Shown here: positions 1 to 64,000 of the stretch, one piece after another
Numbering within the stretch: position 1 is the stretch's first letter
Layout: every line of letters begins with the position of its first letter
Source: Candidatus Omnitrophota bacterium
Lineage (GTDB): Bacteria > Hinthialibacterota > Hinthialibacteria > Hinthialibacterales > JAKPRU01
Assembly (NCBI GenBank): GCA_029570205.1
Contig: JAKQSI010000004.1
Location: 49,887-113,886 of the forward strand
DNA: 64,000 nt
Direction: 5' to 3'
The notes under the pieces: generated by a model
What the model saw: the letters and a program-made list of their open reading frames with translations, nothing else
Told to the model about the DNA's origin: nothing
Database searches by the model: none
Position numbers and translations under genes: made by a program

Positions 1-1700
1 CTTTCTTCGGCTTTGCGGGCGGTTGCCTGGATTTCAGCGAGGAACTCGATGTCTCGATTTAACGACTGGAATTCCTCCGCCACGGCGAGGGTGCCCAGCC
101 ACATCCCGGCGACGTCGGCATAATTTCGTCGCCCCTCAGGATCCGACACAGAACCTGCACTTTCCGGAATGCCGTTTCCGTCCGTGTCGAATCCGATCGA
201 TCTCGACACGGCTTTTCGAATTGCGGGCAGCATCTCCGCACGCAATTCATCGTGGCCTGTGTAGTGATCGTACAGGGAGTAACGCAGAATGAATCCACAA
301 GCGGCTCGCGCATCACGGTCGAGATTCCGGACCGCAGTTGTATCGCTGACAATCTCTGCAATCGAACCAGGACCGGCGGGAATCTCGCCATCCTCCTGCT
401 GACTGTCCAGAACGAACTTCATATTCCCGGCGCTCAGGTCCGGCAGCATTCTCATCAGGAATTGGTCTGTGATCGAGGCGGCCAGGGTCGATTGCAGAAC
501 TCCCAGAAACGGGTCTTCGATGAACGCGAAACGGTTGTCGATAATCACGGAACGCGAAAACAGCGGGGACAGGTCGTTGAGCAAACGAATTTTCAGCCAG
601 GAAGGAAGAGAACTGCTTAACAACGGTTCTCGCCATTGATTTGTTTCTGTCCAAAGGCGTTCCCGGTGTTTCAGGAAATAAACGGCTGCATCCCAGGCAT
701 CGTTGAAATAGATTGCGGGAAGCTGGTGGTGCTCGCGCCCGTCCGGCGCCACAACCACCGGACAGTGCCAAGTCAGGACAAAGACGGTTTGCGCAGACTC
801 TCCGGCGGGCAATTCCACCCGATCGGCAATGGCCCCCGCCGGATGCACGTCCTCGCTTCCCACGGGCCAGGGGCCTGGTTCCCTTTCGTCGAAGAAACGA
901 CCGTTCTTCGAGAACAGGGTCATAAAAGTGTCCGGGGTTTGAGCGTTCCATGAGGGAAGGAAGGTTACGACGTGGTTGTGCTGCTGTTCCACCGCGATTG
1001 CGTAGGTTCCGAGCGTGCTTCGTCGCGGATTGTTCGGTTCGAGTGTTTTGGTGGTTCCGAAAACCAGCCCGCTTGCGGACCTTGTGCTTCGAGGCTCCTG
1101 ATAATTGCCGATTCGATCTTCCCAGGGAATCCCGCTCTGCAAATCCACACCCAGCCCCAGCAGGTTCTCCCAGGCAAATGCGAGGGATATTTTCAGTGGA
1201 CGATTTGTCGTGTTCTTGCACCGAAAGATAAAAAACGCCCCCGGTAGAGTGGAATCTTTCAGGTTCCAGGCGCAAAGCGGACTCCATGCCTCCAGATGAA
1301 CCTCGATGGGGAGTTCGGAATCGGAGAACGTGAGGTTTGCGCAAGGGAAAATCCCGGTGTAAGCAATGTTTTCAATATCATCCATCTCTGTATCGCCACG
1401 CCGGAGGACTTTGGAGACGGATTTTTCACTGTCTTCAACACGGACCGCAAAGAAGCAGCCGGAAGGCTTTGGGATGAATCCACGCCAGTTATTGTTGATT
1501 GTCAGACGGTCGAACCAGCCATCCGTGCCAAGATCCACAGAACCGCACCCGATCCCTCCCAGCGGCATTCCGTGGACTGTGGTTGCGTTGCGGTACAGTC
1601 CCTCCGTGAAAGCACGGGACAAGTCTGTATCCCCTATCGTCGCAGAAAGAACCATCTGACAACTCAAGAAGACTGCGGCAAAAAACGCAAATCCATTCAT
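1..1700 (-). CDS. GH116/DUF608-like secreted glycosidase, 3' end beyond window
   Basis: The minus strand is open from an ATG at 1700 to the left edge (566 codons, no stop), so the C-terminus is missing. Residues 1-20 form a signal peptide (MNGFAFFAAVFLSCQMVLSA). The N-terminal GH116 signature follows at about 44-65 (MPLGGIGCGSVDLGTDGWFD), then a beta-rich domain, then a helical catalytic-type domain from about 370. Glu395 (FIEDPF) sits where GH116 enzymes (GBA2-type beta-glucosidases and relatives) carry the nucleophile. The region of the usual acid/base Asp (normally TYDxW before a GLWLAAL helix) reads NYADVAGMWLG here, so that residue may be altered. An in-frame stop lies upstream near 1772, and the signal peptide supports this start. 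Frames on the opposite strand here are shadows. Likely role: hydrolysis of beta-linked glycosides outside the cytoplasm; substrate unknown. Confidence 0.75.
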   Translation of the reverse strand, partial: MNGFAFFAAVFLSCQMVLSATIGDTDLSRAFTEGLYRNATTVHGMPLGGIGCGSVDLGTDGWFDRLTINNNWRGFIPKPSGCFFAVRVEDSEKSVSKVLRRGDTEMDDIENIAYTGIFPCANLTFSDSELPIEVHLEAWSPLCAWNLKDSTLPGAFFIFRCKNTTNRPLKISLAFAWENLLGLGVDLQSGIPWEDRIGNYQEPRSTRSASGLVFGTTKTLEPNNPRRSTLGTYAIAVEQQHNHVVTFLPSWNAQTPDTFMTLFSKNGRFFDEREPGPWPVGSEDVHPAGAIADRVELPAGESAQTVFVLTWHCPVVVAPDGREHHQLPAIYFNDAWDAAVYFLKHRERLWTETNQWREPLLSSSLPSWLKIRLLNDLSPLFSRSVIIDNRFAFIEDPFLGVLQSTLAASITDQFLMRMLPDLSAGNMKFVLDSQQEDGEIPAGPGSIAEIVSDTTAVRNLDRDARAACGFILRYSLYDHYTGHDELRAEMLPAIRKAVSRSIGFDTDGNGIPESAGSVSDPEGRRNYADVAGMWLGTLAVAEEFQSLNRDIEFLAEIQATARKAEE

Positions 1701-1769
1701 ATCAATCAGATACGCAAGGGACTTATGTGATGAAGACCTTTTGTGCAATTCACCTGTCTCCCGAAAGAG

Positions 1770-1799
1770 ATAGTATCATAATCCTGTTCGTTGCGGCAA
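1770..1799 (-). promoter_or_regulatory. putative sigma-70 promoter of the GH116-like gene
   Basis: On the minus strand TTGCCG (1799-1794) is separated by 18 bases from TACTAT (1775-1770), about 70 bases before the ATG at 1700. This is pattern recognition only and the -35 box is imperfect. Confidence 0.35.
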
Positions 1800-1860
1800 A
1801 ACGGCAAGTTTTGTATTCACGCATGGCAAAAAATGTTGGACTTTGAGGGCTTCCTTCAGC

Positions 1861-1888
1861 TTGACTCACCGGAAACCTACGGTAATAT
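1861..1888 (+). promoter_or_regulatory. sigma-70 promoter of the RsbW-like gene
   Basis: TTGACT (1861-1866), a 16-base spacer and TAATAT (1883-1888) predict transcription from about 1895. That is downstream of the ATG at 1843, so translation must begin at a later codon, in agreement with the ATG at 1951. Confidence 0.55.
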
Positions 1889-1950
1889 TTAAAAAGTGTT
1901 TCGCCTTTTCGCGCATACTTTATCGCGGTAACGGTCAGGTCCGCAGAGAC

Positions 1951-2397
1951 ATGTCACAGGTTCTTTCCTACACAACGGGGGAACAGAAATACGAGATCTC
2001 AAGTCGTCTTGAGTCCATTTATCCCCTTGAACAGGAAGTTCTTGAAGTCATCAGCTCGTTCGGATACAGCGATGATGAGATTTTCAGCATCCGCCTCGCC
2101 ATGGATGAAGCGCTGGTCAACGCGATCCTCCACGGCAATCGCGGCCAGGAATACAAGCGGGTCTTTGTCGCCTTCCAGGTGAACCCCGAGTGGGTGGAAA
2201 TCTCCGTTCGAGATGAGGGAGATGGATTCGATGTGAACAGCCTGTTTGATCCGACCACCGAGGAGCATCTTCATGACCCGCATGGACGGGGGATCTTCCT
2301 GATCCGTGAGTTTATGTCTGAGGTTACATTTAACGAAGTCGGGAACCAGATTACTTTTCTTCTTCGGAAGGCTGGAGGGGCATCGCGGGTTGCTTGA
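1951..2397 (+). CDS. RsbW/SpoIIAB-type serine kinase (HATPase_c_2), anti-sigma factor-like
   Basis: A 148-residue single-domain GHKL ATPase. The N box is DEALVNAILHGN (about residues 51-62), the G1 box DEGDGFD (about 88-94), and the glycine-rich lid is HGRGIFLI near 110-117. Family members bind a sigma factor or phosphorylate an STAS antagonist (partner-switching). No STAS protein or cognate sigma gene is adjacent, so the partner is unknown; the sigma-70 gene at 38191-39039 is only a remote candidate. The start at 1951 is preferred over 1843 because the predicted transcription start lies between them and the extra N-terminus resembles no family member. Its stop overlaps a TTG at 2394 in the next frame, so coupling with the following membrane protein gene is possible. 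Confidence 0.8.
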   Translation: MSQVLSYTTGEQKYEISSRLESIYPLEQEVLEVISSFGYSDDEIFSIRLAMDEALVNAILHGNRGQEYKRVFVAFQVNPEWVEISVRDEGDGFDVNSLFDPTTEEHLHDPHGRGIFLIREFMSEVTFNEVGNQITFLLRKAGGASRVA

Positions 2398-2486
2398 TTG
2401 CGCGATTTGGGGCTTACCGATTTTTTCCTGATGTTGTCCGCCCTGATCTTCCGAGACCCGTCGGTTACACGTTACCATCCTTTTCT

Positions 2487-5258
2487 ATGGACCGGAGCCA
2501 TCCACCCGTCTCAACCGTCCTGGTGTTTCTTGCTTTTCTGGCCGCGCTGTTCTACCTGGCCGGAGCGTTTTGGATTTGTGCGGCACAACATACCGGCCCT
2601 GTCATTTTGACCGGAGATCAAGCCTATCTTGACCTTCTATACGTCCGGAATCTTCGGGATGGTCATGGTCCACGCTATCTGCCGGACCATTTGAAGACGC
2701 TGGCTCCAGCTTCCCCGCTCCGCGTTGCATTGTTATGGATCATTTCACATTTTCTATCGCTGCCGTTTCCGCTGCTGTGGGGAGCAGGTTTTCTGGGCGT
2801 TGTGTTTTTGTGGCTGGGATTGGTGTTGGCGGCCTGGCGGATTCGGGAGGAAGGGGGTGGTGTAGAGATCGGTTTCCTTCTGGCTGTTTTGGGGCAAAGT
2901 GGAATCCTGTGGCTGTTATGGTCCGGGGACTCCGGCGCACTGGTGGTGTTGGGTGTTTTTGCCTGCGTTCTGCCTCTTTACCGGCGCGATCTTACGCCAA
3001 CTCGACTTGCTCTCACTTCTGTCGGCGCGTTTCTCCTGGGACTGTGCAGTTGGCCCGGATACGCCTTTGCTCTGGGCACCACCCTTTTCCTGGTGACTTA
3101 TGGCACACGAGACATGCCGGACCTGCGACGTCCGTGGAGACCGGGGTTCTGGTGGGCCGTGTTTCCGTCATTAGGGGGTGGCGGGATTCTTCTCCTGGAT
3201 TGGGCCTGGACAGGGCTTTGGGATGGCGGCGGACCGTTGTCGCAATTCAATCCGCTCACCTGCATATCCTTCGGGACCATTCTCCGGTTGGAATGGCCGG
3301 AGGGGTTCTTCCACCTTTTGCGTGCGCTGGGCAAGTCGGGAACACCGGTGGGTGGCCTCTCCTGGATACTTCTCCCGCTGTTTCTGTTCGGATTGCTGGT
3401 ATCCCCTGAAAAGGAGTCAGAGAAGAACAGCCGTACGGAACTCCTTCCGCTTTTCCAGATCTTGAGCGTACTTGCGTTCCTGGCATTTCTGCCGGAGGGC
3501 GAGAGGGAATCGAGTATTCTTCCCTTCATGCCGCTGTTTCTTTTTTTTGTGTTTCGGGGAATCAGGGAGATTGCCTGCCGGATTCCTCAAGTGGGGGATA
3601 CTGTCGCGTGGATTGTGATCCTGGGATTGGTTGCGGTTCAGGTCTGGGCGCTGCCGAATTGGTATGATCGGGTGCGTTTAATTCGCTCGGAACGGTATCG
3701 GATGTCGGTCCTGCCTGCTGATGAAGCCAAGGCAAAGGGTTGGATATCCGATTCCGTGCGGGTATCGGCGGGCGATGATCCGGCCCTGCTTGTGCGATTG
3801 GGTTCTGACATTGTGCGTCAAGGCGTTTTCGGGAGCGGATATCGTTTGAATGTGAATCTGGCCGGAGCAGGGTACGCCGGTGTCAAACGGGATGTTTTAC
3901 GTCTTTTGCTCGATGCGCCGGATTGTGTCCTGTTTCCCAGCTCCCGGGGAGTTGCCGGCCGGTCGGCATTTCCGGATATCCTGTCGGCTTCGGCGGAGCT
4001 GGTTTCCGCATCTTATGAAGTGCGCACAGGCGATACCTGCACCGTGTTTCTCAGACCGACGGATGTCTCGGTGGAAGAGATACGGGATATTGCTGCCCAA
4101 CGTCTGTTGCGGGCCGGAAGAGAGCATGATCTGCTCTGGTCGATCATTGCGTGTGATTCGAGGCCGGAACCGACCCCGGAGCAGCGCGCGCGTTGGCGGA
4201 ATGCCGTTGAGGATCGCCTGAGTTGCCTGGCCGGTGAGTACTGGGATTTTGAGGAGGGGCTACCACTTGGTTCACAGACAGTGGGCGAGGAAATCCGTGT
4301 TGCCTGGACCCGCCCTGTTCCGGTCGATGGTGTCTGTGCCCTGTCTACAGGATTGTCACAGGGCGTCGGGAGTGTCGTCCTGCCGGAGTTTCAGATTGAA
4401 GGGGACCTTCTTCAGTTCTCCGTCGCGGGGATCGGCTCTGCCACGGAATGTTATGTCAGCCTGATGATTTTCGAGGAATTGCGGTTCGCTGCGGAGGGAA
4501 TCGATCCGGCCCGTAAAGTGGAGCATTTTCATCATTGGGCCGGGGAATCGCTTCGGGGAACCATGTTTTATTATCTGATGCCGCAGGATTTGAAGCCGGT
4601 CCCGCAGGGTCGGCAGGGGTGGCGTGTGGTCAAGACGGCGCATCCCGGGAACCCGGACCGATGGACCTTTGTGGAATGGCCTGTGCATCCCTGGCGCGGA
4701 CAGAGGGCACATCTCGAAATCAGTGATCGGTCGCCAGAGAGTTGGATCGCCGTGGATTCCATCCGTCAGATGATCCGCCCGCCGGGAAAATACTTCGACT
4801 TTGAGGACGGAACGTATCACGGATGGTCTACAGAGGGATCGGCATTCGGCAACGGTCCCGCGCTCGGCGCATTCCCCGGCCAGCAGCCGATTCTGCGCCA
4901 GCAGGGGGATTTTCTGGTGAACAGTTATCTTGATTCGAGCGATTCTGCCCAGGGCGTCCTCCGCTCGGCGACTTTCAGCATCGACCATGAGTTCCTTCGA
5001 TTCCGAATCGGTGGAGGCGATATTCCGTTTCGAACCGCCTTGAATCTGTATGTGGACGGCCAGCCGGCGCTTTCGGCATCGGGACAGCGGGATGAGGTCC
5101 TCCGAACCGTGGTCTGGGATCTTCGTGGGGTTCGGGGCAGGGAAGGTCGAATTGAGATTGTGGATCAGGACTCCGATACGTGGGGGCATATTCTTGTTGA
5201 TGACATCGCCTTACTGGATGAGAGATTTCTTTCCTGGGAACCGGAGAAAGGAGAATAA
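2487..5258 (+). CDS. large GT-C-like membrane protein with duplicated C-terminal beta-sandwich
   Basis: A 923-residue protein. The first ~420 residues hold roughly ten hydrophobic helices; the first is followed by an extracytoplasmic loop with LTGDQAYLDLLYVRNLRDG, the aspartate-containing loop typical of GT-C glycosyltransferases using lipid-linked sugars. Residues ~430-920 are soluble and probably outside. Two related beta-sandwich units begin with YWDFEEG (near 584) and YFDFEDG (near 768); the second ends in the WGHILVDDI pattern common in sugar-binding accessory domains of secreted glycosidases. ATG 2487 puts a transmembrane helix at the N-terminus; a TTG at 2394 overlapping the previous stop is an alternative. 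Likely envelope glycan synthesis or recognition; no specific substrate can be inferred. Confidence 0.65.
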   Translation: MDRSHPPVSTVLVFLAFLAALFYLAGAFWICAAQHTGPVILTGDQAYLDLLYVRNLRDGHGPRYLPDHLKTLAPASPLRVALLWIISHFLSLPFPLLWGAGFLGVVFLWLGLVLAAWRIREEGGGVEIGFLLAVLGQSGILWLLWSGDSGALVVLGVFACVLPLYRRDLTPTRLALTSVGAFLLGLCSWPGYAFALGTTLFLVTYGTRDMPDLRRPWRPGFWWAVFPSLGGGGILLLDWAWTGLWDGGGPLSQFNPLTCISFGTILRLEWPEGFFHLLRALGKSGTPVGGLSWILLPLFLFGLLVSPEKESEKNSRTELLPLFQILSVLAFLAFLPEGERESSILPFMPLFLFFVFRGIREIACRIPQVGDTVAWIVILGLVAVQVWALPNWYDRVRLIRSERYRMSVLPADEAKAKGWISDSVRVSAGDDPALLVRLGSDIVRQGVFGSGYRLNVNLAGAGYAGVKRDVLRLLLDAPDCVLFPSSRGVAGRSAFPDILSASAELVSASYEVRTGDTCTVFLRPTDVSVEEIRDIAAQRLLRAGREHDLLWSIIACDSRPEPTPEQRARWRNAVEDRLSCLAGEYWDFEEGLPLGSQTVGEEIRVAWTRPVPVDGVCALSTGLSQGVGSVVLPEFQIEGDLLQFSVAGIGSATECYVSLMIFEELRFAAEGIDPARKVEHFHHWAGESLRGTMFYYLMPQDLKPVPQGRQGWRVVKTAHPGNPDRWTFVEWPVHPWRGQRAHLEISDRSPESWIAVDSIRQMIRPPGKYFDFEDGTYHGWSTEGSAFGNGPALGAFPGQQPILRQQGDFLVNSYLDSSDSAQGVLRSATFSIDHEFLRFRIGGGDIPFRTALNLYVDGQPALSASGQRDEVLRTVVWDLRGVRGREGRIEIVDQDSDTWGHILVDDIALLDERFLSWEPEKGE

Positions 5259-5429
5259 TGCTTTGATTGGATATGCTCGGGGGAAAGAGCGAGGCTTTTG
5301 AGTGCACAGTCCGCTTGGAAATTGCCCCACCTGTCGGTTGGAAGATGACCCACCTTTGTGAATGAAGATTCGGGTGTCCCAACCGGGGACATTCGGAGGA
5401 AAGGATGCTAATCCCGATCCATTGCCATC

Positions 5430-5907
5430 CTAATTCGTGGGCAATGTAGACGGTTTGTAAAGACCGTGCGTAACCTTGATATTGCCGATAAACCATTGCG
5501 CATCACGGAACTCCGCCGATCCTGATGTGTCGGAAACTGTCTGCATAAATATGTTTTTCCAGGCTCCCTACCGTACCACGCACGACAAGGGCACGCTCAA
5601 CGGTAAAATCGACACGTTGCGCGGGAGCGTTCGGGGACAGATTGGCAGACCGGATCAAGGAGTCCTGTTTGCCGCCCGGAAGGTACAGAAGGTCGCTTTT
5701 GAGAAACTCCTTTCCGGTTTCCACGCCTACGAAATAATGATCGAGTGCAAGTTCCGCAAACGTGAATTCATAAAAAACCATAAAGGGACAAGAAAGGCGG
5801 TCTTTCACCCCTTTGGTAAGCTGGGGACAGGCAGGCTCCGAAACCACCCTATTTGGGGGTGAGGTTTGTGCGACTGTTCTCTCAGGGCACACAATCTTGT
5901 GAACCAT
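5430..5907 (-). pseudogene. frameshifted beta-sandwich (LamG/sugar-binding-like) remnant
   Basis: Downstream of the sulfatase on the same strand an ORF starts at 5907 and stops at 5503. Its last plausible stretch (AQRVDFTVERALVVRGT) continues naturally in another frame as GAWKNIFMQTVSDTSGSAEF and then RDAQWFIGNIKVTH, ending with a stop at 5430-5432. Joined across the shift near 5575 the sequence reads like one beta-sandwich sugar-binding or LamG-type domain. The first ~40 residues look unlike the rest and may be decayed. Either a real frameshift or a sequencing/assembly indel would explain it. The opposing plus-strand frame (5476-5862) has no recognisable content. Confidence 0.4.
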
Positions 5908-5932
5908 CCCGCTTTTAATTCCCGGGCGGATT

Positions 5933-7246
5933 TTACCACGGCTTCTTCGGTGCAGGCATGTGATTCAAAATCTCCATGAACCGCTTCCGCGCCGCAAGCG
6001 CTTCGGCATCATCCGAGTGTGTTACATCGCGATAGGCCGATCCGTCCCTGCATTCACCACAGTCGTATAATCGACCGTCACCTTCCAGCAGCCAGCGCTT
6101 ATCTCGAATCATGCGTTCATAAGCCAAGTACGAAAAGATCCACCCTCTCGGATTGCCCTGTTCCCCACGGAGGAGAGGAGCGAAACTCCTGCCGTCTATG
6201 TTGACTCCCTGCGGCAGAGCCACTCCGGCCAGCTCTGCCAGGGTGGGCAGCATATCTGAGAGGTCGATCAATTCCCGGCTTACAACACCCGATTGCACAA
6301 TCCCCGGACAGTTTACAATCATCGGAACCCGCACGCCCCGCTCTGTAACTGTCCCCTTGCCGTCCCGGGCCGTTCCATTGTCGCCGGTAAAGAACACAAC
6401 GGTGTTCTCTCGCAGGCCAAGGCGGTCCAGCGCCTTCACAACTCGCCCGATGATCGTGTCCATGTACTCCACATTGGGTTTCAGCCCGCCTTCGGTTTTG
6501 CCCGTGGGGCTGGATGGGTCCGGTGTGGGATCCCAGGGCGGATGAACCAGGCACATCGGATAATAGGCAAGAAACGGCCCGTCCTTGTGACGTTCGATGA
6601 ACCGCACAATCCAATCACAGTACAGATCGGGACCGTATTGATCCGGCGTGGTGGGCACATGCTTTCCGTTTTCGATAATGGCGGGATGCCAATAGCGCTG
6701 ACGAGGAGAGCCATTGAATTTCGCGTCCTTCGGAAGACCGCCCTCATTCCATGCCCAGGTAAAATACTCATCAAATCCGCTGTCGAAAATCATCGTAGGC
6801 TGTTTTGTGATAAGCCCCAGCTGCCATTTCCCCGCCAAGCCGGTCGCATAGCCTTTGGCTCGAAGAACATCCGCGAACGTAATCTCGTCCGGTTGAAGAT
6901 GATCCATGGGAGTCGTCTCGCGTCCCAGGAAGTTGTACCAGCCGGTCCGAAAGCCATACCGACCGGTCATCAACTCGACGCGGGTCGGCGAACAGAGCGG
7001 GGTTGCCCAGCAGGTCTCGAACCGCGTCCCCGTCTGTGCCAACGCATCCAGGTTCGGGGTTCTGTGATCGCCGCTCCCATAGCAGCCCAGTTCTTTCGCC
7101 CCCAAGTCATCTGCCATGATAACCAGGAAATTGAGCGGCTTGCCGCTGTTCTCTGCAAAACCTGGACGGGAGAACACGCTTGCAGCGGCTCCGGCAGCCA
7201 GGCCCAGGAACTCTCTGCGGGTCGGATGAAATGGACTGTTCATCAT
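5933..7246 (-). CDS. Tat-exported type I sulfatase
   Basis: A 437-residue arylsulfatase-superfamily enzyme hydrolysing sulfate esters, probably on polysaccharide fragments. The N-terminus has a twin-arginine signal (TRREFLGLAAGAAASVF). Metal-binding Asp46-Asp47 lie in MADDLG. The modification site C-x-P-x-R is C85-S-P-T-R89, so Cys85 would be converted to formylglycine by an anaerobic-type or FGE-type activator not seen in this window. FFTGDNGT carries the second metal-binding Asp/Asn pair. The length is typical of compact sulfatases. The Shine-Dalgarno AAAGGAG lies six bases before the first ATG. The following frameshifted beta-sandwich sequence may once have been its partner. Confidence 0.92.
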   Translation of the reverse strand: MMNSPFHPTRREFLGLAAGAAASVFSRPGFAENSGKPLNFLVIMADDLGAKELGCYGSGDHRTPNLDALAQTGTRFETCWATPLCSPTRVELMTGRYGFRTGWYNFLGRETTPMDHLQPDEITFADVLRAKGYATGLAGKWQLGLITKQPTMIFDSGFDEYFTWAWNEGGLPKDAKFNGSPRQRYWHPAIIENGKHVPTTPDQYGPDLYCDWIVRFIERHKDGPFLAYYPMCLVHPPWDPTPDPSSPTGKTEGGLKPNVEYMDTIIGRVVKALDRLGLRENTVVFFTGDNGTARDGKGTVTERGVRVPMIVNCPGIVQSGVVSRELIDLSDMLPTLAELAGVALPQGVNIDGRSFAPLLRGEQGNPRGWIFSYLAYERMIRDKRWLLEGDGRLYDCGECRDGSAYRDVTHSDDAEALAARKRFMEILNHMPAPKKPW

Positions 7247-7334
7247 GGATCGCTCCTTTGTTTTTGCTTAAAAAAATTCTCCCCCGAAACCGGGGGAGAA
7301 AGCAAGGTTCAACTCAGCAGGATCTGTCGAAAGA

Positions 7335-10300
7335 TCAGTACCCGTTCAATAGATCATAGAATGGATTTTCGGTTTTTGGAACCAGGTACAGTTCCAATCG
7401 ATCAAAGAACACCTGCTCGGCGACATGTCCTTGATTGTTGAATACCTGAAGAATGGGCATGATCGTGGTTCCGGGGGGATCCATTACCATAACCATCCGT
7501 TTGTATTCATCCATGTAACCCTCGCTTTTTGCGGGGATGGACGTCGCAATGGAGCCGTCCCAGGACCCATCCATCGCCGCCAGAGCAATCTGCGATCCGG
7601 GGCCGGACGTCTTCACAGAAACACGCAGGATGACCGTGTGGTCGCCGACTTCCAGGGTCGGCAGCAACAGGAGCATCAATGCTCCCGGCTGGTTCGTAAC
7701 GGTGCATCCGAATCCGTCCGTGAAATCGCCGGTTGAAGTCGGAATGTTCCCGACTGTAACCTGTCCGGGAGGAAGCGAGACAAATCCGCCGGGGAACGGC
7801 ACAAACTCTGTCGCGCTGTTGAACTCGAATACGTAGAACGGTTCGAGTTTTTCGGGTACCGGGCAGAATGGCGTAGCTGTTGCCTGTGGAGACGGTGTAA
7901 TCTCTGGAGATGGTGTCATTTGTGGAGACGGCGTCATCTGCGGAGTCGGCGTCCCAGGGAGAGGTGTCACCTGCGGGGTCGGAGTCGGTGTAATCCCGCC
8001 GGGATTCAGCTGGACCTGACCGCTTCGCGGCTGCACTGGAATTTCCTGGGAATGCGTATCCAAAACCGAACCCTCCGTAATCCTGATCGTGGCGCTTCGC
8101 GCGGGGACTCCGACCACTATGAACTCGATCACAGCAAGCCCCACCTCGCCCGTCGGCCCCTCGACACTGACCGCCTGAGCATCCTGGATTAACAACTGCC
8201 CGATGGCATTGTCAAATTGGGTGATCGTCGGAGCGCCGAACTCGACCGAGGTCGATGGACTGACACGAACGACATGCAACGCTGCCGGATCATACTTGAT
8301 GATCACGCCATACGATCCGAGGGCGTAGTCGCCGACATACGCCGTCAGGTAAGCGTTTACCGATTGACCCACCAGGTATGAATTCGTATCGACATTGACG
8401 GCAATTATGAGGTCCTCACCCGGCCCCGGCATGCCGGTCGGAGTAACCTGAACCGTCACACCGGCGCTTTCGTTACCGAACTTGTCGTACGTCGTCAGTC
8501 GGCAGCTATAGGTCTGTCCATTCTCGAATCCGAACGCATGGTAATCGTGTACATATCCCAAGTCGATCATTTCCCGGCCGGAAATGTACAACCGATACCC
8601 GCCACCGTCCGAGACGTCCGGGCTGACCGTCGGACTCCATGTCAAATGGATGTATCGATCGAATCCGAATCCGAAATAGTGCACGGGATCAGCGGGCGCG
8701 GTAATGTTCGCGTCCCTCATTGTCGCATTCACGGTAGTCGTTTGGCCCGCCGCAACATTCACGGTCTGGACGACATTGTAATACTTGGCGCCGGAACTGA
8801 AGGTCACATCATAGGTCCCGGGTGCGAGACCGGTAAAGGTATAGGCGCCGGTGAAATCGGTACGCACGCTCAGATTGGAGACTTGAACCGCCACATCGAA
8901 GAGCGGCAGGTTATTGGCCCCTTTCACCGTTCCGGCGATGGTACCGGTGACCGGGATAGTGGGATCCCCAAAGTAGAGCGTATAGATTCCGGCATTCCCG
9001 TTCCGGTGTACGTTAATGAAGTATGTACCGGGATCCAGGCTTACCTCATAGGTGTATAGATCGGAACGATAGTAGCGACCATCCCCCCGGATTCGGGTCA
9101 CCCTATCGGATGCGTAGAGTTGGATGTCGTTATGCAGCGCGGCGAACGGGTCCTGCATGGTCAATTTATACGTTCCCGCCGTATCCACATTCACAAAATA
9201 CCAATCATCTGTGTCGATCTTGTATTGATCCCGGTAGCCCACGGAACCGAAAGCCATCTGTCCGGAAGCTAATGGAGTGGCCATGGTGATGAAATTGTTC
9301 GGCTCCATATCCGCCGAGTTTCCGACACCCTGGAAGGTAGTATAGAAATTGTAGATTCCATACCCACCAAGGCGATGAAAACGCAGGAAATAGGTTCCCT
9401 GCGCCAACTGGCTGTCGCCGACGGAATGACCCGCTGATGAGTAGTACCGTCCGTTCAAGGACACACGCCAGGTCCAATCCTCATTGTACAGATCGACGTC
9501 ATAATGCATGGTGTTATCGGCAAAGAAGTACACCTGCAAATTGCCGTCTTCGGGGATCGTGATCCGGTAATAATCCCAGGTATCTGTGTAGTCGTAATAC
9601 TGGTGACCCAGATGTCCGACCATGCCCTGCCCCGGCTGAATGGTCACCGCCTGCCAGTCGTTGTCATTCGGCTCACAATCCGAGCTGCGGTTCGGGGTGA
9701 AGTTCACCTTGAGATCATAGGAAGCGTAACCGCCATTGCGCCATAGATAGACGATATATTGTCCGGCGGCGATATCGTTGTCCCCAACGGTTCGAGCATC
9801 GGTTGTGTAATATCCGCCGTTACTGCTGATGCGCCTGTGGCAGGGGCCTGAAAACTCATACAGGGCAATGTCGTAATGGATCGTATTATCGGTATTCGCC
9901 GTCACCCACAGCGCCCCGTCATCTTTGACATCGAGCAGGTAGGCATCCATCCGATCTCGCCAGCCATTGCCGCCATACCCGAGGCTTCCGGAAATGGGGA
10001 GATCGACCACTTCCCCCTCGATGGGGATGCAGGGGATTCCGAGCCAATCGTCATTCGGCTCCGCATCCGTATTCCGCACCGGAGTGAATTCCGTGGTCAC
10101 GGTACACAAACCGGAACCGCCGTGACGCTGCATTTGGATAATATAATGCCCTGCCCGGAGGTCGTCCGGCGCAATGGCACGAGTCTCTACCGTGTAGTAG
10201 AATCTCTCGCTACCGATGCTGGAAGTTCCGTCGGCGTTATACAGTGTGGTGGTCGCATCAATATCTTTCGTGTAAGTGCTATTTACAACCAACCGACCGT

Positions 10301-11600
10301 CCTGCGGCAGATCCACATACAGGTATTGGAGAGTTTGCTCCGGGCCCAGGAAGATATTCGTGGCGGTTCCGTTCGGCGCAATCTCTGTACTCGGCTGGCT
10401 GAACGGCGCAGGAGCTTCCCGCTGTTCGAAAGTACAAGTCAGCGTGTAGGCTCCGTATCGGCTTTCTTGATAAACCTGGATGTAATACACACCGGCCGGC
10501 AGGTTGTCTACGGTCCATGGATCGGCGCCGGTACCGTCTACATATTGCTGTTCTCCATTGTAGAGGTTAAATCCGACATCCACATTGTCCCCGTCCCCTT
10601 TCGTCGTAGCCATGGTCAGCTTTCCGTAACCGGGAAGCGTTACTTTGTAGAAATCCCCCTGGTCCAGGATCTTGTTTCCATAATAGCCCAATCGCCCCTC
10701 AGCCGATCCGACAAAAAGGGAGGCATTGGCTGTATCCACGGTCAGCGGAATGTCAGTGGCCGTAGCGGTGCCGTCGTTCTGGTCGGCATCATTGGGGCCG
10801 GTGTTGGCTGTGAATTGGCTGATCAGGGTATACGAGCCGAATCCCTCCGCGCTGTGAACCAGGATATAGTACGTTCCCTTGGCAAGGTTGTTGTATGTAA
10901 TGACTTCCGAGCCGCCCTTTCCCGCAGAGTTCTGGGTCGCCATATCGGAGAATACGTCGGTGCTGTCGATCAGAGCCAGGTAGGCATTGAGATCTCCCGA
11001 CGGATTCACCGTGAGAACCAGACGACCGTCATCAGGCGTCGTAACTTCCCAATAATCATAGCGATCGGTGAACCCGGAACCGATATAGCCCAAATGCCCT
11101 TGCACAATGCCGCCCTGAGCGGAGATCGCAGAGGCTTGCGGAATGTCATCATTGGGTTCCGGATCGATCTCAGCGGTGGGGGCATAATTGACCGTTGCCG
11201 TGTAATCGCCTGCACCAGAAACACGGCCGATAATGAACCAATAGGTCCTCCCGACTCGGAGATTCTGATACTGAAATACCTCATCTCCTCCTGCCCCAGT
11301 GTTGTTCCGATAAACCATTTGGGTTCTTCCGTCGGTGTCCAGCATCCAAATATGGATGTCCAGCTCGGCCGTGGGGCGCGCCCCAATCTGAATGAGACCG
11401 TCCGAATCGGTCGTGAATCGGAAAAAGTCCAGGACATCTACCGGCGTCCCGGCTCCCAATGAACCGGATACGGGGACATTCAACTCCACCGTGTTTGCGG
11501 AGGATGTGCCCTCATTGGGTTCTGTTTCCGCCATGACCGGAATCGCAAAAACAGTAAGCAAAGCAACGAAAACCATGGATACAACTTTTCTGGAACTCAT
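7335..11600 (-). CDS. giant secreted multi-domain protein: PPC-like repeats, carboxypeptidase-regulatory, FN3, cohesin-like
   Basis: A 1421-residue protein with signal peptide (VSMVFVALLTVFAIPVMA). From ~25 to ~870 run six or seven units of ~125 residues resembling bacterial pre-peptidase C-terminal domains. Most units open with an acidic E-P-N motif (TEPNEG, PEPNDD, AEPNDD, CEPNDND, MEPNNF) and contain DxYxx and GxYxLxV strands. Then come a carboxypeptidase-regulatory-like domain (~885-965), an FN3-like domain (~970-1060), a cohesin-like domain (~1062-1200; NSYLVGQSVNAYL), a Thr/Pro linker (~1203-1245) and a C-terminal beta-sandwich (~1250-1421). No catalytic motif is visible. AAAGGAGA precedes the ATG at 11600, which is why the start at 11627 is not used. 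Probably an adhesive or surface scaffold protein; the cohesin-like assignment is by fold pattern only. Confidence 0.8.
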   Translation of the reverse strand: MSSRKVVSMVFVALLTVFAIPVMAETEPNEGTSSANTVELNVPVSGSLGAGTPVDVLDFFRFTTDSDGLIQIGARPTAELDIHIWMLDTDGRTQMVYRNNTGAGGDEVFQYQNLRVGRTYWFIIGRVSGAGDYTATVNYAPTAEIDPEPNDDIPQASAISAQGGIVQGHLGYIGSGFTDRYDYWEVTTPDDGRLVLTVNPSGDLNAYLALIDSTDVFSDMATQNSAGKGGSEVITYNNLAKGTYYILVHSAEGFGSYTLISQFTANTGPNDADQNDGTATATDIPLTVDTANASLFVGSAEGRLGYYGNKILDQGDFYKVTLPGYGKLTMATTKGDGDNVDVGFNLYNGEQQYVDGTGADPWTVDNLPAGVYYIQVYQESRYGAYTLTCTFEQREAPAPFSQPSTEIAPNGTATNIFLGPEQTLQYLYVDLPQDGRLVVNSTYTKDIDATTTLYNADGTSSIGSERFYYTVETRAIAPDDLRAGHYIIQMQRHGGSGLCTVTTEFTPVRNTDAEPNDDWLGIPCIPIEGEVVDLPISGSLGYGGNGWRDRMDAYLLDVKDDGALWVTANTDNTIHYDIALYEFSGPCHRRISSNGGYYTTDARTVGDNDIAAGQYIVYLWRNGGYASYDLKVNFTPNRSSDCEPNDNDWQAVTIQPGQGMVGHLGHQYYDYTDTWDYYRITIPEDGNLQVYFFADNTMHYDVDLYNEDWTWRVSLNGRYYSSAGHSVGDSQLAQGTYFLRFHRLGGYGIYNFYTTFQGVGNSADMEPNNFITMATPLASGQMAFGSVGYRDQYKIDTDDWYFVNVDTAGTYKLTMQDPFAALHNDIQLYASDRVTRIRGDGRYYRSDLYTYEVSLDPGTYFINVHRNGNAGIYTLYFGDPTIPVTGTIAGTVKGANNLPLFDVAVQVSNLSVRTDFTGAYTFTGLAPGTYDVTFSSGAKYYNVVQTVNVAAGQTTTVNATMRDANITAPADPVHYFGFGFDRYIHLTWSPTVSPDVSDGGGYRLYISGREMIDLGYVHDYHAFGFENGQTYSCRLTTYDKFGNESAGVTVQVTPTGMPGPGEDLIIAVNVDTNSYLVGQSVNAYLTAYVGDYALGSYGVIIKYDPAALHVVRVSPSTSVEFGAPTITQFDNAIGQLLIQDAQAVSVEGPTGEVGLAVIEFIVVGVPARSATIRITEGSVLDTHSQEIPVQPRSGQVQLNPGGITPTPTPQVTPLPGTPTPQMTPSPQMTPSPEITPSPQATATPFCPVPEKLEPFYVFEFNSATEFVPFPGGFVSLPPGQVTVGNIPTSTGDFTDGFGCTVTNQPGALMLLLLPTLEVGDHTVILRVSVKTSGPGSQIALAAMDGSWDGSIATSIPAKSEGYMDEYKRMVMVMDPPGTTIMPILQVFNNQGHVAEQVFFDRLELYLVPKTENPFYDLLNGY

Positions 11601-11915
11601 TTCGAGTTTCTCCTTTCTCTTTCTCATCTCGTCCTTCTTCAGGAAATAACAAGAATTATTGATGTGCAGGAATGTAACAAAAGATTACTACCCGCACTTC
11701 CCGTGGAACACAGCCCACAAACAGCGTGATTTTTACACAAAAACATCCGTGCGTCAAGAGAATAGTTCGTTTCTTCCGTTCTGATAGTAAGAAGGTCTGT
11801 CCGCCGAACATTCAATCTGCCGGAGTTCGGGCGAACGCTGCGGGTTATCAAAATGTTACATTTCCCCGAAACTCCCATACCAATGTTCAGGCATTCAGAT
11901 TCCGTGGATTGGAAA
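11601..11915. other. intergenic region between recJ and the giant secreted protein gene
   Basis: These 315 bases contain the ribosome binding site of the downstream minus-strand gene and presumably its promoter. I see no RNA gene, clear terminator or convincing -35/-10 pair. AATGTAACA near 11671 and TGTTACATT near 11852 are inverted copies of a 9-mer of unknown meaning. Confidence 0.5.
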
Positions 11916-13919
11916 TCATGTAGCATTCAGGCGACGAAATGTGGCAGATTGTGACAAGTCCCGCTTCTCCTTGGAGGGGATAAGTTCGATTCGATCTCCA
12001 CGGGTCCGCGCCAGTTGCAGTTCGACAAAAATAACCACGGCCAGATAGATTTCTTCCTTTCGGATTCCCAATTCCCCGGCCTTTTCATTCAACAAAACCC
12101 TGGAAAGAAAACCGTCGTGTTCCAGTTTCTGAATAAGACGAAAGATTTTTCCCAGCCGTTCCCTGTCCAATCTCATTGTGGTTTCGGGCTTATTCGGCTC
12201 GGTTTTTACCTGTACAGGATCGTCCCGATCGGATCGCACATCGACCATCCGCAGTTGAATCGAACGGACATCGCGATACTCGTCAAAATAGGGGCTTCCG
12301 GCTATTTGAAGGCGATCCAGGCGCAGCTGCGAAAGTCGTTCACCCATCCCGTATCCGATAGCCTCAATCCGCCCTCTCGAATGGGCAAGTGTCAATCTCA
12401 AATGATTGTTACCGACAATCCGCCCGCCGTAAGTGGAAGCCTCTCCTCGGAAAAGGAACACGGGCGAGGGATTGCCTTGACCGAATGGCGCAAGAGCGGC
12501 CAGGTCCTCGATCAGTCGGTCATCTACCTGTTCCAGGGGCAGCTCCGCATCCAGCCATAGCGGAGGGGGTTCCGGTTGTCCTCCCCACCGTTTTTGCGCT
12601 CCCCGGATCAGTGTCTCGCACAATTCCTCATATTTCGACACATCCACTGAAAGCCCCACCGCGTTCTCGTGTCCCCCGCCGGAAAGAAGCAAAGGCCGAG
12701 CATCCTCAAGGACAGATCCCAAGTCCATCGAGGGCAAAGATCGCCCGGAACCGTGAAGGATTCCATCCTCTTGCGACATGAGAATCACCGGCACTCCATA
12801 TTGGGCCGCCAGATGAGAGGCCACGATTCCGAGTACGCCCCGGTGCCATTTCTCACCGTCAATAATCAACAAAGGCAAATTCCTGTTCAGGAGTCCCGCC
12901 TGAATCATTCGGTTTTGTGCATCGGATGAGACCTGTTTCTCCAGAGCCTGCCGTTTGGCGTTCAGGCGATGCATCTCTGTGGCGATTTCGAACGCTCGCA
13001 CCTCATCCCGGGTTACAAGCAGTTCCACCGCGCTTCGCGGATCGGAGAGACGTCCCAGTGCGTTGATTCGCGGGCCGATTCGGAATGCAATCTGGTGCGT
13101 GTCGAGTCGCTTGGGATCGGTTGAAGAAACGTCCAGGAGCGCCCGGATTCCGGGACGTACCGCCTCGCGCAAGAGGGGAATTCCCCGGCTGACCAGAGTC
13201 CGATTCTCATCCAGCAGAGAGACCACATCCGAGACGGTCCCCAGCGTGGCCAGGTCCAGTCCCATTTCTTCCGGGGACGGCATCTCCAACAGAGTTTCCC
13301 GCAGCGCACAGGCCAGTTTGTACGCCACTCCCGCACCGGCGAGATCACGAAACGGGTATTCTTCCTCCTCCAGAATCGGATTGAGAACCGCAATCGCAGC
13401 CGGAATGGCCTTCCCCGGACGGTGGTGGTCTGTGACAATCACATCCATGCCTTTTTCACGGGCCAGCGCAATCTCTTCGGTTGAGGTGGTCCCGCAGTCC
13501 ACCGTGATCATCAACTGGAATTGACCTGCAAACTCGGCGATTCGGTCGATGCTGACGCCGTATCCCTCTTCGATCCGGTGCGGAAGGTAATACTCCACAT
13601 CCAACCCCAATTCCCACAGAGTCTCCAGAAGGATGGCGGTTCCTGTGATCCCATCCACATCGTAGTCGCCGTGAATCAACACGCGCTCGTTTTGCTCTCT
13701 GGCCCGGGCAATACGCTCGACAGCCTGCTCCATTCCGTTGAACAGGAAGGGTGAATGAAACACATCCTGGGATGGATTCAGGAAAGTCCGCGCATCTTCC
13801 GTTTCGGTAATCCCACGCTGGACCAGAAGACGGGCGATCAGCGGGGAAATGGAAAGGTCCGCCGCCAGACAATCGGCCCGATCCGAATCATGAGGACGAA
13901 TTTTCCACGCACGGGTCAT
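11916..13919 (-). CDS. recJ: single-stranded-DNA-specific exonuclease RecJ
   Basis: A 667-residue DHH-family 5'-3' exonuclease acting on single-stranded DNA in recombination and mismatch repair. Visible motifs: GDYDVDG (84-90), TVDCG with Asp141, DHH at 164-166 (TDHHRPGK), a conserved ALGR in the middle, and the DHHA1 signature LSGGGHENAVGL. An OB-like region (LRLTLAHSRGRIEAIGYGMG) follows, then a ~90-residue C-terminal extension rich in charged residues (RLDRERLGKIFRLIQKLEHD), giving the protein a longer tail than E. coli RecJ. Its ATG overlaps the stop of the preceding small membrane protein gene by four bases (ATGA), so the two are translationally coupled. Confidence 0.96.
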   Translation of the reverse strand: MTRAWKIRPHDSDRADCLAADLSISPLIARLLVQRGITETEDARTFLNPSQDVFHSPFLFNGMEQAVERIARAREQNERVLIHGDYDVDGITGTAILLETLWELGLDVEYYLPHRIEEGYGVSIDRIAEFAGQFQLMITVDCGTTSTEEIALAREKGMDVIVTDHHRPGKAIPAAIAVLNPILEEEEYPFRDLAGAGVAYKLACALRETLLEMPSPEEMGLDLATLGTVSDVVSLLDENRTLVSRGIPLLREAVRPGIRALLDVSSTDPKRLDTHQIAFRIGPRINALGRLSDPRSAVELLVTRDEVRAFEIATEMHRLNAKRQALEKQVSSDAQNRMIQAGLLNRNLPLLIIDGEKWHRGVLGIVASHLAAQYGVPVILMSQEDGILHGSGRSLPSMDLGSVLEDARPLLLSGGGHENAVGLSVDVSKYEELCETLIRGAQKRWGGQPEPPPLWLDAELPLEQVDDRLIEDLAALAPFGQGNPSPVFLFRGEASTYGGRIVGNNHLRLTLAHSRGRIEAIGYGMGERLSQLRLDRLQIAGSPYFDEYRDVRSIQLRMVDVRSDRDDPVQVKTEPNKPETTMRLDRERLGKIFRLIQKLEHDGFLSRVLLNEKAGELGIRKEEIYLAVVIFVELQLARTRGDRIELIPSKEKRDLSQSATFRRLNAT

Positions 13920-14263
13920 TGAGATTCTGTCCTGGTTACCCCCGTAATCTCGCCGGAAAAAAGGCGTTTCGCTGTCTCAAGGTCCATCTCGGTTTCTTCG
14001 TTTTCTACCCTCTCGGCGGGTTGTAGTTGTTCCACACTCGGCGGTCTTGAACGGATCTGGGGGAAAAACCGGTACAGTCCACGCACCGCGAATCCGGCCC
14101 CCACAGCCAGAGCGAGAGAGATGATCGTATAGAAAAGAGGCCGATAGCTCCACCAGGGCGGTGTGCGAGGCGGAGTCAGATTCTTTCGGTCTTTCCGGCT
14201 TTCGAGGAACCGCTCTTTCGTGCTTTGGCGGACCCGTATGGAGGATCGATATTTGGTGTCCAC
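13916..14263 (-). CDS. small single-pass membrane protein coupled to recJ
   Basis: About 115 residues: a basic N-terminus (RVRQSTKERFLESRKDRK), one transmembrane helix (about 38-62, FYTIISLALAVGAGFAV), then an acidic tail (AERVENEETEMDLETAKRLF). The topology with a positive cytoplasmic N-terminus suggests the tail lies outside. I do not recognise the family. A GTG at 14263 preceded by GAGGG is preferred to the TTG at 14275. Its stop overlaps the recJ start (ATGA). Confidence 0.65.
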   Translation of the reverse strand: MDTKYRSSIRVRQSTKERFLESRKDRKNLTPPRTPPWWSYRPLFYTIISLALAVGAGFAVRGLYRFFPQIRSRPPSVEQLQPAERVENEETEMDLETAKRLFSGEITGVTRTESQ

Positions 14264-14374
14264 GGCCGCCCTCAATCTGATCCATCAATCCGAATAGAAA
14301 CGAGTGTTGTCTTTCTTCGTCATATAAGGGAACAGGGAACCGGAAGCCTGTCAAGTGGTGCGGAGTGGCAAAGA

Positions 14375-14520
14375 AATCTGAACCTTGATTTGCCCGATTA
14401 TTGGATGACTGTAATGGAAAGCAAGTCCGAAGCATGATTTGCTCGATTGTGGGATGACCATGATGAATGAGAAGAGAAAATCAAGGCAATCTTCTAATCA
14501 AGCGAATCATGGTTCAGACT
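14375..14520. repeat. dispersed imperfect repeat (copy 1)
   Basis: This stretch is built from degenerate units of the form TGATTTGCccGATTatTGGATGA, ending in CGAATCATGGTTCAGACT. A second copy at 41588-41673 has the same order of motifs and ends CGAATTAAAGTTCAGACT. It lies in the 465-base gap between the small membrane protein gene and the first hsp20 gene. Similar AT-rich GGATTTGCAGGATT-like elements are scattered in many bacterial genomes; no open frame of note is present. Confidence 0.5.
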
Positions 14521-14579
14521 TTCCAACTCCAACGACGTATACCCAATTTGATCAACCAGCCTCATCTCCCTGTGCCACA

Positions 14580-14609
14580 TTGACACACAATCCCCTGCGA
14601 CAATATGGA
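14580..14609 (+). promoter_or_regulatory. putative promoter of the hsp20 pair
   Basis: TTGACA (14580-14585), an 18-base spacer and TATGGA (14604-14609), about 120 bases before the first Hsp20 start. I see no CIRCE element and no clear heat-shock sigma box. Confidence 0.4.
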
Positions 14610-14625
14610 TGTAAATGATTACAAA

Positions 14626-14637
14626 ACAAGTACTTGT
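14626..14637. promoter_or_regulatory. perfect 12-bp palindrome downstream of the hsp20 promoter
   Basis: ACAAGTACTTGT is a perfect palindrome about 15 bases after the predicted transcription start, a usual place for a repressor operator. The cognate regulator is not in the window. Confidence 0.3.
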
Positions 14638-14728
14638 AAGGATTCCTGCCAATCGGCATATCTGTTGCTTCTTACAAAAAGAAACCGGATACAAAGATCA
14701 AGAATCCTGAGAAGAGGAGGAACCGATC

Positions 14729-15184
14729 ATGCCGAGACCAAACGTGTTTCAAGAAATTGAAAACCTCCGGCGAGAAATGGACCGGATGGCGAGTGAATTG
14801 TTTCCATTCCAAGCGCGGCGTCAGGGCACTTTCCTGCCGGGGCGTGCCGCCCGTCAATACCCTCTCGTCAATATGTATGACGATGAGAAATTCATCTACC
14901 TTGAGGCGCTGGCTCCCGGTCTGAATACCCAAAACCTGGACGTCACCGTCGTACATAACACTGTCACCATCTCCGGTGAGAAATTGCATACCGCGCCCGA
15001 TGCCAAGCCGGAACAATACCACCGCAGCGAACGAGCTGCCGGACGGTTTGTTCGATCCATCGAATTGCCCACCGAGGTGAACGACACCAAGGTGACCGCC
15101 GATTACAAGAACGGCATTCTTCTCATCACCCTTCCCAAGGCGGAGAAAGCCATCCCCCGCCGGATATCTGTGAAGGTTGGCTGA
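14729..15184 (+). CDS. small heat shock protein, Hsp20/alpha-crystallin family (first of pair)
   Basis: 151 residues. An amphipathic N-terminus (PNVFQEIENLRREMDRMASE) precedes the alpha-crystallin domain (about 45-140), with NMYDDEKFIYLEALAPGLN, the VTISGEKL strand and the A-x-x-x-NG-I-L signature (ADYKNGILLITLPKAEKA). Holdase chaperones of this family form oligomers and bind unfolding proteins. RBS is GAGGAGG. The second hsp20 gene follows after 26 bases, so both are probably co-transcribed. Confidence 0.94.
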   Translation: MPRPNVFQEIENLRREMDRMASELFPFQARRQGTFLPGRAARQYPLVNMYDDEKFIYLEALAPGLNTQNLDVTVVHNTVTISGEKLHTAPDAKPEQYHRSERAAGRFVRSIELPTEVNDTKVTADYKNGILLITLPKAEKAIPRRISVKVG

Positions 15185-15210
15185 GCGAATAAGATAAGGA
15201 GGATACGGTC

Positions 15211-15612
15211 ATGGCTGAAAAAACTTACCCGACAACAACTCAACAGCAGGAAATCGTCCCGGAATGGGAGAAGACTCGAACCGAGGAACGATATATCGCC
15301 CCGCCGGTGGATATCTACGAGGAAAACGATGCCCTCAAGGTGGTTGCCGATTTGCCGGGTGTCGATAAGGACTCCGTTGCAGTCCACGTATATAACAACA
15401 TTCTGACCATTGAGGGGAAACCGACTCACAAGGCTTCGGGCAATCCGGTCTACAGCGAATTCGAACTGGTGAATTTCTTCCGTCAGTTTGAACTCTCCGA
15501 TGCCGTGGACAGCGAACGGATTTCCGCAAACCTGGAGAATGGAGTCCTGACCCTCACGCTTCCCAAATCGGAGAAGGCAAAACCCAAGCAAATTTCGGTG
15601 AATGTTTCCTGA
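15211..15612 (+). CDS. small heat shock protein, Hsp20/alpha-crystallin family (second of pair)
   Basis: 133 residues with a short N-terminus (EWEKTRTEERYIAPPVDIYE), the core PPVDIYEENDALKVVADLPG, and the A-NLENGVLTLTLPK signature. RBS is AAGGAGGA. Its crystallin domain differs clearly from the first paralogue, so the pair may form hetero-oligomers as in other bacteria with tandem Hsp20 genes (inference). A strong terminator follows. Confidence 0.94.
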   Translation: MAEKTYPTTTQQQEIVPEWEKTRTEERYIAPPVDIYEENDALKVVADLPGVDKDSVAVHVYNNILTIEGKPTHKASGNPVYSEFELVNFFRQFELSDAVDSERISANLENGVLTLTLPKSEKAKPKQISVNVS

Positions 15613-15635
15613 AGCGGGTTCCTATGCGACTGCAT

Positions 15636-15684
15636 GAGACCGGCAGACCGTTTTGCATCCCCACGGTCTGCCGGTCTCTTTTAT
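15636..15684 (+). terminator. rho-independent terminator of the hsp20 operon
   Basis: Perfect 16-bp inverted repeat (15636-15651 GAGACCGGCAGACCGT with 15663-15678) around an 11-base loop, followed by TTTTAT. Confidence 0.9.
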
Positions 15685-15770
15685 CGGGCTTTTTCCAGAA
15701 CCTTGGAAATCCCATGGAAAGATGGTACAAGAAGTACTATCTCAAAAGTTGGCCCCTGTGAGAGGAAACG

Positions 15771-16586
15771 ATGAAATTCGCGATCTGCAATGAGACGTTC
15801 CAGAATTGGAGTTGGGAAAGAACTTGCCCATTTGTCGCAAAGACCGGATATCAAGGTATTGAGGTAGCTCCATTTACCCTGGCAGACTCTGTTCAGGAAA
15901 TCTCACCCGCGCGCCGAAAGGAAATCGCCGGGATTGCCACCGATGTGGGATTGGAGATTGTCGGGTTGCACTGGCTCCTGGTCAGTCCGAAAGGATTGCA
16001 CTTGAACCACCCGGAGGCATCGATTCGTAAGAAGACCGCCGATTATGCCCGCGCATTGATCGACTTCTGCGCGGATATCGGCGGCAAGATCATGGTATGG
16101 GGTTCGCCCCAGCAGCGGAATATGCTGGAGGGTCAAACCTACCGCGACACCTGGCTGCGAACCGTGGACTTTTTCAAAGGAATCGCTCCTCATGCCGAGA
16201 ATCGCGGGATTCCCATCTGTTTCGAGCCTCTCACCCCTTTCGAGACCAACATGATTACGTGTGCCGATCAGGCCAGAGACCTGATCGATGCTGTGGGGTC
16301 ATCCCATCTGCGTCTCCATCTGGATGTCAAGGCAATGTGTGGCGGGGAAAGGGACACGATTCCGGAAGTGATTGAAAAGAACGTTGATCTTCTACGGCAT
16401 TTTCACGCCAACGACCGGAACAAACGCGGACCGGGATTCGGGGATGTGGACTTTAAGCCGATTGCAGCCGCCTTGAAAAAAATCGGCTACAACGGATATG
16501 TCTCCGTGGAAGTGTTCGATTACTCTCCGGACCCGGAGACCATCGCGCGCGATAGCCTCTCATACTTGCAGAAAACGTTTGCCTGA
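15771..16586 (+). CDS. sugar phosphate isomerase/epimerase family protein (xylose isomerase-like TIM barrel)
   Basis: 271 residues, cytoplasmic. The barrel is recognisable from MKFAICNETF..., GYQGIEVAPF, VGLEIVGLHWLL, IPICFEPLTP (metal-ligand Glu), LRLHLDVKAM (Asp), FHANDRN (His) and GYVSVEVFDY (Glu), i.e. the Glu-Asp-His-Glu metal set of this family. Members isomerise or epimerise sugars, and often accompany Gfo/Idh/MocA enzymes such as the one at 19889. The substrate is not predictable. GAGAGGAAACG precedes the ATG. Confidence 0.88.
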   Translation: MKFAICNETFQNWSWERTCPFVAKTGYQGIEVAPFTLADSVQEISPARRKEIAGIATDVGLEIVGLHWLLVSPKGLHLNHPEASIRKKTADYARALIDFCADIGGKIMVWGSPQQRNMLEGQTYRDTWLRTVDFFKGIAPHAENRGIPICFEPLTPFETNMITCADQARDLIDAVGSSHLRLHLDVKAMCGGERDTIPEVIEKNVDLLRHFHANDRNKRGPGFGDVDFKPIAAALKKIGYNGYVSVEVFDYSPDPETIARDSLSYLQKTFA

Positions 16587-16607
16587 TATCAAGCGGCAGG
16601 ATTATCG

Positions 16608-17477
16608 ATGAGCCTTCTCGACCATATCGTCAACATCATTCTGGTGTTGCTGGTGGTGCGGTTTTTCCTGGAAGAGTATCTCTGTTACGGTCTCGGCCCC
16701 GTATGCCAGGCGGTATTTCAGATCACCGATTTTTTCTGCAAACCGATTCAATCGGCTTTGGGGAATCCGACAGGGAAATTGCAGCGTGCCATCCCTTGGA
16801 TTGTGATTGTGTTGATTCTGTTGATTCGGGGATTATGGAGGGCGCTGCCCGCTTTTGGGGGCGGTGGTGCGGAGGCTCCGGGCGCCCTGCCTGCCGTTCT
16901 GAGCAGTTTCAGTCAATTCGTTGATCTTGCGTACCTGGTCGTTGTCGGGCTGTTGCTGGTTTCCGTGCTGTTGGCGAAAGGCGGCGTGGCTTTCTACAAC
17001 AGCGTGGGATACCAGGCCTTCCAACGCAATACCTTTCGACTCTTGCAGATCACGCAAGGTTTTCTTCACACGCATGATCTCTGGCGACTTTTCGCGGGTT
17101 CCGTGTTATGGCTGGCGGGTCTGCATTTTGTCCTGATCTCGCTTATATCGCTCGATTTTCTGAATGGAATTCGTGTGCCGCTCGGGCGGGAACTGGTTTT
17201 TCAAGTCCATACTTTTGTGACCTTGCTAGGTTTTTATTATTTCATTCTATTGATCGCGATCATCCTTTCATGGGTCGGTCCGGACCTGCACAATCCGGTT
17301 GTTGCAGTGATTCGCGCCCTGACTGAACCATACTTACGGCTCTTTCGACGGATCTGTCCCTGGGCGCGAATCGGAATGCTCGATTTCTCGCCCATCCTCG
17401 CGTTTCTGGTATTGGTTCTGATCCAACAGATGCTCTTCAATCTCACCGGTTCCATTGCCAAATTCTTTGCGGGCTGA
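16608..17477 (+). CDS. YggT-family membrane protein with two tandem YggT-like units
   Basis: 289 residues, four to six hydrophobic helices. The second half carries the YggT pattern (IILSWVGPDLHNPVVAVI, TEPYLRLFRRICP, LDFSPILAFLVL). The first half (LVVRFFLEEYLCYGL, KPIQSALGNPTGKLQRAIPW) looks like a degenerate copy of the same unit, as in two-domain YggT proteins. The family is implicated in cell-division or osmotic functions but has no settled biochemical role. It begins 22 bases after the isomerase gene. Confidence 0.8.
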   Translation: MSLLDHIVNIILVLLVVRFFLEEYLCYGLGPVCQAVFQITDFFCKPIQSALGNPTGKLQRAIPWIVIVLILLIRGLWRALPAFGGGGAEAPGALPAVLSSFSQFVDLAYLVVVGLLLVSVLLAKGGVAFYNSVGYQAFQRNTFRLLQITQGFLHTHDLWRLFAGSVLWLAGLHFVLISLISLDFLNGIRVPLGRELVFQVHTFVTLLGFYYFILLIAIILSWVGPDLHNPVVAVIRALTEPYLRLFRRICPWARIGMLDFSPILAFLVLVLIQQMLFNLTGSIAKFFAG

Positions 17478-17598
17478 TTCGGGTACAGTCATGAGACAAA
17501 ACGTGTCTCTTGAACTACAATGTGTTGTCCAAAGAGATGCAAAGTCGGGTACACTTTCCCGTGTCCGGTAAATGCACGGGAGGGATAATGGGGACTTG

Positions 17599-19755
17599 AT
17601 GAAAGCCTTCTTCTCCCGCCTGTATGGTTCTCTTGTTTCGGAATTCGAGGAGCGACGATCCGATTGGTGTTCCCTCACCATTTTTCTATTGGGGATTTGC
17701 CTTGCAATCGGAGGATTGATGGTATTCCGTACCGCCGGTCTTGTTTTTGAAAAGGATGATCTTCGGTTTCTCTGGTGGGCGCATGAGCGAAGCGCCGAGC
17801 CATGGAAAGCATTTGTCGATCCGCCGCTATTCTCCAATTATTATCGTCCGGTGATTTCCCTGGTCTGGTGGCTTCATTGGCGGTTGTTCGGGGCCAATGC
17901 AGCAGCGCATCAAGCGGCGGTGGGGGTATGGTGGCTTGCCATTGTTGCGTTGTTGTTCGCATGGGGGAAACGTCAGGGCTATGCAGTGATGGGATTACTG
18001 ATCTGCCTGGTGTTTTTCTCCACCGGTCCCGGTCACAGCACCTTGCTCTGGAAAAGCTGGCTGACCGCAATTTGTGCGATTGTTTTTCATCTGGCGACTC
18101 TTCACGCGCTTCATGGGTATCTGCATCAACCGGCCGGTTTCCGGTTGTTTGAAACCGCCCTTTTCTTTCTGCTTGCCTGCTTTTCCAAGGAATCGGCCTT
18201 GTTCTGTCTTCCATTCACAACGTCGGCGTTGATCCTCTGCACAGAGAATGTCTCTCGAGAGACCAGGAAGAATCTGCTGATCGGGGTGTTCATTCTGGCC
18301 GGGGCAGTGATTCTCAGCACCGCCACTCTAAAAGGAATGTTTGTGCATCGAAGTACGATGCTGCTGGATCTGCAAAGCATGTTCTATCACAGCTCTTTGT
18401 TTGCTCACAGCTTGTGGAGTCCCGCTCACTGGAGCGAGAGCCATTCGGCTCTCGAGATTATTGGGTTGATTGCGGTCACGGGGCATTTTCTGATGGCGGG
18501 AAGAGGGGGGAGTTGGCGGTTTGGCCTGACAGTTCTGGCATCGGTCGGCGGATATTTTGGGGCACGATCCCTGGATGTGGAGCCGATGCCCGCGCAATCC
18601 CTGGGGCTGATTATCTATCTGCACGGTCTCTGGCTTTCTCCAAAGTGGCGGGATCTCGCGATGCCGCTGATTTGGCTGATGACCGCGTTCTGGCCCTTGC
18701 CGGTCTTGCGGACACAGGCCGGGGGCTATGCGGCAGATGCCGGTGCGGCTTTCTCACTGGTCTTGGGAATGGCGACGTTTTATACGGTCAAAGAGGCGGT
18801 TGGTTTCAAAATATCGAGGATACCTTTCTTAAAACCGGCCTGTGTTGCTGCCGGTACCGGACTTCCCCTTCTGCTGTTTCCCATTGCGATGAGTGTGTCG
18901 TTCCGGGACCTTTTCGGCTGGGCAACTTATGGCGAGGTCTCCTTTCACAACAATACAAAAGTGATCCACGACCGCGCGCTGGATGATCTGATTCCGTTCC
19001 TGATCTGGCAGAACGTGTATTTCCGGCTGGGGGACAGAACCTCATTCGAGACGGATTTTGCGTTGAGTTTGATCGACAAGAAATTGTTTAACGTGCATGT
19101 AACCGGGCCTCCATCCGAGAATAGCTACCGGTTGGAAGCGTATTCGGGGGCGAATTACCATATTCGCCCGGAGGATGACCCGCTGGATGTCTGGCTTCCG
19201 GCAGAAGTCGGTCCGCCTCCCGCCGGGTGTTTTGACGATCCCTATTTTGTGCCGGAACGATGGCACATCCAAATCCTGAGCGCCTGTGATGTTACAGATG
19301 GATGGACTCCACCGCAGGAATATAGAAAAGATGTTTATCCGATCGGACAGGGATTCGGCCATGTCGTTCATGACTTCAAACCGTCGATGGGACAGATCAA
19401 CCTGGCCTTTCGAACTTCGATCAAGTTGACTGTCCCGGACCGGGGGGACGAGTTTATGCTGACGTTCTGGCTGCTCACTACGCGCTGGGATTGGGTGGAG
19501 TCCGTCTCTATCGAGGCGCTGTATCGAGGCCGACGGTATGCCTGGACGGAGGTTACGCCGAAAATCGTGAACTCCTTGTATGATTGGCGTCGTGTGCTTC
19601 TTCGAGGCACACAGGCCGCGATGACCGAGGAACCGGGGGCAGGAAATCCTTTCGATCTCCGTATCCATATCGTTCCTCGCCAAGCCCCGGATGGATTAGG
19701 CGGCATACTGTGTGTAGATGAAATCCGCATCGCGGTTCCGAAAGAGACCAACTGA
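17599..19755 (+). CDS. GT-C-like membrane protein with extracytoplasmic C-terminal domain
   Basis: 718 residues. After the first helix comes the loop FEKDDLRFLWWAHERSAEPW, the acidic loop expected of GT-C glycosyltransferases. About ten further helices reach residue ~440; the final ~270 residues are soluble and include a beta-sandwich-like tail (LRIHIVPRQAPDGLGGILCVDEIRI). Charged, polar SYRLEAYSGANYHI marks the soluble part. ATG 17599 (GGGGA upstream) is preferred to 17572. The architecture parallels the proteins at 2487 and 61700, suggesting a lineage-specific family. It probably transfers sugars from a polyprenyl carrier, but no substrate can be assigned. Confidence 0.65.
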   Translation: MKAFFSRLYGSLVSEFEERRSDWCSLTIFLLGICLAIGGLMVFRTAGLVFEKDDLRFLWWAHERSAEPWKAFVDPPLFSNYYRPVISLVWWLHWRLFGANAAAHQAAVGVWWLAIVALLFAWGKRQGYAVMGLLICLVFFSTGPGHSTLLWKSWLTAICAIVFHLATLHALHGYLHQPAGFRLFETALFFLLACFSKESALFCLPFTTSALILCTENVSRETRKNLLIGVFILAGAVILSTATLKGMFVHRSTMLLDLQSMFYHSSLFAHSLWSPAHWSESHSALEIIGLIAVTGHFLMAGRGGSWRFGLTVLASVGGYFGARSLDVEPMPAQSLGLIIYLHGLWLSPKWRDLAMPLIWLMTAFWPLPVLRTQAGGYAADAGAAFSLVLGMATFYTVKEAVGFKISRIPFLKPACVAAGTGLPLLLFPIAMSVSFRDLFGWATYGEVSFHNNTKVIHDRALDDLIPFLIWQNVYFRLGDRTSFETDFALSLIDKKLFNVHVTGPPSENSYRLEAYSGANYHIRPEDDPLDVWLPAEVGPPPAGCFDDPYFVPERWHIQILSACDVTDGWTPPQEYRKDVYPIGQGFGHVVHDFKPSMGQINLAFRTSIKLTVPDRGDEFMLTFWLLTTRWDWVESVSIEALYRGRRYAWTEVTPKIVNSLYDWRRVLLRGTQAAMTEEPGAGNPFDLRIHIVPRQAPDGLGGILCVDEIRIAVPKETN

Positions 19756-19888
19756 TGCCGGGAAGAATCGGGAACCATGCTTGACAGCCCCGCCGGGTTG
19801 GGCAGGATATTGGTACACTAAATAAGTGTATTCAGGGATGCGCCTGCACAAACTCAATCAGGGAAACAAAGATTGGAGAACATCCGCC

Positions 19889-21193
19889 ATGGAAACAAAA
19901 AACGAAATGAATCGCAGACAGTTTATTGCGCAAACCGCCAAGACGGCGGCGGGAGTCGGTTTGGCGGTCGCCGCCGGACCGGCAATCAATGTCCTCGGCG
20001 CGAATTCAATGATCAATATCGGAGTCCTGGGACCGGGAAGCCGGGGACAGCACCTGATGAGCCAACTCTCGAAAATTGACGACAAACAGGTCCGGATTGT
20101 AGCCATCGCGGATATTTTCGACGGAACCTGGCGGGATAAGGCGCTGGCAATTGCCGCTGAGCGGTTCGAAGGTCGCGCCCCCAAGGAAATTGCAGTCTAC
20201 AAACATTACGAACCCCTGTTCGCGGACAAAAACGTCGATGCGGTGATTATCGCCACACCGGAACACAGCCACCCCCGTCATCTGATCGCAGCCTGCAAAG
20301 CAGGCAAGGACGTGTATTGCGAAAAACCCATGCTGCATCACTGGAAAGAAGGGGATGAGATACTGAAAACGGCACAGAGTACCAACCGGATCGTGCAAAT
20401 CGGGACCCAGCGACGAAGCCTGCCGGTCTACAAAAAAGCCCAGGAATTGATTGAAGCCGGGACCATCGGCAAAGTCACACAAGTGCACGGATTCTGGCAC
20501 CGCAATTTCAACCCGAATCAACCCGGAGCCGCCTGGCGCAGAACCATCCCGCCCGATCTGGAAGAAAGCAAAGTCGATTGGAAGGAGTTTCTCGGCACGG
20601 CCCCGTCCGTTCCATTCAGCAAAGAACGGTATTGTCACTGGCGCTGCTATTGGGATTATTCCAATGGAATCGGCAGCGACCTGATGGTCCACCAGATCGA
20701 CGCAACCATTATGGTAATGAAAGCACAAATGCCGAACACCGTAGTGGCCAGCGGAAACATTTATCGGTGGGATGACGGCCGTACAACCTGCGACACCTGG
20801 AGTACCATCATGGAGTATCCGGGATTCCAGTTCAATTACAGCAGTATCTTCGGCAACCAGTCCATCGACTGCGGCGAGAAGTTCTACGGGACAGATGGAA
20901 CCATCTGGATCGACGGGAACAACGCCCAGAACGGCCTGAAAATCATCCCGGAACCCGATAAAATCCGCACCCGGGATGTCGAGGCGGTCGAAATCCCCAA
21001 CGAATACGGCGGCGAGGGCCAGGCAGACATGCTTCACATCGCAAACTGGGTGGAATGTCTGAGATCCCGCCAGAAACCCAACTGCGACCCGCAGGACGGA
21101 TTTTACGGCGCGGCGGCCGCCTCGATGGCCATCATCTCCTATTTTGAGGGCCGTCGGGTCCGGTGGGATGCAGAACGTCAGGAGGTAGTCTGA
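19889..21193 (+). CDS. Tat-exported Gfo/Idh/MocA family oxidoreductase
   Basis: 434 residues. The N-terminus is a twin-arginine signal (MNRRQFIAQTAKTAAGVGLAVAAG). The NAD(P)-binding Rossmann motif is GVLGPGSRG (about 46-53), followed by IIATPEHSH and the hallmark DVYCEKPM (EKP at 145-147). The C-terminal alpha/beta domain contains SDLMVHQIDATIMVM, where the catalytic His lies. Exported members typically oxidise or modify sugars with tightly bound cofactor. GGAGA nine bases before the ATG supports this start over 19826. The sugar isomerase-like gene at 15771 is a likely functional companion. Confidence 0.92.
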   Translation: METKNEMNRRQFIAQTAKTAAGVGLAVAAGPAINVLGANSMINIGVLGPGSRGQHLMSQLSKIDDKQVRIVAIADIFDGTWRDKALAIAAERFEGRAPKEIAVYKHYEPLFADKNVDAVIIATPEHSHPRHLIAACKAGKDVYCEKPMLHHWKEGDEILKTAQSTNRIVQIGTQRRSLPVYKKAQELIEAGTIGKVTQVHGFWHRNFNPNQPGAAWRRTIPPDLEESKVDWKEFLGTAPSVPFSKERYCHWRCYWDYSNGIGSDLMVHQIDATIMVMKAQMPNTVVASGNIYRWDDGRTTCDTWSTIMEYPGFQFNYSSIFGNQSIDCGEKFYGTDGTIWIDGNNAQNGLKIIPEPDKIRTRDVEAVEIPNEYGGEGQADMLHIANWVECLRSRQKPNCDPQDGFYGAAAASMAIISYFEGRRVRWDAERQEVV

Positions 21194-21268
21194 TCCGGAC
21201 TCCTCCGAACTCGAAAAAGGGGGATATCAAATCGCGGTCCCTCTTTTGCGTAAGATACCCGTGTTCCG

Positions 21269-21297
21269 GTTACATTGAGAAATTTATGGGATATAAT
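21269..21297 (+). promoter_or_regulatory. promoter of the first pilin-like gene
   Basis: GTTACA (21269-21274), 17-base spacer, TATAAT (21292-21297). Transcription from about 21304 gives a short leader to ATG 21332 and excludes the in-frame ATG at 21275 as the start. Confidence 0.55.
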
Positions 21298-21331
21298 CTC
21301 GATAGTTGAAGTCGAAACAAGGAGTCTTCGT

Positions 21332-21880
21332 ATGAGTAGGAAAGGATTTACTCTGATCGAGCTTTTGATCGTAGTCGCCATTATCGGCATTCTGGCGGCC
21401 ATTGCGGTTCCGAATTTTATGAATGCACAAATTCGTGCCAAGGTCAGCCGGTCCCAGGCAAACGAGAACGCTCTCTATAAAGCCATGATGATGTATGTCA
21501 TGGATCGAAATGCCGTTCCGAAACACGAAGATAGCGCTGAACAGCACAACCGGTTCACCACGCCCATTGCCTATATCAGCGCTCCGATCCAGGATGTCTT
21601 TCAGCAGCAGAACTGGACCCAGGGCGGAATCGACACGATCAAGTCTTGGTTCGGATTGCACCACAACGAACCATGGTCGCTTCTTTCCGGGTACTTCTCG
21701 GGGCCACAGAAGGGCTATTATACCGAGCAAGCGAAGAAATTCGGTTTTATGATCCGCGGCGTCGGCCCGGATTTACACCAGAGCTCCGTAGATTACGATC
21801 CCTCCAACGGTGTCAAGAGCGAGGGAGATATCAACTTGCTCTTCCCACGGTTCGGCAAGAACGACGACCTCGGAGGCTGA
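21332..21880 (+). CDS. type IV pilin/pseudopilin-like protein
   Basis: 182 residues. Prepilin leader MSRKG with cleavage before FTLIELLIVV, the usual Glu5 of the mature protein, then the hydrophobic helix ending AIAVPNFMNAQIRAK. The globular part (DRNAVPKHEDSAEQHN ... GPDLHQSSVDYDPSNG) ends with a polar, Asp/Gly-rich tail. Such proteins are abundant in planctomycete-like and related lineages where their assembly role is unclear. AAGGAG precedes the ATG, and a hairpin terminator follows. No pilus assembly genes are adjacent, so it is an orphan processed elsewhere by a PilD-type peptidase (inference). Confidence 0.9.
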   Translation: MSRKGFTLIELLIVVAIIGILAAIAVPNFMNAQIRAKVSRSQANENALYKAMMMYVMDRNAVPKHEDSAEQHNRFTTPIAYISAPIQDVFQQQNWTQGGIDTIKSWFGLHHNEPWSLLSGYFSGPQKGYYTEQAKKFGFMIRGVGPDLHQSSVDYDPSNGVKSEGDINLLFPRFGKNDDLGG

Positions 21881-21900
21881 GCATAAAATAGCCTAAGTCA

Positions 21901-21940
21901 GGGAGGGGCGGCACATACGTGGTCCCCTCCCTTTATTTTT
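21901..21940 (+). terminator. rho-independent terminator after the pilin-like gene
   Basis: GGGAGGGG (21901-21908) pairs with CCCCTCCC (21924-21931), followed by TTTATTTTT. Confidence 0.8.
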
Positions 21941-21948
21941 CCCCCAAT

Positions 21949-24399
21949 TTACTTCCGCCTGTAAAAAGAAAATGTGACCGGCTCGGCGTTCCTGGCGGAG
22001 ATAGTCACTTTGATCTCATCCAGACCGATATCCAGCGGGCGGATTGTCAGCAGCCGGGCGCTGTCGGGCGGGATATCGAAATCCTGATCGCTCGCCTCAG
22101 CGGCATCGGGCGGGTCACACTCCAGCCGAACACCGTGAAGGAAACCTTTCCCGAAGGACCGAATCGTCGCGCGCCATGGGCCGGTATCTTCCGCAAACGT
22201 GATCACATGTAGTTCGGCCGCAGGTAATTCGACCTGGGAGGGAGCAACGCAGAATAATGTATCATGTAAAGCGTGTGGCAATCGGGGATCTCGCGGGCTT
22301 GCCGCCACCGGCTTTCCAAACACTTCCCCAAGAGCCATCTTGGTCAGTTCGGCAATAGCAAACGGTTCTCCCGCTATTCCGCCCAGCACTTTCAGATCGC
22401 CCTTTTTGAACGCCTGCTCCGACCAGGACTCCGGCGTAGAGGACCAGACCATCGCCGCCGATCCCGATGGAACTGTCAGCAGGGCAACCGAGCGCCGATC
22501 TCCCCCCTCAGGCTTCAGCGCATCGAACACGGTAACGGCTCCCGATATCGGCTCCAGGCTGGAATTGACAACCCATGCCTCGAATCGATCATTCGCCCGT
22601 CGAAGGGTTAACAATTGCGGCTGCCAGGAATTTCGTATGGTCCAGAAACCTGATGTGGGCCGGTCCATCACATCCATCAGCGCGGGCCGGACGCCGGGCC
22701 ACAACGCGCGGATTGAGCCGGTGATCAACTGCCCGCACGAGGGGGAAGCCAGGCGAATTTCTGCAATCGCTGCCCTGTACTGCTCCTCTGGGGGAAAGGT
22801 CATTTCCGCAGCGGGAGTAACTCCCTTCGGAAACCCGGAAGCCGGAACGGGAGATATCCCCGTGTCAGGGAACTGCGTGCGGGTCCGTGGATGAGGCGCG
22901 ATGGGAACGTTCAGCACAGGAACCCCCTCTCCCTGTTCCCCCAACGGATGAACGGCGACAATCCCGCAGCGGCGCTCCAAACCCTCCATGGGATTCGTTT
23001 TCCCGTCGGTATTGATCCACGCGGTCATGGCCGTGTGACGTTCCATATCCAGGACACAATGTTGATCGTCTGTCGATTCAGTTCTCGGAGGGCATTCCTG
23101 AAAGACCAGGATCCCGCCCCGGTCACAAGCGTCATAAAAGGACGCCGATTCATACCGTCCGCCATTTCTCACCCAAACCGAATTGAGGTTCAGCGAAAGA
23201 ATCTTCTCCAGCGGGCGATATAAAGATTTCGCGAGATCCGTCTCGAACAGGTCCGTTCCATCCCATGCGGTTCCCCGGACCGTTGCAGGCTTGCTGTTGA
23301 CTAGAAGTGTCCCGTTATCCGACCACTCGATGGACCGAAAGCCGATGGAAAAATCGAAACTGTCCAGTATAGTCTCACCTTGTCGAAGCCGGATTCGGGC
23401 GGGGTATAAGTACGGTTGTCCCATACCGGCGGGCCACCAGAGGACAGGATCATTCTCCTGAAGAGTGAGTCGGAAACGGTTATATCCGGGTTTCACGGTC
23501 TCCGGCAATCCCCAGTTGTGGTAAAGCGGTAATTGCTTCGGTTTGTCCGGCAGGCGAATCGTTGCGTATGTATGCACCCGAACCTCTTCGGGGGTGTCGT
23601 TCTGAACACGGAGATCGAGTTCCACTGTGCCGGAACGACGATCGGATGACAGGGTCGTGTCTGCCCCAATCGCCAGGAAACGAATCTTCGGCATCGCCGT
23701 AATCCGCGCTTTTCCCTCTATTCCGCAGCGGTAAAGCGGAATCTGTGGAAGATCGGGGTACGGGAACGGCGATCCTTTGAGGACGGCGAACCGAATCGCA
23801 AGCCGATTCCATCCCTCTGCGCGCAAATACTCGCCAAGCGCGTAGAGATTGCATTCCAGCCGGTACTCCGGTCGGCCGAGTTCATGCCCGTTCAGCCACA
23901 CACCGGTTACACCATACGCACGTTCCAATTCCAACGCCTGATCTTCTACGGGGCGACCGGCAGGCCAATAAAACTCATTTACCATCCACCATTCCATTTC
24001 CGACAGCCAGGCGAACTCTTCTGGAGCTTCCGCCTTGCGCGGGTCCGGAATGACTTGATTCTTGAGAAGAAGCCCGTGAATGTCTCCGGTTTGTTCCACG
24101 GAGAGCCAGGGTGCTTGCTGGCCGTCGCCTGTGAGAATCGGTTCAGGTTTTGCATCCGACTCCAATGGAGCCAAACACCATCCGGGGGGAAGAATCACCC
24201 GGTTCTCTTCAATGGTCGCGGTGGTGCAAGAAATTGTTCCCGTGGCCGCCTCACGAAATCCCGCAAGAAAAGAATCCCGATCTGGAAAGGACGTTCCTGC
24301 CGTGGCGAGATGGGCGACACTGAAGAACAGGATAAAAAAGGACTGTAGGAGCGACGCATGCGTCGCCCCTACAGTCCTTTTAGCTCGAGATGCGCTCAC
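21949..24399 (-). CDS. GH2-family-like secreted protein, probably catalytically inactive
   Basis: About 816 residues from a GTG at 24399. Signal region: SFFILFFSVAHLATA. Order: sugar-binding beta-sandwich (ALELERAYGVTGVWLNGHELG), Ig-like domain (SGTVELDLRVQNDTPEEV), then a partial TIM barrel (VRGTAWDGTDLF; NGGRYESASFYDACDRGG near 413-430; ILVFQECPPR). Where beta-mannosidase/exo-glucosaminidase relatives have HPSIxxWxGNNE, this protein has RHTAMTAWINTDG (about 454-466), so the acid/base Glu is absent. C-terminal beta domains follow. The N-terminal residues TVGATHAS are encoded by a palindromic repeat. Longer in-frame extension to 24855 runs through repeat sequence and a divergent gene's region, so it is not used. 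Probably a binding protein or dead glycosidase. Confidence 0.7.
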   Translation of the reverse strand: MSASRAKRTVGATHASLLQSFFILFFSVAHLATAGTSFPDRDSFLAGFREAATGTISCTTATIEENRVILPPGWCLAPLESDAKPEPILTGDGQQAPWLSVEQTGDIHGLLLKNQVIPDPRKAEAPEEFAWLSEMEWWMVNEFYWPAGRPVEDQALELERAYGVTGVWLNGHELGRPEYRLECNLYALGEYLRAEGWNRLAIRFAVLKGSPFPYPDLPQIPLYRCGIEGKARITAMPKIRFLAIGADTTLSSDRRSGTVELDLRVQNDTPEEVRVHTYATIRLPDKPKQLPLYHNWGLPETVKPGYNRFRLTLQENDPVLWWPAGMGQPYLYPARIRLRQGETILDSFDFSIGFRSIEWSDNGTLLVNSKPATVRGTAWDGTDLFETDLAKSLYRPLEKILSLNLNSVWVRNGGRYESASFYDACDRGGILVFQECPPRTESTDDQHCVLDMERHTAMTAWINTDGKTNPMEGLERRCGIVAVHPLGEQGEGVPVLNVPIAPHPRTRTQFPDTGISPVPASGFPKGVTPAAEMTFPPEEQYRAAIAEIRLASPSCGQLITGSIRALWPGVRPALMDVMDRPTSGFWTIRNSWQPQLLTLRRANDRFEAWVVNSSLEPISGAVTVFDALKPEGGDRRSVALLTVPSGSAAMVWSSTPESWSEQAFKKGDLKVLGGIAGEPFAIAELTKMALGEVFGKPVAASPRDPRLPHALHDTLFCVAPSQVELPAAELHVITFAEDTGPWRATIRSFGKGFLHGVRLECDPPDAAEASDQDFDIPPDSARLLTIRPLDIGLDEIKVTISARNAEPVTFSFYRRK
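24336..24381. repeat. 46-bp near-perfect palindromic repeat inside a coding N-terminus
   Basis: AAAAGGACTGTAGG ... CCTACAGTCCTTTT arms surround a GCGACGCATGCGTCGC core, with one mismatched pair. On the minus strand it encodes RTVGATHASLLQSF of the GH2-like protein. A related palindrome at 45664-45694 shares the ACTGTAGGGGCGAC arm and the same reading frame (TVGATYTSP). Confidence 0.85.
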
Positions 24400-24417
24400 T
24401 CGAAGAGAGTCTCCAAT

Positions 24418-24463
24418 CTCCCTTTCCCTCCGGGAAAGGTTCGGGGTGAGGGAAACGACAGTA
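24418..24463. repeat. dispersed CCCTCTCC/GGTGAGGG-type repeat
   Basis: CCCTTTCCCTCCGGGAAAGG followed by TTCGGGGTGAGGGAA. Recognisably related copies lie at 30626-30665, 32914-32950 and (decayed) 52680-52722. It sits just upstream of the GTG chosen for the GH2-like gene. Confidence 0.7.
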
Positions 24464-24642
24464 GCACAATCCCCCGTACGTTCCATCGGGCGTGATTTTG
24501 TATCCATAGCGCTTCCTGAACCTGCTCTTGAGGTAACTGAGCGATCTCTTCTGCGAATTGTGCCGAGATCGTTCTTGGAATTCGATACTTCTCCTGACCG
24601 GCCGGGCAATTTGGGATAGATTGGAGACAGGAGAAACCACCG

Positions 24643-24822
24643 ATGCGCAGAATATGGTTGCTCACAGCTGTTCTGGTGACTGTTCTGTTCGGTTGTTCCA
24701 CCGCGGAAAATCGGACCGGTGGCCCGGCGATTTCCATGCCCCAGAACGTGCAGATCGGGGGGGATATCTCTCTCATCGGCGGTGTATACAAGACCTATCC
24801 TCGGAGCGAGCCAAGACCATGA
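24643..24822 (+). CDS. small lipoprotein, 59 residues, coupled to yjbQ
   Basis: Begins MRRIWLLTAVLVTVLFGC: basic n-region, hydrophobic core and a lipobox LFGC with Cys18 as the lipidation site. The remaining ~40 residues (STAENRTGG ... GGVYKTYPRSEPRP) are polar with no known domain. AGGAG lies eleven bases before the ATG. Its stop overlaps the ATG of yjbQ (ATGA at 24819-24822), so both genes are translationally coupled. It is too short for most gene callers. Function unknown; divergent from the GH2-like gene. Confidence 0.7.
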   Translation: MRRIWLLTAVLVTVLFGCSTAENRTGGPAISMPQNVQIGGDISLIGGVYKTYPRSEPRP

Positions 24823-25238
24823 CATGGTTGACTGAGAGAATTGCCCTTTCCACACGGGGTGACGGTCACATTGTGGATCTCACACCCAAAGTCCGGGAGA
24901 TGCTGACGCAATCCGGATTCAGGGAGGGACAGGTGACCGTATTCGCCCCCGGCGCAACAGCCGGAATCACCACAATCGAATACGAACCCGGCCTTGTACG
25001 AGACTTGCCGCTGGCCTTTGAACGAATCGCTCCGCGCGATGGTTACTACTATCATCACGAAACCTGGAATGACGGGAACGGGCATTCGCATGTTTCCGCC
25101 TCCATTCTGGGACCCTCACTGACCATTCCGTTCTCCCAGGGCAGCCTCATTTTGGGAACCTGGCAGCAGGTAATTCTGATCGACTTCGATAATCGTCCCC
25201 GCCGCCGGGATGTGATCGTTCAATTCAACGGCGAATAG
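24819..25238 (+). CDS. yjbQ: YjbQ family (UPF0047) protein, secondary thiamine-phosphate synthase-like
   Basis: 139 residues. Family marks: VDLTPKVREMLTQSGFREGQVTVFAPGATAGITTIEYEPG, and the metal/active-site block YYYHHETWNDGNGHSHVSAS, followed by ILGPSLTIPF and GTWQQVILIDFDNRPRRRDV. Members have weak thiamine-phosphate synthase activity; the physiological role is uncertain. It overlaps the stop of the lipoprotein gene by four bases; a frame extending upstream from here is not coding. Confidence 0.93.
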   Translation: MTWLTERIALSTRGDGHIVDLTPKVREMLTQSGFREGQVTVFAPGATAGITTIEYEPGLVRDLPLAFERIAPRDGYYYHHETWNDGNGHSHVSASILGPSLTIPFSQGSLILGTWQQVILIDFDNRPRRRDVIVQFNGE

Positions 25239-25427
25239 CCCTGCCATCCGGCAACTCCTCCCATATACATGAAAACAGGTCCAAAGATTGCTTTCCAACC
25301 TCTCAAAATGGAGCCGATGGAGACCACGGAAGGCAGAAATTGCCTTTTTGTGGTATTCAACGGTTCGTGATGGTACAAATCTTCCCCTCAAGAACGATCA
25401 TCGATTGTTGAGCGAGAGGTCAACGCC

Positions 25428-28121
25428 ATGGTCCGGATCACTCAAAACCTGCTCAGTGAGCGTTCCCTGCTGAATCTGCAAAACAATCTCTCCTACATCC
25501 TGAAATTGCAGGAGCGGCTTTCGACGGGTCTGAGCATGAATAATGCTTCAGATAATCCTCTGGATTTCCCGGTTGCGCTGAAGTTACGGTCGGACATCAT
25601 GTCCGGACGTCAGTTTGTCAGCAATGTTGAGTATGCCACAACGGATCTGGAACTGACGGAAACAACCCTGGGCAGTGTGACAGATGTTCTGAAGAAGGCG
25701 CGGGATCTGGCCCTGCAAGGTGCAACCGATTTCAGCCCGGAAGCCAGGGTTGCGGTGGCTTATGAAGTGGGCGAGATACTGAACCAGGTGATCGATCTGG
25801 CCAACACAAACTACAACGGCAAATTCCTTTTTGCGGGATCCCAGACACAAACCAAGCCCTTTGAGTCTGTCGATGGGACCATTCGATACAAGGGAGACGA
25901 TGCCACCCGTCAGACCCTGATCGGAACTCAATCCAAGATAGGAATCAACCTGAACGGAACAGAGACTTACCTTCACACACAAAACCAGATCACCGCTCAA
26001 ATCGCCGTAAATGACCCGGATTCCCCGTTGGCTACTCAGTTGGGTCTGGTTACACCCAATTTCCCGAATATCCCGCCTCTTCCCGATTCTCCGCAGGGAG
26101 CGCAAACCGAGCCTTCCGCCAATCCGGAGAACTACCCCGGCCCAGCGCCGGACAATCTGGCGACGTTCACCATCTATGGCACAGAGATTCATGTAGACCT
26201 TTCCCAGGATTCGTTGCGGGACGTGGTGGAGCGGATCAACGCCACCAGCCCGGATGTGACGGCCTCGATTGATGCCGATAATCGGCTGGTGCTGACCTCG
26301 AACCGGGCCGATGCCATTCAGCTGAAGGACGGCGCCGGCAATCCCGGATTCCCGCCGGAACCGACATTCGGCGTGAACCTGATGAGCGCCCTCGGAATGC
26401 ACCGAAGAATCGAATTCAACCGAAATCTCGATTCGGGATACCCGGCAAGTGATCCGCTGACCGGGCCTCCCGCAACGCGAACCTTTATCACAGTGCAGGA
26501 GGACTCACTGCTCTTTGCGTCGGCCAACACCGGACCACCGCGAGATCCGAGTGTGCCGTTCCCTGACAACCTGGCGCTTTACGACCTGAACGACAATGTC
26601 CTGAGCGAACTGGAAGGGATACGGATCACTCTGGATGATGAAGTCATCGATGTGGATTTAAGAGGACTGACCGTCGGCAGCAATGGCGCAGACGGTGTTA
26701 AGGGCACACAAGATGACATTCAGGGATCCAATATGCAGGATCTTCTGAACCTGGTTAACAACGACCCACGGCTCAACGGCAAAGTGCAGGCTTATATCAA
26801 CCGGGAAGGAACCGGAATCGGAATCACCGCCACCAAATCGACCGATGTTTTCAAAGTGGAGGATATTCGCAAAGTATTCGGGCGGGATCTCACGACAAAA
26901 CTGACCACAGACCCGGTAACCGGCGTTCGTTCCATTACGCGCACCGACCCGATCACCGAGTCAACACGTTTGTCCGACCTTCCAGGCGCCCTGACCGATG
27001 GCGCAGACAGTCTCGGAATTCGCCTGCCGCAGTTTCTCAGCCCGATTCCCCCCAATACCGAGCCGGTCCCCATGGATACGCAGAACCAGGGATTTGTTAC
27101 GGTAATCAATGGGGATCGTCGCGTAACCGTAGACTTGGGCCAGGCTTCGACAGTCGGAGATGTGTTGCGTGTATTCAATGAATCGGGCGCTGGAGTCAAG
27201 GCAACCATCAACGACTTCGGCACGGGGATCAATATCGAATCGGTCCTGGGGAATCCCGGCGATCTGACCATTCTGGACGTGGATCTCTCCACCATGGCGC
27301 GGGATCTTGGCCTGATTTCCTCGCCTCCGCCACGCGATGTCACCGTGAACCTGGCCGCCATCCCTGCCACGGCTGCGAGTGAGGTCAGTACACTCGGCGT
27401 AGTGAACGGAGATTTCAAGTTCTGTGTCGTGGATGCAGCCGGGCAAGTCCTCGATACCTATACGGTCTCTGTCGCCGCCACAGACACTGTTGCGCAGGTT
27501 GTGGCGAAAATCAACGCATTGGACGGCGAGGAAGGTCCCGGGGATGGGTTGTTCACCGCATCGATCATCAATAATCAGATCATTCTGACCTCCAATTACG
27601 ATGGGCATGTATTTCATATCGACCGGGCGGATGACACTTCGGGATTTGTCGCTGCTGTCGGTTTGGATCAACCGACTTTTATCACGGATGCCGAGGTCGA
27701 TACGTTGGGATTGGCCGTTGCAACCAGTACCCAGGACACGGCCTCGGTCATCGGATTATGCGATGAGGGCTGGGTGGATGAAGTAGAAGAAAAGAATGTC
27801 TTTCGAACCCTGTCCAACCTGTACAACGCGCTGCTGCAAGACGATACGGAGGGGATCGAGCAGGCGATCAGCGACATAGATATCGACCTGGACGTTCTGC
27901 TAAATGACCGAACGATCGTGGGAGCGCGTATCAACCGTCTCGACTCCACCAAGTCACGGATTACGGATAGCGAGGTGTTTCTGCGGGAACAGCTGTCCCT
28001 GATCGAGGATGCAGACTTGGCGGACCTGATTACGGAGTTGACAAGCCGCCAGAGTACCCTGGAGGCAGCGCTGTCGGTAAGCGCCAAGGCGCTGCAAATG
28101 ACCCTGTTAGACTTCCTCTGA
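25428..28121 (+). CDS. flgL: flagellar hook-associated protein FlgL (HAP3), greatly enlarged
   Basis: 897 residues against about 300 in enterobacterial FlgL. N-terminal D0/D1 helices: MVRITQNLLSERSLLNLQNN, LSTGLSMNNASDNP, then GKFLFAGSQTQTKPF, typical of FlgL rather than flagellin. The C-terminal helix pair (from ~805) includes GARINRLDSTKSRI and ends ALQMTLLDFL. The middle (~170-780) holds about four flagellin hook-IN-like units starting near 243 (FTIYGTEIHVDL), 394 (IRITLDDEVIDVDL), 555 (VTVINGDRRVTVDL) and 661. HAP3 joins hook to filament, so this one would form an unusually large exposed domain. GAGAGG precedes the ATG. No other flagellar gene is nearby, so it is an orphan locus. A weak 6-bp hairpin with T-run (25330-25349) may end the upstream yjbQ transcript. 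Confidence 0.88.
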   Translation: MVRITQNLLSERSLLNLQNNLSYILKLQERLSTGLSMNNASDNPLDFPVALKLRSDIMSGRQFVSNVEYATTDLELTETTLGSVTDVLKKARDLALQGATDFSPEARVAVAYEVGEILNQVIDLANTNYNGKFLFAGSQTQTKPFESVDGTIRYKGDDATRQTLIGTQSKIGINLNGTETYLHTQNQITAQIAVNDPDSPLATQLGLVTPNFPNIPPLPDSPQGAQTEPSANPENYPGPAPDNLATFTIYGTEIHVDLSQDSLRDVVERINATSPDVTASIDADNRLVLTSNRADAIQLKDGAGNPGFPPEPTFGVNLMSALGMHRRIEFNRNLDSGYPASDPLTGPPATRTFITVQEDSLLFASANTGPPRDPSVPFPDNLALYDLNDNVLSELEGIRITLDDEVIDVDLRGLTVGSNGADGVKGTQDDIQGSNMQDLLNLVNNDPRLNGKVQAYINREGTGIGITATKSTDVFKVEDIRKVFGRDLTTKLTTDPVTGVRSITRTDPITESTRLSDLPGALTDGADSLGIRLPQFLSPIPPNTEPVPMDTQNQGFVTVINGDRRVTVDLGQASTVGDVLRVFNESGAGVKATINDFGTGINIESVLGNPGDLTILDVDLSTMARDLGLISSPPPRDVTVNLAAIPATAASEVSTLGVVNGDFKFCVVDAAGQVLDTYTVSVAATDTVAQVVAKINALDGEEGPGDGLFTASIINNQIILTSNYDGHVFHIDRADDTSGFVAAVGLDQPTFITDAEVDTLGLAVATSTQDTASVIGLCDEGWVDEVEEKNVFRTLSNLYNALLQDDTEGIEQAISDIDIDLDVLLNDRTIVGARINRLDSTKSRITDSEVFLREQLSLIEDADLADLITELTSRQSTLEAALSVSAKALQMTLLDFL

Positions 28122-28140
28122 GAGAGGCGCACGGCGCTTC

Positions 28141-29517
28141 CTAATGCCGGAAACAGCGTTGGCCTGTAAAGACCATGGTTGCGCCATGCTCGTTGCAGGC
28201 TTCCACAACCTGGAAATCGCCTTGAAGCGAATCACCGGGTTGAATGATGGATCGGATCCCTGCGTCCAGGAGGGCATCCGCGCCATCACGGCAGGGAAAG
28301 AAGGCATCGGAAACTCCGGTTGTCCCCTCCAGTCCGGCGCGCTCGGCACGGACTTGCTCGTCAATTTCCTGAAGGATACATTCCGAGCCATTTCCCTGTT
28401 TGATCTCCAGGGCCAGCGCATCGTAAAGCATCCCGAATCGTTTGTGGGCCAGAAGCGCCCGCCGGGATTCATACGCCTTCGCAACCGCCAGCTTCGCCAT
28501 GGACACCCGGTCCTGTCCGCCCGCTCCAATCGAAACCGTCGCCATATCTTTGACGATCAGGACCGAATTGCTGGTCACTCCGGTCTCGATAAGCCAACCG
28601 AACCACATATCCCGCCACTCGGCCTCGGTCGGGGGACGCTGGATGGATGCCGTGCGCCCTGTGCGGACCAGTTTGCCGTCTTTCATCACACGTTCCGGCA
28701 CATCCCTGGGAACAAGACCATGAATGCGGATGTCCTCCCACGAGCGAATCAGCGTTTTTTCTTTGCCGATTGTGGGGATGTAAGACCACTGCGGAATAAC
28801 GCACCCATCACAGAGCGACTTGAATTCAAGGAATCGATGTCCGATCAATTCGTGAACCTTGTCGATATTTTTAATTCGGATGATTCGGAGGTTTTTTCGA
28901 TTTGAGAGAATATCCAAAGCGCCCGGTTCATAGTCGGGCGCACAGACTACCTCAAAATACCGGGCAGCGACAGCCCGTGCCGTATCTCGATCCATCGCCC
29001 GATTGACTACCAGGGTTCCGCCGAAGGGAGCGATGGGGTCCGCCTCCCACGCGCGGGTAAACGCCGTAACAAGATCGCCGGCCAGCGCCGCGCCGCACGG
29101 GTTATTGTGCTTGAGGATGACCACCGCCGGCGTTTCGCGGAAATACTTGATGATGGAAAGCCCGTTATCTATATCGGTCAGATTGGTCTTACTGGGGTGT
29201 TTGCCGGATTGAATGAGTGATTCGCTGTCCATGGAGCCGACCAGATTTCCGGTGCGGATCATTTCCAGGCCGCCGAGCAGAATATGACCGTTGACCGGAC
29301 GATACAACGCGGCTTCCTGGCCGGGATTCTCGCCATAGCGCAGGCCACGATCCACTGTTTTCCCCGCATCGGAATCGAAAATCTTCCAAGTCATTTTCTC
29401 GTAGATCAATTGCCCGCTTCCATCCCCTTCCAATGGCGGTCGTTCCTCGCTGAAAGCGAGTTTCATGTATTTCGGAAAATGGTCGTCCGATATGGTCTGG
29501 TAGTCCTTGAGAGCCAT
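28141..29517 (-). CDS. purH: AICAR transformylase, stand-alone (PurH C-terminal domain only)
   Basis: 458 residues. Catalyses formylation of AICAR to FAICAR with 10-formyl-THF. Motifs: RYGENPGQEAALY, KHNNPCGAA, DPIAPFGGTLV, IGAGGQDRVS, GVSDAFFPCRDG, IQPGDSLQGDFQVVEACNEHGATMVFTGQRCFRH (in segments). The N-terminal IMP cyclohydrolase (MGS-like) domain of bifunctional PurH is entirely missing, so cyclisation to IMP must come from another gene. AGGAGG sits five bases before the second ATG (29517), preferred to 29520. It converges on flgL with only 19 bases between. Confidence 0.93.
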   Translation of the reverse strand: MALKDYQTISDDHFPKYMKLAFSEERPPLEGDGSGQLIYEKMTWKIFDSDAGKTVDRGLRYGENPGQEAALYRPVNGHILLGGLEMIRTGNLVGSMDSESLIQSGKHPSKTNLTDIDNGLSIIKYFRETPAVVILKHNNPCGAALAGDLVTAFTRAWEADPIAPFGGTLVVNRAMDRDTARAVAARYFEVVCAPDYEPGALDILSNRKNLRIIRIKNIDKVHELIGHRFLEFKSLCDGCVIPQWSYIPTIGKEKTLIRSWEDIRIHGLVPRDVPERVMKDGKLVRTGRTASIQRPPTEAEWRDMWFGWLIETGVTSNSVLIVKDMATVSIGAGGQDRVSMAKLAVAKAYESRRALLAHKRFGMLYDALALEIKQGNGSECILQEIDEQVRAERAGLEGTTGVSDAFFPCRDGADALLDAGIRSIIQPGDSLQGDFQVVEACNEHGATMVFTGQRCFRH

Positions 29518-29594
29518 CATGGCCTCCTGAATGGGATGATTTCGAATCAGAATACGTTGTCACGCGGGTTCAGTCCACGTAAGGACGCCGGGGC

Positions 29595-30494
29595 CTATGG
29601 TAGGGCAGGCCTCCGTGCCCGCCAGGCCTCGGGTTGGAATCTCACATGCAGAATGGTTGCCTCCGGCGGGCTGAGAAACCGAAACGGAAGTCTGGGAGTC
29701 ACCCCAAGCCCGGGACTGACAAACAAGATTGTTTCCCCAATCTGTGAGATGCCCATCGCCATCCTTTTTGGAATGGGCGAGCGGGTAACCAGGGCACCCA
29801 GCCACGGTAAACGCAGCTGTCCCCCGTGTGTATGTCCCGAAAGGATCAGCGCCACCTTGCGATCCACCAACTCCCGATACACTCCGGGCGAATGCACCAG
29901 GGCTATCACTGTTTCATCCTGTCCTACATCGGCAAAAGCCTGATCGATATCATCTCTCTCCAGATACGGATCATCAATCCCGACAATGCGGATTGGATAT
30001 CCGCCGCAATCCACCACGAAAGAACTATTGAACAGACACCGGACTCCCAGTTTCTCCAGAGTCTCCCTGGCCCTGGTGATATCTTGCATCCGGTGCGTGG
30101 CATGGGGGAACTTCCCAAAGACCTCCGTCCAGACGTACCGGTAATAATCGTGGTTTCCGAACACGCCAAAGGAACCATATCGTCCGGCAATTCCCGACAG
30201 CGCCTCTTCCAAAAGGGGAGCGTCCCCGGGATCTTCGAGGAAATCGCCGGTATAAAGAACCAGGTCTGCTTCCACATTCCGCAGCGACCGAAGAAATGCC
30301 GTCAACCGTCGGCATCGCGGGACCAGGTGCAGATCGCTGAGATGCAGGATAGTCAGCCGTTCCGGGCCGGGGAAAGGCAATACAATGGACCTTTCGCGAA
30401 GGCGATAGTTCAATCGCTCATACAGCACGGCCCAGAGAACGATGCCGATGGCGAGGATTGTCGGAATCAGCCATACCATCAGGGTGGAGTTCAT
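29595..30494 (-). CDS. membrane-anchored metallophosphoesterase (YkuE-like)
   Basis: 299 residues: an N-terminal transmembrane anchor (8-25) and a calcineurin-like phosphoesterase domain. The five metal-site motifs are complete: SDLH (53-56), TGDF with Gly83-Asp84, GNHD (113-116), a VHSP histidine and GHTHGG. The YkuE-type subgroup acts on lipid-linked or nucleotide phosphates at the membrane; substrate unknown. The final eight residues (RARRPALP) are encoded by a dispersed repeat, so the original C-terminus may have been altered. ATG 30494 is used instead of an adjoining TTG. Confidence 0.9.
   Translation of the reverse strand: MNSTLMVWLIPTILAIGIVLWAVLYERLNYRLRERSIVLPFPGPERLTILHLSDLHLVPRCRRLTAFLRSLRNVEADLVLYTGDFLEDPGDAPLLEEALSGIAGRYGSFGVFGNHDYYRYVWTEVFGKFPHATHRMQDITRARETLEKLGVRCLFNSSFVVDCGGYPIRIVGIDDPYLERDDIDQAFADVGQDETVIALVHSPGVYRELVDRKVALILSGHTHGGQLRLPWLGALVTRSPIPKRMAMGISQIGETILFVSPGLGVTPRLPFRFLSPPEATILHVRFQPEAWRARRPALP
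29598..29622. repeat. dispersed GGGCAGGCCTCCGTGCCC-type repeat
   Basis: Contains GGGCAGGCCTCCGTGCCC, related to the hairpin AGGCACGGAGGCCT in the tandem array at 44118-44411. On the minus strand it encodes the last residues of the metallophosphoesterase (WRARRPALP). Confidence 0.6.
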
Positions 30495-30625
30495 CAACTA
30501 AGCCAATTGAAAATTCATATACTGAAAAAGGAACCTCCAGTGTGAAAGGTTATTCCGTAAGATTCAAGATTGGATCGCAAACGGTTCCCCGTGTTGACAG
30601 GGTTTACACGGCTGGTCATACTAAG

Positions 30626-30696
30626 CCTCACCCCGACCCCCTTTCCAAGTATGGAGAGGGGGAGAAGAGTCGAGTGGCACAGGCTTCCAGCCTGTG
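30626..30696. repeat. two dispersed repeat elements upstream of rseP
   Basis: A CTCACCCCGACCCCC ... GGAGAGGGGGAGAA element (30626-30667) is followed by the hairpin CACAGGCTTCCAGCCTGTG (30678-30696). The hairpin recurs at 37540-37558. The remaining ~295-base gap between the metallophosphoesterase and rseP genes holds no gene. Confidence 0.65.
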
Positions 30697-30792
30697 GTGT
30701 TGTGAGACAACAGACGAATAAGACAGGATTCTGCGGGTATTGAATTGGGAAATGCGGGAGTTTTCAATGCTGTGAGACTCAGGTAAAAAGCT

Positions 30793-32574
30793 GTGACATT
30801 GATAGACATTATTCGATTTCTGATCGTACTGGGCCTGGTGATCATAGTGCATGAATTCGGGCATCTGATCGTGGCCAAGTGGGTGGGCGCGCGTGTGGAA
30901 CGGTTTTCCGTTGGGTTCGGAAGAAAATTGTTTGGGGTGACCTGGCACGACACGGAATACATCGTCTCCCTGCTTCCGCTTGGCGGGTATGTCAAAATCA
31001 GCGGTATGGAACCGGGGGATGAGTTGAAGGGAGAACCGTGGGAGTTCCTGTCCCTTTCAACCTGGCGCCGAACGGCGGTGGTGCTTGCCGGTCCGGTGAT
31101 GAACTTCGTGTTGGCCGTGTTTATTTATTATGTATTGTTCATTGTGCCGGGCGAACCGGTGATTACTACGACCACTATCGGTTTGGTCCGGGATGGCGGA
31201 GTCGGCTGGGAGATCGGGTTACATACCGGAGACCGGATTGTTCAGGTGAACAACACGCCGATCACAAGCTGGAACGATCTTATCTCCACACCGGAGATTT
31301 TCACATCCGGCGATCTGACCATTCAGATCGAACGCGAAGGGAATCGGATAGAAAAACGGCTGTCGCCGCCTCCAGCGATAGGGACTTTGGAATCCCAGTT
31401 TACCGAGGAACAGCTGGCGGAGCGGCTTAACCGGGACGGGCTTCTTGTGCGGACCGTCCAGAAGGACAGTCCGGCAGCGCGGGCCGGAGTTGTTCCGGGA
31501 TGTGTGATTACATCGGTCAACGGCCAGCCCCTGGTGTCGGCCCGCGAACTCGCCAAGCAAATCTCCCAGCACTATATCAAGACCGAAGACGGGGCTTTTG
31601 TTGCGAAACCGCTGCGTCTGACCTGGCTGGACCCCAACGATGTCATTCAGGAAGGCGAGGTGCAGCCGGATTTATTTTTCCCGGCGGACGATGCGGAGCC
31701 GTACCATCCGAAAGCCCGTATCGGCATCATTTTCACACCGGAAGAAACGGTGCAGGACGTGTTTATTCCCTTCCATGCCCGTCTCGATATTGCGCCACGC
31801 CTGGAACCGATTGTTGGAGCAGTAAAAGAAGGCAGCCCTGCGGAGAAAGCCGGAATTGTCGGCGGAAGCCGTGTGATTGACGTCAACGGTGAGCCGCTCA
31901 ATGACTGGAATGTCCTTGTGGAAAAGGTACTCGCCGCTTATACGGTTGAGGGAGAAACGGCACGGGGGATACCGCTCGAACTCACCTGGATTACCCCGAC
32001 ACAGGAAGTGCATACGGCTACGGTCACCCCGGAAGTCAGGGCCGAAACCATCCCCAGCCATCGTGGACTGACAACCGGCGAGAAAGTTTTTGTTGCCCAA
32101 CTCGGCCTGTCCCGTCAGACCGAGCGAATCCATTACGGAGTGATCGGGGCGGCCCCGAAAGCCGTCGAGAAAATGCGGGATGTGTGCAGCATGATGTTCT
32201 ATTTCATTTACAAAGTCATCAAAGGAGAATATTCCAGCAAGAACCTGGGCGGGCCGGTTGCCATTGCGCAGCTCGCTGCCGAGACAGGGCGATGGGGATT
32301 GGAGAAATTTTTCGATTTTATCGCGCTTCTTTCCGCTAATCTCGCCATTCTGAACCTGCTGCCGATCCCTCCTCTGGATGGCGGTCATGTTCTGCTTTAC
32401 CTGGCGCAGGGAGTCCGCAAACGCCCGGTTACTCTCAAACAGATGGAAACGTTCGGAAAGATCGGGGTTATTTTGATTATTCCCCTGATGCTGTATTTTT
32501 TCTTTAACGATTTGGAACGGGTCGGACTGTTTCGATGGATGAAAGATCTTTTGCAGGCCATCTGGCCGGGCTGA
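30793..32574 (+). CDS. rseP: site-2 protease RseP-like, with three PDZ-type segments
   Basis: 593 residues (E. coli RseP 450). Intramembrane zinc protease: HEFGH (His20, Glu21, His24) in the first helix, LPLGGYVKISGMEPGDE, and the second active-site motif NLLPIPPLDGGH near 520-531 with GGPVAIAQL before it. Between the helices are PDZ-like segments near 125-200 (VGWEIGLHTGDRIVQVNN), 222-260 (AARAGVVPGCVITSVNG) and 339-375 (AEKAGIVGGSRVIDVNG), with long insertions. The family cleaves anti-sigma factors or signal peptide remnants in the membrane. The start is GTG. Confidence 0.94.
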   Translation: MTLIDIIRFLIVLGLVIIVHEFGHLIVAKWVGARVERFSVGFGRKLFGVTWHDTEYIVSLLPLGGYVKISGMEPGDELKGEPWEFLSLSTWRRTAVVLAGPVMNFVLAVFIYYVLFIVPGEPVITTTTIGLVRDGGVGWEIGLHTGDRIVQVNNTPITSWNDLISTPEIFTSGDLTIQIEREGNRIEKRLSPPPAIGTLESQFTEEQLAERLNRDGLLVRTVQKDSPAARAGVVPGCVITSVNGQPLVSARELAKQISQHYIKTEDGAFVAKPLRLTWLDPNDVIQEGEVQPDLFFPADDAEPYHPKARIGIIFTPEETVQDVFIPFHARLDIAPRLEPIVGAVKEGSPAEKAGIVGGSRVIDVNGEPLNDWNVLVEKVLAAYTVEGETARGIPLELTWITPTQEVHTATVTPEVRAETIPSHRGLTTGEKVFVAQLGLSRQTERIHYGVIGAAPKAVEKMRDVCSMMFYFIYKVIKGEYSSKNLGGPVAIAQLAAETGRWGLEKFFDFIALLSANLAILNLLPIPPLDGGHVLLYLAQGVRKRPVTLKQMETFGKIGVILIIPLMLYFFFNDLERVGLFRWMKDLLQAIWPG

Positions 32575-32715
32575 TCGGTAACATCTCTGCAGCAGCAGGC
32601 CGGCATCAATGTTGAGGCAACCCGAAGCGTATTCCCGGGAGAGCGAGCCTCCTGAACCTGTCTCCGAAAGATCAAAGCGTCTTCCTCCCGGCAATCGTGT
32701 CAACTTAAGGTTGTC

Positions 32716-32742
32716 GTCATTCCGGCGAAAGCCGGAATCCAG
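32716..32742 (+). repeat. REP-like element, left copy of an inverted pair
   Basis: GTCATTCCGGCGAAAGCCGG followed by AATCCAG. The inverted copy is at 32854-32880, giving a BIME-like pair 111 bases apart downstream of rseP. A third, diverged copy is at 55164-55190. Confidence 0.85.
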
Positions 32743-32853
32743 CGATCGGGGGCAATATCGCGCGTTTAGATCTCCCTGTATGCACTCCGCAGAATACAAG
32801 AAAACCGGCATGATCCGATTACACTACCGTCTCGGGCGGTGTCATCGTTCTTT

Positions 32854-32880
32854 CTGGATTCCGGCTTTCGCCGGAATGAC
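32854..32880 (-). repeat. REP-like element, right copy of an inverted pair
   Basis: Exact reverse complement of the element at 32716-32742. Its GGAATGAC end supplies the only well-placed ATG (32876) of the following large gene. Confidence 0.85.
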
Positions 32881-35782
32881 GGTTACAGGGTCCCCTCTCC
32901 CGCCAGCTAAACATCCCCCTCTCCCCCCGGGAGAGAGTTGGGGTGAGGGAAAACGAACTGCATTCCGCACATTCCCTTTCTTCATCCCCTTTTTATTCCT
33001 GTTGAGTATCTTCTGCTCTCCCTCCTATTCGCAGCCGCTCCAATTCTATGAACAGCTGCAAGTTCAACGCATCGAGGGGCGAGTGGCCGGATTCGATGTA
33101 TTGACACCCGACCGACAATTGGTCACAGCAGTTCGTTTTTCGGCCAATGCGGTTTTCTGGCCGGAGACCATCGAACAAACCGACGTAAAATCCCGACTGA
33201 CCCTGCGATTCAGTAAGTTTCAGTGTCAGGAAAACAGCGGATTGGAACTGTCGGAGGATTCCGCCATCTCCGTGGTCTGGGACGAGGATGAGAAGTTTCC
33301 CGAGGTTTATTTCCTGATGGGAATCAAGCAGTTCGACGCCGTATCCTGGGAGAAGACACAGGGCCGGATTCCGTTTCATTTCCTGGTCTGCACACTTCGT
33401 GAGTCGGAGGTATTTCATCAAGGCGGCTGGCTGATCGGCACACCTCTCACGGAGCCGTTTTCTTCCCAGTCGGCCCCACACAGGGAGTATCCGGAAATCC
33501 GGTCCACTTGGTCGGAAGACTGGTCTTATGCGCCCGCCCTGGGATGCCATCCCATCCCTGCAATCGGACTCTGGGCCGCCCACCGAGGGCAATATATCGC
33601 ATACGATTTCAGCGAAACCCGCCTCTCCGACAATAGTGAGAAGAACGTCGGGACCGCCTGTTGCCGCCGGCATGGATATTATCGTCAGTTCATTACTCTG
33701 GTCTATCCGACCAGCTCTAAGAGTGTCGATGAACCGGTTTACCCCAAGGCCGATGACCGGATTCTGAGCCACTTCCGACTGGTCTGGTCGATGGATTTGC
33801 CGCCGGAGAAGGATCCGAACCGGTTCCTGATCGGCAGGCTCGCGAGCCTTGCGCCGAATGCGCTCCCTGCGGTTCCCAAGGTGAATGACTTGAACTATAT
33901 GCCCGGCCCGACACGCCTGAATTCGTTTACCGAGCCGGTCCCAAGGCCTCTCATCGGGCCGAGTTCGGAGGTCCGGAATACCGAGGAAAATACGCTTTTG
34001 ATCAATGGTTGGAAGACACATATCGGGTCCATGGTGGACCGTGCCTTTGCCCGGCGCGATGCGCAGGGAATTGCCATGCTGCACGAGCAGGCCCAGAGAC
34101 TCCTGTCCCTTGGGAAACGGTTTCGGGTGGATCAGGACCGCTGCTTTTATTGGGAAAAACCGATTCAGGGGAAACAGCAGGAGGCATACGGGGGCGAGGC
34201 CGCGCAGACCTTGCACAACAGCGATGGATTCGCCGCTGCGCGGCTGTTGCTGAATCTGTGGAAATACGATCCGGAACCGGAATACCTTGAGGCGGCAGAA
34301 GGTGCATTGAACTGGGCGCGGCATATTGTCTGGACCCGGAATGAGCTTGCAATTGCCCCATCCGTGCCGTTTACTATCGGCGGCTCCCTTCCGATCACGT
34401 TCTTGCTGGATTATCACCACCTCTTTCGGGATGACCAGGAACGCGGAGATCGTGCGCGTGAAGCCCTGGACTTAGCGGTGACATTTGCGTATCGGTATCT
34501 CCCCGTGTGGCTTTACGACAACAACCGCGAAGATGCTCTTGATTCCACCTTTCTTCTGGAGCGGAATGCCGGGCGCGAATGGGCTGGGTCCGCGTGCGGG
34601 AACGAAGTAACCTGGCAGGTCGAGGCTGTGGCGGATGTCGCTGTCAATTCGGGCGATCCGGTCCTCAAACATATCCTGCACGGCATCCTGGAGCGCTGGC
34701 CGCTGCTGTACCGCGAACAGGATTCGCCCTCGGTTACGCAGTACGATGCCGCCTTCACTGAGCAGTTCGGTTTGTATCCGGGGTGCGCCGTGGGAGCAGG
34801 GAACCGGGCAAGTTCCGGGTGGGCGGAACCATTTCACTTGTTGTATCCGGTAGGCGATACGGAGGTGCGTGTCGTTTGCGGAGAGGCAGATTGTTTTGTT
34901 ACCGATCGCGGGGGAAAGCATACGGTTGTCGAGGACTACCGCACAGACGGCAAGTCAAGATTCTCTTTCCAAGTTCGAAGTTCCCTGAAAGTTCCGTTCG
35001 ATGTCGCGATCACCACGCTCCGCGTAGACTTGAATAGTCTCCCCGTAAGCGTAAAACGCGGGCGCAAAGCCATCCCGCTGCAAGAGGGAGCCGGTGTCCT
35101 CCACTCCGCCGAGCGTTCGGATTCGCTCATCCTCCGGCAGATCAAGAATGGCGACGCAATTATTATCGGCGGTGAGTTCCTCAAAGAGAGAAGAAAAAAA
35201 ACCCGCCAACCTCGTGTGGAAAAGAAAAACCAAAAGGCCGACATCCCGCAGACGGGTCTGTTCGTAATCCACCATCCCGGAAAAACCGAGCCGCTGATCG
35301 GCGATTGGCTTGATAATAATTCCAAGGCCGGACTGTTTACCGGATTGCAGTATGCTTATGGGATACCGTTTTCTGTGGAATCGGACGAATGGGGAAATCC
35401 GTCGGCCTGGCGGAGCAAGCTCGATATAGACCGCTCTCTTCGGGGCAGGCATCTGTTTCTGTTCTGGATTCCGGATGGGCCGAACGCGGAGATCACTCTC
35501 GATGCCGGCCAGGGGAAAAAGCAACGGTTCAATACCCGGGACTGTGTCATGGTTCGGCAAGGCTGGCCGCCGATCTTTCACTGGACACTCTTGCTTGCCC
35601 ACTTTCCCGGAGACATGACAGATCGGATTCGAGACCTCGAAATCAGCAGCGGAAAAGTGATTGCTCTGACCTCTGCCCCCGGGAATCTTCCCGGCATGGA
35701 CAAGATTCTGCAAAACCTGGAAAGCACGACCAGCCCAACCGCCGGCCAATCGCTGAAAGACGTTCGGGCCGCTCCCGATTAA
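32876..35782 (+). CDS. large exported protein of unknown function
   Basis: About 968 residues if begun at ATG 32876. The first ~35 residues are translated repeat sequence; the real signal core is FPFFIPFLFLLSIFCSPSYS. No in-frame ATG or GTG lies between the repeats and the hydrophobic core, only a TTG inside it. The mature part starts QPLQFYEQLQVQRIEG. There is an N-terminal beta-rich region, then a helical segment (YLEAAEGALNWARHIVWT, REALDLAVTFAYRYLP) that looks like an alpha/alpha-barrel, then a C-terminal beta-rich region with a basic patch (RRKKTRQPRVEKKNQKA). I do not recognise the family. The helical core with Trp/Tyr-rich loops suggests a polysaccharide lyase or glycosidase fold, which is a guess. 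Confidence 0.65.
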   Translation: MTVTGSPLPPAKHPPLPPGESWGEGKRTAFRTFPFFIPFLFLLSIFCSPSYSQPLQFYEQLQVQRIEGRVAGFDVLTPDRQLVTAVRFSANAVFWPETIEQTDVKSRLTLRFSKFQCQENSGLELSEDSAISVVWDEDEKFPEVYFLMGIKQFDAVSWEKTQGRIPFHFLVCTLRESEVFHQGGWLIGTPLTEPFSSQSAPHREYPEIRSTWSEDWSYAPALGCHPIPAIGLWAAHRGQYIAYDFSETRLSDNSEKNVGTACCRRHGYYRQFITLVYPTSSKSVDEPVYPKADDRILSHFRLVWSMDLPPEKDPNRFLIGRLASLAPNALPAVPKVNDLNYMPGPTRLNSFTEPVPRPLIGPSSEVRNTEENTLLINGWKTHIGSMVDRAFARRDAQGIAMLHEQAQRLLSLGKRFRVDQDRCFYWEKPIQGKQQEAYGGEAAQTLHNSDGFAAARLLLNLWKYDPEPEYLEAAEGALNWARHIVWTRNELAIAPSVPFTIGGSLPITFLLDYHHLFRDDQERGDRAREALDLAVTFAYRYLPVWLYDNNREDALDSTFLLERNAGREWAGSACGNEVTWQVEAVADVAVNSGDPVLKHILHGILERWPLLYREQDSPSVTQYDAAFTEQFGLYPGCAVGAGNRASSGWAEPFHLLYPVGDTEVRVVCGEADCFVTDRGGKHTVVEDYRTDGKSRFSFQVRSSLKVPFDVAITTLRVDLNSLPVSVKRGRKAIPLQEGAGVLHSAERSDSLILRQIKNGDAIIIGGEFLKERRKKTRQPRVEKKNQKADIPQTGLFVIHHPGKTEPLIGDWLDNNSKAGLFTGLQYAYGIPFSVESDEWGNPSAWRSKLDIDRSLRGRHLFLFWIPDGPNAEITLDAGQGKKQRFNTRDCVMVRQGWPPIFHWTLLLAHFPGDMTDRIRDLEISSGKVIALTSAPGNLPGMDKILQNLESTTSPTAGQSLKDVRAAPD
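32914..32950 (+). repeat. CCCTCTCC/GGTGAGGG-type repeat within a coding N-terminus
   Basis: CCCCCTCTCCCCCCGGGAGA followed by GAGTTGGGGTGAGGGA. It is translated as PPLPPGESWGEGK in the signal-peptide n-region of the following gene. Confidence 0.75.
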
Positions 35783-35843
35783 AAAAACAAACCCGCCAAA
35801 GTCCATTTCGTTTCTTTCGAAACCGAACCTTCGGCGAGCGATC

Positions 35844-36932
35844 TCAATTTCCCGTAACGAATTCGCGGATCTCCTGAAGCAACCGTTCCAGTTGACCCGG
35901 AGTTCCCACAGTGATCCGTAAAGCGGTCCCCTCAATCCCAGGGGTATGTGTCTGATCCGACACCAATATCCCCCGTTCGCTCAAACGCAACGCGCAGTCG
36001 TCAGGAATTTCATTCAACAAACCGGAGCATACCAGAAGAAAGTTGGTATGGGAAGAAAAAACATCCAGTCCGAGCCGAATTAATTCACAGGCAAGATTCT
36101 TCCGCCATGCGACAATTTGTCTGATTCGTTCCCGCATGATCTCTATCTCGCGCAGAGCGGCCCGCGCCGCTGTCTGTGCGATAGCATTTACCGGGAAAGT
36201 CAGCGCCATCCGCTCCATGGCATCGATCCGCTCCCGACAGGCCACCGCATACCCGATTCGCACCCCCGCCAGGCTGAAACTTTTCGATAAGCTGCGCAAA
36301 ACAATCAGGTTCTCATGCTCGTGAATCAGGTCCACAACACTCAACCCGGCAAACTCAAAATAGCATTCATCGACTGCAAGGATTCCAGGAGTCCATTCCA
36401 GCAACTGCAAAACATGCTGCCGGTCCACAAGTCCGCCTGTCGGATTATTCGGATTAGCCAGAAAAACCAGGTCCGGCTTTTCCTTTTGAAGGTGCGAATG
36501 AATCTCCTCCATGCCGGGCAGATTGTACCGGTCCGCCCGCCGCCGGAACATCGGCGCATATCGTTCCCCTTCACGTGCCGTGCAAAACCCATAATAAAAA
36601 AAAGTCGGTTCGAAAGAGACCACCGTGCCGCCCTTGGAGAGAAAGGTCTGAACCACAAGCTGAATCAGATCGTCGGAACCATTGCCGACAATGATCTGTT
36701 CGGGCCGGACCTTATGGCCGACATATCCGGCAAGGTCATCCCGAAGGGCGACAGCATTGGTATCAGGATAATAGTTTACCACGCTTGCGGCATCCCGAAT
36801 CGCCTGTTGTACAGATTCGGTAGGCGGAAAGGGGCTTTCGCCGAGATGCAAATAAATTTGCTCCCCGGGCCGGCGCCAATAACTGGGAACCGCTTTCCGG
36901 GCAGATAGTGAACGATAAAGTAGCTCAGTCAT
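35844..36932 (-). CDS. hisC: histidinol-phosphate aminotransferase-like PLP enzyme
   Basis: 362 residues, fold-type I aminotransferase. NPNNPTGG (about 160-167), LAVDECYFEF with Asp188, and RSLSKSFSLAGVRIGY with PLP-binding Lys217. N-terminal LHLGESPFPP and VVNYYPDTNAVALR match HisC/CobD-type enzymes rather than aspartate aminotransferases. It may make histidinol phosphate or act on a related substrate; no other his gene is present here. ATG 36932 (AAAGGA upstream) is preferred to 36965. Confidence 0.85.
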   Translation of the reverse strand: MTELLYRSLSARKAVPSYWRRPGEQIYLHLGESPFPPTESVQQAIRDAASVVNYYPDTNAVALRDDLAGYVGHKVRPEQIIVGNGSDDLIQLVVQTFLSKGGTVVSFEPTFFYYGFCTAREGERYAPMFRRRADRYNLPGMEEIHSHLQKEKPDLVFLANPNNPTGGLVDRQHVLQLLEWTPGILAVDECYFEFAGLSVVDLIHEHENLIVLRSLSKSFSLAGVRIGYAVACRERIDAMERMALTFPVNAIAQTAARAALREIEIMRERIRQIVAWRKNLACELIRLGLDVFSSHTNFLLVCSGLLNEIPDDCALRLSERGILVSDQTHTPGIEGTALRITVGTPGQLERLLQEIREFVTGN

Positions 36933-37030
36933 AATCATGTCCTTTTGTTCAAATATACCGGTCACACCACTCGGGCAAAGGGATATTATAGTTCCCGGTT
37001 AATTTTAATTGATGAAGGTGAGAGAATTGG

Positions 37031-37291
37031 ATGGCAACAATGCAGAGTTTTGAGGAAATAGAGGCGTGGCAGAAAGCCTGGGAGTTGATCCGATCTGTCT
37101 ATGCTTGCTCAATCTAGGGCGCTTTCGCCGGGGATTTTGGTCTGCGGGATCAGATCCGACGAGTGGCGGTTTCGATCTTTTCGAATATCGCAGAGGGTTT
37201 CGAGCGAGGAGGCTCAGCCGAGTTCATCCGATTCCCTGGTTATGAACAAGACTGCGCCGGAAAACTACAAAATCTCAAAATAGTTGTGTAG
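37031..37291 (+). pseudogene. broken four-helix-bundle (IVP/TIGR02436-like) protein gene
   Basis: Reads MATMQSFEEIEAWQKAWEL, then an in-frame TAG at 37115-37117 where relatives have Gln or Lys, then [20 protein letters not shown] and [11 protein letters not shown], and ends at a TAG at 37289-37291, before the usual last helices. These are the standard family motifs, so this is a dead or decaying copy. Such genes occur as orphans or inside 23S rRNA intervening sequences. The rest of the gap 36933-37434 holds nothing else recognisable. Confidence 0.8.
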
Positions 37292-37434
37292 CCGATAATC
37301 TTGGAGGCAACAACGGATCAATCTTCAGCGTCCTCTACAGCAGGGAAACAGAGAGAAGCGCCAAAGACAGCAATTCGGGCAAAATCTGAGGTAAGTTTGG
37401 AGGGTGATAAGTCGTAAGTTCAGTGAAATCAAGA

Positions 37435-37508
37435 CGCGCCTGGCGCGATTCGAACGCGCGACCTGCGGATTAGGAATCCGTCGCTCTATCCTACTGAGCT
37501 ACAGGCGC
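37435..37508 (-). tRNA. tRNA-Arg (anticodon CCT)
   Basis: Cloverleaf on the minus strand: acceptor GCGCCTG/CAGGCGC, D-arm GCTCAGTAGGATAGAGC, anticodon arm CGGATTCCTAATCCG with CCT, T-arm GCGCGTTCGAATCGCGC, discriminator G. No CCA is encoded. Confidence 0.96.
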
Positions 37509-37539
37509 GGAATGATTTTGATGACAAGCCAATCACTGT

Positions 37540-37584
37540 CACAGGCTGGAAGCCTGTGACACCCCCACAGGTTGCAGGCCTGTG
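37540..37584. repeat. two adjacent CACAGGC...GCCTGTG hairpins
   Basis: CACAGGCTGGAAGCCTGTG (37540-37558) and CACAGGTTGCAGGCCTGTG (37566-37584), between tRNA-Arg and apt. The same hairpin occurs at 30678-30696. Confidence 0.75.
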
Positions 37585-37624
37585 CTACCCGTATCTCCCA
37601 TTGGGTGAGATATTCAACAGCTTT

Positions 37625-38149
37625 TTACTCGCTGTCGTAATGGACCAGTGAATGCACCGGGATATCGCCGATCTTTGCGCGGCCGTTCAGGAAATCTAAC
37701 TCGACCACAAAGGCAACTCCGATTACCTTGCAGTCGAAATTTTTGAGCATATTCAAAACCGCCACCGCTGTTCCGCCTGTCGCGAGGAGATCGTCCACTA
37801 CCAGCACGGTCTGCCCTGAGTCAATCGCATCCTTGTGAATTTCCAGGGTGTCGGTTCCATATTCGAGTTCGTAGGATTCCGAGTAGGTTTCGGCGGGCAA
37901 TTTGCCCGGTTTTCGGACCGGCACGAATCCACATCCCAGTTCCTGGGCAATCGCGCCACCAAAAATGAATCCGCGCGACTCGACCGCCACAACCCGGTCG
38001 ATTTTCTGAGACCGGAACGGCTCCAGGAGCCGCCGAACTGCCTCGCGAAACGCATGGCCATCCCTCACCAGGGTGGTGATATCAATGAACGTGACTCCCT
38101 CTTTCGGGAATCCCGGGACTGTTCGTAACACGGCTTTCAAATCCATCAT
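37625..38149 (-). CDS. apt: adenine phosphoribosyltransferase
   Basis: 174 residues from the ATG at 38149, placed by GGAG upstream (38161 also possible). Converts adenine and PRPP to AMP. Motifs: VPGFPKEGVTFIDITT, VVAVESRGFIFG, FVPVRKPGKLPAETYSE, and the PRPP loop VLVVDDLLATGGT. The length is normal. It may be co-transcribed with the sigma-factor gene just upstream (29 bases). Confidence 0.97.
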   Translation of the reverse strand: MMDLKAVLRTVPGFPKEGVTFIDITTLVRDGHAFREAVRRLLEPFRSQKIDRVVAVESRGFIFGGAIAQELGCGFVPVRKPGKLPAETYSESYELEYGTDTLEIHKDAIDSGQTVLVVDDLLATGGTAVAVLNMLKNFDCKVIGVAFVVELDFLNGRAKIGDIPVHSLVHYDSE

Positions 38150-38190
38150 CGAGTTCTCCATGCTCGACAGCCAAAAAGGTCACCACATTT

Positions 38191-39039
38191 TCAGCGTTGA
38201 AACAAATCTTCTTCACCCATGGATTCCAACAGCATCCGCCGCAGTTTTTCCACAGTCTTGTGCTGGATTTGCCTCACACGCTCCCGTGTGATTCCCAGAT
38301 CTCTGCCGATCTCTTTGAGTGTTTTCGGTTCTTTTCCATGCAAGGCGAAACGCTCTACGATAATTCTTTTCTCCCGTTCCGGCAAGAGATCGACGAGGCG
38401 GACAATGCGTTCATCGCGGGTTCGAAGAAACAGCTTCACATCCGGTGGGGGAATGGTTGTGTCCTCCAGTTTCAGGCTGTGATCGGGTTCATCTTCCGAA
38501 CCCATCAGGCTTTCTACCACAGCGGGATTGTAAAATAGTCGGATTATATCGTCTTTTTCTTTTTCTATGATATCCAGTTGGGAGCGGAGCTCTTTTTCGG
38601 TCGGTTCCCGGCCAAGATTGTGGCTGAGTTCTCGGAAGGTTTCGCGGCATTTCTGAAGCGCATCCAGCTTATGCGAAGGCAGTCTCACGAGGCTTCCCTG
38701 GTTCTGCACGGCCCTCCCGACAAATTGGCGTATCCACCACGTGGCATAAGTGCTGAACCGCAGTTTTCGTGTATGATCGAATTTCTCCACCGCACGAATC
38801 AGGCCCAGGTTTCCTTCCTCGATGAGATCCATAAGAGACAGACCCTGGTTTCGATATCGCTTGGCGATATTGACGACGAGGCGAAGGTTGGCGAGAATGA
38901 GGTGCTGTCGTGCGGCCTGGTCCCCCTCGGCGATCCGTCGGGCAAGCTCGGCTTCCTCCTCAGCGGATAACAAATTGTATTTGCCGACCTCCAGCAAATA
39001 GAGACCGAGCAGGTGGCTGTCTCCCCGTTCGTCGACCAT
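38191..39039 (-). CDS. RNA polymerase sigma-70 family factor, group 1/2 type
   Basis: 282 residues. Region 1.2 ([20 protein letters not shown]), region 2 ([38 protein letters not shown]), [17 protein letters not shown], region 3 and region 4 ([38 protein letters not shown]) are complete (quoted in segments). The absent long region 1.1 and the length suggest a RpoS-like group 2 factor rather than housekeeping RpoD. GTAGGAGA precedes the ATG. A promoter with a palindrome over its -35 box lies upstream. Confidence 0.93.
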
Positions 39040-39099
39040 CGCGGTTCTCCTACTCGGTGATGAATCATCTCCCTTCCATCTGCATCGAAGTGTAAATGC

Positions 39100-39127
39100 A
39101 TTATGAGCGTGCAGGGTTACCTGTCAA
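39100..39127 (-). promoter_or_regulatory. sigma-70 promoter of the sigma factor gene, with palindromic -35
   Basis: On the minus strand TTGACA (39127-39122), a 16-base spacer, CATAAT (39105-39100). The -35 is half of the perfect palindrome TGTCAAGCTTGACA (39122-39135), which could be an operator. Confidence 0.6.
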
Positions 39128-39340
39128 GCTTGACAAAAGAGGTTTCTGATATCCGAATATCACCGGGTCTCAATCTATCCGAGGAGGGGCGGACATAGGT
39201 ATCGGCTGATGTGAAGAGATTGTAAGCTTAATAATTTCAAATTCCTCTGTGTTTCCCCCAATCTTTGGGAAAAATCGATGCGCGAATTTATCGGTTTTGA
39301 GATAGATTCAGGAGCCTTGCCCTCTCGATCCTGATCCAAG

Positions 39341-39769
39341 GTGAGTGAAGTTGTGGAGTTCTTTTTCGTGGACATCAACGATATCAACGATGGTCTTTAC
39401 GTGCTGTTTAATGAACCCGTGAAACAGGCGGTGGTTTTGCCGTTTAAGGGAAACGGCCCGCCGGTTATTCTGGCATGGCAATCTCGCGACTGCGGCGAAG
39501 GGTTTCTCAAGTCGGTATCTCCTGAAAAAAGAAGTAATTGGCGATTGTATGAGTGGACATACGGGGATGTTTCCGAGTGGCTCCGACGAAATCCGGGGCT
39601 GGCGGGGGTGGAGTGGAATTGCATATTCTGGCCTTCGGAGGGTGGAACGCTGATTGCGCGGGAGGTTTGGGAGAGTTTCGCTGAATCTGTCGGAAGAAGC
39701 GAAGATTTGCGCTGGAATGAGGCAAAACAGGGAAACGGAGCCTCCGGGAAGATTTTTAAAAATACATAA
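39341..39769 (+). CDS. hypothetical protein
   Basis: 142 residues from GTG, preceded by AAG at the end of a weak RBS. Acidic/aromatic composition: VEFFFVDINDINDGLYVLF, a middle WRLYEWTYGDVSEWLRRNPG and GVEWNCIFWPSEGG. No signal peptide or membrane segment. I do not recognise the family. It is divergent from the sigma gene, and no promoter is clear in the 300 bases between them apart from the sigma promoter. The opposing frame at 39397-40014 is a less likely reading. Confidence 0.5.
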   Translation: MSEVVEFFFVDINDINDGLYVLFNEPVKQAVVLPFKGNGPPVILAWQSRDCGEGFLKSVSPEKRSNWRLYEWTYGDVSEWLRRNPGLAGVEWNCIFWPSEGGTLIAREVWESFAESVGRSEDLRWNEAKQGNGASGKIFKNT

Positions 39770-39787
39770 ATTATTATCTGAACATAC

Positions 39788-39815
39788 TTGATGTCATAGG
39801 AATAAGGGGTATAAT
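39788..39815 (+). promoter_or_regulatory. strong sigma-70 promoter of the 40054 gene
   Basis: TTGATG (39788-39793), 16-base spacer, TATAAT (39810-39815). Transcription from about 39822 gives an unusually long leader of about 230 bases. Confidence 0.65.
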
Positions 39816-39821
39816 CCGCGT

Positions 39822-40053
39822 AACGTATTCTATGCCGTTCCCCCGGGGAAGTCCGATATCGGAATGGGGTTGAGAGGCCCCTGCCGGAAGGGAGGTGATA
39901 GATAGAGCGTTTTCCGTACTCTTTGCCGCGCGGCAACTTGAAGTTACGTGCATCCGGGAAAGAAGTTTTGGGCGCGAATCGGAGGATTCGCGGGTGCGAG
40001 TTTCTAAGGAACAAGAGTCCGATCCATGTGATCGACCTGATTGGAGAAATGGT
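39822..40053 (+). promoter_or_regulatory. long structured 5' leader
   Basis: Contains three hairpin-forming segments: GGGG/CCCC at 39866-39881, the perfect palindrome TTGCCGCGCGGCAA (39923-39936) and GCGAATC/GATTCGC (39974-39991). I could not match it to any riboswitch or leader class I know. TTGGAGAAA before the ATG is the RBS. Confidence 0.4.
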
Positions 40054-41520
40054 ATGAAGAAATTTGGATATGTCGTTTTGGCATTGTTAATTACCTCCGT
40101 CGGTTTTACCCAAGGTACCCTTGGCCCGCCAGAGGAAGGTTATCCGGACAATGTACAAGTTCTTCTCGCGGAGACTTGGCTGTTCCCGATCGATATCGAT
40201 AACGGCGAGTATTGGGAACCGGACACGGAGATCTTCGGTGTGGACGGAACCATTGCCATTATCGCAGGCGCATGGCCTGATGGCGTTTACAGCGATGCGA
40301 TGAATGCCAAAGTTGCCTTCATTGACATGGAAGGCAATATCACCGAGCATTGGGCGTGGATCACGGATGCTGGAGACCCATACTCATGGGCGTCCATTAA
40401 CGACTGCCGCACCGATGGGAATCCCCCGGTCATTACGGTCGACACTCGGAAGAATGGGACAAAGCGTTTCATGGTCGGCCAGGAGGCCACCCCGTTTTTG
40501 TACGACGAGTTCAACTCGGATGGCCGCTGGAACGGCACCTTTGCCTATGACAAGCAGACGGCTTGCGTCCAGATACAAGAGCTCAAACCGGATGGTACGA
40601 CCGGCAAAATAACCAATGTGTTCGATCCGATTTACATGAAGGGCGGAATAGCGGGCGCGCAGGCGGGGGCGCAGATCCGTTTCGGCGGCGAGGTTCGCTG
40701 CTTGTCCAACGGTAATTTCGTAGTTGTTCCGGAAGATCGCGTCAAAGGCGTTGTCCCGGACGGGAACGCGGCCGTGGCGGGAATCTTCACCCAGGATGGC
40801 ACACCTGTGAAGGCGGCTTTCAACGCCAAGATTGAAGGTGGCGCGGCGGAGATCTGGTCCAACGTCGCGGCCTTTAATGGTGGCTGGGTGGTTCGTCTCC
40901 AGGGCGTGATGAATGTCTGGAACAATGACGGCACTCCGCGGTATACTCTTGATCAGTCCACTTTCACCAGCGTGACAGATCGGGGCCGTGGCGATGAGCA
41001 GCGCATCAAGGGCAACCTTGCACATACCACGGTCTATTTGGCGGCTACGAATGTGGATGGATATCTTTGCATGTCTCGTGTCGATCTCGGCAAGAGTAGC
41101 GTGGATACTGCCGTGGGCGCAAAGGAAGTGATCCTGAATAACGACGATTACTTTGTTAACAGGATGTTCGGCTATGCCGATTGCGCCGTGGACGAATACA
41201 ACAACTCCGTCATCGTGGCGCATGAAAGTTTCTCCTCGCAAAATCCGCAGGTTGTCTGTGTGATTTTCGACAGCGATTTGAATCCGGTCACGCCATTTTT
41301 CTATGTATTCCAATCCCATGATTGGTGGAAAAGCAGTTTTACCGGCTATTTGACCAAAGAAGCGAATGTTTCGATGGACAACCACCGGATTGCGATCGCG
41401 GCGGACGGCATCTTCGCCGATCCGGCGGGCGGCCTGACCCCCAAGGAGCAGACCTTCGTGACAGTCTTCAAGAACCCCCTGGAGCAGGAAGTTCCGGTTC
41501 GGGATTGGACCGTGTACTAA
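40054..41520 (+). CDS. secreted protein of unknown function
   Basis: 488 residues. Signal peptide MKKFGYVVLALLITSVGF then TQGTLGPPEEG. The mature part is beta-rich with repeated blade-like segments (GTIAIIAGAWPDGVYSD, RCLSNGNFVVVPEDRVKG, NGGWVVRLQGVMNVWNND, NNSVIVAHESFSSQNPQV), suggestive of a beta-propeller. No catalytic motif is evident. RBS GGAGAAA precedes the ATG, a strong promoter lies ~230 bases upstream, and a terminator follows, so it is a single-gene transcript. Confidence 0.8.
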   Translation: MKKFGYVVLALLITSVGFTQGTLGPPEEGYPDNVQVLLAETWLFPIDIDNGEYWEPDTEIFGVDGTIAIIAGAWPDGVYSDAMNAKVAFIDMEGNITEHWAWITDAGDPYSWASINDCRTDGNPPVITVDTRKNGTKRFMVGQEATPFLYDEFNSDGRWNGTFAYDKQTACVQIQELKPDGTTGKITNVFDPIYMKGGIAGAQAGAQIRFGGEVRCLSNGNFVVVPEDRVKGVVPDGNAAVAGIFTQDGTPVKAAFNAKIEGGAAEIWSNVAAFNGGWVVRLQGVMNVWNNDGTPRYTLDQSTFTSVTDRGRGDEQRIKGNLAHTTVYLAATNVDGYLCMSRVDLGKSSVDTAVGAKEVILNNDDYFVNRMFGYADCAVDEYNNSVIVAHESFSSQNPQVVCVIFDSDLNPVTPFFYVFQSHDWWKSSFTGYLTKEANVSMDNHRIAIAADGIFADPAGGLTPKEQTFVTVFKNPLEQEVPVRDWTVY

Positions 41521-41544
41521 GCGGATTGTTTGATTCGTGATCGA

Positions 41545-41580
41545 CGGGCCTGTTCGCATTTTGCGGGCAGGCCCGATTTG
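41545..41580 (+). terminator. rho-independent terminator after the 40054 gene
   Basis: CGGGCCTG (41545-41552) pairs with CAGGCCCG (41568-41575), followed by ATTTGTT. Confidence 0.7.
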
Positions 41581-41587
41581 TTAGTCG

Positions 41588-41673
41588 GAATCTTGATTCG
41601 CAGGACTGTAGGATAACCATGAGGAAGAGAGAATCAGGGAAATCAGAGAATCTGCCGAATTAAAGTTCAGACT
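41588..41673. repeat. dispersed imperfect repeat (copy 2)
   Basis: GAATCTTGATTCGCAGGACT, then ATGAGGAAGAGAGAATCAGG and CGAATTAAAGTTCAGACT. It matches the order and 3' end of the element at 14375-14520. Confidence 0.5.
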
Positions 41674-41692
41674 TCGCCCGAGAGGCGAACGG

Positions 41693-44005
41693 TCAGCCTG
41701 CGTCCAGAACTTTTCGGACCTCGCTTGCCAGGTCCATGGGGCGGTACGGTTTGGAGATGAAGTACTTTACGCCGATGCGTCCGAGGTTCTCACTCTGGCC
41801 GTTCAAACCGTAACCGCTGCTGACAATGACCTTGACATCCGCGTCGATCCCGCGCAATTGCTGCAAGACTTCACGCCCCGAAAGATGCGGCATGGAGAGG
41901 TCCAGAATGACTAGATCTATTATACCCCGGTTTTTCAGGTACAGGTTGATGGCCTCTTTCCCGTCCTGCGCCACGATTACAGTATAGCCGTAACTTTCCA
42001 GAACGGTCTGGCCGAGGTTGCGAATCATCTCCTCATCATCGACAAGCAGGATCGTTTCCGTTCCACCGGGCACATCGTCCGGCGGTGTGCTTGCCGGTGT
42101 AGCGGATTCTTCCTTGATCGCGGGCAGGTAGATTTTGAAGGTGGTTCCCTTTCCGTATTCGGTATAGAAGTTGATCCACCCCCCATGCTGGTGGATGATG
42201 CCGTATGCGCCGGCTAATCCCATTCCAGTTCCCTGGCCGACTTCTTTCGTGGTAAAGAACGGTTCAAAAATGTGCCGTCGAGTGGCTTCGTCCATTCCGA
42301 TCCCGTTATCGGAGACGGTCAGGAGCACATACGTTCCAGGTTGGGTGTTGAGATGGGTTCTGCAATAAACGTCGTCGATCTCCACCGTTTGCGTTCCGAT
42401 TTCGATAGAGAATTGATCGCCGATTCGCTGGGGGAGAGCCTGATGCTCCAGAATCATGTTGATTGCATCGCGGGCATTGATGCAGAAATTCATGAGAATG
42501 GAGTTTATTTGAGAGGCATCGGCGAGAATACAGGGTAGATTTTCCTGTGTATTCACAACGATTTCGATCCGGCGGTCGATGGTTTCGCTAATCAGGTGAT
42601 ATATTTCCTCTACCAGGGTGTTCAGATCGACTGTTCGAAGAACAATGCGGGATTTCCGGCTGAAGGTGAGGAGTTGCCGGACGAGATTGACGGCTCTTTC
42701 TGCAGCGACGGTTGCGTTTCCGAGATAATGGCGGATTTCAGACGAGGCGAGGACTTCCGCAAGGCTGAGGTTGCCGATGATACCGGTCAGAAGATTGTTG
42801 AAGTCATGGGCGATGCCGCCCGCCAGTTGACCGATGGCCTCCATTTTCTGGGCTTGTCGGAGTTGTTCCTCGAGTCTCTTGAGTTCGGTAATATTCTGCA
42901 GGACGGAACGAATTCCCACGATGCGGCCACGGGGGTCCCGGACCAGATTCTCCTCGATGGCTACTCGAACCTCTTCCCCGTCTTTGCGGATGTAAGTCCG
43001 TTCAAATCGCCTGGTGGGTATTGCCCCGGCGAGTTTCAAGCGGACCGCTTCCGCAGCCGCCTCCCGTTGGGCTTCCGCAACAAAATCAGTAACCAACCGA
43101 CCGAGCATCTCCTCCCGGGCATAACCCAGCATCTCCGCCTCGGTGCGATTTACACGAACGATTCGTCCCTCTATGTCTATTTCATGGTAGCCGACCGGGG
43201 CGTTGTCATATAGTTCCTGGTATTCCTCGTCGGATTTGCGGAGTGCCCTTTCTGTCTGTTTCCGCTCGGTGATATCCGTAACGACAGCCAGCCAACAGGG
43301 GATATTATCTACAGTTAACGCGCTTCCGGAACCCAATCCGATACGGATTGCGCCGCTCTTTGTACGCAGTTTGATTTCGCAGTTTTGTGCCCGGCCGCCG
43401 GTTTGGATCGTGGTGATGAGTTTGTCGCGCTCTTCCGGATTCACGTAGATTCCGATATCCAGGCCGGTTTTGCCGACCACTTCCCCTCGGGAGTACCCGA
43501 GTGTTTCGAGGAACGCCTCATTGACATCGACGATCCGGTCGTCTATCTGGCTCGTCAGGGCCATCAAGGCTGCATTGGTATGAAATAGTTTCTGGAATTT
43601 TTCTTCGGCGAGACAAATTTGCGAGCAGTCTTTCCAGAGGCCCAGGATCGCCGGACTCCCATGCCACAGCCCCTGGGTTACTCGTATTTCAGCGGGGATT
43701 CGCCTGCCGCTTTTTGTTACGAGTGGGAATGAACAGGAGCGGCGGGTTCCCGCAAGAATCTCTTCGATGTTTTGGGAATCTTCCTCTGTTTGCTCCGGGG
43801 GGCAGAGAGTCATAACAGGCTGGCCCCGGAGATCCGCTTCCGAATACTCCAGCCATCGGATGGCCGGTGTATTGAGGTAAACAATTCGCCCTTTTGTGTC
43901 CAAGACGAAAAAAAGTTCTTGTACGGCATTCAGGAAATCCAAAAGGTCCTGGTGTTCCGGTTTCAGAGCGTTCTCCACATTCCCCATACTGTTTTCGACC
44001 TCCAT
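41693..44005 (-). CDS. hybrid histidine kinase: three PAS, HisKA, HATPase, receiver
   Basis: 770 residues, no transmembrane segment, so a cytosolic sensor. PAS domains lie at about 22-130, 135-250 and 260-375, each with the GY/GYS motif (GYSRGEVVGK, GYAREEMLGR). HisKA carries GGIAHDFNN with phospho-acceptor His400. The ATPase has NFCINARDAI, SDNGIGMDEA and GQGTGMGLAGAYGII. A C-terminal receiver has LVDDEE and phospho-acceptor Asp702 (ILDLSMP), then Lys in FISKPYRP. No output regulator is adjacent, so a phosphotransfer partner is elsewhere. ATG 44005 is used, but a later in-frame ATG at 43987 has a better GGAGG ahead of it. Confidence 0.94.
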   Translation of the reverse strand: MEVENSMGNVENALKPEHQDLLDFLNAVQELFFVLDTKGRIVYLNTPAIRWLEYSEADLRGQPVMTLCPPEQTEEDSQNIEEILAGTRRSCSFPLVTKSGRRIPAEIRVTQGLWHGSPAILGLWKDCSQICLAEEKFQKLFHTNAALMALTSQIDDRIVDVNEAFLETLGYSRGEVVGKTGLDIGIYVNPEERDKLITTIQTGGRAQNCEIKLRTKSGAIRIGLGSGSALTVDNIPCWLAVVTDITERKQTERALRKSDEEYQELYDNAPVGYHEIDIEGRIVRVNRTEAEMLGYAREEMLGRLVTDFVAEAQREAAAEAVRLKLAGAIPTRRFERTYIRKDGEEVRVAIEENLVRDPRGRIVGIRSVLQNITELKRLEEQLRQAQKMEAIGQLAGGIAHDFNNLLTGIIGNLSLAEVLASSEIRHYLGNATVAAERAVNLVRQLLTFSRKSRIVLRTVDLNTLVEEIYHLISETIDRRIEIVVNTQENLPCILADASQINSILMNFCINARDAINMILEHQALPQRIGDQFSIEIGTQTVEIDDVYCRTHLNTQPGTYVLLTVSDNGIGMDEATRRHIFEPFFTTKEVGQGTGMGLAGAYGIIHQHGGWINFYTEYGKGTTFKIYLPAIKEESATPASTPPDDVPGGTETILLVDDEEMIRNLGQTVLESYGYTVIVAQDGKEAINLYLKNRGIIDLVILDLSMPHLSGREVLQQLRGIDADVKVIVSSGYGLNGQSENLGRIGVKYFISKPYRPMDLASEVRKVLDAG

Positions 44006-44117
44006 TTCGGACGAGCTTCCAGAACAGATGATATCATTTTCGGCCCGGCTTCGTCCAACCTACCAGCCGATGAAGCGCGGTTGAGGGGGGTTGTCCTCCT
44101 AAGAAAGCTCGCCCATC

Positions 44118-44411
44118 GACAGGCACGGAGGTCTGTCCCACCAGTAGGCCAGGCGTCTCTGCCCGGCAAAGAAAGGCTTTCTTCACCCAAGACAGGCACG
44201 GAGGCCTGTCCCACCAGTGGGCCACAGGCGTCTCTGCCCGGCAAAGAAAGGCTTTCTTCACCCAAGACAGGCACGGAGGCCTGTCCCACCAGTAGGCCAG
44301 GCGTCTCTGCCCGGCAAAGAAAGGCTTTCTTTACCCAACACAGGCACGGAGGTCTGTCCCACCAGTGGGCCAGGCGTCTCTGCCCGGCAAAGAAAGGCTT
44401 TCTTCACCCAA
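44118..44411. repeat. tandem array, four copies of a 73-75 bp unit
   Basis: Copies at 44118-44190, 44191-44265, 44266-44338 and 44339-44411. Each unit has the hairpin GACAGGCACGGAGGCCTGTC and a second palindrome AAGAAAGGCTTTCTT. Units differ by a few substitutions; copy 2 has a two-base insertion. The unit length is not a multiple of three, and open frames through it on both strands are repeat artefacts. It fills the gap between the histidine kinase and DUF1080 genes. Confidence 0.95.
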
Positions 44412-44564
44412 TCACCGGCCCCGCCGGAGCGATGCTTGCAACAACGCAGAAGCGCACGGCTCTGCGCAGTTGAGGAAGTTTCTGCAATAATCTCCACGGA
44501 GACGGGACGCATTCCGTCCAATAGAACGTTGGAGAAACTTTATATCATCGCAAGGAGGAACACG

Positions 44565-45575
44565 ATGACACGAATCATGGGAGTCCTTTCGGCATGGGTC
44601 CTGGTGGTCGGCATGGCTGTGGCGCAGGAGAAGGTTCCGATCATGGGGAACTGGGAGGGAAAGTATGTCGCCCGAAGCGGAGAGACCGATTCTCTGCGGG
44701 CGCAGATTGTGGGCGAAAGCTGGACTGAGTATCGCGCGATATTCTTCGTTCCGACGGACGAGGGCAAGGAAGTCCGCGCGGAGATCAAGGGAAAAACAGA
44801 TGAGAAAAGCAAAGAGGGCCGCACCTATTTCGAAGGTACAGTCAATCTTGGAGAGGCGCTGGGCGGGGCCTACCAGATCAAGGGCGAGGCAGCCGGTGGT
44901 GTGTTTACGGGCGAATTCACGGGGACAGAAACGAGCGGGACCATTGAGATGAAGCGAGTCCTGATTCAGTCCCCGACACTGGGTAAGGAACCGCCGAAAG
45001 GCGCGAAAGTGCTCATGGACGGCACGGACAAGACCTTCCAGAAAGAATGGATCATTCAGCCACGCTGGATTCTGGACAAGGACGGGTCTGCACACATTCA
45101 GGGAAGTTCGATTGTCTCCGTGAGATCGTTTGGGGATGCCGAGTATCATGTGGAGTTCTGCACCCCCTATATGCCGAATGAACGGGGTCAGGCGCGCGGG
45201 AACAGCGGCGTGTATGTCCATGGGCGATATGAGGTGCAGGTACTCGACAGTTTTGCCGATGAGCCGGCGAACAACCTCTGCGGCGGAATCTACCAGATAG
45301 CCACCCCGCTTCTGAATGCCTGCCTGCCGCCGCTGGAGTGGCAGACTTACGATATTACGTTTATCGCTCCCCGTTTCGACAAGGACGGAAAGAAAATCAA
45401 GAATGCGGAAATTACCGTGATCCATAACGGCAAGGTGATTCACGATCACCTGTCGCTTCCCACCACCACCGCGGGCGGGATCGGAATCGACGAAAGATCG
45501 GAAAGTCAGATATTATTGCAGGATCATGGCGACCCGGTTCGATACCGGAACATCTGGATCAAGCCGCTGGAGTAA
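44565..45575 (+). CDS. DUF1080 (3-keto-disaccharide hydrolase-type) secreted protein
   Basis: 336 residues. Signal peptide MGVLSAWVLVVGMAVAQ. An N-terminal beta domain (25-140, NWEGKYVARSGETDSLRAQI) precedes DUF1080 (about 150-336): VLMDGTDKTFQKEW, GDAEYHVEFCTPYMP, GNSGVYVHGRYEVQVLDSF, CGGIYQIATPLLNAC, EWQTYDITFIAPRF, ILLQDHGDPVRYRNIWIKPL. Enzymes of this family cleave 3-keto-glycosides, which links it to Gfo/Idh/MocA-type oxidation such as the gene at 19889. AAGGAGG precedes the ATG, which rules out the longer frame through the tandem repeats. Confidence 0.93.
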   Translation: MTRIMGVLSAWVLVVGMAVAQEKVPIMGNWEGKYVARSGETDSLRAQIVGESWTEYRAIFFVPTDEGKEVRAEIKGKTDEKSKEGRTYFEGTVNLGEALGGAYQIKGEAAGGVFTGEFTGTETSGTIEMKRVLIQSPTLGKEPPKGAKVLMDGTDKTFQKEWIIQPRWILDKDGSAHIQGSSIVSVRSFGDAEYHVEFCTPYMPNERGQARGNSGVYVHGRYEVQVLDSFADEPANNLCGGIYQIATPLLNACLPPLEWQTYDITFIAPRFDKDGKKIKNAEITVIHNGKVIHDHLSLPTTTAGGIGIDERSESQILLQDHGDPVRYRNIWIKPLE

Positions 45576-45601
45576 AGGCTTGGACTGACAGAGATGGGGG
45601 T

Positions 45602-47455
45602 ATGGAGACGGATTCGAACAACCGCAGGGGCAGGCCCGTGCGCCTGCGCGAAACAGAGACAACGACTGTAGGGGCGACATATACGTCGCCCCTGCTTCTT
45701 GCCCTTCTTGCGGCTGTTTTTCTACCGCTCGGGCTGCCGTCGATCAAAACGACATTCGGGGAGGATATTGCCATCCTGAGCTTTTTGTGTGTTATGGCCG
45801 TGGGATGGCGCAGAGGATGGTCGCTTCCCGAAGGACTGCGGCTGGTATTTGACCTTTTTGTGTTCGGGTATCTGTTCAATGTCTTGTGGTTACATCAGCT
45901 GAGTCTTATTCCGGAATGGGGAAGACTGATTTACTGGCCGATGATCTGTTTGGTGATTGCGGTCTGTATTGCGGGTGGAGCCGGTGTTCAAAATGAGGGA
46001 GTTTTTGGCCTGTTGCCCCTGGCTGCGCTTCTCTCATTACTCGGACTCGCCCTGTCCCAGGTTTTTATTCCAACAACCCTGCCGTCGCTTCATGCTGACT
46101 ATCCACCGCAGGATTATGTGCCGGGGGCCATTGTCCTTGTCGGGATTTTCGCACTTTTCCTGGTGATTCGTTCCGAACGCTATGTGGCGAGACGGAGGAC
46201 TTACTTGGCGATTCCTGTTTTGTTTGGATTGCTGATGAGTGCGCGAGGTTGCTATGAGGACAGTCAGACTCTGGCATTGTGGTGGAACACCGGTCGGGTG
46301 GAGCGATCCGTTACGGCATGGGTGGGCAACGGAGACATTACTGCCCGCAAGGCACGACGGGAGTATCGGGAGGTTCTGGAGCGAATCGAGGAACGGGGCG
46401 GCCAGTTTGCGCGTGCCATGGGGTGGGATTTCCTGCTGCGATTTCGTCTTGCAGAAACAGCCAAACGAATGCAACGCCCCGCCTGGATGTTTTCGGCGCT
46501 GCAACCGGGGATGTGGACCACTCCCAGGCAGTCTGCCTTGCTTGCGGACCTCTGGACGGTTTCCGAGATGGCCCTTCTGCGGGCAAAGGCGGAAGATATG
46601 CGATACCTGATGAATCTTCGAACCCGCAAACCGGATCGGCGATGGGGGTTCCATCTCGACTTGTATGCGGACCATGAAATCTCTCCGGATGGCTCGACGA
46701 TTTATCTGTTGGACCGATGGGGCCGTGTTTTCCGTACAACGGCGGGGAATCCCCCAGCGCCGTTGGAACCCGTCTGGTCGGCGGCTCCCAATGAAGGTCG
46801 TTTGGATGCGACGGATTTGGAACTCTGGCATGAAGGTTTTGTGGTTGTATTCAGCAATGGGGAGGTCCGCATGAATCTCGATGCACCGTCCTGGTTTCCC
46901 AACCCATGGCGGATTTCCCTTTCGCCGGGAGAACGCCTGGTGGATGTTGAACGCCACCCGAACAGCAACGGCGCAGTGGGAATCGGTTCGACCGGGGAAT
47001 TCTTCGCGATCGGCTCCCTGCCGGAAGGATTTCCCATCCCGAAGGAACCGCTGTTTCATGCCGCGACCGTAGCGGACCTGGAGATTTCTCCGGATGGGCG
47101 CGGATGGTATCTGCTGGATACTCACGGTGCGATCCATGCCCTTGCGAAAGGCGAGCGATTTCCCATGGCCCAGTATGTGCCTGACAGCGAATACTGGGCC
47201 GTGAAAACCGAGAATGCGCCGTACTGGGGTTCGGATATGGCTTTGGACCTGGAAATCGACCCATTGGGGCGGGGACTCTGCATCCTGAATCGGAACGGAG
47301 AGGTCTGGACTATTGCCGAGCCGCCATTCCGTCCCCCGGTTCGTCCGTTCGGGAAGAGCGAGGGGATGGAAGGGTTAGGGGTCTCCCTGGCCGCTCATCA
47401 GGACGGATCGTTGTCGGTCCTGTATGCGAGCGGCAATGTTATGGCTGTCCCTTGA
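45602..47455 (+). CDS. membrane protein with C-terminal DLEIxP/LLDxxGxVH repeats
   Basis: 617 residues. Residues 1-30 are translated repeat sequence (RRGRPVRLRETETTTVGATY), followed by six or so helices (32-200). From about 345 to the end, extracytoplasmic repeats appear: DHEISPDGSTIYLLDRWGRV, DLEISPDGRGWYLLDTHGAI and DLEIDPLGRGLCILNRNGEV. The same motif is found in the secreted protein at 57622. Beta-propeller architecture is likely. Function unknown. It starts 26 bases after the DUF1080 gene, probably in one operon. Confidence 0.7.
   Translation: METDSNNRRGRPVRLRETETTTVGATYTSPLLLALLAAVFLPLGLPSIKTTFGEDIAILSFLCVMAVGWRRGWSLPEGLRLVFDLFVFGYLFNVLWLHQLSLIPEWGRLIYWPMICLVIAVCIAGGAGVQNEGVFGLLPLAALLSLLGLALSQVFIPTTLPSLHADYPPQDYVPGAIVLVGIFALFLVIRSERYVARRRTYLAIPVLFGLLMSARGCYEDSQTLALWWNTGRVERSVTAWVGNGDITARKARREYREVLERIEERGGQFARAMGWDFLLRFRLAETAKRMQRPAWMFSALQPGMWTTPRQSALLADLWTVSEMALLRAKAEDMRYLMNLRTRKPDRRWGFHLDLYADHEISPDGSTIYLLDRWGRVFRTTAGNPPAPLEPVWSAAPNEGRLDATDLELWHEGFVVVFSNGEVRMNLDAPSWFPNPWRISLSPGERLVDVERHPNSNGAVGIGSTGEFFAIGSLPEGFPIPKEPLFHAATVADLEISPDGRGWYLLDTHGAIHALAKGERFPMAQYVPDSEYWAVKTENAPYWGSDMALDLEIDPLGRGLCILNRNGEVWTIAEPPFRPPVRPFGKSEGMEGLGVSLAAHQDGSLSVLYASGNVMAVP
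45624..45694 (+). repeat. two dispersed palindromic repeats within a coding N-terminus
   Basis: GCAGGGGCAGGCCCGTGCGC then CTGCGCG (45624-45650) is followed by ACTGTAGGGGCGACATATAC and GTCGCCCCTGC (45664-45694). The second shares sequence and reading frame with the palindrome at 24336-24381. Confidence 0.8.
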
Positions 47456-47470
47456 GGTCTGCGCAGGGGA

Positions 47471-48082
47471 TCAGAACCAGGAGTTGGCCGGATAGCTGCA
47501 AGTATAGGTCTTGCCGTCAATAATCAGCGGACCTTGAAGCACACTCGGATCTCCGCCGAAAATATAAATATCCCCGTCGCTGTTCGCTCCATTGCTGGGG
47601 CTATAGGAAGTGATGACAGCCCCCAGCATCAGGTCCGTTCGGTTTCCCATGTCCTCATCCTGATCGGGGCCGCGTGAACTGATGTTGTAGAACTTCTTGA
47701 TGGGGTTTGGCTGAGCCGGAGCGACCGAGACTTCATACATATCGACGCCCGTTGTGCCGCTGGCTGTTACGGCTTTGTTTTCAAAAGGGTCCACGGGAAT
47801 GGATCCTATGTAGCCAAGTTGGGACAGCCAGGCCAGCCCACACTCGGCCGTCGGATTACCTTTCGGGGGGCAATAGCTCTCGTTTTCATTGATGTACGAG
47901 TTTCGGTCGATTCTGTACATCTCCATGGCCTGCGTGATTGCCTTCAGGTCACTGACCACCCTGGCGACCGTGGCTTTTGTCCGCGCATTCATGAAATTCG
48001 GCACGGCAATTGCGGCCAAAATCCCAATAATAGCCACAACAATCAACAGTTCAATCAAAGTAAAACCGGTCTTACGAACCAT
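47471..48082 (-). CDS. type IV pilin/pseudopilin-like protein
   Basis: 203 residues. Leader MVRKTG, cleavage before FTLIELLIVV, then AIAVPNFMNARTKATVARV. Globular domain: KAITQAMEMYRIDRNSYINE, two cysteine-containing segments (SYCPPKGNPTAECG), SRGPDQDEDMGNRTD and a GANSDGDIYIFGG end reminiscent of the major-pseudopilin calcium loop. A Cys near the C-terminus (YTCSYPANSWF) could pair with one of them. AAGGAG precedes the ATG at 48082. It resembles the protein at 21332 only in the helix. It converges on the 45602 gene. Confidence 0.9.
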   Translation of the reverse strand: MVRKTGFTLIELLIVVAIIGILAAIAVPNFMNARTKATVARVVSDLKAITQAMEMYRIDRNSYINENESYCPPKGNPTAECGLAWLSQLGYIGSIPVDPFENKAVTASGTTGVDMYEVSVAPAQPNPIKKFYNISSRGPDQDEDMGNRTDLMLGAVITSYSPSNGANSDGDIYIFGGDPSVLQGPLIIDGKTYTCSYPANSWF

Positions 48083-48188
48083 CTGAAAATTCTCCTTGTT
48101 CTCACCCAATGATGTCTTAATATGATGTTATTATATTGGACAACCCGCAGAAGATCAACCGGAATCCGATGTCAGTCGATGCAGAACT

Positions 48189-48227
48189 GAAAAAGACAGC
48201 AACGAGCCGCTCCCGAACGAGAGCGGC
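48189..48227 (-). terminator. putative terminator of infC-rpmI-rplT
   Basis: On the minus strand GCCGCTCTCGTTCGGGAGCGGC (within 48227-48206) forms a hairpin; the T-run (CTTTTTC) starts about 12 bases later, so termination may be weak. Confidence 0.45.
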
Positions 48228-48262
48228 CCGGATGGAAAACATCAAAAGATCAGGGAGAACAA

Positions 48263-48616
48263 TCAACCGGCGGGGCTTACCTGCTCGACCAACCGACGGA
48301 ATCCGTCGGGATCATGAATGGCCAGTTCGGAGAGCATTTTGCGGTTAACGTCGATTCCTGCGTTACGAAGATATCCCATCAGGCGGCTGTAGGACATCCC
48401 GTTCAGTTTTGCCGCCGCGGCAATTCGCGTAACCCATAAACCGCGAAATTCACGTTTGCGGTTTTTCCGGTCGCGGTAAGCATATTGCAGGGCTTTCTGG
48501 CGTCCGTCGCGCGCAGAGAAGAGCAGGTTGCGACGTCCTCCCTGTTGTCCTTTTGATTCCCGGATCAATTTTCTGCGTCGCCTGTGCGAGGCGACTCGAT
48601 TCATGGCTCGTGGCAT
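48263..48616 (-). CDS. rplT: 50S ribosomal protein L20
   Basis: 117 residues, complete. MPRAMNRVASHRRRRKLIRE, GGRRNLLFSARDGRQKALQYAYRDRKNRKREFRGLWVTRI (in segments), then LNGMSYSRLMGYLRNAGIDVNRKMLSELAI. Binds 23S rRNA early in large-subunit assembly and often represses its own operon. It follows rpmI by 34 bases. Confidence 0.98.
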   Translation of the reverse strand: MPRAMNRVASHRRRRKLIRESKGQQGGRRNLLFSARDGRQKALQYAYRDRKNRKREFRGLWVTRIAAAAKLNGMSYSRLMGYLRNAGIDVNRKMLSELAIHDPDGFRRLVEQVSPAG

Positions 48617-48650
48617 TGAACTACTCCAAAGGGGTGGAATTCAGCCAAGT

Positions 48651-48854
48651 TCAGCTGAGGATCATACGCCGAACCCGCGCCAGATCGTTCTGACTGACCA
48701 GGGTTTGCCGGCGGAGACGGCGTTTTTGTTTTCTTGTCTTGCAGGTACGCAAGTGATTGAGATAAGCGTGTTCGCGCTTGATCTTTCCGTTTTTGGTGGC
48801 CCGGAAGCGCTTAGAGGCTCCCCGGTGCGATTTCATTTTGACTTTACCAGCCAC
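48651..48854 (-). CDS. rpmI: 50S ribosomal protein L35
   Basis: 67 residues from a GTG at 48854 preceded by [58 protein letters not shown]. The usual L35 length supports this start over the ATG at 48881. Confidence 0.96.
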
Positions 48855-48936
48855 TTCGACTCTCCTTTTTTCCTGAGACATAAAGACCTTTTCAGGAGGT
48901 ACCTGTGTTTGCAGCCACCCTGAAAAAATCCCGCCT

Positions 48937-49524
48937 TCAGGACGCGACTTGTTCCTGATTTTCAGGAGAAGATTTCTCGGAGGAGGTTTGCGGTTTTTGT
49001 TCCTCGTCCTCCGGCTTTTTCTTTCGTCGGGACGAGGGAAGAGGAGTCATCACCAAAGTTAAGAGGCGACCTTCCTGCCGACTTTCGGCTTCCGGTTGGC
49101 CTGCCGTGCTCAGGTCTTCGATGACCCGATTGATAACGGCCTGACCCAGCTCTTTGTGCGCAATCTCCCTCCCGCGAAACTGGACCACGAATTTGACCTT
49201 GTCTCCGTGTTCCAGGAAATCCCGTGCGTGACGGATTTTATACTCGTAATCATGCTGATCGATCCGAGGTCGGAGCTTGATTTCCTTCAGAGTGATCAGC
49301 CGCTGTTTTCTCTTGGCGTCTCGTTGTTTCTTGGCCTGTTCGTACTTGTACTGGCCGTAATCCATAATCCGGCAAACCGGTGGGATGGACTTCGCGCCCA
49401 CCTCAACCAAGTCCAGCCCGGCTTCCACACTCAACCCGAGAGCTTTCGCAATAGGAACAATCCCAAGGTGTTCGCCGTTCTGATTGATCAGCCGGACTTC
49501 CTTGTCCCGGATCAATTCGTTCAC
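48937..49524 (-). CDS. infC: translation initiation factor IF-3
   Basis: 195 residues from [24 protein letters not shown] and [25 protein letters not shown] in the N-domain, then [21 protein letters not shown] and [14 protein letters not shown] in the C-domain. A ~30-residue acidic, low-complexity tail ([20 protein letters not shown]) is longer than in E. coli IF-3. First gene of the infC-rpmI-rplT operon. The start is a non-ATG codon, as is common for infC, which is often autoregulated through its start codon. Confidence 0.96.
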
Positions 49525-49613
49525 ACGAGTAGTATCTCGGAATCGATCCCGGCGAAAATCGGTACGTGTTCGGCCCCTAATCGCGGCGTCCCCCTGCGAT
49601 CCTGTTATGGTCT

Positions 49614-49639
49614 AAACGGGCTTGAGCCCGGTGTTTTTT
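49614..49639 (+). terminator. plus-strand terminator upstream of infC, with no plus-strand gene before it
   Basis: AAACGGGCTTGAGCCCG followed by GTGTTTTTT. Orientation is plus, but the nearest gene upstream in that direction is the infC operon on the minus strand. It may end an antisense or small RNA. Confidence 0.55.
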
Positions 49640-49792
49640 ATGAATGCTATACTACTCAACGGGACCGGATCTCGGTACCCGACCTGCCAACAATATTTTA
49701 CATCAGGAATCGATCATACGCAATCGACCCACCCGGAACAGTTCTCATCCCCGAATGGGTCCATTTCATACGGTCCAGCTTGCTCCTCGATA

Positions 49793-49866
49793 TGGGTCCT
49801 ACTGGACTTGAACCAGTGACCTCTTGCATGTCAAGCAAGCACTCTAACCAACTGAGCTAAGGACCC
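49793..49866 (-). tRNA. tRNA-Val (anticodon GAC)
   Basis: Minus strand: acceptor GGGTCCT/AGGACCC, D-arm GCTCAGTTGGTTAGAGT, anticodon arm CTTGCTTGACATGCAAG with GAC, T-arm CACTGGTTCAAGTCCAGT, discriminator A. No CCA encoded. Confidence 0.95.
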
Positions 49867-50046
49867 AACTATCGATCTACAGGCAGCGTATCAAGGGTTT
49901 CCAAAACGGTCAATGCCAGTTAATGGGATAACAGGCAGGGTGGACACGCCTGCTTTTCCGTCATTGTGCTACACTCAAGCCCGCACTGGGGCTTTGCCGT
50001 GCAGGAATGGCCTCCTTTGTTCTATGAGTTGTCGGAGAATACTTTT

Positions 50047-52638
50047 GTGAATCCGGAAGATCGGACCAAAATGCGCTCACGTTTGCAGACGCGGCTTTGG
50101 TCGGCAACGGTTGCCGTCAGTCTTGTTCTGTTGGCGGCTTGCGCTTCGGGACCGCCCGAAGGAAGCGAACTGACATTTGCTTTTTTACCTCAGCCTCTTA
50201 CCCTGGACCCGGCACGCTGTGACAGCGAGCTCGACCGGATTCTCTGCACGCTTCTGTATAGCCGCCTTGTCCGGCTCAATCTTGATGGAGTCCTGGATCC
50301 GGAATTGGTAATCGAACCGGATTGCCCGGCGGGCATAAACCCGGAAGATTGGACCGATCTGGAATTGGAGCGTCAAATTGCCGCGCCGAACGGACTGGTA
50401 TTCTCCTTCCAGATCAATCCCAAGGTCCGGTTCTCGAATGGTCGGCCTGTTTCCGTGCGGGATATCCGGTATTCCTTCGAGCGGCTGATGGATCCGCTGA
50501 CCCAATCGCCGTATGGGTGGATGATTCAGCCCATCCTGGGCGCATCGGATTTTGCGAGGGCGAAAGAGGATCAGATCAAGAATCTCCCAGCGGACCCGAT
50601 TGCCCTCGATAGGATTGTGGGGATCGAAGAGATCGACTCCAGCACAATCCGTTTTCGGCTGACCGATCCTTATGCGCCGTTTCTGCACAGCCTCTCACTT
50701 CCGGCAGCAGGCATTCTGCCCGCGACGGAAAGCGAGGCAGCTATCGGGGATGCCACGGCGCAGTTTCCACTGGCTCGGTTGGGCAGCGGGCCTTGGGAAC
50801 CGGAATCCATCGATCCGACACGGGAAATTGTCCTCAAGGCCAAAGAAAACCATCCCGCGCGCGCGTTCATCCGCACTGAGCGACTCCGGTTCCAGATTGT
50901 GAATGATTCGGAAGAGATCGAACGGCTTTTTCTTAATGAATCCGTGGCGTTGATTGACCTGGTTCCGGAACAGCGAGCCAAGTGGCTCCAGAATCCGGCT
51001 TATCGGGAGCAGATTATTTCGGCGACACATCCCTCTACTACGCTGCTCGGATTCAATTTCAGAAAACCGCTATTTCAGAATCTTCAGGTACGGCGGAAAG
51101 TCAGGGAGACAATTGATCCCAGCCGGATCGCGAACGACATCGGGGCACATTTGGTGGTTACGTGCGAAGGACTGCTGCCTCGAAACCTGATCCATGTTTC
51201 CCATGTCTCACGCTTGCCGGAAATACCGCTTTCGCCAGATGAGAACCTCGGTTCCGGTTGGCCTGTGTTGATATTGATCTCGCCTGCCGGGACTCTTTTC
51301 AGCCAAACTGCGGAACACATCCGGCAGGATATGGCGGGCATTGGGGTATCCCTCGATATCCGTCTTCTCGAACAACCGGAGTACGGACAATCTTTGCAGA
51401 ACGGTGATTTCGATCTTGCGATCCTTTCGGTGAATACCCTGTCACCGGACCCGCGTGAGATGCTCTCGATTTTCCTGATCCCGGAAGGAGTTCCGGGGGG
51501 GCGCAACGTGACCCGATACGCAAATCCCGACTACGATGAGATTGTGAAACAGTCGGATATGACTCCCGGATTCCGGGACCGGAGCCGCTTGTATCTAAAA
51601 GCAGAGGATTTGCTTCGCCTGGATTGTGCGGCGGTATTTCTGTGGCATCCGGTCGATTTCCGGATTCGACATAAGTGGCTTTCGGGATTCCGATATTCGC
51701 CGTTCCCTTCCCAGGTCACCTGGAACGGGATGTTTCACGAGACCAATGAGAAACGATATGAGAGTCCGGCAAATCTTCCGTCCCTGGAGAAAAGGAAAAA
51801 GAGAATATCGGGGGAATTGACTATTGCGACAGCGGTTATTCTGGGGTTTGTGCAGGGGCTGACGGAGTTCCTGCCGATTTCCAGTTCGGGCCATCTGAAA
51901 ATCCTGGAGCATCTTCTGGGGCTTCCGGGCGGGGCGCAATACCTGTTTTTCGATTGCCTGTTGCATGTGGGGACTCTGCTTGCGGTGCTGCTGTTCTATC
52001 GAGCGGATCTGAAGGTTCTGCTGAAAGCGCTCCTGGACGCGCCGAAGGAATACGTGACTTATTTCAAGGCCCAGAAGAAGGAAAGGAAACTGAGTGAGCC
52101 GGTTGCTTTTCTATCGTATATTCTAATCGGAACTCTTGTAACCGGGGTTTTTGGGCTGATATTTAAGGACATCCTGGAATTGCTGTTCGACAGCTTGCCG
52201 GCGGTGGGATTCGCACTCATCATGACTGGGGTTCTCTTGCTGGCGGCCAAGAATCCGAGAAAGCAGTTGAACCCGTCCGATCTGTCATTCAAGACAGCGG
52301 CGAAGATCGGTCTGGCGCAGGGATTTGCGATTATCCCCGGTCTGTCCCGTTCCGGGACAACGATTGCCGTGGCGCTGATGCTCGGTGTGAGGAGGGAAAT
52401 GGCGGTCCGGTTCTCCTTTCTTCTATCGGTTCCGGCGATTGCAGGCGCTACACTCCTGGAGGCCATGGAAACAACCCGGAAAGTGGCATTGATTCCCGCG
52501 CTGGCTGGAACCGTGATGGCTTTTCTTTCCGGTCTGTTGTTTCTCTGGTTTCTGGTGTTGCTGGTTCGGAAAGAACGGTTCCATGTTTTTGCTTATTACA
52601 CGATCCCACTCGGAATCCTGGTTCTGTTCGGTTTGTGA
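50047..52638 (+). CDS. fusion of family-5 solute-binding lipoprotein and undecaprenyl-diphosphatase UppP
   Basis: 863 residues in one uninterrupted frame. Residues 1-32 are a lipoprotein signal with lipobox VLLAAC (Cys32). Then an oligopeptide/nickel-type SBP_bac_5 domain (to ~560): EGSELTFAFLPQPLTLDPA, LVFSFQINPKVRFSNGRPVS, SYFERLMDP-like RYSFERLMDPLTQSPYG, DLAILSVNTLSPDPR, RLDCAAVFLWHP. A ~30-residue polar linker follows, then complete UppP/BacA (591-863): GFVQGLTEFLPISSSGH with Glu607 and His616, and PGLSRSGTTIAVALML with Arg768. A TTG at 51817 could start UppP separately, but no stop separates the parts. GTG 50047 has CGGAG ahead; ATG 50071 is an alternative. UppP recycles undecaprenyl pyrophosphate at the outer face of the membrane. 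Confidence 0.85.
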   Translation: MNPEDRTKMRSRLQTRLWSATVAVSLVLLAACASGPPEGSELTFAFLPQPLTLDPARCDSELDRILCTLLYSRLVRLNLDGVLDPELVIEPDCPAGINPEDWTDLELERQIAAPNGLVFSFQINPKVRFSNGRPVSVRDIRYSFERLMDPLTQSPYGWMIQPILGASDFARAKEDQIKNLPADPIALDRIVGIEEIDSSTIRFRLTDPYAPFLHSLSLPAAGILPATESEAAIGDATAQFPLARLGSGPWEPESIDPTREIVLKAKENHPARAFIRTERLRFQIVNDSEEIERLFLNESVALIDLVPEQRAKWLQNPAYREQIISATHPSTTLLGFNFRKPLFQNLQVRRKVRETIDPSRIANDIGAHLVVTCEGLLPRNLIHVSHVSRLPEIPLSPDENLGSGWPVLILISPAGTLFSQTAEHIRQDMAGIGVSLDIRLLEQPEYGQSLQNGDFDLAILSVNTLSPDPREMLSIFLIPEGVPGGRNVTRYANPDYDEIVKQSDMTPGFRDRSRLYLKAEDLLRLDCAAVFLWHPVDFRIRHKWLSGFRYSPFPSQVTWNGMFHETNEKRYESPANLPSLEKRKKRISGELTIATAVILGFVQGLTEFLPISSSGHLKILEHLLGLPGGAQYLFFDCLLHVGTLLAVLLFYRADLKVLLKALLDAPKEYVTYFKAQKKERKLSEPVAFLSYILIGTLVTGVFGLIFKDILELLFDSLPAVGFALIMTGVLLLAAKNPRKQLNPSDLSFKTAAKIGLAQGFAIIPGLSRSGTTIAVALMLGVRREMAVRFSFLLSVPAIAGATLLEAMETTRKVALIPALAGTVMAFLSGLLFLWFLVLLVRKERFHVFAYYTIPLGILVLFGL

Positions 52639-52679
52639 CGATGACCGAAATCCGCCGGCAAGATGACGATGCGGCTGTT

Positions 52680-52722
52680 CTCACCTCCCGGCTCTTTCTC
52701 CAAGAATGGAGAGAGGGATCTC
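52680..52722. repeat. decayed CCCTCTCC-type repeat between convergent genes
   Basis: CTCACCTCCCGGCTCTTTCT ... GGAGAGAGGGATC; a degenerate relative of the elements at 24418 and 30626. Confidence 0.45.
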
Positions 52723-52734
52723 TGTGAAAGTATT

Positions 52735-54324
52735 TCAGTTACTTTTGCGGACCGAAATCTCAGAGACCGCCAATGATCCCGCGAAAATTGCGAGACGGAA
52801 ATCGGCGGCCCCGTTCTGGCGATTGACAAATCGAGCATCCGTCAATGAAAGACTCGCTGTTTTCCATTCACCGCTATTCTCACAGCGAACAACAGTCGAG
52901 TCTTTATACACGCCGTTCAGGGTGGCCTTGCGGTCGTGCGAATCGTATTGCAGAAGGAATTGCGAGAATCCCGTGTCGAGATAAGCCACCCGAATCTCGA
53001 TGGGACGCTGTTCCTCAAACGAAAACGGATCGGCGATGGAGAAATAGAGATACGTGGTGTTCTTTGTTTCAGGTGAAAACAGGCAAGACCGCCCGGCCCG
53101 CTCGCCGATAGACACCGGCCCGTCGGGTTGACCTCGTACCAGGTAAAGCCCTTGCTCCTTCAGACCGTCCTCAAGAAGTATTTGTACAGATTCGGCGTTT
53201 GCATACTCTTTCCCGATTTGCGACCCCGGTCTCGGTAGCGGATCGGGATATTTTAATTCAATCTGCTCCGTCGATTGTTCGTTCTTCTTGAACTTGTCGG
53301 CGAATTCCGCCGTCAAACGGATGTATTGATCTCCGTATTCTCCGGATCGGCAGACATCCGTTCCCTCGTGCATTTCATTCCAGGTTTCAATGAGAGCAAT
53401 TCGGGCATCGCTGCGCAACACTTGCAGCCATCCCCATTTGTAGAAATTGCCTCCTTCACGATCGCGGATGGGGGTGGAGCGCCCGGGAACGGCGCTGTCG
53501 TTATAGCCCGGCCCGACACACGCCACCCCGTGAAAACTCGGCCCGTCCAGCGCGGCTCCCCAGGCGTAGACGTTCTCCGTTTTCATATTCCAGGAAACCT
53601 CTCGGATGATATACGGTCGAATACCGTGAAACTCGGATGCGAACTGCTCATACACATAGTCCGCAGTGGATTGGTCGTGCCCGGAGGCGAATCCGGACCC
53701 GTACAGCACAACGATGGGTTTTCCGTCGATAGCCGCCCAGTGTTCGGGTTTAATCTGTTGAAAGAAATCCCGGATGGTGCGATAGAAGAGATCTTTTCCT
53801 TCCGGCGCAGTGAGGTCGGGCTTCGCCGGTTCGCCGGATTTTCTGCGGACTCCCGCGAGAAGGGTGGAGGTGTCATAGAACAGACCGATTTTCGGGACAG
53901 GCTCCCCCCGACGTTGGCGTTCTTCAATGGCCCGTTGAAGCGGTCCGAGGCCGCGCACGCTGAACCACGTGCCGACGGAAAAATAGTTATCCAATGTTCC
54001 CCAATACACCGGCAGGATGAAATCAATTCCCGCTGCCGCGATATCCGCAAGTTCCCGCTCATGCCAGGCGACGGAGTTATAGCTCACCATCTCCGGTTCC
54101 GGGAAATGATCCTGCAGGGCATCATCCTGATAAGCCCCGTCATCATAGAAATGCTCATCGGGATAATCGTACCAATAGAAATAGTACGTTCCTACAATAC
54201 GGTCCCGGGATGAAAAACTCTCGATTTTCGACAGGCGATTTTCATTCCAGTTTACCGCGAACTGGGCGTAAACCGACCCGGCGATCCACACCATCAAAAG
54301 AAAAACGACCGATACGCGACGCAT
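52735..54324 (-). CDS. secreted GH99-like/DUF5010 protein with C-terminal beta-sandwich
   Basis: 529 residues. Signal peptide MRRVSVVFLLMVWIAGSVYA. The catalytic-type (beta/alpha)8 domain starts GTYYFYWYDYPDEHFYDDG, with WHERELADIAAAGIDFILPVYWG, KPIVVLYGSG and IALIETWNEMHEGTDV, the acidic strand end where GH99/GH71-like enzymes carry catalytic Glu residues. Residues ~390-529 form a carbohydrate-binding-like beta-sandwich (YLYFSIADPFSFEEQRPIEI). AAGGAGA before the ATG. Probably an endo-acting glycan hydrolase; linkage unknown. Confidence 0.78.
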   Translation of the reverse strand: MRRVSVVFLLMVWIAGSVYAQFAVNWNENRLSKIESFSSRDRIVGTYYFYWYDYPDEHFYDDGAYQDDALQDHFPEPEMVSYNSVAWHERELADIAAAGIDFILPVYWGTLDNYFSVGTWFSVRGLGPLQRAIEERQRRGEPVPKIGLFYDTSTLLAGVRRKSGEPAKPDLTAPEGKDLFYRTIRDFFQQIKPEHWAAIDGKPIVVLYGSGFASGHDQSTADYVYEQFASEFHGIRPYIIREVSWNMKTENVYAWGAALDGPSFHGVACVGPGYNDSAVPGRSTPIRDREGGNFYKWGWLQVLRSDARIALIETWNEMHEGTDVCRSGEYGDQYIRLTAEFADKFKKNEQSTEQIELKYPDPLPRPGSQIGKEYANAESVQILLEDGLKEQGLYLVRGQPDGPVSIGERAGRSCLFSPETKNTTYLYFSIADPFSFEEQRPIEIRVAYLDTGFSQFLLQYDSHDRKATLNGVYKDSTVVRCENSGEWKTASLSLTDARFVNRQNGAADFRLAIFAGSLAVSEISVRKSN

Positions 54325-54656
54325 TTTTCTGTTTCTCCTTCCTGTTATTGAAGACCGAGGAGGTTTCTATACATTATCAGAAGAGCATACGGAAAGCAGG
54401 CGAGCGGCATTTCGAGGGAGGTGTGAAACCCTGCCCGCAGGGTTCCCTGTCGCGGTATACTTAAAAGAGGCGACCTGCGAGATTGTCTCAAGAGATCCGG
54501 AATTGCCCGCTCAAGGCTGGGGTTGACAAGTCGAGTCGATTCAACCTCCTTTGTATTTCCGACAATCTTGGCGGAGAGGCGGGCGCTTTCTTTCCAGGAT
54601 TCTTTCAGACACTCTCCTGCGCCCCGCCTGAAAATTACAGACCGAAAGGAATCGCC
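54325..54656. other. intergenic region with a hairpin
   Basis: 332 bases between divergent genes. The perfect hairpin AACCCTGC (54427-54434)/GCAGGGTT (54437-54444) is present, but there is no T-run. No gene or clear promoter is seen. Confidence 0.5.
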
Positions 54657-55154
54657 ATGAAAAAAGAAGATTTCGTGTCATTGATGAATGCTCTGGAAAA
54701 ACCCACATTGAAACTGGCGTCCCTGATTCCGGACGACCGGCTGTACACATCGCCGATCCCCAACACGATGATCCTGAGCGGATTGCTGGCGCATCTGGCC
54801 GATTCGATGGAGTACCTCGGTCGGAACCTTGTCAGTGGCGAGTGGCCAATGCACTCCGAGGACCGGGATAAGCCGGTCAGTGCGAGCAAGAGCGAATTGA
54901 TGGAGAAGATCCGGCAGGCGCATCAAGTAGTCCGGGATTCGTATGAGTCGCTCAGCCAGGCGGATTTTGAAACCAAATTGGCGGAAACGCCCTGGGGAGC
55001 GAAGGGGACCATCGAGATGCTCAGTATCGGAGTCCTGTACGGACACCAGATTCACCACAAAATGCAGCTGTTTATGGCGCTCAAGGTCCTCGGTATTCCG
55101 GTGGACACCGGGACACTGTACATGGGCCTGGATCCAGGGGTGATGAAGACGTAA
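54657..55154 (+). CDS. DinB-like four-helix protein
   Basis: 165 residues. A DinB-superfamily fold is suggested by the metal-type histidines: His46 in LSGLLAHLADSMEY, and His130 with His133/134 in VLYGHQIHHKMQLFMAL. AAAGGA precedes the ATG; the longer frame from 54483 is not used. Members are mycothiol- or bacillithiol-dependent transferases or uncharacterised metalloproteins. No operon partner is obvious. Confidence 0.8.
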   Translation: MKKEDFVSLMNALEKPTLKLASLIPDDRLYTSPIPNTMILSGLLAHLADSMEYLGRNLVSGEWPMHSEDRDKPVSASKSELMEKIRQAHQVVRDSYESLSQADFETKLAETPWGAKGTIEMLSIGVLYGHQIHHKMQLFMALKVLGIPVDTGTLYMGLDPGVMKT

Positions 55155-55163
55155 TCCGTCCCC

Positions 55164-55190
55164 GTCATTCCGGCGCAAACCGGAATCCAG
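55164..55190 (+). repeat. REP-like element, diverged third copy
   Basis: GTCATTCCGGCGCAAACCGG followed by AATCCAG, matching 32716-32742 apart from three loop/stem changes. Confidence 0.8.
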
Positions 55191-55594
55191 GCCAATTCTC
55201 CCTTTCCCTGTCCTCGGGGACTGTACAGACCGGGGACGTGGATTTTTCATTTCCGGACCATGTAGGAATAGGGGATTGTAACCTGTGGGGCGGACGGGTT
55301 GTCGAGTTCAAGGAGCAGCTCGCCGGTGGCGAAACCCGGGGCTGGCCACGCAGAGTAACTCTACTTCAAGAACCGGAGCCTGGCCGTTGTCAGTCACTGA
55401 GAAGACGGTTTCACGGTGTCCGCAAAGGACTTTCTTGATAGCGCCTGGCTTGGCATCGTTCCACTTCAACGTAAATTCTTTCCTGCCGGACGCAGATTAC
55501 CGCTGCCTTCAACTATTGCGAAAATGGATAACTCCTTATACCCCTTTATCGACCGTCGGGATGTCATGGGGGAACACAGCACTTCTCTCGAGGG

Positions 55595-55753
55595 TTACAT
55601 ACTCTCGATGTAGCATCCCAAGACCCGACGGACCCTGAGCAATTGCCTGACGAGCCTGTTAATATCCGCCTGCTTCAGACGTCGTTCCAGGCGGGCCGCC
55701 TGGTTACGCAACCGCTCGTTTTCCTCTTCCAACGGACAAGGCTCCCGATTCAT
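55595..55753 (-). CDS. possible small coiled-coil protein
   Basis: 52 residues, MNREPCPLEEENERLRNQAA and RLERRLKQADINRLVRQLL, with clear heptad spacing, ending CYIESM. No ribosome binding site stands out and the surrounding region is decayed, so it may be a remnant. Divergent from the MauE-like fragment. Confidence 0.3.
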   Translation of the reverse strand: MNREPCPLEEENERLRNQAARLERRLKQADINRLVRQLLRVRRVLGCYIESM

Positions 55754-55769
55754 AGCCACAGCACTGGTT

Positions 55770-55994
55770 ATGCTTTTCCTTGCCGCGATCCTGTGGGCGA
55801 TTTCTCAGGGGCTGGATATCGAATGCGGTTGTTTCGGCACATCCGATGCAGAGCAGATCGGGTGGTTCGTGCTGGTCCGGGTTTTGCTTTTATTGATGGC
55901 GTCGGTATGGCTCACGCGCAGAAATCTGGTGATCATGGGTTCAACGAAACAGGAACGGTCGACAGACAGAGACGCCTGTACTACCGAGCGATAA
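55770..55994 (+). pseudogene. truncated MauE/DoxX-like membrane protein fragment
   Basis: 74 residues covering only the C-terminal half of a MauE-type protein: LAAILWAISQGLDIECGCFG, then IGWFVLVRVLLLLMASVWL. The family's Cys-Gly-Cys-Phe-Gly motif is intact, but the first two membrane helices have no counterpart upstream. It is likely a remnant; a short expressed protein cannot be excluded. Confidence 0.45.
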
Positions 55995-56004
55995 CTCGAG
56001 AAGT

Positions 56005-57483
56005 TTAAAATCCCCCCCGCCGGTAATTCGGCGCTTCGCGGGTGATCGCGACATCGTGAGGATGGCTTTCCTGCAATGAGTTAGCGGTGACCTTCATAAA
56101 TTGAGTTTTTGTGCGCAACTCTTCAATACATTTCACTCCGCAATACCCCATGCCGGATCGCAGACCCCCAACCAGCTGGAACACATGGGCGGAGAGACTT
56201 CCCTTATACGGAACACGACCCTCAATTCCTTCCGGGACCAGTTTGCCCTGGTCTGTGATGGTTCCCTGCCCGTATCGGTCGCCGCTCCCTTCTTTCATGG
56301 CGGCGAGAGAACCCATGCCGCGATATACTTTGAACGTGCGTCCCTCATACACCACGGTCTCACCGGGGGCCTCCTCCGTTCCGGCAAAGAGATTCCCGAT
56401 CATCACAGCAATTGCGCCGGCGGCGATGGCCTTGGTGATGTCTCCGGAGAACCGAATCCCTCCGTCTGCGATAATTGGAATACCACAGGTGTCGGCAACT
56501 TTGGCGCACTCCACAATGGCGGTGACTTGCGGCACACCGGCTCCGGTGACCACACGTGTTGTGCAGATCGAACCCGGACCGACTCCGACCCGAACCACAT
56601 CCGCCCCCCGGTCAACCAGGTATTTCGTGCCCTCCCCCGTCGCCACATTCCCTCCGATCACCACAATTTGCGGATACTCCGATTTGATGAACTCCACCAT
56701 ATCGCCGACTCGTTTGCTGAACCCGTGGGCCGTATCCACAACAACTGCATCCACACCGGCGCTCGCCAGCAACGGAAGCCGCTCTTCCCGATCTGCCGGG
56801 GATACCCCCACTGCCGCACCGACCAGCAATCTTCCGATGGAATCTTTCGCGGCATTCGGAAACCGCCGCTTTTTTTCAATATCCTTGATGGTGATTAAAC
56901 CGACCAGGTTATTCTCATCGTCCACAACGGGAAGCTTTTCGATTCGGTGGCCGTGCAGGAATGTCACGGCATTATCCAACGTTGTGCCAACCGGCGCGGT
57001 GACCAGCTTCTCGCGCGGTGTCATCAGCTCCGTCACCCTCTTGCTTGTATCCGTCTCGAAACGCAAATCACGGTTAGTCAGTATCCCGACCAGTTTTGTC
57101 CCCTTGGTGATCGGCACTCCGGAAATATGATACCGGGCCATAATCTCAAGGGCTTCCGAGATCAAGGCGGTGGGAGGAAGTGTGATCGGACTGACAATCA
57201 TCCCGCTTTCGGAACGCTTGACTCGATCCACTTCTTTCGCTTGTTCTTCCGGGCAAACATTCCGATGCAGGATGCCGAGTCCGCCTTCCTGGGCCAGCGC
57301 AATGGCAAGCCTGGAGTCGGTCACGGTATCCATCGGGGCGGAAAGAAGAGGAACCGCCAGCCGAATCTTCTCGGTCAGGGCAACGCTGGTATCGATTTCA
57401 CTCGGCAGGAGCTCCGCATAATTTGGTAACAGGAGAATATCGTCGAATGTGAGTCCTTCCCCCCGAATCCGTTCGCTGGTCAT
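56005..57483 (-). CDS. guaB: inosine-5'-monophosphate dehydrogenase
   Basis: 492 residues, the committed step of GMP synthesis (IMP to XMP with NAD). [40 protein letters not shown], two CBS domains (about 95-205: [39 protein letters not shown]), [22 protein letters not shown] with catalytic Cys307, [20 protein letters not shown], and the flap [14 protein letters not shown]. Complete. The gene stands alone, with no guaA adjacent. Confidence 0.98.
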
Positions 57484-57544
57484 TGCTTGTCACTCCCTGG
57501 AAAGATGGGTTGTTCTTTTCATCATACGAGAAAAACATCCCCTG

Positions 57545-57581
57545 AAAAAGTACACGGGCGGGTCTTTGTGGGACCCGCCCG
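57545..57581 (-). terminator. rho-independent terminator after the 57622 gene
   Basis: Minus strand: CGGGCGGGTC (57581-57572) pairs with GACCCGCCCG (57564-57555), followed by TGTACTTTTTC. Confidence 0.75.
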
Positions 57582-57621
57582 ATTTTCAGCGTTCTGATCG
57601 GTGACAAACGTTGTCTTTATG

Positions 57622-59439
57622 TCAGAAAAGGCCGAGGACAAACCCTCCACTTGCCGAGCTGTCTGTCACCGGGTAAAACAGCGGCGAAATGGTCTGGCTG
57701 AGCGTTGTCTCGAACAGGGCCGTGCTGTCCGTAATCGGACGAAACACCGGTGAGATCTCGATATCCGTTGTCAGATCGCCGTTGTACAGCGGCAGCCCTG
57801 AGCCATCCAGGGGAAGATTCGCCACATTCCCAACACCGTGCGCCGTGCCGAATCCGTCAATCACATAATAGCCCACAATTTTCCCGTGTCTCGGATCGAC
57901 ACTCGGAGACGTGATATTGGGTTTTCCGTAATTCGTGCGGTCCACATAAGCGACCAACTTGAGTCCGCGTCCGATATCAAATCCGAAATAGGGAGCCATC
58001 GTGGATGGGTCGGTATTGGAGAACGAAGTCCGATCGAAACTGTTCCAGATATCGGCCCCCGGTGCGGAAACCAGGTAAACCTCGCCATAGCTGGTCAGAA
58101 GAGCGTATCCCAGCCCGTTCGGGAACAGTTCCAAATCCTCCGCTATATCAAATCCGAAGTAGGGGGCATTCACTCTCGGATCGAACATGCCGTTCTTGGG
58201 ATTTTCCCACGGGGCCGGAACCGGATTGCCGTTCCCATCTTCCAGCATGGAGTGGACGACTCCCAGCCCGCTGAGGAGGTAATACCCATTGGTCAACGCC
58301 ACATCGCGACCGTAATTCGTGCTGCTGATCTGCGCACGATCCAGCGGAATCGCAATCGGTGTGTTCAAGGCGGAATCGGGCACTCCCAGCCCGGTGGCAG
58401 CCATCTTCCGAACTATTGAACTTGACACATGGCTGGTGGAGATAGAGAAGAACCGCGTAGAGACCTCAAGGTCTTTGGCAAAATATGGATGCCGATGATT
58501 CGGGGTCTGCGGTAATTCGGAGGCAACCCATGGCGCATGGCTCAGATACTCCCGCACTTTCACTTTGTCGGGATTTTGAGCCGGATTGGGATCGTAGTTC
58601 GCATCGAACACTTCCTGGCTTGGCACATAATGCCGACGATACATCGGACGGAAGCCGAACACATTAAAGAAATTCTTTGTGCCGACCAGAGGATCGTTTC
58701 TCCGTTCGTCCGGTGTAGCGTTGTTGATCTCGGTTTCGATCATCGCCAGCACTTCGGGGTTATTGACGTAATGAACGGCCCCGAATCCATCCAGGATGTA
58801 ATACCCCTGGTACGCATTGGTGGCTGCGCGCCAATCCGGGGCGATTTCGAGATCCCGCACGAGGTCCCACGGGAAGAAATAGGGCAGGAAAACATCGGGA
58901 TCATGCGAGGCGTTATAGACCCCTGTTCGAGTATGGAAATCGGGCACACCGGTCCGGAATTGCGGCGTCGCAGCCGGGCTTTCCCCGTAGGTGTGCACGC
59001 CGCCATACCCATCGGCCACAATCACGCCCACAACATTGTCATTGGGATCGGCAACAAAATCCATGTCGCGCTGGATATCGAAACCGAAGAAAAACGGGTA
59101 CGCGAGGAAATCTTCCGTGACCGGTATCCGTTGCGCGATCCACAATTCATCGAAGAAATCCGGTCCCGACACCGAACGGGCAAATCCAATTCCCCCATAA
59201 ACGTCCAATGCGGCGACACCATTCAAGGTCGCCGCATCGGGGAAATTGAGCCTCGGTAACGACGTCGGGGTTTCCGACTGACCATACACACTTGGATTCA
59301 CGAAACTGATTGCAACCACCAGGACCAGACCAAGCTGTCGCAAGCGGCCGACACGAGAGTAGGTTGCTCGTTGCTTGTTCAATGAATCAAACCCCCTTTC
59401 GGCTATATCCTTAGGGATCTTTTGTTTCGAGTTGACCAT
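57622..59439 (-). CDS. secreted protein with repeated GYYLLDGxGxVH motifs
   Basis: 605 residues. Signal core QLGLVLVVAISFVNPSVYG (residues ~35-53). Repeats, often with a preceding D-x-E-x-x-P: GVIVADGYGGVH, QGYYILDGFGAVHYV, TNGYYLLSGLGVVHSM, GLGYALLTSYGEVYLV and VGYYVIDGFGTAHGV. PYFGFDI recurs three times (plus PFFFGFDI) just before each D-x-E/K element. No catalytic residues recognised. It looks like a beta-propeller with divergent blades. ATG 59439 is preferred to the adjoining TTG. A terminator follows. Confidence 0.8.
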   Translation of the reverse strand: MVNSKQKIPKDIAERGFDSLNKQRATYSRVGRLRQLGLVLVVAISFVNPSVYGQSETPTSLPRLNFPDAATLNGVAALDVYGGIGFARSVSGPDFFDELWIAQRIPVTEDFLAYPFFFGFDIQRDMDFVADPNDNVVGVIVADGYGGVHTYGESPAATPQFRTGVPDFHTRTGVYNASHDPDVFLPYFFPWDLVRDLEIAPDWRAATNAYQGYYILDGFGAVHYVNNPEVLAMIETEINNATPDERRNDPLVGTKNFFNVFGFRPMYRRHYVPSQEVFDANYDPNPAQNPDKVKVREYLSHAPWVASELPQTPNHRHPYFAKDLEVSTRFFSISTSHVSSSIVRKMAATGLGVPDSALNTPIAIPLDRAQISSTNYGRDVALTNGYYLLSGLGVVHSMLEDGNGNPVPAPWENPKNGMFDPRVNAPYFGFDIAEDLELFPNGLGYALLTSYGEVYLVSAPGADIWNSFDRTSFSNTDPSTMAPYFGFDIGRGLKLVAYVDRTNYGKPNITSPSVDPRHGKIVGYYVIDGFGTAHGVGNVANLPLDGSGLPLYNGDLTTDIEISPVFRPITDSTALFETTLSQTISPLFYPVTDSSASGGFVLGLF

Positions 59440-59519
59440 CAAAACATACCTGTCCGTCTGCCATGAACATCCTCAGACCAGTTATTCTTAGTAGAAATCT
59501 TTCTTCATGTCAAGAACGA

Positions 59520-59581
59520 AAGGCCCTTTATGCCGAAAATGAGCGCGGAAAATTGCCACATCGGGCATAAAAAGGGTCCTG
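59520..59581 (-). terminator. imperfect inverted repeat, possible terminator of the RACo-like gene
   Basis: Arms AAGGCCCTTTATGCCGA (59520-59536) and TCGGGCATAAAAAGGGTCCT (59561-59580) pair with small bulges around a 24-base loop; on the minus strand it is followed by TTCGTTCTT. The T-run is short. Confidence 0.4.
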
Positions 59582-59610
59582 TTCACCTCTCTTCGTTCAT
59601 TTGGCCGATC

Positions 59611-61455
59611 TCAAATCGCGCCGAAATACTCCCAATTATCATCAAAACCCATTGAAAGACCGAATTCGGATTGGAAATCCATCCTGCCGGACAGCTCAAT
59701 ATAGCGCATTTTTTCCGAAATGACTCGTGAACGTCGCATTCCAGGCTCCGATAACAGCATTATTTTTGCGCCAACCCATGCCGCATTCCCGATAAAGTTC
59801 ACTTTTTCGATATCCATGGGCGGGATCAGGCCAACTTTCAGCGCCGATTCCGGTCGCAAATGGCTTCCAAACGCACCGGCAATTAAGACTCTGTCGATTC
59901 TATCGACCGTGATTCCCTGTTCATAACAAAGGATCTTAATGCCGGCTTTTACGGCCCCCTTTGCAAGCTGGATTTCACGTATGTCCTTATCTGTTAAAGA
60001 GATAGAACTCTTTTTATTTTCCCAGAGAACAAATCGGGTTCCTTCAACGTTTTCCCTGATTCGCTCTCGAAGCCAGTCGGGACCGGAGTATTCTTTCGGC
60101 GGCAGCAGCCGTCCGGTTCGATCCACCACGCCCGTTTCGAGCAGCAGGGCCAGTGCATCCACCAGACCCGATCCGCAGATGCCTGCCGGTTCCGCATCCC
60201 CGATCACCCCCAGACGCAGTTCGTTTCTTTCTACCCAGACCCGTTCAATCGCTCCCTCCATGGCACGCATACCCTGCGAGATTTCACCGCCCTCAAATGC
60301 CGGTCCGGCGGCGCAGGCGCACGCCGTCATATTATGTTGATATGTCAACACGATCTCCGCGTTTGTTCCGAGGTCCAACATTATCAGCGTCTCGTCGGAC
60401 TCATAAAGCGAAGCGGCAAGAATATCCGCCACAATATCGCCACCGACATATCCGGCGATCACCGGCGCGACACAGACACACCCGTCCGGGTGAATCTTCA
60501 CTCCCAACTCCCGCGCTTTCCACACAGAGGGGCGATGACAAACCGGAACGAACGGAGAAGAGGCGATCGGAGTGGGGTCCATTTGCAGAAAAAGTTGCTG
60601 CATGATGGTATTTCCTGCCAGGCTCACCGCGTAGATTTCCTCTTTCCGATCTGCAACCAGCTGCTCAATCAGCCTGTTCAGCGTCTCCGCAGCATGGCGA
60701 TGCAGCGTTTCCAGGCCGTCTCTTCTCTCCCGGACATAGCTCAGCCGTGAGATCACATCGCCGCCACAGACAACCTGCCTGTTCGTCATTCCATGTTTAG
60801 CAAATTCCGTACCGGTTTTGACATCGTGAAGGGATGCCACCACCGTGGTTGTCCCCAAATCCACCGCGACTCCGTAAACGCCTTGTGTCGTCCCTTGTGA
60901 GTGCAATGCGAGCCAGTCCTCGCCGAACAGAACCGCTGTGACTGCCCAATTGGATTCTCGCAAAAGGCGGGGCAGATTGCGAAGCAGATGACCCGGAAGA
61001 GGCTTAGCGTGAATTCCTTGAGAGCGCAGAGCCTCCAGCAATCGCTCCTCATCGGCGCGTTGATCTGTCACCGATGGCGGTTGCAGAACCAAGTCCACCG
61101 CGCGCAAAGGGGACCGGATTTCGTACGCCGGTTCCTTCCCTTCCTGGAGGATTACATCCGTTTTGGCCGGTGTTTGCAACGCTCTCACATCAACCGGTCC
61201 AAGAATCTCCACCCGGCAACACAGCCGCAACCCCTTCTCCAATTCCTCCGGTGTATACAACTCCCTCTCTTCCTCGGATGGCAGGTTGACTTCCCCCCTG
61301 ACATCGATTCGGCATTTCCCACAAATCCCATGGCCGCCGCATGGAAACTCCATGTCGATCCCTGCTTTGGATATCGCATCCCGGAGGGGGGTCCCGGTCG
61401 GAACTGAGACTGCTTTTCTTTCCGGCTGAAACGTCACAACCGCCTGATTTCTCAT
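59611..61455 (-). CDS. RACo-like ATP-dependent corrinoid-protein activator (2Fe-2S + ASKHA/DUF4445)
   Basis: 614 residues. N-terminal 2Fe-2S ferredoxin domain with C39-x5-C45-x2-C48 and C79/C80. Middle and C-terminal ASKHA (actin-like ATPase) domains: GVAVDLGTTTVVASLHDV, VCGGDVISRLSY, VSLAGNTIMQQLFL, MLDLGTNAEIVL, CAAGPAFEGGEI, GICGSGLVDALALL and LIAGAFGSHL. Such proteins reduce Co(II) corrinoid to Co(I) so methyltransferase partners work. No corrinoid protein or methyltransferase gene is in the window. GGAAG before the ATG. Confidence 0.9.
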   Translation of the reverse strand: MRNQAVVTFQPERKAVSVPTGTPLRDAISKAGIDMEFPCGGHGICGKCRIDVRGEVNLPSEEERELYTPEELEKGLRLCCRVEILGPVDVRALQTPAKTDVILQEGKEPAYEIRSPLRAVDLVLQPPSVTDQRADEERLLEALRSQGIHAKPLPGHLLRNLPRLLRESNWAVTAVLFGEDWLALHSQGTTQGVYGVAVDLGTTTVVASLHDVKTGTEFAKHGMTNRQVVCGGDVISRLSYVRERRDGLETLHRHAAETLNRLIEQLVADRKEEIYAVSLAGNTIMQQLFLQMDPTPIASSPFVPVCHRPSVWKARELGVKIHPDGCVCVAPVIAGYVGGDIVADILAASLYESDETLIMLDLGTNAEIVLTYQHNMTACACAAGPAFEGGEISQGMRAMEGAIERVWVERNELRLGVIGDAEPAGICGSGLVDALALLLETGVVDRTGRLLPPKEYSGPDWLRERIRENVEGTRFVLWENKKSSISLTDKDIREIQLAKGAVKAGIKILCYEQGITVDRIDRVLIAGAFGSHLRPESALKVGLIPPMDIEKVNFIGNAAWVGAKIMLLSEPGMRRSRVISEKMRYIELSGRMDFQSEFGLSMGFDDNWEYFGAI

Positions 61456-61699
61456 CTTTTACTTCCGCTGCTTCTCCTTTTATTGAAACATCTCAGGATG
61501 ATAAAGATCACCGAACCATCCTAGTGCATTGTCCAACAAATGTCTTGCTCGATGGTTGGTCCGGCTGTTGCTTTCATTGTTATTCTGAACAAATAGGAGG
61601 AATCTCGGTCGAAATGACAACGTGCTCTGCTTCTTGGCTCTTTGTTCCTTTCCCGCTACACTCGACGGAAATTCGAGAAGACCTGGAACATGTCCTCCA

Positions 61700-63595
61700 A
61701 TGATTGATATTACCGTTGACGACAGCCATCTCCCTTCCCGCGAAACGGAAAAACCGGCGCCTCCCGGGTCCCGATGGAGCCGAATCGTTCCGGCCGACCT
61801 GACTTGCTATCATTTGCTTTTTGTTCTTGCGGCGCTGGTTTATCTTTATTGCTGCATTCAAGCCCTTGATCTGACATACGTCGATTTCGGCGATGGGAAT
61901 TATCTGTACCTTTCCTGGCAGCTTTCGCAAGGCGAGAAATTGTATGTAGACCTGCCCTCGCCACAGCCGCCGCTGCATCTTTTTCTCGGATCTATTCTGG
62001 TAAAACTCGGTGGCGGATCGCTGGTGGTTGTCCGTGTGTTTCAGGCGATTCTCCGGATTGTGACCGGCGCGCTGGTCTGGGCCATTGCGGGGCAGATTGG
62101 AAAAAGTTTGCTTATTTCCGCGCTGGCGGGGGTGATTTATATTTGGCTCCCCGAAGGGGTCTGGTGGAGTCGCGGCTACCAGTCCGAACACTTGCTGATC
62201 TTCATTCAATGTCTCCAGACTTATCTGTTTCTGAGGGCGCTTGAGAAAAAGGGTCCCGGACGGCTCCTGATTCTTTCCGGTGTGATTGGAAGCCTGGGAG
62301 TGTTCACCAATATGACGGCCGTGCCGTATCTGGCGCTGCAGATCGTTTATCTCATTTACCGGTTCCGTCCCCGCTTCATCCCATTTCGGAAGAAATCTCC
62401 TTCGCAGGCCCAACCGGGGTTTTTCTGGACGTTTCTTTTCTCATTGGGGATACCCTGTCTGCTGCTGTTCATGCTTATGAACTCTTACAGCCAGGGCCAT
62501 TATCTCGACCAGGTTTGGAGTCGGCAGGTGGGCACATTCCCCACGCGGTCTCTCGGCGAGCTGGTCCGGCATGTTTCTTCCAAACTGACCACGGAATATG
62601 GGGATATTGTCGCGTTTGAAGGGGGATTTGTGCTCCTGGCGATTCTGGGCGTGTTGGTGTATCTGGGACTGGGGGAAAAGAATCCACATCGGGTCTATCT
62701 GTTGTGGTGGGCTATTGCTTCTTTTGGGTCCATCCTGTTTGTGACCAAGGGCGGCACGGTCGAGTATATTTTCACGCTGGGCGAGCCGGCTGTTGCCGTA
62801 TTTTCGGCGTTTTTTCTTGGAACCTTTTTCATCGGTGTAGGTATCCCCACTACTGTGCAGGAGGTTCGCAGAACCCCTGTTCTGTCTTGGGGGAAAATCA
62901 TCCTGGTGGTCCTGTTCCTGATTCCGACGTTGTGGGTCAAAGGAGGATGGCTTATCGTGCAGACCATGCAGAACCGCATGTCGGTCATGGAGTTTCCTGA
63001 GCCGCAGGTTCAGGCCGTTCGCTATATCATCGAGAAATACACGAGGCCGGACGATCCGATCATCGCCGTGCCGTTTTATGCGTTTGTCTCCGGCAGACGG
63101 TTGGCCGCGCATTTTCCTTATGATTTTATCCTGGCCTTCGCTTACGACCACGAATATGAGGCCCTGGAACGCGAATTGGGCAAACAGTTCGGGTTGCCGA
63201 GAATCGATGCATGGCGGCAGGAACCTGAAAATCCTCGCACGCCCCTGTATGGCGCAGTGGAAATCGCCCGTCTTCGCGCGGAATTCGACAAAAATCCCAA
63301 TCTATACGAGAAATACAGCGCCCTGAATATGTTTCTGAAACTGAATCAACTTCTCAATACCCAGCAAATCCCATTGGTTATCACCAACCGACGCAACATC
63401 TTGACCTGGCTTCCCTTGTTGTATCAGCCTTTGAGGGATCGGTATGACATTTTGGATATTGAGGTCGGACCGGGCAGTCCGCTGGAAGGCCGTTACGACA
63501 GATCATCAAAGATTCTGTATTCACGTGAGGAGCAACTGCAATTCTTTATCCCGCGCCGGTATGAAGCCCCAGCGATGCCTTCCTCTGCCGGTTAG
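61700..63595 (+). CDS. GT-C-like glycosyltransferase (GT39-type) membrane protein
   Basis: 631 residues. After the first helix, ALDLTYVDFGDGNYLYLSWQ holds the acidic loop and KLYVDLPSPQPPLHLFLGSI the proline-rich loop of GT39/ArnT-like enzymes. About eleven helices, then a soluble domain (from ~430; YIIEKYTRPDDPIIAVPFYA) with no known motifs. No SD is clear. It probably transfers sugars from polyprenyl phosphate in the periplasm. Divergent from the RACo-like gene by 244 bases with no obvious promoter. Confidence 0.78.
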   Translation: MIDITVDDSHLPSRETEKPAPPGSRWSRIVPADLTCYHLLFVLAALVYLYCCIQALDLTYVDFGDGNYLYLSWQLSQGEKLYVDLPSPQPPLHLFLGSILVKLGGGSLVVVRVFQAILRIVTGALVWAIAGQIGKSLLISALAGVIYIWLPEGVWWSRGYQSEHLLIFIQCLQTYLFLRALEKKGPGRLLILSGVIGSLGVFTNMTAVPYLALQIVYLIYRFRPRFIPFRKKSPSQAQPGFFWTFLFSLGIPCLLLFMLMNSYSQGHYLDQVWSRQVGTFPTRSLGELVRHVSSKLTTEYGDIVAFEGGFVLLAILGVLVYLGLGEKNPHRVYLLWWAIASFGSILFVTKGGTVEYIFTLGEPAVAVFSAFFLGTFFIGVGIPTTVQEVRRTPVLSWGKIILVVLFLIPTLWVKGGWLIVQTMQNRMSVMEFPEPQVQAVRYIIEKYTRPDDPIIAVPFYAFVSGRRLAAHFPYDFILAFAYDHEYEALERELGKQFGLPRIDAWRQEPENPRTPLYGAVEIARLRAEFDKNPNLYEKYSALNMFLKLNQLLNTQQIPLVITNRRNILTWLPLLYQPLRDRYDILDIEVGPGSPLEGRYDRSSKILYSREEQLQFFIPRRYEAPAMPSSAG

Positions 63596-63877
63596 GTACC
63601 GATTGTGGAGCAAGCGCGTGGCGCGAACGATTTTTACCGTGGATTCCCGTCTGAGAATGGACTGATCCGAATTGCGGATCGACAGGTTGCGCGTTCGAAT
63701 CTCGCCGGGTGCGCTCCTGTTCTGCCGGATGACCGCTTGTTCTCATAGACAATTCAGGTGGTAGCGGACCCACGCTTGATACTCGGGAAAGACCATGCGA
63801 CTCCACATACTAATCCAAACCATATATAGTAGGCATGTGGCTTGACTAACGAATGGATTCGGGTAGAATGTGTAATT
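63596..63877. other. intergenic region including left flank of an IS630-type element
   Basis: 282 bases. TATATAG near 63823 is followed by sequence leading into the transposase start; the terminal inverted repeat cannot be fixed without the other end. A stretch near 63690-63715 looks like a tRNA T-arm (GCGCGTTCGAATCTCGC) but no complete tRNA folds. Confidence 0.35.
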
Positions 63878-64000
63878 ATGACAAAATCGGATGCACGTTC
63901 GCTGAGTCAAGAGAGTCAAGAGGACCTTCGGATGCGGGTGGTGCGCGCGATTGTAGACGGGATGAAACAGACGGAAGCCGTTCGGGTGTTCCAGGTTTCG
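63878..64000 (+). CDS. IS630-type transposase, N-terminal fragment (3' end beyond window)
   Basis: 41 residues before the right edge: MTKSDARSLSQESQEDLRMR, then VVRAIVDGMKQTEAVRVFQVS. The pattern LSQExQEDLRxRVVRA and GMKQTEAVRVFQVS is the HTH_38-type DNA-binding start of IS630/Tc1-mariner transposases. Whether the gene is intact cannot be judged. Confidence 0.8.
   Translation, partial: MTKSDARSLSQESQEDLRMRVVRAIVDGMKQTEAVRVFQVS

Follow-up and report, generated by a model that had tools for sequence, protein, structure and literature searches.

Gene structure at the locus

The lipid carrier on which cell wall synthesis depends is recycled by UppP, as a rule a membrane enzyme without further domains, which hydrolyses C55-PP on the periplasmic side of the membrane. 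The stretch of DNA analysed here (the window, 64,000 nucleotides) lies on contig C93 of a draft genome (G000; 4.39 Mb, 131 contigs), and it contains an open frame which runs from a lipoprotein signal peptide through a solute-binding domain of the SBP_bac_5 type into a full UppP domain (Table 1). A single frame of this kind had been described in a first-pass annotation made from the letters of the sequence; the frame itself and Pfam matches to both domains confirmed it. The lipobox named there was also recovered (LAAC, ending in Cys32); it is conserved as LGAC or LGSC in the relatives, and by inspection an export signal is present in all three species compared below.

Table 1. Parts of the fusion gene, with positions in the window
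Feature	Position	Strand	Evidence
Whole SBP-UppP open reading frame, 863 aa	50047–52638	+	GTG start; TGA stop at 52636–52638
GGAG ribosome-binding site for GTG 50047	50034–50037	+	Sequence; kept in three species
Lipoprotein signal peptide and lipobox LAA-Cys32	50047–50142	+	Hydrophobic stretch at residues 17–35; LGAC, LGSC in relatives
SBP_bac_5 domain, residues 33–560	50143–51726	+	PF00496, 134 bits (cut-off 32.4), E 7e-39, in two stretches; PDB relatives; omega 0.14–0.18
Thr416, in the position of the carboxylate-binding Arg383 of DppA	51292–51294	+	Alignment; invariant in three species
Leu465, in the position of Asp436 of DppA, which holds the amino group of the peptide	51439–51441	+	Alignment; Asp kept in nearest relatives
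Linker, residues 561–590, rich in K/R and D/E, without transmembrane segment	51727–51816	+	Omega 0.08–0.21, no indels; hydropathy
UppP/BacA domain, residues 591–863	51817–52635	+	PF02673, 251 bits (cut-off 33.4), E 1.8e-74, residues 596–858, profile 1–257 of 257; 5oon/6cb2 match
Position of ancestral UppP start Met	51817–51819	+	TTG here; CTG in G002, CTC in G001
BacA1 motif QGLTEFLPISSSGH (Gln603, Glu607, Ser612, Ser613, His616)	51853–51894	+	Sequence and structure alignments
BacA2 motif PGLSRSGTT (Arg768)	52336–52362	+	Sequence and structure alignments

Upstream of GTG 50047, 21 of 40 residues differ between G000 and the congeneric genome G001, and synonymous changes are nearly absent. Since this region diverges without a protein-coding pattern, and both the GTG and its GGAG are common to all three species, position 50047 is a sound start; a second candidate start, ATG 50071, is likewise kept in the three species. 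The convergent neighbour (52735–54324, minus strand) codes for a protein whose N-terminus resembles a signal peptide, with similarity to DUF5010 or, weakly, to glycosyl hydrolase family 99.

Conservation of the junction and topology of the chain

Two congeneric genomes, G001 and G002, both metagenome-derived and deposited as Candidatus Omnitrophota (JAKPYU010000548 and JAKPRU010000407), were available for comparison. All three genomes are draft assemblies of 90–94% completeness, and gene absences in them are not absolute. The products in G001 and G002 comprise 863 residues and align to the chain of the window without gaps, with 95% identity in one case and 84% in the other; the search for the same domain order in related genomes, as suggested earlier, was thus positive for two other species of the genus. 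Because the same junction occurs in three diverged, separately assembled and colinear sequences, a sequencing error or a stop codon lost in one assembly, which the first-pass annotation had wished to see excluded, was ruled out. That assembly or sequencing had created the frame could be argued from the draft state of the genomes involved, two of which are metagenome-derived, but with one common junction and no indel among sequences that are 84–95% identical an artefact is scarcely credible. Judging from these alignments, the one-chain design is genuine and is kept by selection in the genus, and expression of the full chain as a single product is likely.

Pairwise comparisons of the three species gave omega values of 0.08–0.21 for the linker, which is near the values of the SBP part (0.14–0.18) and the UppP part (about 0.10) and far lower than that of the signal peptide (0.5–0.6). 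In the linker (about 30 residues), which is free of indels in the three species, an excess of synonymous changes was found in all three species pairs (binomial p 0.001, 0.005 and 0.03, the pairs not being independent); the linker is evolving as protein, under purifying selection. The codon at the former start methionine of UppP is not the same in any two of the species (Table 1), and thus independent initiation there is not conserved; the internal TTG start at 51817 which had been proposed, with CTG and CTC in its place in the other two species, was not borne out. A programmed frameshift in the A-rich linker was likewise rejected, the AAAAAG run of G000 being absent from the other two species.

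Formation of two products, with UppP freed from the SBP by internal initiation (e.g., at ATG 51730) or by proteolysis of the linker, would be distinctly unlikely. The ATG at 51730 is kept in all three species, and the charged linker could be cut; however, conservation of the stretch around this ATG is accounted for by conservation of the protein, a strong ribosome-binding site was not seen there by eye, and the best-placed start, 51817, is CTC in G001, which is not a start codon. As the SBP part has no stop, translation necessarily yields the full chain in any case, and the charged, K/R-rich stretch that precedes the first helix would disfavour N-out insertion from the cytoplasm.

The linker bears also on the possibility of a functionally neutral fusion, in which the genes were joined in the ancestor of the genus, the halves work independently and the joining serves no purpose. 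UppP tolerates added domains, for example in an active BacA-beta-lactamase (PMC4641660) or in a natural UppP-TPR protein, and purifying selection acts on each half separately; on the other hand, the linker itself is constrained as protein, without indels in three species, and SBP and UppP are adjacent in no sampled relative. Such a neutral fusion seems to us conceivable, though rather unlikely. Since no sampled relative carries the two genes side by side, simple loss of a stop between old neighbours is unsupported. An ancestral neighbourhood of SBP and UppP was rejected, since in the sister family they are found on different contigs or loci.

Between G000 and G002 the dS values jump at the domain junction (SBP 0.095, linker 1.17, UppP 0.31; 50149–52635 compared with L070 2921–5407); towards the C-terminus, the sequence of G000 has more in common with that of G001 than with that of G002. 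The jump and the switch in affinity point to recombination whose boundary lies close to the junction.

In two crystal structures of E. coli BacA/UppP, the N- and C-termini are both periplasmic (PMC5852022, PMC5861054), and BacA with a C-terminal beta-lactamase fusion was active and exported (PMC4641660). The hydropathy of the fusion shows one hydrophobic segment at residues 17–35 and the next only at the start of UppP (587–591); the positively charged loops within UppP would be on the cytoplasmic side if the protein is N-out. From hydropathy and charge we infer an N-out topology for the fused UppP. With a periplasmic N-terminus of UppP and no hydrophobic segment after the signal, an exported SBP can therefore continue directly into the first re-entrant helix of UppP. 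The fold to be expected consists of two re-entrant helix pairs and six transmembrane helices, N-out; AlphaFold2 gave the helices of the UppP part in the expected order, with short pairs at 593–608/613–624 and 748–760/768–778 (pLDDT about 50–81). For the SBP part, where the alignment was too shallow, the pLDDT was mostly below 50. The conserved frame, the purifying selection on the linker, the lost UppP start and the compatible topology give good support to the earlier suggestion of a periplasmic binding domain which is tethered to UppP in one chain.

Ligand residues and ancestry of the binding domain

The PDB relatives of the SBP part are peptide-binding proteins, among them 8upi, DppA and MppA (4toz, 3o9p). 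In DppA, R383 and D436 (precursor numbering) hold the carboxyl and amino ends of the peptide, respectively, and dipeptide binding is lost in the double mutant R383D+D436R (PMC12136057). The corresponding residues of the fusion are Thr416 and Leu465, with the same replacements in all three species; the permease-linked SBP relatives retain the W..D motif including the Asp. By alignment to DppA, the terminus-binding Arg and Asp of the Dpp/Opp type are thus absent from the fused SBP. A related residue argument was used earlier for HbpA2 proteins (PMC3295651). Because all three species carry the same substitutions at the DppA anchor positions, canonical peptide binding by the fused SBP is unlikely; another ligand, or no ligand at all, is possible.

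These residues also weigh against the idea, put forward in the first-pass annotation, that binding of peptides or muropeptides couples the sensing of wall fragments to carrier recycling. The presence of the murein-peptide-binding MppA, together with DppA, among the structural relatives would favour it; yet Thr and Leu occupy the two anchoring sites in all three species, exchange of both residues in DppA is sufficient to lose dipeptide binding, and the Asp is retained in the close relatives but not in the fused SBPs. Such sensing is, in our opinion, very improbable.

The phylogeny of the SBP part was based on 34 SBP_bac_5 proteins, almost all of which belong to the phylum; a Treponema SBP was left out of the alignment, since it was misaligned into UppP. 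The three fused SBPs grouped together on a stem 2.18 substitutions per site in length; their clade joined (support 90/84) the permease-linked SBPs found in a sister family and orphan SBPs from a third one. With support of only 90/84 and this long stem, the placement by permease-linked relatives appears weakened.

In the sister family (same order), the genes of the SBP relatives (L087–L091) are followed by two permease genes, and UppP stands alone, in many cases with a gene for a conserved membrane protein behind it. Nothing closely similar to these permeases is encoded in the genus with the fusion, and a BPD_transp_1 search of contig C93 gave no match, so there are no linked ABC permease genes on this contig. 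Elsewhere in G000, on contig C56, an OppBC-like permease pair has a Glyco_trans_1_2 protein upstream instead of an SBP (L104 1680–5386). Orthologues of these permeases with 60–63% identity occur elsewhere in the order, as compared with only 45–47% for the permeases of the SBP operons, and in G013 permeases of the C56 type adjoin an SBP of the C120 type. As orphaned partners of the fused SBP the C56 permeases, the best candidates in the genus, were rejected, since their orthologues belong to another lineage.

SBPs which serve distant permeases exist, and the fused SBP might still feed an ABC permease in trans, with UppP merely as membrane anchor. A permease pair without an adjoining SBP_bac_5 gene is indeed present on C56; its affiliation with other permeases and with a C120-type SBP, as described above, speaks against this role, however, as does the loss of the peptide-anchoring residues, and a lipobox already anchors SBPs, which would make UppP superfluous. 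We regard feeding of a permease in trans as unlikely.

The UppP domain and possible roles of the fusion

A UppP should possess E/QxxxE, Ser-Ser and His in motif 1 and the Arg of PGxSRS in motif 2. The catalytic set of the fusion (Q603, E607, S612, S613 and H616 in motif 1, R768 in motif 2) is conserved; Glu607, His616 and Arg768 had been noticed as intact before, to which Gln603, Ser612 and Ser613 can be added. In the PDB, the UppP part matched E. coli BacA (5oon/6cb2) with an E value of 1.5e-32. The NCBIfam equivalog cut-offs of the TIGR00753 and PRK00281 series, which are naming thresholds and not a family trait, were not reached (TIGR00753, 178 bits versus 217.5; best match, 186 versus 260). 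By Pfam, motifs and structure match, the UppP part is assigned to the BacA/UppP family; the equivalog label is not claimed.

BacA-family matches number one each in G000, G001 and G002, every one inside a frame of 904–947 codons (947 and 911 codons in the two other genomes). Among 98 genomes for which UppP places were listed, only the three of this genus had them in frames of more than 700 codons; among the other long frames, those of G032 (688 codons) and G012 (473) proved on translation to be merely open upstream, with no SBP encoded there. In the sampled genomes of other genera UppP is free-standing apart from one protein of 573 aa in G117 with a C-terminal TPR-containing domain (L102 2839–4557, contig C78), which was among the best matches listed for 386 genomes. 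The earlier statement that UppP is known only as a stand-alone protein is therefore nearly true outside the genus, the TPR-bearing protein being the exception. A scan of viral contigs yielded no relatives of the SBP and distant UppPs only, and a literature search of open-access papers did not find a report of an SBP-UppP fusion.

With E. coli BacA (PF02673; 5oon, 6cb2) the fusion shares the whole domain and the catalytic motifs and, as far as predicted, the helix pattern and the N-out topology; but whereas UppP elsewhere is free-standing, with about 270 aa, here it has no start of its own and makes up the last third of an exported lipoprotein. The lipobox signal and the SBP_bac_5 domain are shared with DppA, OppA and MppA (peptide/nickel-type), in contrast to which the fusion lacks a stop after the SBP, an adjacent permease and the peptide-terminus residues, and has a very long branch. 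Fusions of an SBP domain with an ABC permease are known from GlnPQ and OpuA, where, as in the fusion, a binding domain is tethered to a membrane protein in one chain; the membrane partner there is a permease, here a lipid phosphatase. The UppP-TPR protein of G117 resembles the fusion in carrying an extra soluble domain, which is, however, C-terminal and unrelated.

The interpretation which we consider probable is that of an exported SBP-UppP chain, in which a permease-less SBP was joined to the only BacA-type UppP of the genome and is now a periplasmic appendage of this enzyme. The gene would be translated into a single lipoprotein chain of about 95 kDa, exported by Sec. The SBP_bac_5 domain at the N-terminus would fold in the periplasm, whereas the C-terminal portion would insert as a complete N-out UppP, converting C55-PP to C55-P at the periplasmic face. 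As to origin, the likeliest course is that an SBP of an ABC-importer lineage was left without permease partners in this genus and became joined in frame to UppP; the fused SBP would have diverged strongly afterwards, with loss of the peptide-anchoring residues. Situated beside the mouth of the UppP pocket, the SBP could position or regulate the enzyme, perhaps as a docking module near the cell wall synthases, or perhaps by binding a non-standard ligand and so tuning access to the pocket. BacA interacts with PBP1B and stimulates it (PMC6053597).

More tentatively, and with a rather small chance of being correct, the chain could be a receptor-phosphatase, in which a ligand on the repurposed SBP opens or closes the UppP pocket; carrier-lipid recycling and wall synthesis would then respond directly to an extracellular or periplasmic signal. 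With its only BacA-type UppP lacking a separate start and apparently exported behind a binding domain of 560 residues, this genus would be a case from nature in favour of the N-out topology that was derived from the crystals, and the fusion would be a testable case of periplasmic regulation or positioning of carrier recycling.

Two transglycosylase-domain proteins are encoded in the genome, and therefore production of C55-PP is indicated. G000 has a single PAP2 domain, located at the N-terminal end of a protein in which it is fused to a PMT_2 (ArnT-like) glycosyltransferase (L073 1237–3336, contig C97). This protein was the only other candidate phosphatase found in the genome, and its PAP2 domain could supply C55-PP phosphatase activity.
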